Part shown: positions 1 to 64,000 of the stretch, in pieces
How the letters are laid out: every line of letters begins with the position of its first letter
Numbering within the stretch: position 1 is the stretch's first letter
From: Apostichopus japonicus
Lineage: Eukaryota; Echinodermata; Holothuroidea; Aspidochirotida; Stichopodidae
DNA: 64,000 bases
Direction of reading: 5' to 3'
Assembly (NCBI RefSeq): GCF_037975245.1
Contig: NC_092569.1
Location: 25,991,168 to 26,055,167 of the forward strand
The notes under the pieces: model-generated
The model's database searches: none
Told to the model about the DNA's origin: nothing
What the model saw: the letters and a program-made list of their open reading frames with translations, nothing else
Translations under genes and position numbers: made by a program

Positions 1-148
1 TGGCAATACCCGCATACAAATAGCCAGAGTGATTTTAACAATGTCTACTCCATGTCCCTGCAACAAACTTCACTTTCTTTAATACATATACTATAAATTC
101 GGGTTTCCATCAAGCTTCATTATGTAGAGAGCCTAAATCCATTTTTGG

Positions 149-543
149 TTGTTCCAGTTGCCTTACGGTACGAGAAATGAATTTATCAGACTAAGTAGGA
201 ATATTGAAAGAGAAGAAAATCACCTGCTTCATGCAGAACTGAAATCACTGTGTCGACACACTAGCTATAATCTCAGGAATCGTGCATTGACACCAAAATA
301 TAGAGTGCAAGTTTTCAGAAACTTGTTTGTATACAGAGCATCTATTTTTATTCAACATGACACTTTAAATGACTTGATTTGATGTAATTTGTATAGTTTC
401 CACAAATTTTATTCCCTAATTGGGTTACTGATTCCTAACTTTTATACATTTTATTTAACATTTTATTTATTATACTCACCATTTTCCTATTTATGAACTG
501 TATTTTATGCAATTTATACTGGAATAAACGAAACGAAACGAAA
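149..543 (+). mobile_element. 3' end of a truncated non-LTR retrotransposon (LINE)
   Basis: An open frame runs to a stop at 380-382. It contains the motif SYNLRNR, which resembles the region after the reverse transcriptase domain of LINE ORF2 proteins. A short AT-rich 3' UTR follows and ends in a CGAAA repeat at about 526-543, a typical LINE tail. No 5' part or catalytic RT motif is visible in the window, so this is a dead 5'-truncated copy lying in an RB1CC1 intron in sense orientation. The family is not identified. An alternative, an unrecognised RB1CC1 exon starting at a possible acceptor near 155, is less likely because of the repeat tail. Confidence 0.5.
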
Positions 544-803
544 TGGCGTGAGTTTCATATGAGCCTTTGTGAGACATCTTAGATAGATTGGTTTAAGTAA
601 TGGATTGGTTTTGCGGGTTTTACCAGATTGTTTGATGCAGGTGCTATTACATACTATATCGTTTCAATGTGTCATGTATGTTTAGAATCAACCAATGTTT
701 CAGTTTTACATACCCATCTATCCTTTTCTTCTGGGCTAGTGGTTATGGATGGTTTTAGGTTTAACTGAGTGGTTCGATACTGTTCGTAGTGTCATGCTGT
801 TAA

Positions 804-970
804 ATCAACTGGTCTCATCAGCAGAGAGAGCAAAATCAACTAATCTCTCTGTTTTATAATCTCTTTCCTATCAGTGGGCTGGTCTCATCAGCAGAGAGAG
901 CAAAACCAACTAATCTCTCTGTTTTATAATCTCTTTCTTTTCAGTGGGCTGGTCTCATCAGCAGAGAGAG
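804..970 (+). repeat. 70-bp tandem repeat carrying duplicated splice acceptors
   Basis: The block that contains the intron end and the first bases of the RB1CC1 exon is present about two and a half times with a 70-bp period; GGTCTCATCAGCAGAGAGAG starts at 811, 881 and 951. Two copies keep a pyrimidine tract and the sequence TCAGTGGGCT, with AG at 873-874 and 943-944. Only the last copy continues into the open reading frame. Use of the earlier acceptor gives a stop (TAA) after 12 codons. Confidence 0.8.
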
Positions 971-1085
971 CAAAACAGTACATTCAGCAGAAATTCATCG
1001 TAGGACAGAAATCGCCAAGCAGCTTCAACATCATTTCCTGAGCTCCCTCTTCCCAGGAATGGAATCGCTACCTCCTGTCTTTATG
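945..1085 (+). CDS. RB1CC1: RB1CC1 exon: helical segment before the linker
   Basis: There are 47 codons in phase 0, starting WAGLISRESK and containing the motif HFLSSLFPGME, which fits the N-terminal domain of FIP200. The acceptor follows a pyrimidine-rich tract with AG at 943-944. The donor is taken at 1086 because the next exon starts in phase 0, but GTTGGT is a weak donor. A second GT at 1090 would break the frame. Confidence 0.75.
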
Positions 1086-4000
1086 GTTGGTATCCATCTA
1101 GCTACATTCTAACTACTCCTCCCCATCCCCATCCCCCACCCCCCACTCTCCTGCTCCCACTCCCCGCTGCCATTCCTCACCCTCTCGATACCCAAAGTAA
1201 AATATGTACAAACACACCTGACCCTCTAGATAGCCCAAATATCAGCTATCCATCCTTGAGCTTGGAGAAAAAAGGTTGACGTTATTTTATACGAGCAATA
1301 AATCAAAGTTTACAAAGAAAATTATGAGAGAGTGTCAAAAAAGGCATAGAAGCTTTTAGAAAGTAGAGGATTGTATCCTGTGAAATACAGAGTACAACAG
1401 CAAAAATAGAGTACAATAGAGTAGAATTCTCCTTGGTATGAGTACAACAGCATGGGTATGAGTACAAGTAGAATTCCCCTTGGTGTGAGTACAAGTACAA
1501 CAGCATGGGTATGAGTACAAGTAGAATTCTCCTTGGTGTGAGTACAAGTACAACAGCATGGGTATGAGTACAAGTAGAATTCTCCTTGGTATGAGTACCA
1601 ATACAACAGCATGGGTATGAGTACAAGTAGAATTCTCCTTGGTATGAGTACCAATACAACAGCATGGGTATGAGTACAAGTAGAATTCTCCTTGGTATTC
1701 AAGTAGAACAGCATGGGTATGAGTACAAGTAGAATTCTCCTTGGTATGAGTACCAGTACAACAGCATGGGTATGAGTACAAGTAGAATTCTCCTTGGTAT
1801 GAGTACCAATACAACAGCATGGGTATGAGTACAAGTAGAATTCTCCTTGGTATGAGTACCAATACAACAGCATGGGTATGAGTACAAGTAGAATTCTCCT
1901 TGGTATGAGTACCAATACAACAGCATGGGTATGAGTACAAGTAGAATTCTCCTTGGTATGAGTACCAATACAACAGCATGGGTATGAGTACAAGTAGAAT
2001 TCTCCTTGGTATGAGTACCAATACAACAGCATGGGTATGAGTACAAGTAGAATTCTCCTTGGTGTGAGTACAACTACAACAGCATGGGTATGAGTACAAG
2101 TAGAATTCTCCTTGGTATGAGTACAAGTACAACAGCATGGGTATGAGTACAGGTAGAATTCTCCTTGGTATGAGTACAAGTACAACAGCATGGGTATGAG
2201 TACAGGTAGAATTCTCCTTGGTATGAGTACAAGTACAACAGCATGGGTATGAGTACAAGTAGAATTCTCCTTGGTATGAGTACAAGTACAACAGCATGGG
2301 TATGAGTACAGGTAGAATTTACATTGTATGAGTAGAAGTAAAATTTACCTTGACACGACTATGAGTACAAGTAGAATTTTGATTGGTATGAGTATGAGTA
2401 CAAGTAGAATTTACCTTTGTACGTGCATTAGTACAAGTAGAACTCCCTTGGTACAAGCATGAGTACAATGCTCTAAGTCTGAGTACATATATTTTGCATT
2501 ATTTCTAAATACTACTATAACAGAGACTATTTTACTGACATCTTCTCCTTCCCTTTATCTCCAAGTTCACCTTTACAATCACTTAGCTGATATTTTTAAC
2601 CATTGTCAAAGAGTGTATAATAAGTTGTAAAGTTTCATCAGTTGTATTCAGTAGATATCCTCCCAGACGAAGCACCGATAACGCCCTGATTAAATCGACG
2701 TTCTGTTTGTGTCCTTATTGCTTGTTCACATACCGTCGTGATGCTACCATTGAACCCCGAGTATAAGTATAACTTTATAGGGGCGGGATAGAATGAGTAT
2801 GCCACCTGGCTATGCTAGAATACTGACTCACAGTGTAGTCTGCTGCTTTGCCTTCAATATTGTACAATGTTTGTCTCCTGTCTAACTCTGATTTGCTACT
2901 AACTCCATCGATCCAGCTCTGTCCTTGCAAAGAACCTGAGCTGCTTTCAATCAATTGAGAGGATGCTTTTTTGGTGACATATTGCCGGAAATGAACAGAT
3001 AAAGCGAGATGTGTGATTGATTTATCAAATCTACCTTTTCCATTTCTCTCTTCTTCTCTTTTTTTTTTTTAATTATTTTTTTAATTTGTCTTAGATTAAT
3101 GAAGTTAATCCTTACAACCACCCTCTGCCACCAGTGTGTAGTGAAGATATTATAAGCCTTGCCGAACGGGTCCCGGAACTTACCGGCTTACTAAGGTATG
3201 AATCAGTCCGTATTCCTGAGTCCCAATTTTAACAAATAGATTGAGGATGTAACGATTCTCACCAGTCTAGTGGTTCTAATTTATTTTTGAGTGAAGGTCG
3301 GTAGGAGAGAGAATCGATGGATAGGGGGAGTGGGAGCATTTTACATAGAACCAAAGGGTACCCTATCAGCCTCAAAAGGAGGTGAATGGCCAAGTGTGCC
3401 ACCATAGGTGGTTGTCATCAATGAAGTTTACGTAATATTATCTTTGCAGTTGCCAACTGGTATGATTGCCCTTTATAGATTACCATTTTTATTGTTTTTT
3501 TCTTCAACCAAGAAAACTGGTATTTGTGCAAAATTACATGAATATGCATAGAATTATTATGATTATGCATACCCGAAGAATCCATTATGCATAAACACCC
3601 ATTTCCTCTTGATGGGAATGTCAGTGCTTTGTACAGTTAAGCTTTTGAAACATTTCTTATCCTTCTGTAAAATATGATTTCCCTTGACACACTCGCAGGG
3701 TGCAACACAGTATATACTACACCTCAGGCATCGGAAAGCAGGCTGCCTCCTTGTCATCGCAGGAGAGTGAAACGCAAACCACACTACCTCACCAAGATAT
3801 AAGCAATCTTCCCATTTCTCAGGAGGATGCGGTCGCCAAGATAGAGGAGGAGGAGGATGACAAAAACGTTGGAGGTGACTATGACGACGATGATGAATTG
3901 GATATTTACACTGCCGGTGATAACCAAGAGGATGATCATGGGAAGGAAACTTCTCATCTCAAAGAAGCTCAGGATGATGATGTGAGATGCGTATTTATCT

Positions 4001-7000
4001 TTCCGTTCTTTCTAGTATTTGGATAAAAGAAATGGCTGCAAGCTCCTTTTCATTTTTTATCTGAAAGTAAAATATTTTGAAGCTTTGTTTTGTTTGATAT
4101 TCCAATAAATATCAAGAAAACCCGGGTGTGTAGGAATTCCTCCAAGGGTTATTACAAGAGAGCAAGTAATATTTCAGTAGAAATGTCACAATTGTTAGTT
4201 TAATTGACACGAATGCAATAATTTATGTGCAAGTAAATTATGGTAAACAGTGTCCAAGGTCATATCATAGTTTTCATTTTTGGGGGGAAGGGGGAGTGGG
4301 TGGGGCCTGTGTGGAGGGGGAGTGCAAGGAGTAGGATCATTTCACGATAATGGTTGGTAATATTCTTTAAGGTTACAAAAAACATCACCAATATCCTGTT
4401 ATAGACCTAAATCTGAGGAGAGTATTTTGATAATCAGAAACTTACCTTAATATACTAAATGAACTTACAGTTTCACGCTGACTTATTCATTGGGTGCCTA
4501 AAACATTGTAATTTTAAGAGAACGCATTCTTGAAACACAGAAACATTTTTGAAAGACAGTAAGAAATTTCTATCCTTTGTCTTCGGTACAGACGGTGATG
4601 AAACAATTAAAAAAAAAGAAAAAACTTGTTAATTGTGAGCCTTGGGCCTAGAAGGTGATTTTGTTTTATTTACCATTTCTTAGCAGGAACCTAAAGAGAA
4701 CGAATTGGAAGAAGGGGATACATTAACAGAACCCGGTAGGCTGCTCAGCGATGAGAGCGACTTGTCAGAAGTAGGTAGCGGACCGGGGCAGTTAAGAGGA
4801 ATGGAGTTTCTCAGTCTTAAGCCCAGTATCGAGGACCTTTGTTTGACCTCTATGAATGCCAACGAGCCCTTCTATTCGGCCATCAGCACCCCCATGGACG
4901 GGAACGTACCCTTCCTGTCCACCCGGGAGGAAGACCTGACCGAAAACTATGGAGAGTTGGAAAATAAGATCGATTCTCTGAGAAAGAAATTGGACGACAT
5001 GGAACTGACCAAGTCGGTCCTAGAAACCGAGAAGACCGAGTTGGAGATGAAATCCCAGCAGAGTTCGGCCCACGTCGACAAATTGCAGAGGGATTACGAG
5101 ACGCAAGTTCACAGAGGCCACAAGCTGAGGAACTGTCTGATAAAGTATAGAGCGGATACGACGACAGAATTAAAAGCCATCAGATCAAACTTGACAGAGG
5201 TGAAAACAGATTTTGAAAATGTGCGAGCGGAATCGTTGAGACTAATGGGAAGTCATTATGAGAGATTGATCGTCTCGTTTTCAGATGTCATAGCTAGGGA
5301 GAGTCAACGATGGGAGAAAGATTCAGAGATCCGATTAGACAAAGAGAGGCAGGAATTAGCAACACGACTTGAAGAATCTCAGGGAAGAGTTAACACATTA
5401 TCAGTCCAATTAGAAACTTTGAAATCGACCGTGACTGAAGAAAATGGGCAAATTGCAAGAATTGAACAAGAACTGGTCACTACTCAACAAGAAAGAGACA
5501 AGTTGAATGATAGAATAGTTTTAGCGGAAGATGAGAGTCATAAACATTTAGCAGAAGTGAGAATTTTAAAAGAGAATATATCTAGGTTGGAAAATGCGCT
5601 CTCTCAAAAGGAGAAAGAGACCGAGACTTTGAAAGAGGATTTTGAAGCGAGGCTCAGAGACTCCGAGACGGAAGGTGAAGAGAAGTTAAATCGGACCACG
5701 TCGGCTCTGAAGATGGAGAGCGCGATGGAGATTCAGGATATGGAGGAGAAACTGAGAGGAAAAGACGAAGAGATTGCGGAGATGCAACGTCAGTTGGAAA
5801 AGAAGTTGGCAGAAGGGTTGCAAAGGATCGAGAACGAGAAGATTGAGGCGTTAGCATCGCTGAAGAGAGAAATCGAACGAGACGAGTTGGAGAAGAGAGA
5901 AGCAGAGAGGAAACAGCTGCAGGCCGAGCACGTGAGAGACTTCGAGGAGTTGGAGAAATGCCGACAACTACAACTGGAAGATGCTTCAGCCAAACTCAGA
6001 GCCGAGTTGGAAACAGAGAAAGGAAGTGCTTTGGAAGAACTAAGAGAAGCTCTAGTCAAGGAGTGGAGTGAGAAGATGGTCACACTGCAATCTGAGGGAG
6101 AATCAGAGGCGGAGAGAATCCGGAAGGAATACCAAGGAAGGATAGACGGCCTGCAGACCGACTTAGCAGAGAGCAAGCGTTACGAAGCCACTCCCACCGA
6201 CCTGAGCAATGAGGTCATGGAAGAGTCGATAGAGACCAAAGGTCGGTTTACGGACCTGGAGACCATCGAGAAGCTGCGATTGCAACACGCCGTCGAGATG
6301 ACCGAGTTGAGGGAGATGTTAGAGCAACAGGCCAGACACCAGGTGGAGACCACCCGGAGAGAATACGAACTGAAGATGGAGAGAATCAGACAGAGTATGA
6401 AACCGACCGACATGAGCAAACTGAGCAGCGCAGAGAAACAGGTAGCATTCAACGAAGCAATATCAAGGATAACAGCGGAGAAGGACTCGGAGATAGACAG
6501 GCTGAAAGAGAGAGAGGCTGCCCTGCTGGAGGAACAGAGCAGTTTAAGTGGTAAGCATAGTAAAACCAGACAGTCTTGACTTCTTTGATCCAAATACTGG
6601 ATAATCTCCATCCAAAATCCAACTAGTCCACTCGTTTATAATTGCAAAGTCCTGGGCATATTCGTACCTACCATCCAGTACTCTTAAATTTTATTAACAT
6701 ATACACAGTGTTTTATTATAACACTACTTCAAAGTGCCTTTGAGATGGAGTTTTTTTTTGGGGGGGTCACATTTTCTTATTTTCATTATTAGTGTTAAAC
6801 AAATGCACAGTGCACGGACAGTTACTATGGCAAATGCCATTTAAACACTGGAAGCTTCTTTTCTTCTCTGGATATTTTTCTTACCAGAGAACCTTTAGTA
6901 ATTTAAATGTGTCCATATCACACTGGTTCTTTGGTACAATCAAACTGTCACAATCAGTGATGTGCCTGTCTGGTGAGGTGGAGAGGAGGTGGCATACATC

Positions 7001-10000
7001 CCTAGGTGTGCTTGAAATGATAGCTACTCTCGCACACAAGAAAAATTCTTCATTATGATCATGTATGATTAATTTAGTAAGACTTCAGAAATGCAAGCCT
7101 AGTGAAATAATTGTCCCAGGGGCCTTGACGCCCTGTTTGTGAGGATAAAGTTCTATTCTTTGTGGCATAATTGTCTCACCCATTTATCAAAAAAAGAATA
7201 AAGAAATAAAGAAAAATCATTTAATATAATTATTCTTCATCAGTTTTTACAACCTTCTGACTCCTCATCCATGAGCTGTTGATTATAAAGCACCTAAAAT
7301 GTTAACATTCATTTGCTCATTTTTCGTTTTTATATTAAAAAAATTTCAGACAAACTCGAGAATTTACTGACAAGCAACGTAGATGTAAGCTCTGAGGCTC
7401 AAGAACTCATTAAAAGGTCTCGTGAGGTAGAGAGGGCTTCCAAGTATGAACTCAAGGAGATGGCAGAAACGGTGAAAGTCTTGAAACAATCTCTGGATGA
7501 GATCCGATCTGGGAGCCCAGCAGAGCTCATGGTCTCCAGGTAGGTCTTATGTGGGTTTATATAGAATGTAAGTTGGAATTTAAGGAGTCGCAGAGCATTG
7601 GAAGCATTGTTGTAATTGCAAATGATCTGTATCATGAACTACTTCAATACGACGACACAATGTCTGTCGAGGTCATCTTTGGATGAACGATTCACATGAA
7701 CGCCTTCAATCCGATGACACAATGTCTGTAGAGGTCATCTTAGGTTGAATGATTCACATGAACTCCCGATGACAAGATGTTTGTGGATGTCATCTTTGGA
7801 TGAACGATTCACATGAACGCCTTCAATCCGATGACACAATGTCTGTAGAGGTCATCTTAGATTGAATGATTCACATGAACTCCCGATGACAAGATGTCTG
7901 TAGAGGTCATCTAAGGTTGAATGATTCACATGAACGCCTTCAATCCGATGACACAATGTCTGTAGAGGTCATCTTAGATTGAATGATTCACATGAACTCC
8001 CGATGACAAGATGTCTGTAGAGGTCATCTTAGGTTGAATGATTCACATGAACTCCCGATGACAAGATGTTTGTGGATGTCATCTTTGGATGAACGATTCA
8101 CATGAACGCCTTCAATCTGAGGACTCAGTGTCTGTAGAGGTCATCTTAGGTTGAATGATTCACATGAACTCCCGATGACAAGATGTCTGTCGAGGTCATC
8201 TTAGGTTGAACTATTTCACATGAACTTTTTCAATCAGATGACAAGATGTCTGTCGAGGTCATATGAGGATGAACAATTCACACAGCAAACTGCACTGATA
8301 CTTTAACAGGACTAATATCCTTCCTCACACCTGGGATTAAGCAGTTTGTTGGAATGTTTAGAGGGGTTTACAGTGAAGCATCTGTAGTTAACATTCAGAG
8401 TTTCATGTAAGAGAGATAGAGACATAGTTCACCTCTTAAAGCTTACACTAGTTTAGTCTAAGCGTTTAATGTGTTGTTTACCTCAGAGTACAAACTATAC
8501 TCACTGCTGTAAGGTTATCTGATATGACAGATAGCCACTCAACTTTTAAATGTCATTTGATCTATTCCTGTGAAAACGGGATTAATGTTAAGCTGAAGAG
8601 ATTAAATTTTGATGTGGAAGACCACGCAAATAGAATTTACAGCCGTAAATTTGAAAGGCAAAAACAAGGAAACAAAAACCATTTCAGCCTACGTTTCGTA
8701 TAACATGGTATCATTCACACATAGACCTATCGTATTCCCCCCCATTCCAATTCGTAATCTCTCTGCAATTTGTCAACGTATGCCGAGCTCCGCCCTGACT
8801 TCAGTTCTAACTCTCTTGTCTTTCCCGGTTTCAAAGACTGACTTGGTGTAAAGTTCCATATCATACAACTTTTTCCTCAGGATACGATTACAGGTGCCCC
8901 ATACTAAGACGTCCAGGTTCCGTAATTCTTTCTTACCTGAGGGAATACACTTGTTCAATTCGCGTGCAAAGAGATTTGGCCACAGTGTGTGATCTGTCAC
9001 TTGCAGCTCTCTGTGCTGCTTCTGTTACTGTTCTGGTTCTGCTTATTTAGTTTTATTCTCGTAGTTGTTCACTAATAGCTTGTTATTGTATGGTTTTGTT
9101 TGTATTCACTACTGTCTTATGTTTACTGTCGACGGGAAATCATTTTCCGTTTTTTGTTTTCTGAAATGGACAATAATATTTCTATCTATCTATCTATCTA
9201 TCTCAGAGAATCCAAACATTTGAATAGTTTAAACTGAATACGCTACTACTACTTAATACATAATCTGTTTGTTTCTGATTCCAGCGAGGACGGATCCGTC
9301 CATCCAGCAGACGCCACCAGTAAACTACATGCTCTTCTCCATTCCAAGGAACAAGAGTGCATCAGTCTTAAGAAGCAATTGGTGAGTATATTTCTTCAAC
9401 TTCAGGTTCCAATGTCATGTAAAAGGTCTTTCGGTGACCGTAGCTTTCCGAATGCTGCACCACGTTTATGGAACTTCCTTCCGATTGGAATTAGGTCTTT
9501 GGATTCTATTATTCAATTCAGGCGCTGTCTTAAAACTTTTCTTTTCTCTCAACTCTATGAGGTTTTGCTCATTCAGCACCTGTAAAGGGCATTGAACAAC
9601 CATTTTCGGAGTCTGTGCTATATAAGACAAGTTATTATTATTATTATCATCATTAATATTATTATCATTAAGTTCATTATTGTTGTTGTTTTTGTTTTTA
9701 TAGATAGAATAGAGATTGTGGTCCCAGACTCTATTTTTCAGTTACTGTCTATTTATTTTTTGTAAAAAACCAAATAATATTTTGGTTTGTAATACCATAA
9801 CCTGCACAGAATTTCCATTAAATGCTGATTTAACTTCAGTTTGAAGTATCTTTTGGTTATGATAGAGATGGCGATGCCATGCTAGTTGATAAAAGGATGA
9901 AAAGGTAGTACCGCTGAAAACCAACGGTTTGCATATTAAAACCTGATACTACAGAGCCAATGCTGTTAATATAAATTGAACAAAATTAAACAAGGACATG

Positions 10001-13000
10001 TAAACCCACACATATAGTCTTGCATTTAAAGCAGTGGTTCCCAAACTTTTGCAAGTTACTGCCCCCTTGACTCCCAGAGCCACATCCTTAGCGCACCCCA
10101 GACACATACGAACACACACCGTGTGGCGTGTGTCCTGTCCAGACCACATCACCAATATTCAAACAAACCTTCCAGTGTTTAACTCAGACTTTGTACCACA
10201 AAATAAAGTAAAGCCATGCTTTGGTAAATAACTTTGTGAATTTTATTCTTTGTAAAGCGTGCGTGTTACTTAAGTATTTGTGACTTGTTGTATATAGATT
10301 GTAAAAAAAAAATGCCTACTTGGTTCAGATGCCACCCTACCATTCCCTTTATCCTTTGTCCCCACCACCTCTGTTCTGTCACAGCCCCCCTGGATCATTC
10401 CACCACCCGGGTGGTGGTACCGTCCACTTTGGGAACCACTGATTTAAAGTAACGAGACATGCTCTCATTTCCCTTCCGAACAAATTTGGACTTTCTGCCT
10501 TAATCGGTAGATGAAACAACCTATTCTTCCTTTTTTACGGCAATCGTTTTTCATTTTCTTTCTTGTCTTTTTTGGTATGGATTAATTATTTTGTGGTGGT
10601 CCAACCAAAAGTAATAGCATAAACTTCCTGTAATAACTCGGTGGAATTATCATCAATTTGTCCATTGTTGTGATGTCTCATTAATATGATATCTCATTTA
10701 TTAATATGACGTCTCTAATATGATATCTTTTTCTGCTGTAATGCAACATCTCTTTTTTCCTCTCCTGTAGCAAATGCACTTGAGGAATACTCACATGGGA
10801 TCCAAAAGTGAAAAGGTCTCTCTCAGAGAGTGAGTTGTTTTGTCTTTCTTCATAGTTGTGTCCATCAATTGTCCTACTGCTGTCCGTTCGTACAGTACAT
10901 TGTGCTGTTGATTGTCTTAAACATCCTCGTAAGATTTTACAAGATTGCAGCAAAATTTCAACACGAAATGCTAATATAAAAGGATGCCGTCTCGGAACAA
11001 TTCGTCAGTAAAAGTTTGATGGTCCATCCTCAGTGTTCATTTTGTCATATTTTGGCCCTTTTTTTATTTTTTATTTAATTGAACCCTGTCAGAAGCTCTG
11101 TTTACAAAGCATGTGCAACTTCCTTTTTTGAACTTTTCAAAAATACTATTCAACCCCTTTCAAGAACATTTTTAAATCCCAGATGTAAAAAAAAAAAAAA
11201 AAAATGTTCGGTTATCATTTGGGAGTTTCTTCGTTACTCACTGCTTGTACAAGAAACATGTTCCTCAGGCTATTAAAATTCGTAATATTAATTTTAAACT
11301 TTAGATTTTCTTTCTTGCCATTTCTGTACAGCCTGCTGCTTTTTTCAATATTTTCTTTCTTTTTAGTTTTACTTTAGTTTCCTTTTAAGGATTAGTAAAG
11401 TTATTCTTTACTCTTACTCTTATATTTTGGGTGAAACAAAGGAACAACCTAATTTTGGTGATTTGATTGTAATGCAGTGACTGTATTGTTGTCATTCATG
11501 ATAACAGTTGGTCATATGACATGCTGCCATTCTCTGTCAAGTGGTAGAAGACAAATGAGAATCAACTACTCTACAGAATTTTACTTACAAATTTATAGAT
11601 ATTCTTCTTTCGAGACCCTATTCCGAGTATATCATGCATCCTGTCTACACTGAGCCGCAACGAGAAGGTTGCGCTATGTATCGCCACCGATCCTCTGTAA
11701 CTTTTGAATAGTTCCGTGTATAATCATCCTCACATTGATCGGCTTGCCTTCATTGGCCACAACGAGACCACCCGTGCATTGATATCACTCAACTTAAGAC
11801 AAACTCCTTTTTTGTATATGTATGTATATTAGATCCTCCTGCAAGCAGGAACTCGCGAAGAAGCCTCATTGGCTTATCAAAGCCGCCCGCAAGCTGACCG
11901 AAGTCAGTCTCTTACATTCATATTTAACATCCATGATTATGAATTGTTAATTGTCAAGAACTCTGTAACTGGACGACATACATTAATCTGGGAGTGACTC
12001 AAACCGGGGACCTTATGATTGAAAGGCACCGGCGTTAACCACTGAGCTAACACGCCACAAGCTAAAAACTCCTTTTTTCAAACCCCCCAGCATCGGAGTC
12101 GGTGATTTGGTGTGGATCAAGTTTGAAGAGGCCCACCAGAACTATGTAGTATTCACATTGGAAGCCACTCTGTATTTCGTCCATTCAGAGTCCGTGCATG
12201 CTCTCGGCTTAAAGACGGAAGATGCCAAGAAGACGAGGTAAGCGGGATATGGTTTTGTCATCTCTTTGTCGGTCATAGGGTACATAGAAAGGGGGAGGAG
12301 GGGGGGGATCAAAATGTCAAATTTTGAACAAATAAAGATTTTTGCTCAAAAACACCCACCACCTTTATTTTGTAATTTATCTGGCAGCGAATTTCCACCC
12401 ATTCAGCTCTTATGTCTGTCCTAGGTTTTGCAAACAGAAAATGCTGCCACTTTGGGCGTCACGAAGGTGTCAGTAACCCTCTCGCTGTTATTCATAGGGT
12501 TCAGGGTGGGAGAATGGGAGGGTTCAGTTGCCAAATTGGGTATAGCATTTAAAATTCCTTGTTGAAATTAGTGGTTCATCTTGAATCTCAAAAGGTTGAG
12601 GAGTAACATTAAGAAGTGTATCTTCTTAAGCAGTAGCTGTGATGTTACTAGTGTTTAGCACAACTTTTTACGCTCTGGAGTGTGTCCGAAGAATTTTGGG
12701 GGAACTCTTTTCAGCGCGAGGTAGGTTGTGCTTACAATAACAGGGATGTGCCCAGGAGTTCCTGAGTGCCGAGTAAACTGATCGCCCTCCTGGGTGAGGG
12801 GGTGACCCCCTCCCCTTTGAGAAATTTTTTGAAGGTGCTCAGATGCCAAATGCTGTCACTTGTGTAGCTTTTTAAGCACAAACACAAGTACTAGATTTGC
12901 TAACAATTGACATATTTTAATTTTTTTTAGTGCAATATATTACGTACCTGGTAAAAGTTATTAGTTTGTTTCAAAGAGATTTTACAAGGGACCGATTGAG

Positions 13001-16000
13001 AGTCGTAAGAAATGTTTCTCGCATGCGTAACTGATGCATTAATAGTCTGTATGATTTTGTCATAGGCTAAGCCCAATTTATATTGAATATATATAGTTAG
13101 GAATGTCAGGATTTTAGATGAAAATAGTGCTGGGCGGGATTCACGATTTTTAAGACAGTGCTGGGTGGTAATTTTTAGTGCTGGGCGGGGCTGCCCAGTG
13201 CCGTCCAGCATGGGCACATCCTTGCAATAAAGCGTGTTAGTGTGAAAGAAAGAAAGATGTTCAGATTCTTGGGTCCTTTGGATCATGGACTATGTTGGAA
13301 TTCGTAAATATGTACTTTGTTTTCTAGTGTCATATGTTTTATTTAAGTTTTGCCATTCTGCTTTAAAATGATAGTAGATACACTTATCATGTATTTGACA
13401 TTGTAAAGTGTTTGCCCAATTGATTGTGAAAGGAAGTAGAAAGGTCTCTTCCCTATTGAGTCAGAATTAGTGCTTTTTTGAGACGAGACGCCCTTTTTAG
13501 TAAATTAGTGAAATGGCCTTGCGAAAATAGAAGTTTATTATAAGTTTCCGTTTGGCTTCGGTGTCATTGTAAGTTCATTGAAGCGAAGACATTCGATAAA
13601 CAGTGGTAAAATTAAAATTTCAATCCAGTCTGCATTTCCAAATTCTGTTCTTGAATTTAATAACTAAGCACAAATCAGCCTTCACAGAGGTTGCCATGGT
13701 AGCAAAGCAAAATCGTACCCTGTCTGTGGAGTCATAGGGCTTGTTTAAACCTTCCTAATCTCTTCTATATTACTTCACAGTTTGGTCATGAAAACATGTT
13801 TCTCCAGGCTGTAGCCATGCCATGCATACAATACAAAGGGCCAGTCCAATTGGTTCCCTGGATGTCTAGGTCCACAACGTTGGAAGGGACACCCCCTCCC
13901 CCGTGCCCTGTGGCAACAAAACTTTTGACAATGGAGGGTGGTGCTTATATATATACACATAGAGACAGAAACAATTTTAAACTCTTCAAGCTGATAAATC
14001 CACCTTCATCAGTATCTTGTGAATTATATGGTCAAGGCATCATGTTTATGACTTTGTCAAAAAAGTAGCTCACCATGACTACTCATTTGTCTGGCCATCA
14101 AATCTTCCCTTTGCGATGGGACCAGAAAGAAATGGAACCTGTTGTTTTGGGCAAAAACTGAAAGTAAATACATTTGACCTTTAAATGCTCTGTTGAAAAT
14201 AAATGCCAAATTTACTCACAAAGTCTATTTTTAACCAGACATTGTGCCTGGCACAAGATACTTGATTCCTCCAGATTTCAAGTGTACCATAAGCAGCCTT
14301 TATTATTTGTTAAAGGTCACACTGCGGGCAGGTTGACCTTCTGGCAGGGTGACTCCAGTCTGCGAGTGTTCCATTTTTAATCGCAATAACATATCGAGAA
14401 GATAGCCTTATGACCTTTGGTGTTAGTTTTGGCATGTCTAGACTCGGCATTCTCAGAAAGGTAATCAACCTTGTCAGCAGGGTTGCCAAACCAGAGTACT
14501 TTACTCCTCCGCACAACTTTTCAAACAATTTCTGTGACTTGTTTTGTTTCCAGGGATTTTGCATTAGGTCGAATCGCAGACAAGGAGTACTGCCAAGCTA
14601 AGAAGGTGAGTTTGACAATGTGTGTGTTCAGGTGTGTTAAAGTACAACCGGGCGGCGGCGCATTGCACAGAATGGATTTATTTATAGTGCATTGAGGCTT
14701 TATTATATAACGTTTTGTGTCAAGTTCATGCAAAGTTCATCAGGGGGGAAAATTGTTGTGATAATGAAAGGGTCGTACTAAGTTCATGTAGAAACGATTC
14801 ATCAAACATACCACAATCAGCTTCATTGGGTACAATGGAGCAAGTTTGTCTTGATCATTACTGAGCTTGGCAGGCATTAATTTGACCTTGTTGTCTGTTA
14901 TATTGTATGAGGTAGCCTACCACACAGATTAGTCTGAATCTACTGTATGATTAAGTTACAATTAGGCATGATTGATCCTAAAACTCTCTTAGGGTTATTT
15001 ATACTTATAGATGCAAAGCTCACCCCTACAGCTTCCATGTGTTCCTTTTGACTTCAAAATTTATCCTAAGTAGCTTAGCTAGTTTCATCCTAATAGGATT
15101 AATGTTAATCCTAGTGAATTTAAGGATCCGCCAAAGTAGCTTAACTAGTTTTATCCTAATAGGATAAATGTTTATCCTAGTGAATTCAAGGATCATCCAA
15201 AGTAGCTTAACTAGTTTCATCCTAATAGGAATAATGCTAATCCTAGTGAATTCAAGGATCATCCAAAGTAACTAGTTTCATCCTTATAGGATTAATGTTC
15301 ATCCTAGTGAATAACAAGGATCATCCAAAGTAGTTTAACTAGTTTCATCCTAATAGGAATAATGATGTTCATCCTAGTGAAATCAAGGATCATCCTAATG
15401 ACTTTCAGGTTCATCCTAAAGTAGCTTTGAGTTAGGTTCATCCAATTAAGCAGTAATCTTCATCATAACAGCTTTAGTGTTCATTCTAATGGGCTCAAGG
15501 TTTATCCTAACAGTTCTAATACTCATTGTCACAAAGCTTTAGTGTGTGCTCATACCAGCAGCTCTAGTGCTTGTCTTGATAATCCTAACAGCTTTAGTGT
15601 TCATTCATCTTGGATCCAAGGCTAATCCTAATGGCTCCAGTGCTATCCCAATTAGCTTGGGTGTTCATCATAGTAGCTTGAGTGTTCATCCTAATAACTT
15701 GAGTGTTCATCCTAATAACTTGAGTTTTCATCCTTGTTGCTTTAGTGTTTATTCTAATAGCTTTAGTGTTCATTCTAATAGCTTTAGTGTTCATCCTTAT
15801 AGCTTAAGTGTTTATTCTAATAGCTTTAGTGTTCATTCTAATAGCTTTAGTGTTCATCCTTATAGCTTAAGTGTTTATTCTAATAGCTTTAGTGTTCATC
15901 CTAATAGCTTTAGTGTTTATTCTAATAGCTTTAGTGTTCATCCTAATAGCTTTAGTGTTCATCCTAATAGCTTTAGTGTTCATCCTAATAGCTTTAGTGT

Positions 16001-16693
16001 TCATCCTTATGGCTCCAAGATTCATCCTGGTGGATTATGCCCGGCCACACACTGCACACTCGTGCACATAACTCAGTGTTCCATAGGTTTAAAGAAGTAC
16101 CAGCCTCTGACAACTCACGCTGGACACGGAATGCTTGATGAGCTCATATGACGACTGCAAATGACCAGTCTTAGTTTAGGTCACATGCTAAAATATTGTC
16201 CTGGTGATGGGTTGCTTTAGTTACAACTGCAGTCTTACCCACTGCATACTGCTGACTGCCAGTCAGGAAGACACTTACATGTTCAGTTTTCCTGATTGAA
16301 GCCAATGCAAAGTTAAAATGTTGATCCATCGTAATCATAAACCTTGCAAATTGCCCGACTAATCATATATTCCATATATATAACAAGAGTCAGGTTAAGT
16401 CAGTTCATGATCCGTCGGGTAGCAATATAACAGGACTAGATTCATACAAATCGTTTCAAGGGTCTAGGTGTGCATGTGTTCATTACCAAGTATGTTATCA
16501 CAATTGTTATGATCCAGTCAAGCTGTTCAAATATTGGTAATACTTGATGATAAACTTTCTTCCCTCTCTCTCTTGTTCTTTGCAGGCTCAGAATCGCTTC
16601 AAGGTCCCCATGGGAACCAAGTTCTACAGAGTTCGAGTCACAGCATATGACATTAAGTCATCAAGTCACCCTGGGTACCAAAAGTCATTGTAA
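945..16693 (+). CDS. RB1CC1: RB1CC1/FIP200, 3' part: autophagy scaffold with coiled coil and Claw domain
   Basis: The exons seen are 945-1085, 3095-3195, 3699-3981, 4687-6550, 7350-7539, 9285-9381, 10771-10829, 12091-12237, 14554-14605 and 16586-16693 (with stop). All junctions have AG acceptors and GT donors, and the phases join into one frame of about 1013 codons; the 5' exons lie outside the window. FIP200 is the cytosolic scaffold of the ULK1-ATG13-ATG101 complex that starts autophagosome formation. Recognition rests on the C-terminal Claw domain: GDLVWIKFEEAHQNYVVFT, ATLYFVHSESVHALGL and KEYCQAKKAQNRFKVPMGTK closely match the vertebrate Claw, which binds cargo receptors. Upstream lie the motif HFLSSLFPGME, an acidic linker and a long coiled coil, in the same order as in the family. 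The protein ends about 15 residues after the usual end of the Claw. The weakest junction is the donor at 1086 (GTTGGT). Confidence 0.92.
1419..2450. repeat. 53-bp minisatellite, about 17 units
   Basis: EcoRI-type GAATTC sequences recur at 1471, 1524, 1577, 1630 and 1683 and onward, giving a 53-bp period with occasional 47-49-bp units. Each unit contains CAACAGCATGGGTATGAGTA. Units decay after about 2330 into degenerate copies up to about 2450. Because 53 is not a multiple of three and the unit lacks stops in the three minus-strand frames, long artificial minus-strand ORFs arise here. The array lies in the RB1CC1 intron 1086-3094. Confidence 0.9.
3095..3195 (+). CDS. RB1CC1: RB1CC1 exon: LPPV segment
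   Basis: The 101-nt exon encodes INEVNPYNHPLPPV followed by CSEDIISLAERVPELTGLL. The acceptor is a T-rich tract ending in TTAG (AG 3093-3094) and the donor is GTATGA at 3196. It ends in phase 2 and joins the next exon to make an Arg codon. The LPP-x-x-x-ED pattern resembles the segment after the N-terminal domain in other FIP200 proteins. Confidence 0.8.
3699..3981 (+). CDS. RB1CC1: RB1CC1 exon: acidic linker
   Basis: The 283-nt exon encodes about 94 residues: VQHSIYYTSGIGKQ, then a Ser/Gln-rich stretch and a strongly acidic region (EEEEDD, YDDDDELD). It is probably disordered. The acceptor is CGCAG at 3694-3698 and the donor is GTGAGA at 3982. In FIP200 this central linker connects the N-terminal domain to the coiled coil. 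Intron retention would add only about 15 codons before a stop at 4024-4026. Confidence 0.85.
4687..6550 (+). CDS. RB1CC1: RB1CC1 large exon: linker and long coiled coil
   Basis: The 1864-nt exon encodes about 621 residues. The first 80 or so form a Ser/Pro-containing linker (for example GMEFLSLKPSIEDLCLTSMN). From about 4930 onward the sequence is a continuous Glu/Lys/Leu-rich coiled coil with heptad character and almost no Pro or Gly, as in FIP200. The donor is GTAAGC at 6551 and the exon ends in phase 1. The acceptor is a tandem TAGCAG, so the exon can start at 4684 (one extra Gln) or 4687. Confidence 0.93.
6551..7349 (+). other. RB1CC1 intron without recognisable features
   Basis: The intron has normal GT/AG ends. 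It is AT-rich with short homopolymers (TTTTTTTTTGGGGGGG near 6751). I see no repeat, RNA gene or credible coding sequence. The open frame at 6792-7058 shows no family motif and no splice context. Confidence 0.6.
7350..7539 (+). CDS. RB1CC1: RB1CC1 exon: distal coiled coil
   Basis: The exon encodes DKLENLLTSNVDVSSEAQEL and further heptad-like sequence ending ...SGSPAELMVSR. The acceptor is a T-rich tract with CAG at 7347-7349 and the donor is GTAGGT at 7540. Phases 1 in and 2 out match the neighbours. Confidence 0.88.
7632..8285. repeat. 55-62-bp intronic minisatellite
   Basis: About 11 imperfect units alternate between two lengths. The core GATGACAAGATGTCTGT is followed by a GAGGTCATCTTAGG-type block and GATTCACATGAAC; the longer unit adds CGCCTTCAATC. 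The array is wholly inside the RB1CC1 intron 7540-9284. Confidence 0.85.
8752..8882 (-). pseudogene. Antisense partial copy of the RB1CC1 coiled-coil exon
   Basis: Read on the minus strand this segment aligns with exon bases 4976-5099. Shared blocks include LRKKL-DMEL-TKSV-ET at the protein level and GACAAATTGCAGAG followed by GATTACGA at the DNA level. By eye about three quarters of positions match, with several small indels and a TGA in the original frame, so it cannot code for this segment. Weaker similarity may extend to about 8935. It lies in the intron 7540-9284, in the orientation opposite to the gene, so the pre-mRNA carries an exon and its imperfect complement about 3.7 kb apart. Confidence 0.82.
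9040..9205 (+). mobile_element. Possible LINE or SINE 3' end with (TATC)n tail
   Basis: A T-rich stretch ends in GAAATGGACAATAATATTTC and then a TATC microsatellite (about 9180-9204). The 'GACAATAAA..+ microsatellite' pattern is typical of 3' ends of non-LTR elements. No coding remnant is recognised, so the call is tentative. Confidence 0.35.
9285..9381 (+). CDS. RB1CC1: RB1CC1 exon: coiled coil before the Claw
   Basis: The 97-nt exon encodes SEDGSVHPADATSKLHALLH followed by SKEQECISLKKQL. The acceptor is TTCCAG (AG 9283-9284) and the donor is GTGAGT at 9382. The exon frame stays open through the donor into the LINE fragment that follows (stop at 9583-9585). Confidence 0.88.
9403..9690 (+). 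mobile_element. 3' end of a CR1/L2-like LINE with (TTA)n tail
   Basis: The + strand encodes RSFGDRSFPNAAPRLWNFLP and then a segment with FRRCLKTFLFSQLYEV. This is the conserved extreme C-terminus of CR1/L2/Jockey-type reverse transcriptases (pattern GDRxFxxAAPRLWNxLP...FKxxLKTxLF). A short 3' UTR with GTGCTATATAAGACA leads into a TTA repeat. Only the last 60 or so codons remain. It starts about 20 bp after an RB1CC1 donor. Confidence 0.8.
10032..10441. mobile_element. Non-autonomous hAT transposon (MITE), 410 bp
   Basis: The ends are CAGTGGTTCCCAAAC and, inverted, TTTGGGAACCACTG, the classic hAT terminal inverted repeat. Perfect 8-bp target duplications ATTTAAAG flank it at 10024-10031 and 10442-10449. 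The interior is non-coding and has a CCACCACCCGGGTGGTGG palindrome near the right end. The intact duplication indicates a fairly recent insertion in the RB1CC1 intron 9382-10770. Its transposase must have come from elsewhere. Confidence 0.93.
10771..10829 (+). CDS. RB1CC1: RB1CC1 exon: entry into the Claw domain
   Basis: The 59-nt exon encodes QMHLRNTHMGSKSEKVSLR plus two bases of an Asp codon. The acceptor is CTCCTGTAG at 10762-10770 and the donor is GTGAGT at 10830. The end KVSLRD corresponds to the start of the Claw domain in FIP200. Confidence 0.87.
11814..12065 (-). mobile_element. tRNA-derived SINE, 252 bp
   Basis: Read on the minus strand from 12065, the head contains an A box (TTAGCTCAGTGGTTAACGCC) and a B box (GGTTTGAGTCA), spaced as in a tRNA. 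A unique body follows, then a short ATACATA-type tail ending at 11814. The 13-bp target duplication AAACTCCTTTTTT is perfect at 11801-11813 and 12066-12078. The acceptor stem does not pair, so this is a SINE head and not a functional tRNA gene. The right-hand duplication is the pyrimidine tract of the RB1CC1 acceptor at 12089-12090. Confidence 0.85.
12091..12237 (+). CDS. RB1CC1: RB1CC1 exon: Claw domain, first part
   Basis: The exon encodes IGVGDLVWIKFEEAHQNYVV, FTLEATLYFVHSESVHALGL and KTEDAKKTR, which are directly recognisable Claw strands. The acceptor is ACCCCCCAG and the donor is GTAAGC at 12238. The acceptor tract is bordered by the SINE at 11814-12065. Confidence 0.93.
12741..13224. 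mobile_element. Non-autonomous TIR transposon, 484 bp
   Basis: The left end CAGGGATGTGCCCAGG matches the inverted right end CAAGGATGTGCCCATG with few mismatches. A 6-bp duplication CAATAA flanks it exactly (12735-12740 and 13225-13230). The interior is non-coding and includes GTGCTGGGCGG repeats. The superfamily is uncertain: the ends look hAT-like, but hAT elements normally make 8-bp duplications. Confidence 0.7.
13231..14553 (+). other. RB1CC1 intron segment, no further features
   Basis: This is the remainder of the intron 12238-14553. The only notable item is a C-rich stretch around 13888-13906, reminiscent of the ends of the G-rich TIR family elsewhere in the window. No coding or RNA signal is seen. 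Confidence 0.5.
14554..14605 (+). CDS. RB1CC1: RB1CC1 exon: Claw domain, middle part
   Basis: The 52-nt exon encodes (R)DFALGRIADKEYCQAKK, matching the conserved KEYCQAKK of the vertebrate Claw. The acceptor is TTTCCAG at 14547-14553 and the donor is GTGAGT at 14606. Confidence 0.92.
15055..15420. repeat. 66-bp intronic minisatellite
   Basis: About five units contain AGTAGCTTAACTAGTTTCAT, then CCTAATAGGAT and TCCTAGTGAATTCAAGGATC. Two unit starts lie at 15131 and 15197 (66 bp apart). The array grades into the 21-bp array that follows. Confidence 0.8.
15480..16015. repeat. 21-bp intronic minisatellite
   Basis: The unit TAGCTTTAGTGTTCATCCTA (with one more A) repeats about 20 times or more, best preserved at 15740-16010. 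Its length is a multiple of three, so it gives an artificial open frame with a 7-residue period (NSFSVHP). It lies in the last RB1CC1 intron (14606-16585). Confidence 0.88.
16586..16693 (+). CDS. RB1CC1: RB1CC1 terminal exon: end of Claw and stop
   Basis: The exon encodes AQNRFKVPMGTKFYRVRVTA and then YDIKSSSHPGYQKSL before TAA at 16691-16693. The acceptor is TTGCAG (AG 16584-16585). The family normally ends a few residues after FYRVKAVSW, so this tail is longer. The tail codons belong to a 79-bp segment that is duplicated immediately downstream. Confidence 0.9.
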   Translation, partial: AQNRFKVPMGTKFYRVRVTAYDIKSSSHPGYQKSL

Positions 16694-16800
16694 TCCTCCC
16701 CTGTGTAGTCAGTACAGTATTGAATATGACATTAGGTCATCAAATCACTCTGGGTAGAGAAGGTCATTGTAGTTTTCCTCCCTGTGTAGTCAGTGTAACA
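16645..16800 (+). repeat. 79-bp tandem duplication across the RB1CC1 stop codon
   Basis: Segment 16645-16722 (ATATGACATTAAGTCATCAA...) recurs at 16724-16800 as ATATGACATTAGGTCATCAA... and both end in TGTGTAGTCAGT. The first copy contains the last codons and stop of RB1CC1, and the second lies in the 3' UTR. Confidence 0.85.
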
Positions 16801-16889
16801 ATTACATGATTCCAGCTATGTGCAATTTTCCAGCTATGGCCCAAAAATGTTGATATTGTGCAATTTGAAAGTCACCGTGGCTATAAATA

Positions 16890-17210
16890 TGAGCAGCTAT
16901 TGCTACAGTAGTGTAGCTATTGTTCCAAGCCCTGCAGCTATTGTTACAAGTCCTGCAGCGATCTCAACAAGTCCTGTAGCTATCTCTACAAGTCCTCCAG
17001 CTATCGCTACAAGCCATGCAGCTATCGCTACAAGCCGTGGAGCTATCGCTACAAGCCATGCTATCTCAACATGTCCTGCAGCTATAGCAAACAAGCCCTG
17101 CAGCTATTGCAACAAGCCCTGTAGCTATGGCTTCAAGTCCTGCAGCTATCTCAACAAGTCCGGCGGCTTTCTCAACAAGTCTTGCAGCTATCGCTACAAG
17201 TCCTTCCGTG
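16890..17210. repeat. 21-bp minisatellite in the RB1CC1 3' UTR region
   Basis: About 14 imperfect copies of AGCTATCGCTACAAGTCCTG (plus C), with interruptions. It gives artificial open frames on both strands (AIATSPA on the + strand). It begins about 200 bp after the stop codon and may be part of the transcript. ATTAAA at 17459-17464 is one possible downstream poly(A) signal. Confidence 0.8.
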
Positions 17211-17543
17211 ATAAACTAATTTTATGACTGTTTCATTTACGAATCTTCTGACCATCAGTGGATATAGCTGCTTACCTGCTGCTACTCCTGTGAGGTGATT
17301 GTATCGTTAACGTTTGGTAATGAACCCTCTGTGCAAAAGAGTCCCTACCATTTTACAGTCTAATGTTTGTTGAATGTAGTAGTATTATGCCATATTTGCG
17401 CTTTTTACAAGTATCGTTCTGTAAAATTATAAATTCGTTAATATAAACCCGAAATTTGATTAAATAACCAAACGTTTGGGAGAAGATTTGATATATTTTC
17501 TACCAGCATATAGAAATAAGTACAGTTAAGTAATAAGACAGAT

Positions 17544-17672
17544 GTGAAAATTAATTGTGGCAGCAAAACATAATCTTTCTGAAAATACCACGTGGAACAT
17601 TCAGGGGTGAAAATTAATTGTGGCAGCAAAACATAATCTTTCTGAAAATACCAAGTGGAACATTCAGGGGTG
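17544..17672. repeat. 64-bp direct tandem duplication
   Basis: TGAAAATTAATTGTGGCAGC starts at 17544 and again at 17608. The two 64-bp copies differ at about one position (ACCACGTGG against ACCAAGTGG), so the duplication is young. Confidence 0.9.
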
Positions 17673-17679
17673 ATGGCAG

Positions 17680-19170
17680 AGGAGTTTGCCTTATTAAGAG
17701 CATGATGCTTCTTAAGCTTTCCTCCTCATTCCTATCTCCATCTTAAAAATCCCTTCTGCAACCAACCCCCCCCCCACCCCACCCCACCCACAGTTCATTC
17801 TTCTTTCTTTTCGTCAGTTTGAAATATTTGGGAAGATTTGTAGGTGTAAATATTAATTCATAGTACTTATCTAGCAACGCAGACAATTAAAGTATGTACT
17901 TATTTAATATGATAACACAGCTGGCAGCAATTCGAAACAGTGTTGATATTTGAATGAGCCTAGTCTGCAAGGATAGTTGTTATTCGAGACGTAAATAATA
18001 TATTAAAATTGACCAGCATGTGGCCACTTAGGTCCTCAAGAGTGTCATTGTATTTTATAATTCGCTTATTAATTTAATTATCCATTTTTTTCGATCTTGA
18101 TTTCTGTTTTTGTAAGTACATTTCTGTTGATTATGGATTGGAGAATCTGATAATTTATCTTCTTACATAAATGATTTCAGGTGTATTACAACTATCGTGA
18201 TTGGCTTATCGTTAAGCTTCCATTTATGTTATACATATATGTAAAAAAAAAAGGAAATTTTATTTACAAATGGATAAAAATTACGAACAGCGTACAATTT
18301 GAAATAAAACTGAGAAATATGGCTATCCTGTTTCTAATGTAATCATTCTATTCATTAATTATGCCGCAGAGCATTAGCCCCGACGAAGTGATGACGTCAT
18401 CATTTCCACCCAGTGTCATTTTATCTGTTAAGGACCAGTTAGCCGTATGAAGATATGGATTGGACCAACTGTCTCTTAATACGTATTGAGCTTAACGTAT
18501 TATTATATGGTTTTTAGCCATAGACTTCGTTAAACTATTTAACAGGAAAAGAAATCATTACAGAAGTAAAATCAAAATACAAACACTGCAGCTAAGTCTC
18601 CCGTTATGATGAAGGGGAAGGGAAGCTTGAAGTCGTGAGTCTGCATGGAACTTCAAAAAAACTACGTTAATCTTGAACAAAGAAGTCCTATACGTTTAAT
18701 GTCTATACACACCACAGAAGTGCCATTTCTATGTAAACGATTTGGCAGGATGAAAATCTCCATGTTTAATTGAATATATGCATGGCCGCCAGTAAGCTAT
18801 ATATAGACCTGTATCTCACAGACCATACATGCTACTAAGGAATACTGTTTCGTGGTTTCATGCATACCTTTACAGGGGCCCATTTCTCCGTTGACATTTT
18901 GTTACGGAGAGGTGTGCAAACATAGCCTGCTCGCCCCCCCCCCCCGCCCTTACAGATGGCACTTTTACAACGGCAGTGGTTTTTGTTATATTTTTCAAAC
19001 TAACATGTGGGGAGTTCAATAACAACTTGAAATTTGAATAGCAGTGTCTTCGGACATTATGAAACCATATTTGGTCACGTGGCGTATGGAAAGACAGAAA
19101 TCACGAGACGATCAGGATTCAGAACTAATTTCATCGAATTGTTCTGTAACTTATTCACTGACTGAATTAA
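17680..19170. other. AT-rich intergenic DNA between RB1CC1 and the satellite
   Basis: I see no gene, RNA or element with clear ends. There are C-runs at 17767 and 18936 and a possible poly(A) signal AATAAA at 18303-18308. Confidence 0.5.
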
Positions 19171-21651
19171 CAGACAAATGTCTACACTTGTGTATGTAAA
19201 CTAGAGTAGTAAAGAGAGAAAAGCCTTGTTTATATTTGAAACATACAAGTCACTACACTTGTGTATATAAAGTAGAGCAGTAAAGAGAGAAAAGCCTTGT
19301 TTATATTAGAAACAGACAAGTCTCTACACTTGTGTATATAAAGTAGAGCAGTAAAGAGAGAAAAGCCTTTTTTATATTGGAAACAGACAAGTCTCTACAC
19401 TTGTGTATATAAACTAGAGCAGCAAAGAAAGACAAGCCTTGTTTATATTAGAAACAGACAATTCTCTACACTTGTGTATATAAAGTAGAGCATTAAGAGA
19501 GAAATCCTTGTTTATACTGAAAACAGACAAGTCTCTACACCTGTGTATATAAACTAGAGTAGCAAAGAGAGTAAAGCCTTGTTTATATTTGAAACAGACA
19601 AGTCTCTACACTTGTGTATATAAAGTAGAGTATAGTAAAGAGAGAAAAGCCTTGTTTATATTGGAAACAGACAATTCTCAACCCTTGTGTATATAAACTA
19701 GAGCAGCAAAGAAAGACAAGCCTTGTTTATATTTGAAACAGGCAATTCTCTACACTTGTGTATATAAAGTAGAGCATTAAGAGAGAAATCCTTGTTTATA
19801 TTGAAAACAGACAAGTCTCTACACCTGTGTATATAAACTAGAGTAGCAAAGAGAGTAAAGCCTTGTTTATATTTGAAACAGACAAGTCTCTACACTTGTG
19901 TATATAAAGTAGAGTATAGTAAAGAGAGAAAAGCCTTGTTTATATTGGAAACAGACAAGTCTCTACACCTGTGTATATAAAGTAGAGCATTAAAGAGAGA
20001 AAAGCCTTGTTTATATTAGAAACAGACAAGTCTCTACACTTGTGTATATAAAGTAGAGCAGTAAAGAGAGAAAAGCCTTGTTTATATTGGAAACAGACAA
20101 GTCTCTACACTTGTGTATATAAACTAGAGCAGCAAAGAAAGACAAGCCTTGTTTATATTTGAAACAGACAATTCTCTACACTTGTGTATATAAAGTAGAG
20201 CATTAAGAGAGAAATCCTTGTTTATACTGAAAACAGACAAGTCTCTACACCTGTGTATATAAACTAGAGTAGCAAAGAGAGTAAAGCCTTGTTTATATTT
20301 GAAACAGACAAGTCTCTACACTTGTGTATATAAAGTAGAGTATAGTAAAGAGAGAAAAGCCTTGTTTATATTGGAAACAGACAATTCTCAACCCTTGTGT
20401 ATATAAACTAGAGCAGCAAAGAAAGACAAGCCTTGTTTATATTTGAAACAGGCAATTCTCTACACTTGTGTATATAAAGTAGAGCATTAAGAGAGAAATC
20501 CTTGTTTATATTGAAAACAGACAAGTCTCTACACCTGTGTATATAAACTAGAGTAGCAAAGAGAGTAAAGCCTTGTTTATATTTGAAACAGACAAGTCTC
20601 TACACTTGTGTATATAAAGTAGAGTATAGTAAAGAGAGAAAAGCCTTGTTTATATTGGAAACAGACAAGTCTCTACACCTGTGTATATAAAGTAGAGCAT
20701 TAAAGAGAGAAAAGCCTTGTTTATATTAGAAACAGACAAGTCTCTACACCTGTGTATATAAAGTAGAGCATTAAGAGAGAAATCCTTGTTTATATTTGAA
20801 ACAGACAATTCTCTACACCTGTGTATATAAACTAGAGCAGCAAAGAAAGACAAGCCTTGTTTATATTTGAAACAGACAATTCTCTACACCTGTGTATATA
20901 AAGTAGAGCATTAAAGAGAGAAATCCTTGTTTATATTTGAAACAGACAATTCTCTACACCTGTGTATATAAACTAGAGCAGCAAAGAAAGACAAGCCTTG
21001 TTTATATTTGAAACAGACAAGTCTCTACACTTGTGTATATAAAGTAGAGTATAGTAAAGAGAGAAAAGCCTTGTTTATATTGGAAACAGACAATTCTCAA
21101 CCCTTGTGTATATAAACTAGAGCAGCAAAGAAAGACAAGCCTTGTTTATATTTGAAACAGGCAATTCTCTACACTTGTGTATATAAAGTAGAGCATTAAG
21201 AGAGAAATCCTTGTTTATATTGAAAACAGACAAGTCTCTACACCTGTGTATATAAACTAGAGTAGCAAAGAGAGTAAAGCCTTGTTTATATTTGAAACAG
21301 ACAAGTCTCTACACTTGTGTATATAAAGTAGAGTATAGTAAAGAGAGAAAAGCCTTGTTTATATTGGAAACAGACAAGTCTCTACACCTGTGTATATAAA
21401 GTAGAGCATTAAAGAGAGAAAAGCCTTGTTTATATTAGAAACAGACAAGTCTCTACACCTGTGTATATAAAGTAGAGCATTAAGAGAGAAATCCTTGTTT
21501 ATATTTGAAACAGACAATTCTCTACACCTGTGTATATAAACTAGAGCAGCAAAGAAAGACAAGCCTTGTTTATATTTGAAACAGACAATTCTCTACACTT
21601 GTGTATATAAAGTAGAGCAGCGAAGAGAGAACAGTCTTGTTTACATTTGAA
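19171..21651. repeat. 71-bp satellite array with about 709-bp higher-order units
   Basis: About 35 monomers of about 71 bp (range 69-76) contain TCTCTACACTTGTGTATATA, then AAGTAGAGCAGTAAAGAGAG and CCTTGTTTATATT. Variant monomers recur in order: the marker AGGCAATTCTC occurs near 19740, 20450 and 21160, so blocks of about ten monomers repeat about every 709 bp. Within a monomer CTCTAC and GTAGAG can pair as a small hairpin around a TATATA loop. Short open frames such as the identical ones at 20650-20853 and 21359-21562 (minus) are by-products. Confidence 0.92.
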
Positions 21652-21719
21652 TCCTCGAGGGCGATCAAGATCGTAGTCGCGTGGACTCAGTATCAAACAA
21701 TGTAATCATGAGTCTCCCT

Positions 21720-21911
21720 ATCGCTTCTCCGCCTTTTGGCTAAGATCATGTGTAGTATCTGTTCTTTCAGGGAATGGTGATACACACCTGACGATGATCA
21801 CACAGTCACAGTCCCGATGCAAGGGGACTGGGGTTAGAAGCGGATCAGTCGTTCAGTAGTTTGGTTTTCGTGCCCAGGTTCTTTCCTGGGCGACTTTTTC
21901 TTAAAAAAAGT
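21720..21911 (+). mobile_element. Retroposon with U2 snRNA-derived 5' head (copy 1, full length)
   Basis: The element starts at ATCGCTTCTC, the exact 5' end of U2 snRNA, and follows U2 for about 46 nt (CCTTTTGGCTAAGATCATGT, GTAGTATCTGTTCTT) with about two or three changes. It then continues into an unrelated body. The body holds two 7-bp stem-loops (CAGTCCC/GGGACTG at 21809-21830; GCCCAGG/CCTGGGC at 21872-21891), a T-run and a short A-rich end. A direct repeat ATCATGAGTCTCCCTATCG flanks it (21705-21723 and 21912-21930); its last four bases coincide with the first four of the element. It is not a U2 gene, because the branch-site and Sm regions of U2 are absent. Confidence 0.88.
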
Positions 21912-21930
21912 ATCATGAGTCTCCCTATCG

Positions 21931-23030
21931 AGTAGGAGCCTGACCTAGCAAGCGATGATCTAGATGGTGGTAATGTGGACGCTTAGGGGATCAATTACCC
22001 TAGATCTCAGGTTATACTTTAGCCTACCTCGTCACTTCTGCATACACTGGCAGAGAAGTATAATATACGAATACACAGAACAAAGCCCTCGCAGTGCGGA
22101 ATTGTAAACAATCATTGAGGCCCTTGTCGTGATTGCGTAGTATTCTGTTTGTTGTTGTTCCAACCATGTGGACGATTACGAAGTACCGCTTTATTACCTC
22201 TCTCCTGGGAAAAGAAAACAGAATACTGATGTTCCTTGCGGTGTCAAATGTGAAGAAGACTGAATCTTTCAATACGAGGAAAGACAAGATACTACTCCAG
22301 CCAATCCCAACGCTATATCTTGACCAATCAAAATGCAATATCACTGAGTTACTCCTTCTTGGTAAAACTTCTTTTCTCTTTTCAAATTGTGATAAACCCC
22401 AGTTCTGTTCTTCTGTTGTTGATTTACTTGGAAATGAAACAAGGAAACACCGGCATATTCATATGTACATGCAATGTGTGAGAAATACAGTGCATATTCC
22501 ATTGTTAATTTAGGAATGTTGTCACCAAAGATTGTTAGCAAAGTTATTGTAGTCTGCAACCGCAGGTTGCTTTCAAGTTGCCATTGCAGGTGTTGGGTTG
22601 CGGTGTTTTTTGTTTTGTTTTTTCTCTGATCAGGCCATCTAATAACCGCACATTATTGGATTGCCCTCAATCCAACTACCCAACAATATATGGTTACAAC
22701 TAGTCCAGCCCTCATAAAATCATAGGGAGTTGTAAATCGCAGAAAGCGTATAGCTAGGGTTTGTGGGGTCCTCGATTCAAAAGTAAGAGTTGTGACCTTT
22801 AAAACTAGCTTCATTTAGACTGCTCCTGGCCCAAGTTCATAGATGTAACATTACAGGAAGGGCACCGTGATAGAATTGGTATTGAACCGGATAGTGAATT
22901 TTTCAACGAAAAAAAAACAACAGTTGCTTGTGGAATAGAAACAAAAAAGGGTACAGAGATGTTGGTAGTATGTCAAGTATCCATGCAAAAACATGACTGG
23001 CATGCAGTTGTGATCCCTTGGCTCGAAACA
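21931..23030. other. Spacer between the two U2-headed retroposons
   Basis: AT-rich unique sequence. Open frames on both strands (22024-22344 minus, 22133-22513 plus) overlap each other and show no family motif or splice context. No other feature is seen. Confidence 0.5.
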
Positions 23031-23042
23031 ATTTTCAGCGCC

Positions 23043-23205
23043 TTTTGGCTAAGATAATGTGTAGTATCTGTTCAATCTCGAGGTGAATGGTGCACACACA
23101 GTCACAGTCCCGATGCAAAGGGACTGGGGTTGAGAGCGGATCAGTCGTTCGGTAGTTGGGTTTTCGTGCCCAGGTTCTTTCCTGGGCGACTTTTTCTTAA
23201 AAAGT
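23043..23205 (+). mobile_element. Retroposon with U2 snRNA-derived head (copy 2, 5'-truncated)
   Basis: The same element as at 21720. It starts inside the U2 head at CGCC/TTTTGGCTAAGATAATG and keeps GTGTAGTATCTGTTC, both stem-loops (23105-23126, 23168-23187), the T-run and the A-rich end. The direct repeat ATTTTCAGCGCC flanks it (23031-23042 and 23206-23217), and its last four bases overlap the element. The different flanking duplication shows an independent insertion. The copy lacks about ten bases of the head and has a deletion after the head compared with copy 1. Confidence 0.88.
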
Positions 23206-23217
23206 ATTTTCAGCGCC

Positions 23218-25090
23218 ATCATTGGCAGCTGTAGATGAAACTCTGTGGTAGAGGGATTGTAGAGGGATATACTGTTGCCCTGGGATGGGTGTGGGGTGGG
23301 GTGGAGTGGGTTACGGGTTAAAGGCCTGAAGGTAAACTATACTGATTGCGCTACACAGGAGTAGGTTTATCTACTACCAGGCGAGGTGATGTGCCAATCT
23401 TAAAATGTGTTTACACCCAGGTGAGCATATTGAGACCTGAACCGTTATTTGCAAAGTGGGGTGAGGTGAATTGGAGGGGGCGGAGATGTTTTCGAATATC
23501 TGGATCAATTATGCAGTCATATCATTATTCATCTTCTTAGCTGTTTAGAGCTAATATAGAGTGTATAAACCAGTTGTACAGGCTCGTGTTAACGCGTACC
23601 ACAATTACAATAGTGTAAACACATCTTGCCAAGTTACTAGTTCACATCCGCCACCTTTGATTACTCGTACCAGGTACAGGGGCCGCTAAACTCCTCTCTA
23701 TGTTTGAGGGGAATATATTTCTGATTTGATTACAAAAACGACTGGAATAAAGTAAAGTGGTCATTTAGTCTCGGATGCGATCTGGTGATCGAATCTAATA
23801 GAACGATGCGACCTCGTCCAATCAAAGTTGTGGTCTTGGGTAAATAAAAACAACATATTTACGAATTAACTATAGATTTGTATCACCTGTTTAAACGCAA
23901 GTTTTGTGTATAGTACACCATGACATGATCAGAAACCTATAGTAGGGTACAACTTTAGTTCCTGCCAACAGTTGCCCCCTTCCGTTTCTTATTCATTCAT
24001 CATTTCAATGATAGCTTTGTTATGATGTTCACGCTTGACTATAACCCTAAATTTTTTTCTTCACACTACTCTGGGCAGCAACAATAGGCGTACCGTGAAC
24101 TGATATACCGTAATATTATGGAAGGAATCGGAAGATTTTGATAAAAAATTAAAATAAAAGAAAACATGGCATACAACACTTAGAAGGAAGAAAAAGGTCA
24201 AATCTAATTCAAAGTTGTTCATTTATTGCGAAACTTGTTATCTCCCGAAAAATTACATCACCGCCTAGATTGATCACACTAAACTGTGCATTTTGCAAGT
24301 GAATACAAAACCAGTGCACATCATCCAAACCTCTACAAGGGATTCACCTAAAATGATCCAAAAACAAAAACATCCGCCCACCCCCCCCCCACCCACACCA
24401 CTCCCCATCCTTCATTCGCCTCTGGACCTTCCAGAAAAGGTCAGCAATATATAAATCCCTCCCGAGTCATTTAACCCTGTACACGCCACTAATATATACA
24501 GAAGGTTATGTTCATTTTATGAGTGTCACAGAATGAGCAGCAAGCTTGGATTTCACATTTTTGTACTGTTCAATGCTCCCGTTATCACCTCTCTTTCTTT
24601 TTAATTATTATTATTTGGCGTTCCATCGGTCCTGGTACACTAACACTATATGTTGCTGTTATTGAATGTCCTTGAACCCAGCGATTTGCGCAAAAGTAAA
24701 CAGAGGAAGGAGGGGTCGTCCCCTACTTCCACCATACACCGTTAAGACGGAATATTTTACTTCATTCCGTCTGGGAAAAAAATAGACCATCACACCGTGC
24801 CCAGGACGCCCTTCTAGTGCATAAAGGTTTATGCCCCTGAGCTGCTCGTAAACCGCATTGTATGTCTAATTAGTGCAATTGATATGTCAACAAGCCGTGG
24901 AAACAACCATGGAGCTATAAACAGATGAAACAACAAAGCTACAGTAGTTTTTGGTTCATTCACTTGAAAATGACGTCATCATAACAGTTCCTTGGCTGCT
25001 TCTAGTCACAAGAATCTCAAATTTCGTTGGTTTTTTTTTTATTTTGCGGTAAGTGCCCACGTCACTGTGGTCTCGCAGTGTTCATGGCAT
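23218..25090. other. Intergenic DNA without recognised genes
   Basis: AT-rich, with a G-rich stretch near 23283-23310 and a C-run near 24378-24395. No ORF shows a domain motif or splice context. Confidence 0.5.
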
Positions 25091-25099
25091 TCCTCAGAC

Positions 25100-25312
25100 C
25101 ATACCATATCACCATATCACCATATCACCATATCACCATATCACCATATCACCATATCACCATATCACCATATCCATCCATCCATCCATCCATCCATCCA
25201 TCCATCCATCTATCCATCCATCCATCCATCCATCCATCCATCCATCCATCCATCCATCCATCCATCCATCCATCCATCCATCCATCCATCCATCCATCCA
25301 TCCATCCATCTA
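25100..25312. repeat. (ACCATATC)n followed by (CCAT)n microsatellite
   Basis: About nine copies of the octamer ACCATATC (25100-25172) run directly into about 34 copies of CATC (25172-25310), then into TATATC-rich sequence. Open frames here read as SIHP repeats and are not genes. Confidence 0.95.
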
Positions 25313-25909
25313 TATCAATATATATATCAATATATCTATATCTATATCAATAAATATCTATATTTATATCTATATATATTTATTTACTTATATATTTATA
25401 TAGCTTATATAGCTTAAAGCGTTGCTAGGATAAAGTTGCAAGCTTATTGACACAGTTTCGGTGACGATTTCTGTAGTAATTGAGAAACAATTGATTTCGG
25501 CTGCCAATTCCTAAGCTTCTGTTATCCAATGTCCTATCATCTCTTCCCCCTCATGGGGTGTTTGTGATGGCATCGCAGAAACATCCCAACAGTCCCACTT
25601 CGCGGTTACATAAACAATTGAAAATTAACAGAATTATACGGTATATCTTGTAAGATGCTTTATTAAATTGAAAGTACCGTACCGACGCAGTGGAGAAGAA
25701 TAGGGGAGCGAATTGAATTGCAAAAGTGGGACCCTCATTTATTTATTTTCGGCTGTCCTAATTCGGCTATCATATTAAGAAATTTCCAAACAGGTTATCA
25801 CTCCCCTAATCTTTGTTCTTGTGGTGTGAAACAGCAAGTTGTGTGGGTATAGGGTGTGCTTAGAAGGCTCGAGTGTTGTTTGTGAACATTTAGCAAAGGT
25901 CCATCTTTG

Positions 25910-26196
25910 CAAGGGCGTAGGAACCGGGGGGCTGGGGGCGCCAGCCCCCCCCAGTCAAAAACATGGAGGGGCGGAAGTATCATTCCGCCCCCCCCCCCGC
26001 TTCGCAAGTCTGAAAACCCCTTTTTCATTTCCAAATGAGAAAACAATCTCATTTGGAGCACCAAATTGCATCTAAGGCCAGGTGAAAATGCAAAAAAATT
26101 CCAAAGGGACACCCCCTCCCCTTAGACCCCTCCCCCAGGCCGGCCATCAGTCTTCAGCCCCCCCCCCCCACTCGAAAGTACCTTCCTACGCCACTG
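25910..26196 (+). mobile_element. G-rich hAT-like MITE, copy A, 287 bp
   Basis: The ends are CAAGGGCGTAGGAAC and, inverted, CAGTGGCGTAGGAAGG. Perfect 8-bp target duplications CATCTTTG flank it (25902-25909; 26197-26204). Inside are two oligo-C/G segments and the stretch CATTTCCAAATGAGAAAA. The interior is non-coding. A second copy in the same orientation lies at 61221-61594. Confidence 0.92.
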
Positions 26197-26204
26197 CATC
26201 TTTG

Positions 26205-27030
26205 TATATGTATCTTTGTATATTATTCGTCTGCACCCTCTACACTTGTAACCAGTAAGTAGTACTCTAATTAACCCATCCTTCGTAATTCACGAAGACT
26301 AAAACTACCATATCTACAGCACCCCTTTAAACGCACCCGCACACGCCCACACACTCACAAAATTGTGTCATGTATTCTAACGATATAACAACAATAACAA
26401 CAATAATATTTACAACAAATGGAATTTTTTGAGACAGTCGAAAAGCGAATGGAAAAAAAGAACCCGTATTATTCCACTCGCGCAGTAGTGCATATATTCG
26501 TTTTGTTATTGTTTTTAAAGCACTGTTTCATAGTTAAGCCCCGGCAATTCATGTCCACTTTTCCTTTCCACTGTTAACAGGTGGTGTTATTGAATGATGC
26601 TTATTAACGAATGATTTGTGCGATACGTACGCTGCACACCACTGCAGGAATTAATGGTAATATTAACCATGACAGGTAAACACTTAGATAAAATCTATCA
26701 GCGGGCATATACTTAATTGGAATCAGAGTTTCTCGATACAGGAAATGACATCATCAATCGAGTAAACCCGCAATAATAGCAAGGAAAATTCAATGGCTGT
26801 GTTTCCATGGCAATGTCTCCCGTTAATGCATCGTTAGATAATTTTCATTACATGAATAAGAGGGAAAGTTACAGCGAATTTGTTTATGGTACAACCAAAA
26901 AAATATATCCCTTTTTTCTAAAAACATTGGAGCATTTCTATAAGTAGTCGAAATAACGATCTTTTCAATGTGACCCGCCATAAAACTGTACATGGTTAAT
27001 TACCGTAGCTTAATAACTATTCTTTAGTAA
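26205..27030. other. Intergenic spacer
   Basis: AT-rich unique sequence. No gene, RNA or repeat end is recognised. Confidence 0.5.
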
Positions 27031-27041
27031 CATCTCAACCG

Positions 27042-28767
27042 CAGTGGCGTCGCCAAGGGGGGGGGGGGCCAGGGGGCACGTGCCCCCCTGGAAAACCTAG
27101 TGCCCCCCGAGTGCCCCCCCCCATCTGAGATTTGGGTTGGTAAAAAAATATATATATATTTTGTTATATTCAACTCCCATCATCTGAGTTGGTTTTTCAT
27201 AAGGACAAAGAAGCCCAGTAATTCGTATTTTCTTCAAATGAGCTGCGAAAAAATGAAAAAAATGTATCCTTGAACGTCGGGTATCGAAGTCGTAACCCGC
27301 GCCATCACAACAGGTGTCGATATTTACACTGAATGTGTCAGTGCTCACGCCATACCAGCGGATAAACACGTCCGCTTCGCGAGCTACATGACTGTGAGAA
27401 GGGAGGGTACTGCAATATGTTGCCTTGGTCTGAGGTTGACAGGCTAGTAGCTGACGAAATGTGAGAATGTGAGGGTCCGCAGGCACCATACTTGCCTATA
27501 TTTGTGGACCCATATATTAACCCTGTTGTGTAGGGGGTGCAGAGGTCATTTGAGGTCAGATGCTTGTAGGAACAAATGGCGAATGTTCACACCTGCATAC
27601 TGAGCCATACTCGATGTGTGATCAAACTTTGGATTGCATGGTGAGATCCCTGATAGGAGCCAATAACGATGCTGGAACCTGTTACATCTTAATAGATAAT
27701 GGGCGAAAACGAGGACAAGAAAGGAGTCGGGGGTCATGCACACATTAATTCAACAAATGTAGGTTCTATTGATATAGGGTTAGGCATAATATCGACAGCA
27801 TGTGGTTCATATCCTCTGCAAAATTCTGCGCCTTGTTAAAATCATTGCCTCAAAAATAGCAATTTCTGGAGATATCTTCAGATCGAATTTAGCATCAAAT
27901 GTGGCAGCATTTTGCATCTAGCCCATCCTCCGTATGAGAAAATTTTCCAAAGGGGAGGGGGGCAGTGGCGGCGGAACCGGGGGGGCTCAGCCCCCCCCCC
28001 CCAATGAAAAAGTTGAGGGGCAAATGCATGATAAGCCCCCCAATATTTACCAAGGCTCCGAAACGTGCATCTGCCCAATTTTTCAATGCATACTTGTCGA
28101 TCTGTCCGATGCACACGTATACTATATAGGTGTAATAATTTTAGTAAATGCTGGGGGGACCCTCGGCCCGTCCTCTGGCTATAGACCACATTGTCACCCC
28201 AACCGCGTCTTCACGCCACGTGAAAAGTGGAAGCAGTGAGTGTGAGTACCGGTACGCGCAACACAACTTCGTCTTAGGCCAATGACTTGCTTCATTTCAG
28301 CCAGTTCTCCAACATCCCCTTACTACACTCAAAAACGTCTTTGCGACTACACTACGAGTAATAGCTACTCTCTTAAAACACCATCGAATATACAAATTAC
28401 AATGTTTTTACAGACTTTTACGTGCAATCTGAGAAATTGCAGGCTTGAGACCCATATTTTAGTTCTAGGTATTCGCAGCATAAAACACTCGGGAAGTGCC
28501 GTTTCCGGCCATCTGGGGGTTTGAAAAACCCAAACTTTTCTTGTACGCTCCGCGCCAACCGATGGTGGCGCTCCGCTTAGATAGTCTCTACACATTAGCC
28601 CCCCCCCCCCCCAATAATTTTCCCGTTCCGCCGCATCTGGAGGGCCACCCCCTCCCCTTAGACCCCTCCCCCAGGACGGCGATCCGTATCCACCTAAGTG
28701 CCCCCATCAAATGCTGGTGCCCCCCCGTGCCCCCCCCCCCAGACTGAAAAGTCTGGTGACGCCACTG
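27042..28767 (+). mobile_element. TIR transposon relic, 1726 bp, nested in a palindromic element
   Basis: The left end is CAGTGGCGTCGCCAAGGG and the inverted right end is CAGTGGCGTCACCAGACT. Perfect 8-bp duplications CTCAACCG flank it (27034-27041; 28768-28775), as for hAT elements. The interior has no transposase frame. It includes a second start-like sequence CAGTGGCGGCGGAACCGGGG at 27963, suggesting nesting or internal duplication, and a module at about 28488-28592 also found inverted at 34258-34365. The insertion lies at the left edge of the palindrome that continues to 29076. Confidence 0.85.
27268..27392 (-). other. tRNA-like promoter boxes (possible SINE head)
   Basis: On the minus strand GTAGCTCGCGAAGCGG resembles an A box. 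About 80 nt later GACTTCGATACCCG resembles a B box, flanked by GCGGG/CCCG that could form a T stem. The spacing is longer than in a normal tRNA. It could be a SINE head inside the 27042 element or a coincidence. Confidence 0.3.
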
Positions 28768-28775
28768 CTCAACCG

Positions 28776-29076
28776 ATACACACAGAGAACACAGTAACTA
28801 CTGTAAATCTTAAATCCTACTGTAAATGTAAGTTTGTACCACAGTAAACTTAACTGGATTGTGCTATAAATCAGTAGCATGTGCTATTAGGATTACAGTA
28901 AGCACTGAGGATACGTGTAATCCCAACAAATCCATTTTGATGCATTTGTTGGGATTACATATATATCCTCAGTTCCTACTGTAAACCTAATAGCACATAC
29001 TACCGATTTATCAGCACGATCCAGTTTTTTTTCAGTACCGTAGTTACTGTATTCTCTATACGTGATTCGGTTGAAC
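28776..29076. repeat. Long imperfect palindrome (foldback MITE)
   Basis: The left arm (CCGATACACACAGAGAACAC, AGTAACTAC..., GTGCTATTAGGATTACAGTA, TGTAATCCCAACAAAT) is repeated inverted up to about 29076 (ATTTGTTGGGATTACA ... TAATAGCACATACT ... GTAGTTACTGTATTCTC ... TCGGTTGA). The centre is near 28936. The left arm has about 30-45 extra bases. Its first bases TCAACCG were duplicated when the 27042-28767 element inserted, so the palindrome is the older element. Confidence 0.85.
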
Positions 29077-29079
29077 ATC

Positions 29080-29570
29080 TGGCAAAAACTACAATTAAAT
29101 CAAATAATTCCGCCCAATTAAGAAACTTGTGTTATTGCTATACTATATATGTTACCAGTATTCGTTCATTATTATAGTACGGCGAAGCCATGAAGATAAA
29201 CGTATGGTGACGTTTCGCAACATGTAGTTTTTACTGCGGTGTTTCTATTAATAGATGTATTCGTTCAAGTGCCAGTGTGTGGTATTCTCTTTATTTTTAT
29301 ACTATCGTGTTTTGTGCGACGTATCGACCTTGTTTTGTATGTATTTACAGTAGAACCATTGACTTTTGGGAAGTTTTTCAGACCGTGTGGTTTTCGTTAA
29401 GGGAAGCAAATTACTACAAGTTTCAATAATCTATGATGAATGAAATGAAATTTAAATAAAAAAGAGAATGATATAGTCAACACAGAGAAACAAAGAGAAA
29501 ACGTATAGCCTGCAAAGAAGAGTTCATATATCACCCACGCTAAAACTGTGCTCGAGCTTGGGTGCGCAAA
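29080..29570. other. AT-rich spacer
   Basis: No gene or element recognised between the two palindromic elements. Confidence 0.5.
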
Positions 29571-29575
29571 AATAA

Positions 29576-29742
29576 GGGGTTAATCAACGGTCTAGCGTGC
29601 GTTACTCACAGGATTAATACACGATCGGGGGATAATGCAAGCGATGCACGAGGGCGGAGCCCGAGTGCATCCAGCGATAGCATTAACACCCGGAGTGCAT
29701 TAATCATGTGAGTAACGCACGCTAGGCCGTTGATTAACCCCG
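29576..29742. repeat. Foldback element with about 43-bp arms and inner hairpin
   Basis: The left arm GGGGTTAATCAACGGTCTAG + CGTGCGTTACTCACAGGATT pairs with the right arm at 29698-29742 with only a few mismatches. Between them GATGCAC..GGGC/GCCCGAGTGCATC forms a second hairpin, so the whole element is a nested palindrome. A third partial arm (CGTGCGTTACTCACAGGATT) occurs at about 29849-29868 in the orientation of the left arm. Confidence 0.85.
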
Positions 29743-29879
29743 TTCATTCATACACTACCATTTGTGTGGGGGAAAAATCATAAAACAAAACATTTTTGGT
29801 TACATATAACCAAAGATTTATTAAAGTGATGCCCCGTAATTTTACCGTGCGTTACTCACAGGATTAACCACGGTCAGCT

Positions 29880-31730
29880 GACCTGAATGGACCAATAGGA
29901 TTTAGGAATCTTTACTAAGTATGAATGAAAAGAAGATAATTTGTACCTCACTTTATACCCGGATATGGCAATCTGCGGAATGACTTTCTTATTGACTCGG
30001 GCTACACGATTTCGTTTGGACTCCCTTTTTGGTGGGTATCGGGAGAGAAGTTTAAGAATTGGTGTAACCACGGCCGCGCTGGCCGTATAGGTGGGTTTGA
30101 AATGGGGATGTACGGTATCCTCGGTTGCATGGTAAACAATGTAATGTGACTTCTGAATGGCATCATCGATTCGAAAGGAAATGGTTACATAGAGGTTACC
30201 CACAAGTAAGTTGATGTAGTAAGCTCAGTTAGTATAGGGCACATGCATGGACCGTTAACTTTGTAAGCACTGCTTCGAATCTAATTTTACCAAATGTGGC
30301 CAAAAATATATATATATCATTTTCAAGTTGGCTTTAACAGAGAGATTTTGGAAAGTTGATATAAATTAGATGGATGCTTACAACAAACGCAAGAAGCACT
30401 AAACGTTAAAAAAAAATTCTTAGTGACCCTGGCGAGAAAATTGTTTCGCGTTGCGCTGTTCCTGACATGATCTGCCTAACACCAGGTTAACTATAAACGA
30501 AAGGAATGTGTCAGACAATCTCGTGCAGTACCTCTTGGTCACATCCTCCCTTCCCCCCCCCCACCCTCCTCCTCCTCTCCCAACACTTCTATTCCCCCTC
30601 ACAAGTACACCACATATCTCTCAGACACACACACACACACTATACGTAAAGCCAAAGAAAAGGTTATCAGTATATGTCGGACTATAAATATATAGATTTG
30701 AATAATTCACGGGTTGACTCCCTTTCCCTTCCCTCTAATTTCTAAAACAATAAGAGCCCCAAGCAATACAAAAGTTTCTCCTTGGTCATGGCTTATAACT
30801 ATTTTGCAACAACGACGTGACGGGCCTTCTGCCAATTGGAAATGTGTGCGTGCTATGTTCTGGCTTTGATTTAATCTTAATTATGAAACCATGGTCGGAA
30901 TTAAAACTCCTGGTCTAGCCGTGCAAGGCACGGCTCCTGCAGGTTAATTAGAATTATGATTAAAACAGACAATAACAGTTTGGAGAATCGAGTGAAGAGG
31001 AAGCAAAGCAGTACACGTAATTTGGAAGCTTTTAAGGAGTAAATGAAACTCACTTCTGTTACTGTTACTTGTCATTTAGTCTTTGAAGAAAATTCTGCTA
31101 GGATCGAAACGTCAGGCCAACTTACTTTTACACATTCTCCTACACAGGCTCTCTAGTGGATAAGCAGTTTGCTAACAGTTTTAGTTTATATTTATTTTTA
31201 TTTTATTTAGTAATGAAACTACTTATTAAAAATAATGGGAGGTTGCTCCAGAACTGGCATACCCACCCTGCCGGGCTGTACCCTTACGCTTAGAAGAAAG
31301 AAAAATGGAAAATAGTTCCCGGTTAAATTATGAAACCAAATGCAATTCGGTATGCTTTATACCTTTTTACCAGAGTTTCGGAGAGTCAGTTTGTACGGTG
31401 GGGCACAATGACGTCCCGAGGGCCTCCTTTGTGCACTCTTCACATATCCTTTTCCCTTCCCCTTCGATGTTTTCCCGGGCTTCCAAATTGACATCGGGTC
31501 TCGGGGCTGGCGCTCCTTATTAACTCCCCCCCCCCGCGCCCCTCTCCCCTGAGCCTGCACACTGTGGAAAACTGGAGGTTAATACTTCCATAGAAAAGCG
31601 TTCACGTTGTTTGCACAAAGCGGAAAGAAATTTGATTATTCAACATAGCTGTTTGTTATTCCAAAAATGTTCCAATGCGAGCTGAAATGTTCCGCTTACA
31701 CGCAGGTGTATATTTCCAAAGAATGTATGC
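29880..31730. other. Intergenic DNA without supported genes
   Basis: Contains a C-rich and a (CA)n patch near 30545-30640. The ORF at 29874-30203 (minus) has normal composition but no recognised motif. A degenerate tRNA-like stretch lies near 30222-30290. Confidence 0.4.

Positions 31731-31733
<3 letters not shown>

Positions 31734-31776
<43 letters not shown>
31734..31776. repeat. (TA)n microsatellite
   Basis: About 21 uninterrupted TA units. Confidence 0.95.
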
Positions 31777-31779
<3 letters not shown>

Positions 31780-34058
31780 TTATATCGAAAAGAGTTCATA
31801 TTATGTTTAAGATGAGTCACACGAAAGCGACTCGCTAGTAAATTAACCACCATAGATAAATCTACCACTAACGGCAACTGATAATTCTTCCATTACGTTG
31901 ACTGAGTAATTTGCGCATGCGTATTAATTAGTACTATCAAACGTTTCCATAACTTTTGTCACTTTGAAGGTTCGCGATGGCACTTGTAAGGTAGTGTGAA
32001 GTGGAGTGAAACTAACTCTAGATAGGGACGTGTTTATTTACTATATCCAGATAACACATGCAGGGAACCCGAACGACTAATACAGCTACTGAATATCTCA
32101 GGTTTTTATCCTTTGTGAAATTACTGGTGAAGAGAAATATACTTCTATATTTCACCGCAGTCTGATTTACATTGTTGGTTTGGTTTTGTATATACTACGT
32201 GAAAAGCGATCTATTAAGGTTATAAGAATTGCGCGTAAATCTGTTATTATGAAGTCAGATAAGGGTCGCTCATATTTTATTTCCATCGAGTTATTAGCAA
32301 ACTTTGAACTTTCGTGTTTGTACTTATATTTACTCACAGGGCATTTTGTAAATAAAAATTGATTGGAGCTTTCGAAAATAATGACACTTTAAAAAAATAA
32401 AAGGTGCACTCATTAATTCCCAAAAAAATAATTGGAAAGGGGTATCTTTTACCAAAAAGGGGAGTTATATTTGCTAACTGGCACTGTTGAAGATGTTCCC
32501 TTGTGTCCCGTGTCTTTTCAGTGGCAAAGGCACGTTACTTACACAAGCTTACAAGCAGCGGGGCGGAAGGGCCCTTCCATGCAGGATCCACAGTGGGTTG
32601 CGTATAAAGTCGTGGCGGGTGCATAAGCTATAATTACAAAATCCCTATGTATTGCCCACCCTGGAAAAAAAATTGTATTCATATGTATTCTTCTAACAGA
32701 GACATGCAAGGCTTATTTGTGCAGTGGTTCATACCCTGCAAGTTGTCCACTCATCTGCACTCCAGCTTCTGAACAAGATGGCCTCGCTCTTCGGGTTTTG
32801 CTCTTGAATAGTTCTTGAAGTAATAAATATGATTGACAGAAGGATTTCACTACATCGCCAAACCTATTATATTCGCAATATAACTCGGCTTTACAATGTA
32901 TATCTTTGAGTTTTACATAGGGTTCACAGTGTTCACGCATATGGGTCCAAGGCTTAGGGGAGGATTACGGTGGTAGGGGGGGGGCAAGGGACACTTGCTC
33001 CTCCCCCACCCCGAGCTTTTCCCCAGACCTTGAGTTGGCAGGTTATTAATTATAATTATGGTAGGTTATGCCACAGCAATACTGACAACTCTGCGATAGT
33101 TTTATACTTATTCATAGTGTCATTACACAGGCATGCCATAGAACAGATAGACTCATTGTAACGATTCTAATTGTCTTCCAGTTGTTACTTTTCATGTCGC
33201 TCTATAATCTGGCAACACTTTTATGCAGAAAGCATAATTACATATTTAAATACACAACTAGTGCTGGGAAACAAGCTACATTGCATTTATATTACATCTC
33301 GGGGCTTTATAAATCCAAAACTGCTCAAATAAACCACGCCGTCGATTTTGGACTAAGAGTTTTTCTAAGGATCAAACCGTGTTTTTGAACTCGGATTTTC
33401 AGGTCCCACACGACCGGATGTAGTCATATGTCAAGGAATGAAGATCGGATGTAGTCAAACGTCAATGACAATGAAGACCGTTACCCTATATGTAAAATAA
33501 GTTTTTGAAATTTTGAAAGCCGGGGTATTTTGTTCCGATTTTAAAAATCCGGTCGTGACCTTGAACTCGAATTGCCAGGAGCCAAATGTGTTCTTATAAT
33601 TAAAATCTAGAGAACAGCCGTGACGGATTCTTGTACTCCAATTTCCAATCATCAACAGGGACGGCCGGGGGGGGGGGGCTGGCTGTGATCTTGGACTTGG
33701 TTTCAAAGGACTCGATCATGGCGTTGTTCTTGGGTATAGCACGAGTACAACAGTGATATTGGAGTCAAGTCGTATAAGGACTCCGTTTACGTCTTGAACT
33801 AAAAATGTTGGGGACCTGCATGGCCATGGTCTTGGACTCGAATTTAAAAGACTCTATCTGGTTTATTACTCGGATAAGACCCCTGTTTCTGTTTACATCA
33901 TTTCTGCGCTAAGGGTTTGCCACATGTTTATATTTTTGTTCAATATGTGCATGCGTATATCTAAATACTTTAAGGTGTAACACACATGCTAGACACTTAA
34001 GTTAATTACAAGACTACAAGTGTACCTGAGCTTCGAAGGACACCGTTCTACTTTCCAT
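31780..34058. other. Intergenic DNA; degenerate motif repeats at 33370-33850
   Basis: No supported gene. From about 33370 to 33850 a loose motif of the type CTTGGACTCGAATTT recurs several times with varied spacing, an old decayed tandem repeat. G/C runs occur near 32975-33010 and 33667. Confidence 0.4.
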
Positions 34059-34066
34059 TACGCACA

Positions 34067-35423
34067 CAGGGGCGTAACCAGGATTTTCCAATAGGGGGGG
34101 GGGGCGCCAGGCATGAATGATCGCCGTCCTGGGGGATGGGTCTAAGGGGAGGGGTGTACAATTTTTGCTTTCAAAGAAGGGCTGAAATGCAAAATGGTGT
34201 CATATGCATGGGCGGCGATCCGTACTTCCGAGTGGGGGGGGGGGGGGATATGACCTTGTTGACTATCTAAGCGTAGCGCCACCATGAGTTGGCGCGAAGC
34301 GTACAAGAAAATTTTGGGATTAACAAACCCTCTAGATGGCCGGAAACGGCACTTCCCGAGGTTTCCAAGCGGCATATACCCAACTTTAAAATAGGGATGT
34401 CATGTCCGAAATATCTCATAATCAGGATCCAAAATACTTTTTTTTTTAATTTCGGGTGTTATTTTGGGAAAATTGCCCCTGTCAATCTTGTTTCAGGCGC
34501 AACGTTATAATGTTCGAGAGCTCTGTTATATTATTCGATGAAGAAAATGGCCTCATGCAGGCTATTATAGGCCTATACACATGCAATACACAATTACACA
34601 TAGTTACATTCCTAGGTACCGATTGCTAGGGCATCCAGGTGAAACGTGTATTAAGCATTACCCTGGTTACATGAGATTCTCAGCTGTTCGGGGGAACATG
34701 TACGTGTGTAGGCCTACTATAGGGCCTATATGAATACTATGAGGGTGCCTATATGTACTATATCAATACCGTGGGCGCAATAATACATTTTGTTGTTATA
34801 GGGCCAATGAAGCCTACAGTCAACTATTTTTGCTTTATAAAGACGCTTTATTTGAAAAGATCGCACTGCGTTTATGGTAGGCGAGAAATGAAGCTAAAAA
34901 AGAGCCGTACATTAACGAAGATGCATAAATGTAGGCATGAAAATATTCTTATCCCTGGCATTTGGTGGGGGGGGGGGGGGGATATGGTGCATTACATCCC
35001 CTCCACCCATTTTCATGGGGGGATATATCCCCCCTCCACCCAGGATCGCCGCCCATGGCCATATGTGATCCATTTTTCGACCTTAATAATAAGCAACATT
35101 TCCAGTAAATATGGACACAAAATGCACAATTTAGTATGGCTGGCATGTCATTTAGTGTTTATAGTGATAATACAAACACAATTACCATCTATGTTTCTAA
35201 AACTATTATGCCGCCGAACTTCGCCAGAACCTTTTTTTGGCAATCAAAAAATAAAGCATACGGGAGGGGGGGGGGGGGGTTGAGCGATCACCGACATCTC
35301 ACATAAAGGTCGTCATCAATTTTTTTTTTTTTTTTTTTTTTTTTGCTAAACTTTTTTTTTTTGGTGACGGCCAATAGGGGGGGGCGCGCGCCTGTTGCGC
35401 CCCCCCCCCTGGATACGCCCCTG
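34067..35423. mobile_element. G-rich TIR transposon relic, about 1357 bp
   Basis: The left end is CAGGGGCGTAACCAGG and the inverted right end is CAGGGGCGTATCCAGG. The 5-bp sequence GCACA borders both ends (34062-34066, 35424-35428), which may be a short or decayed target duplication. The interior has poly-G tracts, a T-run of about 25 at 35319 and, inverted, the module shared with 28488-28592. No transposase is seen. Confidence 0.7.
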
Positions 35424-35431
35424 GCACATCA

Positions 35432-36510
35432 ACTTGACTTTGTTTTGACAACCCGCAGCTACGACGTTACTGGAAAATTGTAATATGAGAGCTATGAATA
35501 GTAATTGGGAATATCATATCAGCCCTATGCACGTGTCATTGTTTCTTTTATTAATACGTCACTCGTGCTTCCCGATATCATGAGTGAATAATATTGATGT
35601 ACCATTTTTGTTTTCATCAGCAAAAGGGAAAAAATGAAGGAAATACTTGCAAAGATTGTTAACTGTTAATGGGAAATTTAAGTCAAGTTAGATCTACGGT
35701 GCATGTATATCCATAGAGAAAACAAAAGAATGCTACGGTACCTATTTACGATGGGATTAGTCATATCTGTGTTACATTGTTTGAATTATCCTCGAATTAC
35801 ACAATGCCGTAGAATTCAGAATAAGCCTACATATTAAAAAACAAAATTGGCTTATCTGTTGTTAGAATGCGTCATAACGCCGTTACGTAAACTTAGAATT
35901 TCCGTTGACCTTGACAGAGTTGGACTGGTTGTAAGTTTATTATTGAATGAGACTAGTGTAAATTGTGGTACATATACTGGGCCTATACCATGGGCGAAAG
36001 GGGTATACGTCCATCAATGCATCGATAGTGCCTTTCCTTTCATTTATTGACACCAACAGGGGAGGAGAGGGGGGGGGGGATATACTTAGCGGAATTATCC
36101 CCATGTTATGACTGAACTTCAAACCTGTGCTGACTGTACCCGGACTGACTGAAGCCTTCACTTATAAAAACTGTAGCAATGTGTCCCCCGAGAAAGGGTA
36201 GGTCGATTCCAGCTGTTAATTAGAAACCCAACCACCCAATCCCAACCACCCCTCACACATTCCCGATGGAGGTTATCGCATGTATGTAGAAAAGTGTAGG
36301 GTGTGTGATTACACCTGTTAACATTTACCAATATATGTTATCATTCAAGTACAAAGGCCGTTGTTAAAGCAATTTGACAGGAAGGAAACTATTATGCACT
36401 ATACACTTGAAACCGATCTTTTAATTATAGCATTTGTTCTCTTATCAGAAAGTATGACTAAAAATAGTTGTCAAAGAGACAACTCAATATAAATATAGGC
36501 TATAATAATC
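35432..36510. other. Intergenic spacer
   Basis: No gene, RNA or element ends recognised. There is a G-run at 36062-36080. Confidence 0.5.
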
Positions 36511-36511
36511 A

Positions 36512-36580
36512 GCGCATTGAGACTTAAGTGTGTATTTGCGCTTTATAAGAACTGTGTATTATTATTATTATTACTAGTAA
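36512..36580 (+). mobile_element. LINE/SINE 3' tail with (TTA)n
   Basis: GCGCTTTATAAGAACTGT leads into ATTATTATTATTATTA. The same tail occurs at 40453-40492 and a related one (GTGCTATATAAGACA + TTA repeat) ends the CR1/L2-like fragment near 9620-9680. This points to a common 3' end family. Confidence 0.55.
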
Positions 36581-36589
36581 AATGGATTC

Positions 36590-39500
36590 GCGCTATTATA
36601 GAAGATGTTTCTGTCATTGGGTCATAGTTATTTTCCGTTAACCTCCCTATATATACTAAATGGCTCGGTGTTCTTGTTCGGTTTCTAATTCATTTTTTTA
36701 TGCCTGTAGGGATTTATATGATACCGATCTATGGTATGCACATGATATGAATGGTTAGGAGAAGGGTATCCCACTTTACCCACCGAACGATTTGGGTAGG
36801 GGAATGAACCTTTATATGGACGGGCTGAATAGTCCGATCAACAATATTTCGAATGAGGGATGTGTTTGTGAGGTCGTTGAATGCAGTCCCTTGTAGTGGA
36901 ATCTTGGGTATCTGGGGGTATTTGGGGGAATCTGGGGGTATTTCCCAACATAAAATCGAAGTGTAGACCGCAAATGGTATACATTCTGAGGAATTTCTTA
37001 GCCTACTATAAGTTAAGTCTATAATTAGGTCTAAACGCAAGCTTGTGCTAATAGATACTTTTGAATTTGAAGAAAACAAAATCCCCGACTGAACGTTTGT
37101 TTCTTTTTTATGCCGACAGACGATGGTGGATTCCTCCTCTCCATCCACCCCCCTCCCCACATCCCCTTTGCACGCCCAAAAATCTTCAACGATTGAAAGG
37201 TAACTTGTTGACCGTTTTACTAATTAATGCAGAGATGCCAGTGAAACAGAACCAGAACAAAACAAAACCCAGGCTCCATGATTATATATACGTTACCGCA
37301 CTTTTGCCAGAAATTAATATCATACAAACGTTTACAATCCTATATACCACATACATCACGCGTAAAAATAAACAATGACACCACACACACAAAAAAGCGA
37401 CTAGATTTGTATTTATAAGTTCCAATGTATCATGAATATATGAATGGAAGCGGGTCCATATGTATATTACCTGCTATTCCAAGTGTCATAATCAATACAG
37501 CCTCTGAAAGGCTTTGGCCTCACTCTATTGTTTATTACAGTTGATCTATTATAGTTTCTATTCAGTCGAGCAAAATCTACGGAGTTGTTTAAAGAACACC
37601 AATAATGCAATGGAACAGTGTTAATTGTTTTTATGCTCGCAGTACAATGATTTGCCTATCATAGGAATCCCGGACTTGCTGAATAAGCAAAATGTGGGAG
37701 TGAAAGTTTTTACATTTCTATTGTGCTGCTAAAGGATGTTTCTGTAGAATTTTGAGATTGCAGAAAGAAAGAAAGTTATATCACGTTTGAACACCAGTGC
37801 CTTTTAATTGACTTTCTTGCATAAAAAATCAGATCATAACGTCACGTGTCTCACACCAATGTGATTCCGGGAAACGTCTTATTCATAAAGGAAGGTCATG
37901 GTTTTTGGAATTCCGGTTTATTTCAACCTTTGCAGTACCTTGTTAGGTTGATGCTGGGGTTATACATATCCAACATGCTACCTTTATTTATAATACATGT
38001 GGTTTCGATGCCCTTATCGCAAACGGAAACTTGTTACTCATCAAATCATGACGTCACTGTTTACGGCATTTTTTAGTTTATAAGTCAGAGGTCAACCATT
38101 GGATACTATATGAATTATTATGCAATGCCTCCGTGTTACACGGTTAATGCGGAGGGGATATAAACAACTGTACTGCACTGGTTATCTTGTTACCATACCA
38201 GTATAGGTGCGTCAAACTGTAGGGTATGTGGATGTACTTCGTACCGTATCGAATCAATCATGTCAATAAAGTGATAATGATCAAGTTAGTAATGTAGCTT
38301 AAATAAACAAATAAAAGAAATACTATAGTGGTGACAAATTCAATTCATTAAATACTCATATCAAATTCTTAAGGTTGATCCTGCCTATACGTATCCATGT
38401 TATAAAATATGTTTCCTATATTATAAGCGATGGTTTGATGAATACATTGGAAGAGGACGAGAACAGCCGATTGGGGAGGGGGGGGGGGTGAAGGGAATGG
38501 GATAAATACAGAGATTACCTAGGCACACGACAAGCTTTCCACAGGTCTTTTTCTGCAACATTTCGAAATATGAGCTAACTGTATAATCATACCCCGTACA
38601 AGCTTTTATTTTCCCAAAAAAATCGATTGTTATGGCAGTCATGGACTGCCAGCCCATGGGGGGGGGGTCTAAGGGCAGGTATGACAGCCCCACCCCACCC
38701 CCGCCGCCAGTGAGACTTTTTTTCTATAATTATAGTGCTTAAATGCGAAATGATGCGGTCCTTTGCAACTTATAAAGGAACTTTTATATTCCAAATATTG
38801 CCTTCATATTCGTGAAAATGATCAAGATTTTTGAGATCAAAGTTTGCAACATTTCACTGTTTACACAACAAACATATTATACTCTATTTAATTCTCGAGG
38901 GTCCGGAGGGGGAGCTGGTACGTTCTAACTATAGAACAAATACTGATAAAAGCTTTGTCACGTGATATATTAAAAGGTAAATGTGTGGATACAGAAAGTA
39001 AGTACGTTGTCTTTTAATTCCCAAACCATGCTGGTATAGCATGAAGTTTTTGAAATTTAAAAATTTCTGTGCAACTCTGCATAACGCTAACTAGCTTGTT
39101 TTTTTTTACTATTATTATTGTTTTAATATATAGGGTGCATTCTTTTGGTCTTTTCATTCTAAAAATATTTAATAACGCATTCACATATTTAAATTGATTA
39201 ATTGTTTAACTTTATTGCACATTATATAAGCTTCAATGTAAAGAACGTTCTGTGAAGAAAATCAGCGCCAAACTTATGCAGCGGGGACGTCAACTTGAAA
39301 GCAGAATGAAGCCTGCAAGCACTATAATTTACTAGCCTATTATATAGGCTACTTATATATACCATTGCTCCCAGGCTCATATATAATGCTGAACAAAGTA
39401 TGGTAGAATTTAACCGAAAGTAAATATAAAAGTGATTTTAAAGAACCGAAATCTATAAACATTAAATGGATTGGTGATTTTCTCTTTGGGTTTACGTGGA

Positions 39501-40450
39501 GGGGGCGGAGGGGGGGGGGGTGGGGGAATGGGTTTTTCCGAACCCCGAGACTCCCCTTTACTGGAATATAGCCATGCATGCCTTTGTCACATACGGCGTT
39601 TACGTGTGTGTTTACTATTACTGTAGCATATGGGGTCTGTGGATTCATCCGATTTACACAATTATTGTTCTGTAATTTTATATTATGAAATTATTTCGCG
39701 AAAAAATTATCATATAGAAATGAAATTACTCTAACGGTTCATAATATTCCAATATTTTTCGACAACCGATCGAAGGAAGAGCGTGGAAATGAATTTCATT
39801 CAGCTTTTTTACTTGGGAGGGCACTCATGGTTTGGACAAGAAAAGCAGATTGCTCGCGTATACCAACCCTCTCTTTACCCCTCACCTCCCCCCTCACCCT
39901 ATCCCCCCCCCCCTTACACACCCTTCATTCTACAAAATGTGAACTTCTTGAACTATGAAATATAACCAGGCCTATGTGTTAAGTGGAAGGGTCAAAGATC
40001 ATCGTTCTCTCTAGTTTGGTCCGTTAACTATATGTCAATCTTCTATCCCACCACAGTATCTAAGAAAGAGTAAGAAACTATGTGTTTTCCCTTTTCTCGA
40101 TTTTTGTGTGTGTGCATGCTTGATATATATATGTTGCCCATTTTTTTTTAATGATTCCTACACGTAGAAAAACGTAACACCAAGTCGAATTAAAAAAATG
40201 AAGCATTCCACATATTTAGCTAATATTTGACAACTGGATATCTTTGAAAACTAGAATAGCTGTACAAGCAAACTTAATATTCATATACTGTCATCCTTTT
40301 CAATTTTTCTTTATAGCAAAGTTAGTTATGAAAACAATAACATGATTTCACATATTCAGATCAGATCCAATAGAAAATCATTTTAATTGCACGGACAAGT
40401 TTTGTCACATAATTTTGTCACATAAATCGAGATGAGGTTTTTAACGTTGT
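36590..40450. other. Intergenic DNA without supported genes
   Basis: AT-rich. G/C runs occur near 37140, 38465-38490, 38655-38705, 39495-39525 and 39880-39912. Near 38640-38700 a G-rich piece with TCTAAGGGCAGG resembles part of the G-rich TIR family. No coding signal is recognised. Confidence 0.45.
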
Positions 40451-40452
40451 TT

Positions 40453-40492
40453 TGCGCTTTATAAGAACTGTATATTATTATTATTATTATTA
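40453..40492 (+). mobile_element. LINE/SINE 3' tail with (TTA)n, second copy
   Basis: TTGCGCTTTATAAGAACTGT is identical to the tail near 36538 and is followed by TATTATTATTATTATTATTA. Only the extreme 3' end is recognisable. Confidence 0.55.
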
Positions 40493-40499
40493 AATGCCG

Positions 40500-42480
40500 G
40501 ACAAAAACAAGTCACAATGCCTAGCTATGACTATTCAATTGTTTAGCGATTGTCCTTGAATCTTGACTGAAAAACACAAAAATCAACCTATTTTTGTAGT
40601 TTTTTCGTTTGTTCGTTTCATCCTCTTTATTCATTAAGAGGAGAAAGCGAAGTGGGGTCACAGCGACAGGAAACGTTGAGTTTCTATGAGGTATTGTACG
40701 TAGGACCTTAATAATAGTGACGTCACCATTTGATTGTTTCTGATTTTTTTAACAATATATATATTCTCTCTGAAATTGTTTTTGCATGATATTACAGGGA
40801 ATATGCGCAACATCTTTGCACGTGCAAATATTTCATATCTCCATGAAAGGCAACAGGAATTTAAATAATATTTAAACAATGTTATCTAAAAAATATACAT
40901 AAACGTACAGATTTCAGGGCTTATATTAATCTATCGAGCCGGATCATGAGTCTGTTTATTATCGTGGGTAGTCCCCCCCCCCCATTGTTATTCATATTCT
41001 TCCTGTTTAAGCTTCATTTATGGTCATCTAATATACATGTCAATGTTTCTAAACTAAATATCAAGCTTACCGCTTAAGATTTCTCAATCGAAATTGATAT
41101 GTGTTGTCTTTAAGGTTAATCATATTTTATATTTTTTAATATTTTTTTGCAGTGACGGAACTTGAAGACTCTAAGTTAATAAGTGAAACAATAAAACCTT
41201 ATTTTTAGGATAAGGTGAAGCGCTGTGTGTTAACAGAAGAAAGATTTACAGTTTAATAATTAATACTTCAGAGGAAACTAGGATGAGTTAATACTATTTT
41301 TACAATACACCGATGTGTTTAGTCAACAATAACAGCGCCTTATGAATTTGCATGTATGGTGTAAGCTGTTAATGTATAGTATTAACAAAGTCAGCAGGTG
41401 AAATACCTGAATGGATTCACAATAGATGGTTCATCACATATTATATGTTCGGTTATTCATTCATGTATGTAGTATGTACAGCGGGCGGTTGACGGGGGGG
41501 TGGGGGTGTAGGAGGGAAGGGGCGTTGGGAGTTGTGGGGCGGTATGAATGGCGTCGAAAGCTATATCAACAAGTGAGTGACAGACAACCGTAAGGATTTT
41601 TGGCCATCACCGGGAAGAAGTTTAGTTTTGAATTAGATGTCACGGTGTCCCTGATGGTCCCTTAAAAATTTCGATTATTGTATGTCCAACGAATTTCAGT
41701 GTTGACTTGGGCAAACCAGAAATTAGACTTTCGTCGAAAGTCCGAGGAAATAATGGAAAATTATACAAAATTAAGGAGGTATATGAAACGAAAAATTGAC
41801 CTTGTGATTGATCCAGCTGAAAGATTTTGCGCTGCCGCATGGATTTCTACAGTTGATAAAATTAAGGGGAGGGGGCGGGGGTGTTAGAACCAGAAACATA
41901 AAAACTAACTTCAAATTTCATAAGTAGGTGGAGGAGGAAGTGTCCCATGCTCCCTATTCCAAAGCCCATTTGTTTAAAGTAACAGGGCGTCGATCCTTTT
42001 TGAAAGAAATTAGAACATTCGTGAAGTCACTTTTATACCTGATCTGTACCCATCCCCCTCTCATCCTTCCCCTCCCCTCCCATCCCCTCCCATCCCCTCC
42101 CTCAGTTGCCCCGCGAATATCCCTGCAGCCTATGCAAACCTTACGTACTTGCGGGCTACTATAGTCTGATGTTAAGCGGAATGTTTTACTTTACTTGTAA
42201 GAGACGATAATATGTGGGTGGGTGGGTGTTTTTTGTGGGGGGGGGGGTCGTAGGATGCCCCATTATCCGCAGGAAACTAGCCTTCAACAATGTGATATTT
42301 CAAGGAGGGATGTTTTATATTTGAAACGGACACTGGTGAGAAAAATTAATTGGTGAATTACTTTTGCATTATAGGCTTTAGGAGACTAGGAGCCAGATCC
42401 GGTGGATGAGGGCGTGGGAATGGGTTGGGGTAGAGGTGTACGCGGAACCGGTGGTTCGGGGAAAGACTTACGTCCAGTAA
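40500..42480. other. Intergenic DNA without supported genes
   Basis: AT-rich with a G-run at 41488 and a C/T-rich tract at 42050-42105. No gene or element is recognised. Confidence 0.45.
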
Positions 42481-42483
42481 AGG

Positions 42484-42540
42484 TCGATGTATCCTTTCCT
42501 TGCTAAGGTTAGCTTATAAGGAGGTTTGACTAATACTTGA

Positions 42541-42576
<36 letters not shown>

Positions 42577-42583
42577 TATATAG
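42484..42583. repeat. About 60-bp dispersed repeat followed by (TA)n, copy 1
   Basis: TCGATGTATCCTTTCCTTGC, AAGGTTAGCTTATAAGGAGG and TTTGACTAATACTTGATTCA are followed by TA units (42545-42575). A copy with a few changes lies at 44424-44484 and is again followed by a long (TA)n. This looks like the 3' end of a retroelement with a TA tail. Confidence 0.75.
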
Positions 42584-42599
42584 TAAATCAATAAAGAAT

Positions 42600-42739
42600 A
42601 ACACACCAGAAAAATTCCACTTCACGACCGGTTTCGTCCTTTTGGGACTCATCAGGCGAAGGTAGGAATCGAACCCCGGAGCTTCGTGTCACGAACCTAA
42701 GCCCGTACCACTCGACCACAGTGATTCTACTGGTGTGTT
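42600..42739 (-). mobile_element. Short element with tRNA-like region and hammerhead ribozyme
   Basis: The element is bounded by inverted repeats AACACACCAG (42600-42609) and CTGGTGTGTT (42730-42739). On the minus strand the 5' half has an A box (GGTCGAGTGGTACGGGC) and a B box (GGGTTCGATTCC), as in a tRNA-derived SINE head. The 3' half carries a hammerhead ribozyme (see the separate entry). No coding capacity. It lies between two TA tracts and the open state of the motif suggests a recent or selected copy. Whether it moves as a SINE, a retrozyme or part of a Penelope-like element cannot be decided here. Confidence 0.75.
42621..42660 (-). ncRNA. Type I hammerhead self-cleaving ribozyme motif
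   Basis: On the minus strand: stem I 5' strand TTCGC (42660-42656), catalytic core CTGATGA (42655-42649), stem II GTCC/GGAC with loop CAAAA (42648-42636), GAAA (42635-42632), stem III formed by A-CCGG-T, then TC with cleavage predicted after C at 42626, and the stem I 3' strand GTGAA (42625-42621). All core nucleotides of the family are present. Stem III has no loop, as in known animal type I hammerheads that work best as dimers. Confidence 0.85.
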
Positions 42740-42858
42740 AAAGCGTATAAATTGGCTTTGAATAACTGTCTTAAGGGCGTATTACCCAAGTATTAAGATT
42801 GTACAGAGTGCACCCCTGGCGCTTTGAATCTGACAATCTTTACACAATTTTACACAGA

Positions 42859-42899
42859 ATAGATATATATATATATATATATATATATTTTCATTTATA

Positions 42900-42933
<34 letters not shown>

Positions 42934-42951
42934 CAGATATATTTTCATTTA

Positions 42952-42989
<38 letters not shown>

Positions 42990-42995
42990 CATATC
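42859..42995. repeat. Interrupted (TA)n microsatellite
   Basis: TA tracts alternate with two copies of ATATTTTCATTTATATATAT and single CA units. The open frames reading IYIYIY are artefacts. Confidence 0.9.
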
Positions 42996-42999
42996 CACA

Positions 43000-43640
43000 C
43001 ATACATCCAGGTCACGTGAGTAATTGTTATATGTATTTACGAAGTCCATGGTAGTTTTTTATCTTTGTTCTTCCTCAAAAATGCCACAATTAGTTCACCA
43101 CCAGTTATAAAGAGCTTTGGTAACTATTGACAATGGCCAGCCTGCGTGCGTGGTTCAAGGAAGTTTGACACGGAATAAAGTCACATGCTCGCGGAGGCAT
43201 GAGGAATGTCACCTACCATGAAAGACTACAGTTATTACATATAGGCCTAACTGTTGCACTATAAAACGAGGGCAACTATATATATCTACCGCATGCATGG
43301 TCGGTAAATATCACAAGACTCTTGCAAATGAACTCTTCTGGGATTTGGGTCCTTGACATTCCAATTTCATTTTCTTTCGAAACAAATATTGCACGACACT
43401 GATATTCATTATAGTTGCCGATAATATCTTATTTTAGAGAGAATTCTTAAATAGAACCAAATGTCTAAGATGAGAAATTTTGTGTTTGACATAAGGAGTT
43501 ATAGAAAAAGGACGAAAATTAGTCTTCATCTCTATATAACTGTCGGGATTGCTCGTTATTTTGTTGTTAGATGAATATTACAAGCCCGTAACTATAGAAA
43601 AGTACTGTCGGGATTACGAAAATATTACAAGCATGTTATA
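43000..43640. other. Intergenic spacer
   Basis: No gene, RNA or repeat is recognised. Confidence 0.5.
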
Positions 43641-43647
43641 GATTATC

Positions 43648-43985
43648 ACATTGCATTACTTTGCATTGCATTGCATTGCATTGCATTAAATTACATGACA
43701 TAACAATAACTTACATTACATTACATTGCATGACATAACAGTGCCTAACATTGCGTGACATTACATTAAATAACTATACATTACATTATATTGCATTCCA
43801 TTGCCTGAACCTTACAGTAAATGACATAACAGTGCGTTACATTACATGACATAACATTACATAGCAGTACATTACATCACATTGCATTACAATGCATGAC
43901 CTTACATTAAATTAAATTACATAGCAGTACTTACATTGCATTACACTACACTACATTACATTACATTGCATTACATAACATTGTA
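43648..43985. repeat. Degenerate (CATTA)n array
   Basis: About 340 bp consist of variants of ATTACATTGC, ATGACATAAC and similar 5-bp-based units. It begins with five clean TTGCA units at 43658-43685. Confidence 0.88.
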
Positions 43986-44194
43986 TGGTCTATAACCACA
44001 ACAACCTCCTTCCTCTTAAAGAAAAAATCAAATGTAACCATGCCATGTCATGTGAATGTATATATGCCTTTGAAATTGTTCTGGTGGAGAGTAAAATGCG
44101 AGAGTTTTCTATGTAACAGTTACGTCACGTTATCGACATATATGGGAGCTGTAGTACAGGCTTCTATACCCTACACCATGTAATCTTTACTGCA

Positions 44195-44335
44195 GTGAAT
44201 TTAAATCGATGATATGTAGAATTAAACTGGTATATGTCGATTTAAATCGGTAGAAGTCAATTTAAGCTGCTGGAAACTGGTATAAGTCGAAGGAAATTGG
44301 TATATGTCGATTTAAATCGGTATAAGTCGATCTCC
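44195..44335. repeat. Short tandem motif GGTATATGTCGATTTAAATC
   Basis: Three to four imperfect units of about 35 bp with CTGGTATATGTCGATTTAAA, near 44229, 44278 and 44300. TCGATTTAAATCG is self-complementary. Confidence 0.6.
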
Positions 44336-44423
44336 CTCCCACGATTTGAGACTGATGGCCCGCCATATCGGCGGAGTCCAAATCATCTTCGGTTTCAGTT
44401 GTCCAGTACAGGAGTTTCGTTGT

Positions 44424-44532
44424 CGATGCATCCTTTCCTTGCAAAGGTTAACTTATAAGGAGGTTTGACTAATAATTGATTCAGTCAATTCTTTTATGTT
44501 TATATAAATATATAAATATATATATATATATG

Positions 44533-44592
<60 letters not shown>
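44424..44592. repeat. About 60-bp dispersed repeat followed by (TA)n, copy 2
   Basis: Matches 42484-42543 at all but a few positions (TCGATGCATCCTTTCCTTGC...). After a short spacer it runs into TATAAATA and TA units up to 44592. Confidence 0.8.
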
Positions 44593-44593
<1 letters not shown>

Positions 44594-44599
44594 ACGTAA

Positions 44600-46616
44600 C
44601 AGAACTTACTGAAGCAATTATTATATATATTTAAATATATACTAAAATGTTTAATTAGTACATGGAAGATTGGTTTCCCTTTCCTATGCGGAAGATGTGG
44701 GGGAATTCGATGGAAAGTTTTTTAATCGTTTTATTTTAATTTTATTTATGTCTTGTTTATTTGTAGTTAGGATTATTACAATTAGGGCTATATTAACTTC
44801 CTCAATTATTATCAGTTCTCAATTGGCAAGACTTCCCCGGAAGCTATAGACGAGTATAAAGTATCATCGTGCCATTGATTATACTGTGCAAAACTCCACT
44901 GTGGGACTTTGGGGTTTAACATACAATAAGAAAAGAAAATGCAAAACAAACAACAACAACTATATAGTCTTTATCGGGGATCCCCCTTACACTGGACCGG
45001 ACACTCCAGTCAGCCTCACAAACGCTTCAGTGCTCCCTTCAGGGAGTTCCCATAACAGGCTCCCTGGTACAATACACACGCGCGAGTTACACTTTGTCCG
45101 TGAAATGTCTATTTTTAGATGCCTGAGGGAAAGCACCGTCACACCTTCTACCACGCGTAGGCTTTATTGACATATTGAGAAGTGTTGACAAAACGGTTTG
45201 ACTATATGTTGAATGTTTGCGCTACGAGTATATTGACAGCACACAAGTGGAAACTAAATTCGTTGTTATCGGCGAGTAAAGTGACTATACACAAATTAAC
45301 ATATGACACAGTTTCAAACAACACACTAAGCAAACTCACGCGATTCAAAAACGACACGCGGTTAAGTGAAATAGGAATTAGTGATAATATGTTTGGGCTT
45401 TATTGTTTTTAGATCGATACGGAGTTTGGGGGAAAAAGTTAAAATAAGGAGTTTTAACCAGTTTAAACTGTTATTCAGTGTGAAGGGAAATACTAGGGAT
45501 AACTATGATGGTCGGGGTAAACATTGTCTGTATAATCAGATCTAAGGAATACAGAACCTAATGAACTGGCTCGGTTTCTTCCCGTTTGTTTCTGAAGGAA
45601 TCTGGGTGGAGGGGAAGGGGGGGGGGGAAGACATTCGTTTTTCTATCTTCAAAGGGAAAGGACACAGGACCAAGAATAATATCGGACCAAGCATTATTGA
45701 ATGAATAAATGGGGGGGGGGGAATGGAAAATAAAACTGAAATTTGATCACTGTGTTTTTTTTTAATTGGTTTAGCCTCTTTCTTCAAGTCTACTGTTGGG
45801 ACGCAACCTGTAAACCCTGTTTTTTGATAATATTGATAAATAATGACGACAAAAAAATCGTGTCTGCAAAATACGATAAGTATATCTATGAAACTTCTTA
45901 CTTGTTATAAGTTTTCAGCATTTTATTTTTCAGGTTATATTTATACATTTGTATCTTGATAGACAAAGTAATCAAATTATGATTTTTAAAAAAAGGAGAG
46001 ATCTGAATATTTTCTTTCGTTTACTTACATTCGTCTGGTTCCAATTTGTGAGGGGTTTCCCATACTTAATATCAGTAATATTTAAATATATAGTTATATA
46101 TATGTATCATGCAATGAACCAAACGGAGTGACCACTACATTGTTATTTCATCAGAAATAATCAATGAACCAATCGTTCAACAAAAACTGATCGTCACCAA
46201 GACATATCGTCGTATCATTATGTATCAATCATTAAAATGCTTATCGTGGGTAATTTTTAATTTTGGAATCTTTTGTTCATTTTTGAAAAGAAAAATACTA
46301 CTAGCTGTAGCCCACTACATGGTTATTAATATATGTTTAATATGTATAATATATGTATACGGGATGGAAACGAAATTTTGCCGTGAACAAGGCCAAAAAT
46401 TTGCATTAATTAACAAAGTTATGTACTGCAATGCTAATTAGATTGTCGTTGATTCCCGCTATAGAAAAAAAGAATGTATTTTAATCGTTTCCTACTTTTT
46501 CAGGTTTGTATGTTTACGAATATACTATATAAAATAGTGATACCGTATAGTTCTTCGAAATAATACGTCATAATACTATATTATATGTAGATTATATTAT
46601 TCATATATTATATATG

Positions 46617-46656
<40 letters not shown>

Positions 46657-49600
46657 GTATAGTATTGTAAAGTGATATCGCAGAGTTCTTCGAAAACATA
46701 CGTTCAATTGTCGGTTTGCCAAGCCGTAGGACAGGGTGGACAATCACTAAGATAAAGGGACGAATAGAATTATGTCATTAGAGAACAATAGGTAATTGTT
46801 CAGGAACCAACTTATTGTCCTGGCTGTTTCAATGTACCATTCCCTTAGAGATTCACGTGCGCAAAAAACAATCAACAATCATTAAAAATCCCCGAAATAT
46901 TGCACAGAGAAATAAAATTAACTATAACATGTGTCAGTAAGGGATGCCTGCCATAAACAATGTCAACATGACAATGTTTACTTGGTCTCACGAGCCAAAA
47001 AGAATAAACACTTTTCCTTCGAGCATGAGACCCCTTGTAGTCTTACAAACAGTTTATTACCATGTGCTGAATATTCATAGGTACCGGTAATCGGTAGCAC
47101 CATCTGATTGGTTGATGGCTTAACGTGTCCTCTTACAAACCTCTTAAGACAAGACAGACGAAATTACTTCTCTCCTGTCTTCTTAACCCCCCCCCCCCCC
47201 CTCCTCCGCCCCAACCCGCTCATTTACTCTCGTCTACCTTAAGCATTTCTACCTCTTTGCTCTTCCGTAGTGTCAACTAAACTTTCCACTCATTGCCTGT
47301 ATTGCTTCTTTTCTTTTTTTCTTCAAAGTTTACGATAAATTTTACTTTCTGTTTGAAATGTGTAAGCAACCGGTTACGACATGAATGGCAAAGTTTATTA
47401 ACTATCCCCTTTGTTACTTTAATTGCTGTAATAACGGAGAGGAGATAATTGTTTTTTTTTTATGGGAGAAAAGCTAAAAACAAGAAGAACAGGATGTAAT
47501 AATGAAAATGTTTTATAGGTTAAATCATACAAAAGATTTACCGGTTTTCACGAAAATAGATGATTAATCATTTATACGTGCATTAACGTATACCTATGTT
47601 AACAACATAGAAACATATCCTCTCTTCAAGTCAGTTTAGATTACGTAAACGAAATACAAATCTGGTCTCATATGTGAAATTTAATTGCAATTATTATTAT
47701 TAAAACATCTCATTAAAACAGAGTGTAAACAGCAAAAAAACCCAAATAAACTTAGCAATATTATTTCTGTTTTGGTGATGGGTGTGTTGGGGGTGGGGGT
47801 ATCTAAACGGGCTGCTATACCCAAATTCTACCGCCTCCCCCCTCCCACTCCACCCAACCATCCAATCACCCAATCACCCAACCACCCAACCACCCAATCA
47901 CACGTACACAAAGGAAAACGTTTGCTTTCTTTTCTTTTAGAAAATTAAAACCAGAGACTATTTCAAGACTAACATATATGATTTAAAAAAAAAAAATTGT
48001 ACCGATGCACAGCAACGTTGGACCAGGGGTGGGGTGGGCGGGGGGGAGTGGTAGGGTTGGGGAGTGGTTCCTCCAGATTAAACGCAGCCGTTATCATATC
48101 TTTTGAAAATTTAAGTTTTTAGCAATACGTTTATGACTCATACCATTCTTTATATCTGACACACATACTGGTTATGTAGATATTAATAAATGATTATGTA
48201 AATATTACTTTATATTAATTATTGTCCACGGGAGGGGAACTGATCCAAATTTAATGCATCTCGAAATGGAGGAAAATAGATTAATGCTGCCTAGCAGCTT
48301 GAATGAAGGGGAATTTAAGAAACACAAGTGGGTTATTTTGTAGCTTAAAAAAATCAAGGGGAACCGGTAAATGAAACTTAAAAGGACATATTATATTATT
48401 ATAGGGTGATGTAACAACAGCTACTATATTTGTATGGAATCGCGCGAGATTGCTTCTTTGGAATATTAAACTAAATGAAACAACAAATTTTATTGCATTT
48501 GCATTGTTAAAAATTGCTAAGTATACTTTTTATGACATACATAAAAAATATAAAAAATGTGAATATATCATGAAGGTGAAGTTTAAACTTGAAAAAGAGA
48601 GAAGGAGGGGTGTGTGTGTGTGTGGGGGGGGGCTCGATCGTTTGCTGCGTCTGAAATTTATCTCAAATCTAAAAGACACAAACAGGCTTAGACAATGTCT
48701 TTATGTCTTTTCTTTTGTGTTTTTGTTCTTGTTGTTTTCAGTAATGTTCATACATACCATATACAGATTTATATATAGATTTGCCCTTGTCTCATGTGTA
48801 AAATTGGACATGATTGCGTGTGTATACGCGTAGTGTTTGCGTTCTTCACGGGGCGGATGGGGGTATGAACGGTTGTGTAATACAGAGTATGTCGCACGGA
48901 TATACCATGCATATGAATAGCTGTGGGGGGAAATTGAAACTGTTGGATCCCCTGAACATCATGGTCCATGTTGAGCTCTAAATATACATTTGATAAGCAC
49001 ATCGATTCAGAGCTTAAAATGATATGGTTTGTAAACGAGGGGGAGGGGGGAGGGGCTAACGGATGAGGTTAACAGATGGGAGTGAAGGAAGGGTAATGTT
49101 TATAAGGGAGGGGAGTAATGGGAAACTGTTGCGGAAAATATGTAAGAATGTGAAGGGCCACCCATATAGGCTAGTGTTCTTACAAGAGTATCTCTCCACT
49201 TGGTACGGTTGGTGATTACAAGGAGAGGGGTGGCGTTCACATTTGTCAGAGAACGAATTTATGCAAATTGTTTAGTAAATTATGTTGAACATGAGCTTTA
49301 AGAAGAATTGTTTTTGGAGACCATCTGTATTCTGGGTGCCAGGAAAGCATCTTTATATATCTCTTTACACCGTATCGTTGTGTGCGATATAAGAACTTCT
49401 CTGCAGGAGTGACGACACTGTTAAGGCATCTAATATCTCCCTATACACGTTATCAACGTGTTGTATGTGCACAGAATTAAGGGACGTGACTCACGTGAGC
49501 ACACCTTTATGGATTCTCATACCCTATTTAACTGTAAGACATTGGCAGAAAACAGAAGATGGTGTGGGAAAAGAGATCAAGAACAAGAACTTCCCATCGA

Positions 49601-50400
49601 GAAACCAAGAAATGAAACAAACAGGTTGTTACAATACAACCCTTTTTGCAAACATCGACAATAGCGTATACCTCCCCTATAATAAACAAATAAGTTTAAC
49701 CACACGTACATTGCATGGAGGCTCACTCATGCATAGAACCTGCGGGCAGGTTTATGATGGGCGTGGGGGTCAATCAACCGTTTTATCTTGGTCTTCCTCC
49801 GTCTTGTCCTGATTATAAGCAGGGAGTTGTTCCATAACAACTCTCTGTGATAAGTAGACTCTGATGCAGTCGTTTAATACTTCCACTGAAAACATGACAT
49901 AGAAGCTGAAAATCTTATGAACGGAGTATTTGGGAAGGAAGATTGGACGGGGAGGGGCTCAGTGGTGATGTCCGGGAGTGGGGGGGGGCACGTAAGGTGA
50001 GGAATGACTGTAAGTGAAGTTGCTTAGTTGAAACGCCGGAGTAAGCGATTTAACAAGGAGTATAAAGTCAGCCTGGTCTGGCGAGAGAAGGGGTGTAAGG
50101 GGAATTATAATGGGATATAGAAGTGTCCTAAGGTTATTAATATACTAAAGTGGAAATAAAAAATGGGAGGGGGTGTCACATAATTGTTCAGCCTGTGTCC
50201 TGACGCCCACAGTCTAGAGTACCGGTAGGCTGTGTGGCTTACATTTTCACTGGAGAAACAAAATTAGTAGTTTAAATGAAAAAGAACCTGTACAAAATTA
50301 TGTGAATAAGTTATCATATTTGAAAGCTAGTGTGCCTGCCAATCCCCCTTTATGTAACATAATTATCTCGGATGCGGTGGCTAAAACGTTTTAAGCAAAC
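44600..50400. other. Intergenic DNA without supported genes
   Basis: AT-rich sequence with a (TA)n tract at 46619-46654, C-runs at 47186-47201, a run of CCAACCAC/CCAATCAC octamers at 47850-47900, and G-runs at 45611, 48004-48050, 48623, 49038 and 49980. Several open frames of 60-127 codons exist (for example 44886-45170, 48450-48833, 49465-49812), but none shows a domain motif or splice context. Confidence 0.45.
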
Positions 50401-50579
50401 TTCCATCTCCACTTCACGAAGCACAACCTAACTCAAACAGGAAAATGTGATTTTTTCTTACCTCTGATTCTACACGAACGTTTACAACAGTAAGTTCCGT
50501 TTCGACGATCTCCTATCGGCTTCCGTAGTATGAAAGCACATCCTGAAAATAGGGCATTGCGTTTCGACGATACGATTTT

Positions 50580-50589
50580 GGGAAATCCC
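50580..50589. promoter_or_regulatory. Candidate NF-kappa-B site upstream of the IL-17-like gene
   Basis: GGGAAATCCC fits the kappa-B consensus GGGRNWYYCC at every position. It lies about 200 bp upstream of the predicted start site. Nearby GTTTCGACGAT occurs twice (about 50504 and 50561), part of an imperfect duplication. Confidence 0.55.
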
Positions 50590-50754
50590 CATTCGTCCCT
50601 GGCAGGTCGATAACAATTGCATATAAGGTACGCTAAGCCGTTCATTTGGCAAGCATTCGATGAGCTGACGTTAAGTGGTTAACTTCCAGAATTGAAATCA
50701 AGAACATTTCTAGCAAAACTAAGAGAGACAGAAAACTCTGCAGTTATTTAAGAC

Positions 50755-50784
50755 TATAAGCCGGTCGTTTCTATAACATTCAGA
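50755..50784 (+). promoter_or_regulatory. Candidate core promoter (TATAAG and initiator-like sequence)
   Basis: TATAAG at 50755-50760 lies about 27 bp before ATTCAGAAG, an initiator-like sequence with a possible +1 at about 50782. This leaves a very short 5' UTR of about 14 nt before ATG at 50796. A second AT-rich candidate, TATTTAAG, is at 50745. Confidence 0.45.
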
Positions 50785-50795
50785 AGTGCATCAAA

Positions 50796-53526
50796 ATGAA
50801 ATACAACACAGTAAGTAACTTCTTTTTTTTTTTTAAGTTTTATTTATTTATCTAGAATGACTACCTTAACATCGATAATAATGGGTTTAAAAACAATTTT
50901 TATCAGGTGACAATTTGCACTGAGATGCAAGAAATGGTTAGTCGATGGAGACGTGAGAGGGTGGGGTGAGTTGGGATGAGGTGAGAGTGAGGTAGCCATG
51001 AAGTAGCCATGTGGTAGCGCGAGATGATGTTAATATGTCTCTCCCGAAAATTATTCACTTTTCTGTTGATATGGTTTGGTCAACTGCGTCCCCAATAGTA
51101 AAACCATACGATATCGGTTACTTACACTTAGGAAACACATAAATGAAATCGTTATTTGCTTTTGGGACTTTTTTTGTTTTGTTTACTTGGTCTGTGTGTT
51201 GTGGGTTCATAGTCTCGACTTAAGTATACAGCCTATATGTCTAAAAGCTGATAAGTAAATACAAGTCGAGTGCGCTGTTTAACAAATGTGTATGCATATT
51301 TTCGCCTACGGCTTATATTCATTTCTCATTTGACCCGTGCACCCGATTAGTTTTGTATGATTTCTAAAAAAATAATCATCACAGATAATTCTCGTCAAAA
51401 CTTTACCAAAAGAAAAGTCGACCCTTTTCAAACGCTCTGAAAAAAAGGGTGGTTTAGAAAATGGATGAAACTTATGGATACGGTGCGGTTAAGGTGGGTG
51501 GGTGGGCGCCGTGGGGATTATAATAATGTCATTCGAAGATAAACTGAGACAGTGCTATAGGTGTGTGACTATAGCCATGTCCGCATAATATTTACGAATT
51601 AAAATGGCCGATTGTATTATACTCTCTTCCAGTGTATAATCCAGATTTAGCCCTATGCTGTCACCCAAGCGATGGAAATTTTGCAAGAATTGCTTTACGA
51701 TAGAGTTCCCTTCTGCATGACATTGTTACTAAACTAGTCAAGGGCTTCATTTTGTTTACAATACAGACCCTGCGCTTGCTTGCATAGTGGGACAATAGGG
51801 TTTTGATCAAGCCATGCGTGAAAAGGGCAATGCTTAAAAGCATCGCCATGACAACAACCGCCGTCATAATGAAATGACACCTTTTTTTTCATTATAGCCT
51901 ATTACAAGGCAATGATATCAACTGAAGGGAGAACCCCTTCGAAGGTATAAAAAAAACGTGACCGTGTTTAGCGTACATATGACATGGCAGCTTATTTAAA
52001 TACATTCACAATAATGAACAAACCACTTTATATACATGGGCCTTATACATACTGAAAGTTCGCATAAACATTATTACTCATAATTACGTTTAGTATATGA
52101 TATCATATGATATTATTGGTTAATTTGCACAGAGCGGTGTGTATTATGTAGTATTTTCAAGAGTCTTTAACTCTTAAAAGGATCGGAGGTGCCATATACT
52201 TCCCATCAGAGCAAATGAAAATGATTGGCGGTTGTGGGGGAAGGGAACGGGAGGGGAGGGGGCGGCAGGGTGAAAACGAAAACAAAATGATAGGTTAACT
52301 GGAGATCTCTCTCTGACCGGTGGAAAAAGCCTGTCATTGCTTTCAGAATATCACAATAGAAATGTATGAAAATGATTATTTTCTTTTTAAGTTGTCAACC
52401 AGAATAAAGAAAAAAACAGCCAAAATTTTCAAATAATAAAGTTTTTCAATTTCTGACATGATTCCATTTCGATACTAGTGACGGATCTCATCCCGTTTTT
52501 CCACTGATCTTATATAGTTTGGTCGTTCATCACCATAATAAATTCCTATAACATTAATGAATCAAATGAAATTTGTTACACAATACAGAAGGAAGGAATC
52601 AATTAGCAAGAGTGGTGTAAGTAAATCAGAGGTACAGCATATTATTAATTGACACCCAGCAACGATTCGCGAGGGAAAATGAGTGCGCAATAGTGTAAGG
52701 AATTGGAAAGGAGGTATACTTGGTTGGTCACCCCTTTAATCCTTATTTTTCAAATTTAATAACAACCCTCCCGCCGCCCCCCCCCCCCGCTCCCTTCCAT
52801 ATACATGCCTCCTCCATAACTGTTATGAAAGTCTTCTCGAATCTGTTCTTACCTGTCAGTAGGTATAGACTTAAATTCAGTCGTTTTCATATTTCATTAT
52901 TCTCTTTCTGCTTACAGATACTACTATTCGCCGTGGTTGGTCTGTGCGTTCTCACTATTTGCGAAGCGGGCAAAAAAGGAGGCAATACTGAAAAGAAAAG
53001 GAATAAATCAGGAAAATCGCGATCGGCTCGGGCAGACCTCAATTCGCTCGACTTTTGTAGGACTCCGAGCAAGAGGGAGTTGACCATTCAGCTGAAGAAG
53101 TTGAGATCCAAACAAGATATGGGCAGTGTCTTCATCGCACCTTCCATGAGTGGGCCTCATCACCATCCCGCCGAGGGAACCGCCGCAGACGACTCCTCTC
53201 CAACAGCCCGAGCAGACGCTGCGCCCGCAGCAGCCGCCGCAGCCGGGAGAGGGGGACACTGCCAGGAGGTTCACTATGATGTTCCTGTCTTGGACAGGTA
53301 CCCCGTCAGCCTCAGGGAAGTAAGGTGTCACTGTGTCGATTGCGTTAATGAGAATGAGATACCTAACGCAAGGTGTGATCCTATTATGTACGCTTTCCCT
53401 GTACTGAAACTCAGCGACTCACAACCATGTTTCAATGGGCTATTTCAGTACACGCAAATGGAGGAGTACATCACAGTGGGTTGTAAATACGTTCGAAACA
53501 ACCGACCCCCAATCTATGGCAGTTAA
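50796..53526 (+). CDS. Secreted IL-17-like cytokine, two exons
   Basis: Exon 1 (50796-50810) encodes MKYNT and exon 2 (52918-53526) the rest; the donor is GTAAGT, the acceptor TGCTTACAG, phase 0, total 207 residues. Residues 1-22 form a signal peptide (hydrophobic ILLFAVVGLCVLTI, likely cut after CEA). A basic region (KKGGNTEKKRNKSGKSRSAR), a short PSKRELTIQLKKL segment and an Ala-rich low-complexity stretch follow. From about residue 116 the IL-17 cystine-knot fold is recognisable: RYPVSLREVRCHCVDC, FPVLKL, C-F-N-G and ITVGCKYV. IL-17 cytokines are secreted dimers acting in mucosal and antimicrobial defence through IL17R. Eight mature Cys remain, but the usual VGCxC end has Tyr in place of the second Cys. 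AATAAA at 53686-53691 is a plausible poly(A) signal. Which IL-17 subfamily this belongs to cannot be told. Confidence 0.85.
50811..52917 (+). other. Intron of the IL-17-like gene
   Basis: A 2107-bp intron with canonical ends (GTAAGT...TTACAG). It contains G-rich patches near 50955, 51495 and 52240 and a C-run at 52778. No nested gene or transposon end is recognised. Confidence 0.75.
52918..53526 (+). CDS. IL-17-like exon 2
   Basis: Encodes residues 6-207, including the signal-peptide core and the whole cytokine domain. An ORF reading upstream to 52720 is open intron sequence; the splice acceptor at 52912-52917 and the signal peptide gained by joining MKYNT decide the start. Confidence 0.85.
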   Translation: MLLFAVVGLCVLTICEAGKKGGNTEKKRNKSGKSRSARADLNSLDFCRTPSKRELTIQLKKLRSKQDMGSVFIAPSMSGPHHHPAEGTAADDSSPTARADAAPAAAAAAGRGGHCQEVHYDVPVLDRYPVSLREVRCHCVDCVNENEIPNARCDPIMYAFPVLKLSDSQPCFNGLFQYTQMEEYITVGCKYVRNNRPPIYGS

Positions 53527-53754
53527 CTCTATTAAACCGTAAAACAGACTGCGGTTACTTTGCTCTGTAATCGCCATCATGTGTACCTCGAGAGAGAGGA
53601 GAAAACCGTCCATTTTGTTTTTATTATTATTTCCATAGTTTATTACAAGGAGGGGGATTTTAGTGACCAAGGATGAGGCTGAGAGAATAAATATGGAGTG
53701 CTTTGGTAGAGAGAGATAAACGGGAGAGGTGGATGGTTGTGGGGGAGAGGGTTG

Positions 53755-53774
53755 GTGGATGGATGGATGGATGT
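53755..53774. repeat. Short (GGAT)n tract
   Basis: About five GGAT units downstream of the IL-17-like gene. Confidence 0.8.
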
Positions 53775-53849
53775 AGCAGGAGGATGCTACAGGTATAGTT
53801 CGTATGATCAGCAATGTAAATCTCCCTCTTTGATTTAGTCAAAAGGAAG

Positions 53850-57905
<4,056 letters not shown>

Positions 57906-57909
57906 TTTT

Positions 57910-60848
57910 AACTATCGTTTCATATCACAAAAACAATATCTAGGCATGTGTCTCAATCCCTTTGGTATACAAATATCGCAAAGGTTGATCAGAACACCGA
58001 ATTTTGTTATGCAGTCTTTATCATTCCAGAGAAATGCTTTTTTTTCTATACATGTCGGTATGTTGTATAAGTTTGAATATGACAAGAAATTATCATTTTT
58101 TCATTTTAATGTAAAAAAAATTGCTGTTATAGTTGCATATAGGCCTACAGCTATTTCAAACCTCAAGAACTTTTTCAGGGTGCTTGATAATTTGCCGATG
58201 CTCGCTGTATATAGGCAATTACAATGGCTTTATATAACCTGTATGCTGTGAAATGTCAAACGAACATGACAATAGAATAAGGAACTCTTTGCTGATAGGG
58301 CCACTCAAAGCAAATGACTGTTGCGTGTGAGGGGAATGAACAGGATTATGGCTCAACAAGGAAATAGGGGACCGCTTTTGGGAGTCAGCTATTCTTATAT
58401 CAGACTTGATGTGTTGTGATTTCAAATTGATTTCTTTCCCGATGTGACCTACACGGAAATATCAAACCACCTACGAAATTTGTGAAGGTTTTTTGACGCA
58501 GTCTTCATATTTGGTTGGTGAAAAACAGCATTTTAAATCCGACGAAAAATATCATCAAATGTACCAACATGCCCCCTTTTAATGTGTCACATGTACCCGA
58601 TCATGGTTTTAAATAGCTACTCCTCAATTCCTTCGTTCTTCTATCATGCACTTGAATCGGATTTTTTTTTTTTTTTTTTTGCGCTATACATTGTTAGAAC
58701 GATGGGTCAACGTTTCAGAATTCTACCTATGAATTAAGGAGCTAACCTCATATAGGTATCATTTTGAAGGGAGCTTATTTTATACGGAATTACGCCACGG
58801 ACAGGCTCAGAATGATCGAATTATGAAATAATAGACATATTCGTGTTCAAATTCACTCATGTCAAAAAAATCACCAAAAACTACTTTTTTTCCTTTTTTT
58901 TAAGGAGATGAAGTCATAATTTTTGTATCTAGAAAAGGATTAAAAATTATAGAAAAGTATACCATTATAGACCATGTATATATATATATAAGGTACATAT
59001 GAAATATAGTATATATTACATAAACGTCATACTAAAACAGTGACGTCAGCAAGAATCCGCCTATTCTATATGAGTAGAAATCTTCCTTTGACATTATATT
59101 CTCAAACATTTTCGTCCGTACCGTTACCCGTATTCACGGATTGTTGCTCGTATATACTCGGACTCACAACGTTTGGTGTTGTTGCCTCGCCCATAATCGA
59201 ACTTGTCATTATTAAGTTATGCAAGAAACTTCCCTGTACTGTTTTTCTCGCTTTTTGTTTCTTTGTTAACGACTTATACTAATTTCTACTTTACAAAGAC
59301 AAAAAAAACAACAAAAAAAAACACAACGCACATGTAAATTCTGTTTTGTCACTATACAGATTGCGCACACGGCAATAAAGGCGAGGCGCTTCCAGTTATT
59401 ACAAGGCCTGTAATTATTTATCATCGCCTGTTGAGCACACATATACAAAAAAAAATATGTGTTCTAGGAAAGGCTTCCAAATAACGCGGGCTTTTCTGCC
59501 AGAATATGAAATAAAGCCTCATTCGCCCCAAAATATAATTGCAATATCATGCCTGGCAAAAACGAAGAGTTCGCCGTACCCAAACACGAACAACAACAAC
59601 ATGGTTCAGCAGTCTAAATCCAAGTTATGGTACTTCAACAAATGAGTCCACAAGAACCACTGTGAATAATTCATTCTAAAGTTTTTAATTTGTCCATTCT
59701 AAACCCCCCCCCCCCCCGATTGATTTAGGTCGGGGAAATAACCTTTAGGGAAGGAGTAGAGGCAGATCAAGGATTTTACAAAATAGGGGATGTGACCCTG
59801 GAACCCCTGCATCAAGCCGACCTCCACGGAACCCCTCCACCTCCTCCACTCCCACCCCCTACCCTCCCCCACTTGCTCATACCACTAAATAATGTATATT
59901 GCATAACTTATAGGAGTTACTAATACTTTAAAATAATAAATTTCTCGTGTTTTTTCTAAGTTCACTCATTTAATATATGTGTTGTAACCCACCTTCCATC
60001 TACTGGTAAAACACCGTAAAATGACTTTCCAAAACCTCATTTGAAAGGGAATGACTTTTCAAGTCTTCACGACACGGTTTTGAGCGATTAAAGTATATCA
60101 TTAAAATATAGTATTATTTGGGAGCTCTCTTGCTTTTTGTTTAATCATTCTGTCTTATCCGGGATACACCATGTGATATAAGTTTGACGCATCCGTCATT
60201 TGACGAGGAAGTATCAAGCCGTGTTTGAAAGTAAAATGTTATACCGCATTTTTCATGACTCCGCTTACAGTGCAAAAAAAACCTTATATACAAATATATG
60301 AGTTAACACCTTCATTTGACAAGTGTCACGATAATGGTTATCTACAAAAGCGAAGAAAACAAACAGTACTATCAAAAGTATTGATCAAAGGACAAGCTTA
60401 AAATAGCACCCATGCAGCTACGACAATGATTGTCAAGCAAGCTATGATAAATGCAGTTATGCATGGAAACATATACTATAGTAGCACTTGGTTATGAAAA
60501 CGTGACGCGTAGTCTTGATTAGAAACTATTTTACTAAGTATATATGGCGATGTTTAATTTAGCGGCGTGAATTTGTTTATAGATGATATGGAATATTGCA
60601 AGCCTTACAATAGAGGAGGGTCAAATGTAAGACGACATCCCAGGGACCCTGGGTCAATTACGGGGCCCTGTAACTATTTGGGATAAAGAATACTATTCTC
60701 ATTTTTATAATATGTATACTTGAGGGGGGAATGCAGATTTCCAAAATAGGGGCCCATATCTGTCCATGTGGACCGACAATAAGGCCCCTACCATAGATTT
60801 GGCTCCCTGCTTGGTTCTGGTGTAGATAATCGATACACTGTAGTATGT

Positions 60849-60880
<32 letters not shown>

Positions 60881-61200
60881 AACTTGAAATGTAATAGGAT
60901 AAACAATTGAGCTATGGGTATGCGGTCGCCCATTCGCGGCGATATTTACTCACATGCAGGAAGGCTGGTATGGCCCGAGGGCGACATATATGGTCCACTT
61001 ACGTTCCCCTGAATGCGACACACGAGAAGATTTTTCAAAACCCTATTAATCCTCAACTTCTCACCCTTACATTATCGGATGCAACCATCCCATACGACTA
61101 ACGACATCGTTCATTTTAATGATTATCTGAAAGGAAATTATTGTCGGACTTTGTGAAGTTTTCTTCCAAATGTTCTATACTTATGTGATAAGTTACACAA
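57910..61200. other. Intergenic DNA without supported genes
   Basis: AT-rich with a T-run at 58664-58680, a C-run at 59705-59717 and a (TA)n tract at 60848-60873. The ORF at 57946-58251 is open but shows no family motif. Confidence 0.45.
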
Positions 61201-61220
61201 CATAACAAGATGACGCAAAG

Positions 61221-61594
61221 CAAGGGCGTAGGAACCGGGGGGCTGGGGGGGGGGGCTCCCCCAGTGAAAAATATGGAGGGGCGGAAGTATCATTCCGCCC
61301 CCCCCCCCGCTTCGCAAGTCAGAAAACCCCTTTTTCATTTCCAAATGAGAAAAAAATCTCATTTGGAGCACCAAATTGCATCTAAGGCCAGGTGAAAATG
61401 CAAAATTATATACAAAATGGAGTGGGTGGGTTGAAGTGTGCTATATTGCACCAAATTGCATCTGAGGCCACCTGGAAATGCAAAAAAACCCAAAGGGAAG
61501 GGGGACACCCCCACCCCTTAGACCCCTCCCCCAGGCCGGCCATCAGTCTTCAGCCCCCCCCCCCCCCACTCAAAAGTACCTTCCTACGCCACTG
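61221..61594 (+). mobile_element. G-rich hAT-like MITE, copy B, 374 bp
   Basis: The same family and orientation as 25910-26196: it starts CAAGGGCGTAGGAACCGGGG and ends CTTCCTACGCCACTG. The flanking octamers ACGCAAAG and ACGCAGAG differ at one base, consistent with an 8-bp target duplication. It is longer than copy A because an internal segment with ACCAAATTGCATCT and AGGCCA..TGGAAATGCAAAA is duplicated (61367-61402 and 61451-61485). Confidence 0.9.
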
Positions 61595-61602
61595 ACGCAG
61601 AG

Positions 61603-63440
61603 CGTATGTAGAACTTTCATTTTCCATTATTATTATTACTATACGATAGAGATTGCAGTTAATCCCCTCTTTTCAATGTCAAGGCCCGTGGATTTGGTAC
61701 ACCACTTCACTGTGGACGACACGATTCAGTCTATGTTCACCCCTGATCTTATGTAAAATACTGAAACCCTATCAAACCAAGTGTGAACCAAATTAGGGAT
61801 AGAATTTAAAGAGAGCTTCAACAACACTTGCATTTTGTTTTTGACATAAGAAAAGTCATTTTACTACACTATGCCTATACTGATAATCCTCAGATTCTCA
61901 AATGACACGTGACCAGGACCTTGATGTTCTATAAGGACGTGGTTTTGACCTACCAAATATATTCAGAAAAGAATCAAGCAGTTTTGTAACAAATCATCAG
62001 TTTCAGCTGCAGGAATATTACTCTTAAGGACCTATAGTAGAACATAAATGCAACAAGCATTATTATATAAGTATATCCAATTCCCAAGTTGATTCTTCAT
62101 TAATATATATATATATCCTAACCTCATATGCGTCAGGATCATACCTACCATATGTGAGCACGAGCATTCACTCTTGATCCGGTATCTATATGCGGTTGTC
62201 TGTCTTTTGCGGTGAGTCACGTTAGGGGAGCTGGGTACAAGCAAACACACATACAAACAAGGGTAGATAAGCAATGCTTTGCTATAGGAAACTCCGGTTG
62301 TTGAGTGTTTGTTACTTGACTTATAGGTTCCCCCTTTGAGTAATTGAGTAAACAGGTTTAAAGTCATACATATATATATATAAATATATATATATGTATA
62401 AATATATATATATTATCTTTGACGTTACGTTACTTCGATGATTTAGTGTGTACGTCAATGGGACATTTATTGGGAGTATGCGACCTTAACAGTGATTTCA
62501 ATTACGGGGAGGTCCTATAGTACTTCTATCAGTGAAAAACATAAAAAGATATGCGAAGATACTTCCTCTTTGTAGTGTGACGTCACAAAAATGTTTGCGC
62601 AATGTACCAAAATGTAACTTCTTTTTATTCCTTGCTGTGAAAAGTCACCCAAGCCTACTTCGGCAAGCATGCAAACTTAAGCAAAAACAAAGGTTAACAA
62701 GCCTGATCTTCATTCATGTAGGCATACATTGTTCACGTGATCATGTAGTTACCTTGGTGATAAAGGTCTACCAATGTAAGCAGGACAAGGTGAGGAAACA
62801 CAGCGCCCGATATCTGAAGTGGTTGGCAAACAAAACGGGAGGATTAATGGGTTGGATTGTCAAGTTAGATATTATAAACTTCAACAGCAAAGATGTGCCA
62901 TTTTTATGACATAAAAGCGAGATAGCCAATAATGTTCAGCATATGTTGTGTTATATTCGACAACATAGATAAAGATAGCAATACGAAACTGGTTTCTCGG
63001 CATCTCAATCTTCAAACTTAAATTTTTGGCTAAGTTTTTTTTTTTCGGGGGGGGGGGGGGGGGGAGGGGGCGTAACGTTGAGTAATATACCTTTCCCTCA
63101 ATTTAGACAAATATAAAACAAGAGTCATATTAGCAATAACAAAGGAGAGAAACCAAATTGTTGATCCATTTAAAAAAAAAAAATGACCAGTTTTTCCTCA
63201 TGACAAAACCACAGTCAATATAAGAATATTTTATATACAATTTAAAACAAAGATGGTGACTAGCATGGCGGTGTGAGGCGAAATCTCTTCCCACATACTC
63301 CGGGCGTATGCTGGCACGTTCGTTTTGTTTTTGTGGTCTTGTTTTGGTCTTATCTTTGGGGGCCTCTCCTATGAATCAACAGGATATTACAACATGGTGT
63401 GGCACCATATTCTTTGCTTAGCGTAATGTCATCTTTTTCT
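61603..63440. other. Intergenic DNA without supported genes
   Basis: Includes (TA)n near 62364-62413 and a G-run of about 18 at 63047. The ORF at 62532-62909 (125 codons) has no recognised motif. Confidence 0.4.
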
Positions 63441-63445
63441 AAACT

Positions 63446-63697
63446 CTAACCTCCCATGATGCACATGGACAGCGGTGTACACCTCTGGTTCACAAAAGTG
63501 GGGCCGAAGTCTAAATTAACCCCCAGCTGATTTAGTAAGATAGTGTCATGGACCTTTATTGAAGGGTCCGCCAGATGAGAATAACATTTATATTTGAGAG
63601 GGGTGATCCTGGGGTCGCTGAAGTTGGGAGGTCTATGGTCCTCCTTCAGAAGAAAGAGATAATAGTTTAGACGTGAAATGGGTGCATTATGATACAC
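63446..63697 (-). CDS. Uncharacterised open frame, possibly an exon or element remnant
   Basis: An 83-codon minus-strand frame. Its composition (LLKEDHRPPNFSDPRITPLK) is less biased than the AT-rich noise around it. I recognise no domain, signal peptide or splice context, and it may simply be chance or the edge of a transposon ORF. Confidence 0.15.
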   Translation of the reverse strand: MYHNAPISRLNYYLFLLKEDHRPPNFSDPRITPLKYKCYSHLADPSIKVHDTILLNQLGVNLDFGPTFVNQRCTPLSMCIMGG

Positions 63698-64000
63698 ATT
63701 TAACTATACATTAGCACTAAACGTAAGGTTGTGCTTATAAGTACATATTCATGTCTTCATTGTAAGTGTGCGTGTGTGTGTCCACGGGTGTGTCTGTGTG
63801 TGAGAGAGGTTCAATAGGAGGTTAGACACCAGTAGGAGTGGTTTAATCTTCTTCGGCGGAATGTAATAGTCTGAATAGACTGAATAGTCTCCCCTACTAA
63901 TGATGAGAGATTGGGGTCATGTACCTTCCCCCTGCCCCCTGCCCCAGGCTCACACCCCTTGCCTATTCCTTCCCTGTTTTATTTGCACACACCAGTGTAT

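Follow-up and report, generated by a model that had tools for sequence, protein, structure and literature searches.

Two short retroposons, each headed by the 5′-part of U2 snRNA, lie in the window, by which we mean the whole 64,000-nucleotide stretch of Apostichopus japonicus DNA analysed here (contig C9; GC content 38.3%; Table 1); the genome searched comprises 671.58 Mb in 35 contigs. The head of copy 1 starts at U2 nucleotide (nt) 1 and that of copy 2 at nt 12, and both match the genome's own U2, of which the variant GATCATGTGTAG is also present in the head of copy 1. In copy 1 the first four nucleotides of the head fall within the duplication too, and the match to U2 continues to nt 48. 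The interval 21720-21814 of copy 1 scores 53.6 bits with the Rfam U2 model, against a gathering score of 46, and copy 2 stays below that gathering score. Behind their heads the copies share a body and a 3′-end unrelated to U2 (94% identity over 109 nt, ungapped), and the fold of the family consensus predicts terminal hairpins, GCCCAGG..CCTGGGC and ACTTTTT..AAAAAGT, for the 3′-part of copy 1. Each copy has a separate direct repeat (19 bp and 12 bp), and both show the anatomy of products of target-primed reverse transcription (TPRT). The first-pass annotation, made from the window alone, had described the pair in these terms, as independent insertions with U2 heads and a common body, and the description stands.

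Table 1. Features of the two U2-headed copies (positions in the window)
Feature	Positions	Strand	Remarks
Copy 1, 5′ target-site duplication, 19 bp	21705..21723	+	Same as 21912-21930
Copy 1, head, U2 nt 1-45	21720..21764	+	One mismatch, nt 11
Copy 1, variable junction TTTCAGGGAATGG, body, A-run and GT	21765..21911	+	
Copy 1, 3′ target-site duplication, 19 bp	21912..21930	+	
Copy 2, 5′ target-site duplication ATTTTCAGCGCC, 12 bp	23031..23042	+	Last 3 nt common to head; same as 23206-23217
Copy 2, 5′-truncated head, U2 nt 12-45	23040..23073	+	One mismatch, nt 28
Copy 2, junction AATCTCGAGGTGAATGG, body with internal deletion, A-run and GT	23074..23205	+	Junction unlike that of copy 1
Copy 2, 3′ target-site duplication, 12 bp	23206..23217	+	

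The window holds further repeats. About 35 copies of a 71-bp satellite occupy positions 19169-21651 and stop about 54 bp ahead of the duplication of copy 1, and a 53-bp minisatellite (17.6 copies) lies at 1420-2340. A type I hammerhead ribozyme (38.8 bits) is found on the minus strand at 42620-42661, near a 62-nt direct repeat (42483-42544 and 44422-44483, 94%); together they are perhaps a retrozyme- or Penelope-like element. A search of a phage collection gave no match.

The U2-headed SINE family of this invertebrate is real, its members being short, dispersed, repeated and flanked by target-site duplications, and it is young. The 41-nt tail has 151 exact matches in the genome (reversed control, 0) and a 14-nt body word has 813 (reversed control, 4), which disposes of the possibility, raised with the original description, that only the two copies exist. 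DNA searches returned 47 matches in the best 40 of 2521 first-look candidates with copy 1 as the query and 48 in the best 40 of 2388 with the body alone; because scoring covered the best 40 candidates, the copy number is bracketed, at several hundred at least and perhaps about 2500. The published annotation assigns only 159,644 bp of the A. japonicus genome to SINEs (PMC10344927). The dispersed copies considered below come from the 40 top-scoring of the 2521 candidates, a sample that favours young, head-bearing copies, and the head sample excludes 14 full-body sites found only with the body-alone query. A second earlier concern, that the body might be a piece of a longer unrelated repeat, was rejected, since shared flanks are confined to one group of copies and trace to a large palindromic repeat that bears the SINE in both arms. 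This repeat (L061, L062 and L063) is near-perfect, with arms of up to at least 3.4 kb that are over 99% identical, and contains a short open reading frame (ORF) that looks zinc-finger-like by eye. Palindrome-borne copies were collapsed before counting (15 of 37 rows, recognized by flank, kept as one); in the head alignment the group is represented by L006 and rows starting beyond U2 nt 13 are left out, and the target-site count also drops L009 and L014, which belong to the group with changed flanks.

Across 19 independent head-bearing dispersed copies, U2 nt 1-45 differ from U2 at 10 of 791 aligned cells and nt 46-60 at 191 of 285. Unbroken similarity to U2 stops at nt 45 in eight copies, at nt 44 in one and at nt 48-52 in ten, and the break is therefore a zone rather than a point. 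From nt 46 the sequences vary among copies; TTTTCGGGAATGG, TTTCAGGGAATGG, CCTTTCGAGGGGAATGG, CCTTCGGGAATGG and AATCTCGAGGTGAATGG all occur. Heads start at U2 nt 1 in six of the 19 copies and at nt 1-4 in 12. The 3′-end reads AAAAAG(T/A). In 12 of 13 first insertions the A-run is separated from the duplication by G, GT or GTA, and in the remaining one, L012, GTA is the sequence of the target itself. The family consensus folds at -67.2 kcal/mol (z -3.2), and 2 of 200 shuffled sequences fold equally well.

Retroposons with snRNA heads are puzzling because the Pol II promoter of an snRNA gene lies outside the RNA. At L001-L030 no counterpart of the 300 bp that precede U2 was found, nor was one seen by eye at the dispersed copy of L033, and the only match to these 300 bp in the window (59962-59985) has an E-value of 0.069. 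A classical SINE would instead be transcribed by Pol III from an internal promoter, here made up of A-box-like sequence in U2 and B-box-like sequence in the body. The head does contain the A-box-like TGGCTAAGATCA (10 of 12 positions, a count that three other places equal) and the body the B-box-like GTTAGAAGC at consensus position 114 (8 of 9 positions), both counts standing without a computed chance level. However, the consensus carries runs of four to five T residues at positions 15, 46, 146 and 176, which would be expected to stop Pol III, and an RNA that starts at U2 nt 1 fits the start site of U2 itself; we regard a Pol III origin as very improbable.

The same body is present inside U2 genes, behind an intact promoter region, and this is the new observation of the present analysis. 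A search with the Rfam U2 model scored 46 of 40,968 candidates, 42 of them on C16 and four on C15, and the C16 loci largely form one tandem array with a 645-bp unit. Our analysis covers 111,028 bp of this array, leaving out about 35 kb of its span and a joint at 31006763, and this sequence contains 43 full U2 copies, six SINE bodies in five U2 genes and 15 further interrupted U2 5′-parts that end at nt 25-50. In the SINE-bearing units the U2 5′-part ends at nt 45 in three, at about nt 52 in one and at about nt 40 in one, the last of which holds two bodies in a row; two of the U2-hosted bodies are 5′-truncated. These differing 5′-joints and truncated bodies look as they would for separate TPRT events. 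On the other side, U2 picks up again at nt 35-39 behind the insertions, a joint common to the AP-endonuclease (APE)-type LINEs of the same array; the 19 U2 3′-parts found there start at nt 35 (14) or nt 38 (5). The 452 bp upstream of all five SINE-bearing units are identical to those of an intact unit at 450-452 of 452 positions. Exact joints between the SINE tail and U2 number seven in the whole genome (reversed control, 0), six in the C16 array (including that at 31006763) and one on C20. At the C20 locus (L079 and L080; 14906370-14906446 and 14906620-14906680), the tail is joined to diverged U2-like sequence, and two partial U2 heads lie on its 5′-side; this could be an insertion in a U2 pseudogene or could stem from reverse transcription of a U2-SINE-U2 RNA.

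Flanked by the U2 promoter region upstream and the U2 3′-part downstream, the U2-hosted units are candidate source genes, and they suggest both an origin for the head and a way in which such copies could be produced. The first-pass annotation had left the transcription of these elements as an open question, and copies seated in U2 genes behind an intact promoter may now offer a concrete answer. The opposite relation, in which gene conversion from dispersed SINEs into U2 genes made the U2-hosted copies a consequence rather than the source, would draw on the near identity of the head to U2 over 45 nt and on the tendency of U2 arrays to homogenise. It is nevertheless the least probable of the explanations considered, because in the dispersed copies read nothing of U2 follows the body except G, GT or GTA, yet U2 resumes by one joint in all five of the units read, and the 5′-joints of two truncated bodies are different ones.

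The site occupied by the SINE is shared with autonomous elements. Eight of the 15 interrupted U2 5′-parts were extracted, and all proved to be LINE insertions from three families that are 36-51% identical in ORF2; seven are 4.9-5.3 kb long and have open frames of 1038-1162 amino acids, and the eighth measures 658 bp. Three LINE families with long open frames thus occupy one U2 site in one array (e.g., L066, L068 and L072). ORF2 of one of these LINEs matches the Pfam domains Exo_endo_phos and RVT_1, with a zf-RVT match just below the cut-off, and its ORF1 has a CCHC knuckle. With an AP-like endonuclease and a reverse transcriptase (RT) in this LINE, and with insertion in U2 at a 3′-joint as in Keno and Utopia, the U2-hosted LINEs resemble Keno; the downstream joint of Utopia, U2 nt 39, is identical to that of Keno (PMC4640811). 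A homologue search with the LINE ORF2 returned 320 relatives, of which the 120 listed carry no clade names. A partner LINE with the SINE 3′-end, as suggested earlier, was not found among the eight U2-hosted insertions read, from three families (best E-value, 0.79). A separate candidate, the SINE as an internal-deletion derivative of a U2 LINE, was rejected for lack of significant similarity to the same eight sequences.

The position of this site also bears on how the head was acquired. The RT could have jumped from body RNA to U2 snRNA as a template, after which the chimera spread as an ordinary SINE and entered U2 genes later. Jumps of R2 that yield snRNA 5′-ends (U12) are reported (PMC3414825), and the several junction types and the variable head end at nt 44-52 are in keeping with such an event. 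A jump, however, could end anywhere in the 193-nt U2, yet all 19 heads end at nt 44-52, adjoining the site of the U2-hosted copies, and it would leave the promoter unexplained. We therefore consider it unlikely. We prefer to see the head as that portion of a host U2 gene situated 5′ of the site where U2-targeting LINEs insert, rather than as a module captured once. Of the earlier account, the U2-headed family, the independent insertions and the TPRT-like anatomy stand.

Comparison of bodies connects the two sets of copies within one subfamily. Two dispersed copies at L012 and one at L033 show 0-2 differences in 102-129 sites from U2-hosted bodies. Nine columns are informative; one L012 copy agrees with the complete U2-hosted bodies in all of them, and the second L012 copy and that of L033 each depart from them in one. 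The six U2-hosted bodies read are all of a single subfamily, to which three of 21 compared dispersed bodies belong, and a U2-hosted source is accordingly shown for that subfamily only.

The sites of dispersed insertion resemble the U2 target. Among 13 resolved first insertions, 11 fall at A/YY (the slash marks the joint) against a background of 0.069 (binomial 1.2e-11), with A before the joint in 12 and a pyrimidine after it in all 13; U2's own site reads A38/T39C40 and is likewise A/YY. This count drops L017 and L027, where the duplication is unclear, four re-insertions beside an earlier SINE end and one inverted piece without duplication, and skips L026, where the A-run is broken; with L017 and L027 retained it becomes 11 of 15. 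Duplications in three of the 13 rows (L015, L003 and L008) are only 5-6 bp long. At L012, L013 and L008, tandem SINE copies have one common target duplication between them; the bodies of these copies differ, and the arrangement therefore probably arose by repeated insertion at one site. Such re-use of a duplication would be explained by site bias. Crocodilian Utopia likewise keeps U2-like motifs at its off-target joints (PMC4640811).

These observations lead us, with a probability of about 0.8, to read the SINE as a non-autonomous passenger of U2-targeting LINEs that would be transcribed from the U2 promoter, its dispersed copies being off-target products. The SINE body occupies U2 genes at the target site of U2-specific APE-type (Keno-like) LINEs, and the U2 promoter would drive an RNA that runs from U2 nt 1, near which dispersed heads tend to start, through about nt 45, the body and the rest of U2. 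The U2-LINE machinery may then reverse-transcribe this chimeric RNA from the 3′-end of the body, AAAAAG(U). Landing in another U2 gene would create a new promoter-driven copy, and landing at an A/YY site resembling A38/T39C40 of U2 would leave a promoterless U2-headed copy such as the two in the window. The end of the head would correspond to the top-strand break in the host gene, and the body would be the mobile part. Transcription, the direction of copying and the helper LINE are the elements of this scheme that we infer from sequence. It is also tempting to go one step further, and we lean slightly towards the view that the promoter is supplied by the insertion site, that the SINE amplifies only inside U2 genes and that the dispersed copies are dead off-target products.

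If such supply of the promoter by the insertion site is general, snRNA heads such as those of the crocodilian SINEU elements arose likewise, without head capture by template switching. More broadly, the occupied U2 genes point to a testable way in which snRNA-headed SINEs could originate and persist, and they connect a dispersed SINE family with site-specific LINEs. They also call for caution in annotation, because U2 matches in such genomes may be SINE heads.

Among the literature matches listed, none describes a U2-headed SINE in an echinoderm or another invertebrate. The crocodilian SINEU elements are reportedly short retroposons with a head derived from U1 or U2; their heads are said to be recurrent, and the elements to be tied to LINEs of the Tx1 group. 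The sea cucumber SINE is likewise a short retroposon with an snRNA-derived head, from U2. SINEU belongs to another lineage; in the sea cucumber family, copies inside U2 genes behind the promoter are demonstrated. A separate origin from crocodilian SINEU is likely.

The closest parallels to the U2-hosted copies are found among site-specific LINEs and their passengers. Keno, an APE-type U2-targeting LINE, has the same U2 3′-joint as the sea cucumber SINE (PMC4640811). One LINE at that joint in the array has APE and RT domains, and the array LINEs are likened to Keno by domains and joint; unlike Keno, the SINE encodes no LINE-type protein. Utopia is similar in its joint at U2 nt 39 and in the U2-like motifs at its off-target sites and differs in its endonuclease, which is of the RLE type (PMC4640811). 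The R2 SIDEs of Drosophila are non-autonomous passengers that reside, with variable 5′-joints, in the gene targeted by a site-specific LINE (PMC3414825), and the SINE shares this arrangement, since it uses the site at which autonomous LINEs insert and its 5′-joints vary. R2 SIDEs are built from ends of R2 or R2/R1 and have a ribozyme (PMC3414825), whereas the sea cucumber SINE retains host-gene sequence as its head and has dispersed copies. By this analogy, the SINE would work like a passenger of the R2-SIDE type that leaks out of its target gene, and the family is a variant of the snRNA-headed SINEs with candidate source genes in place.
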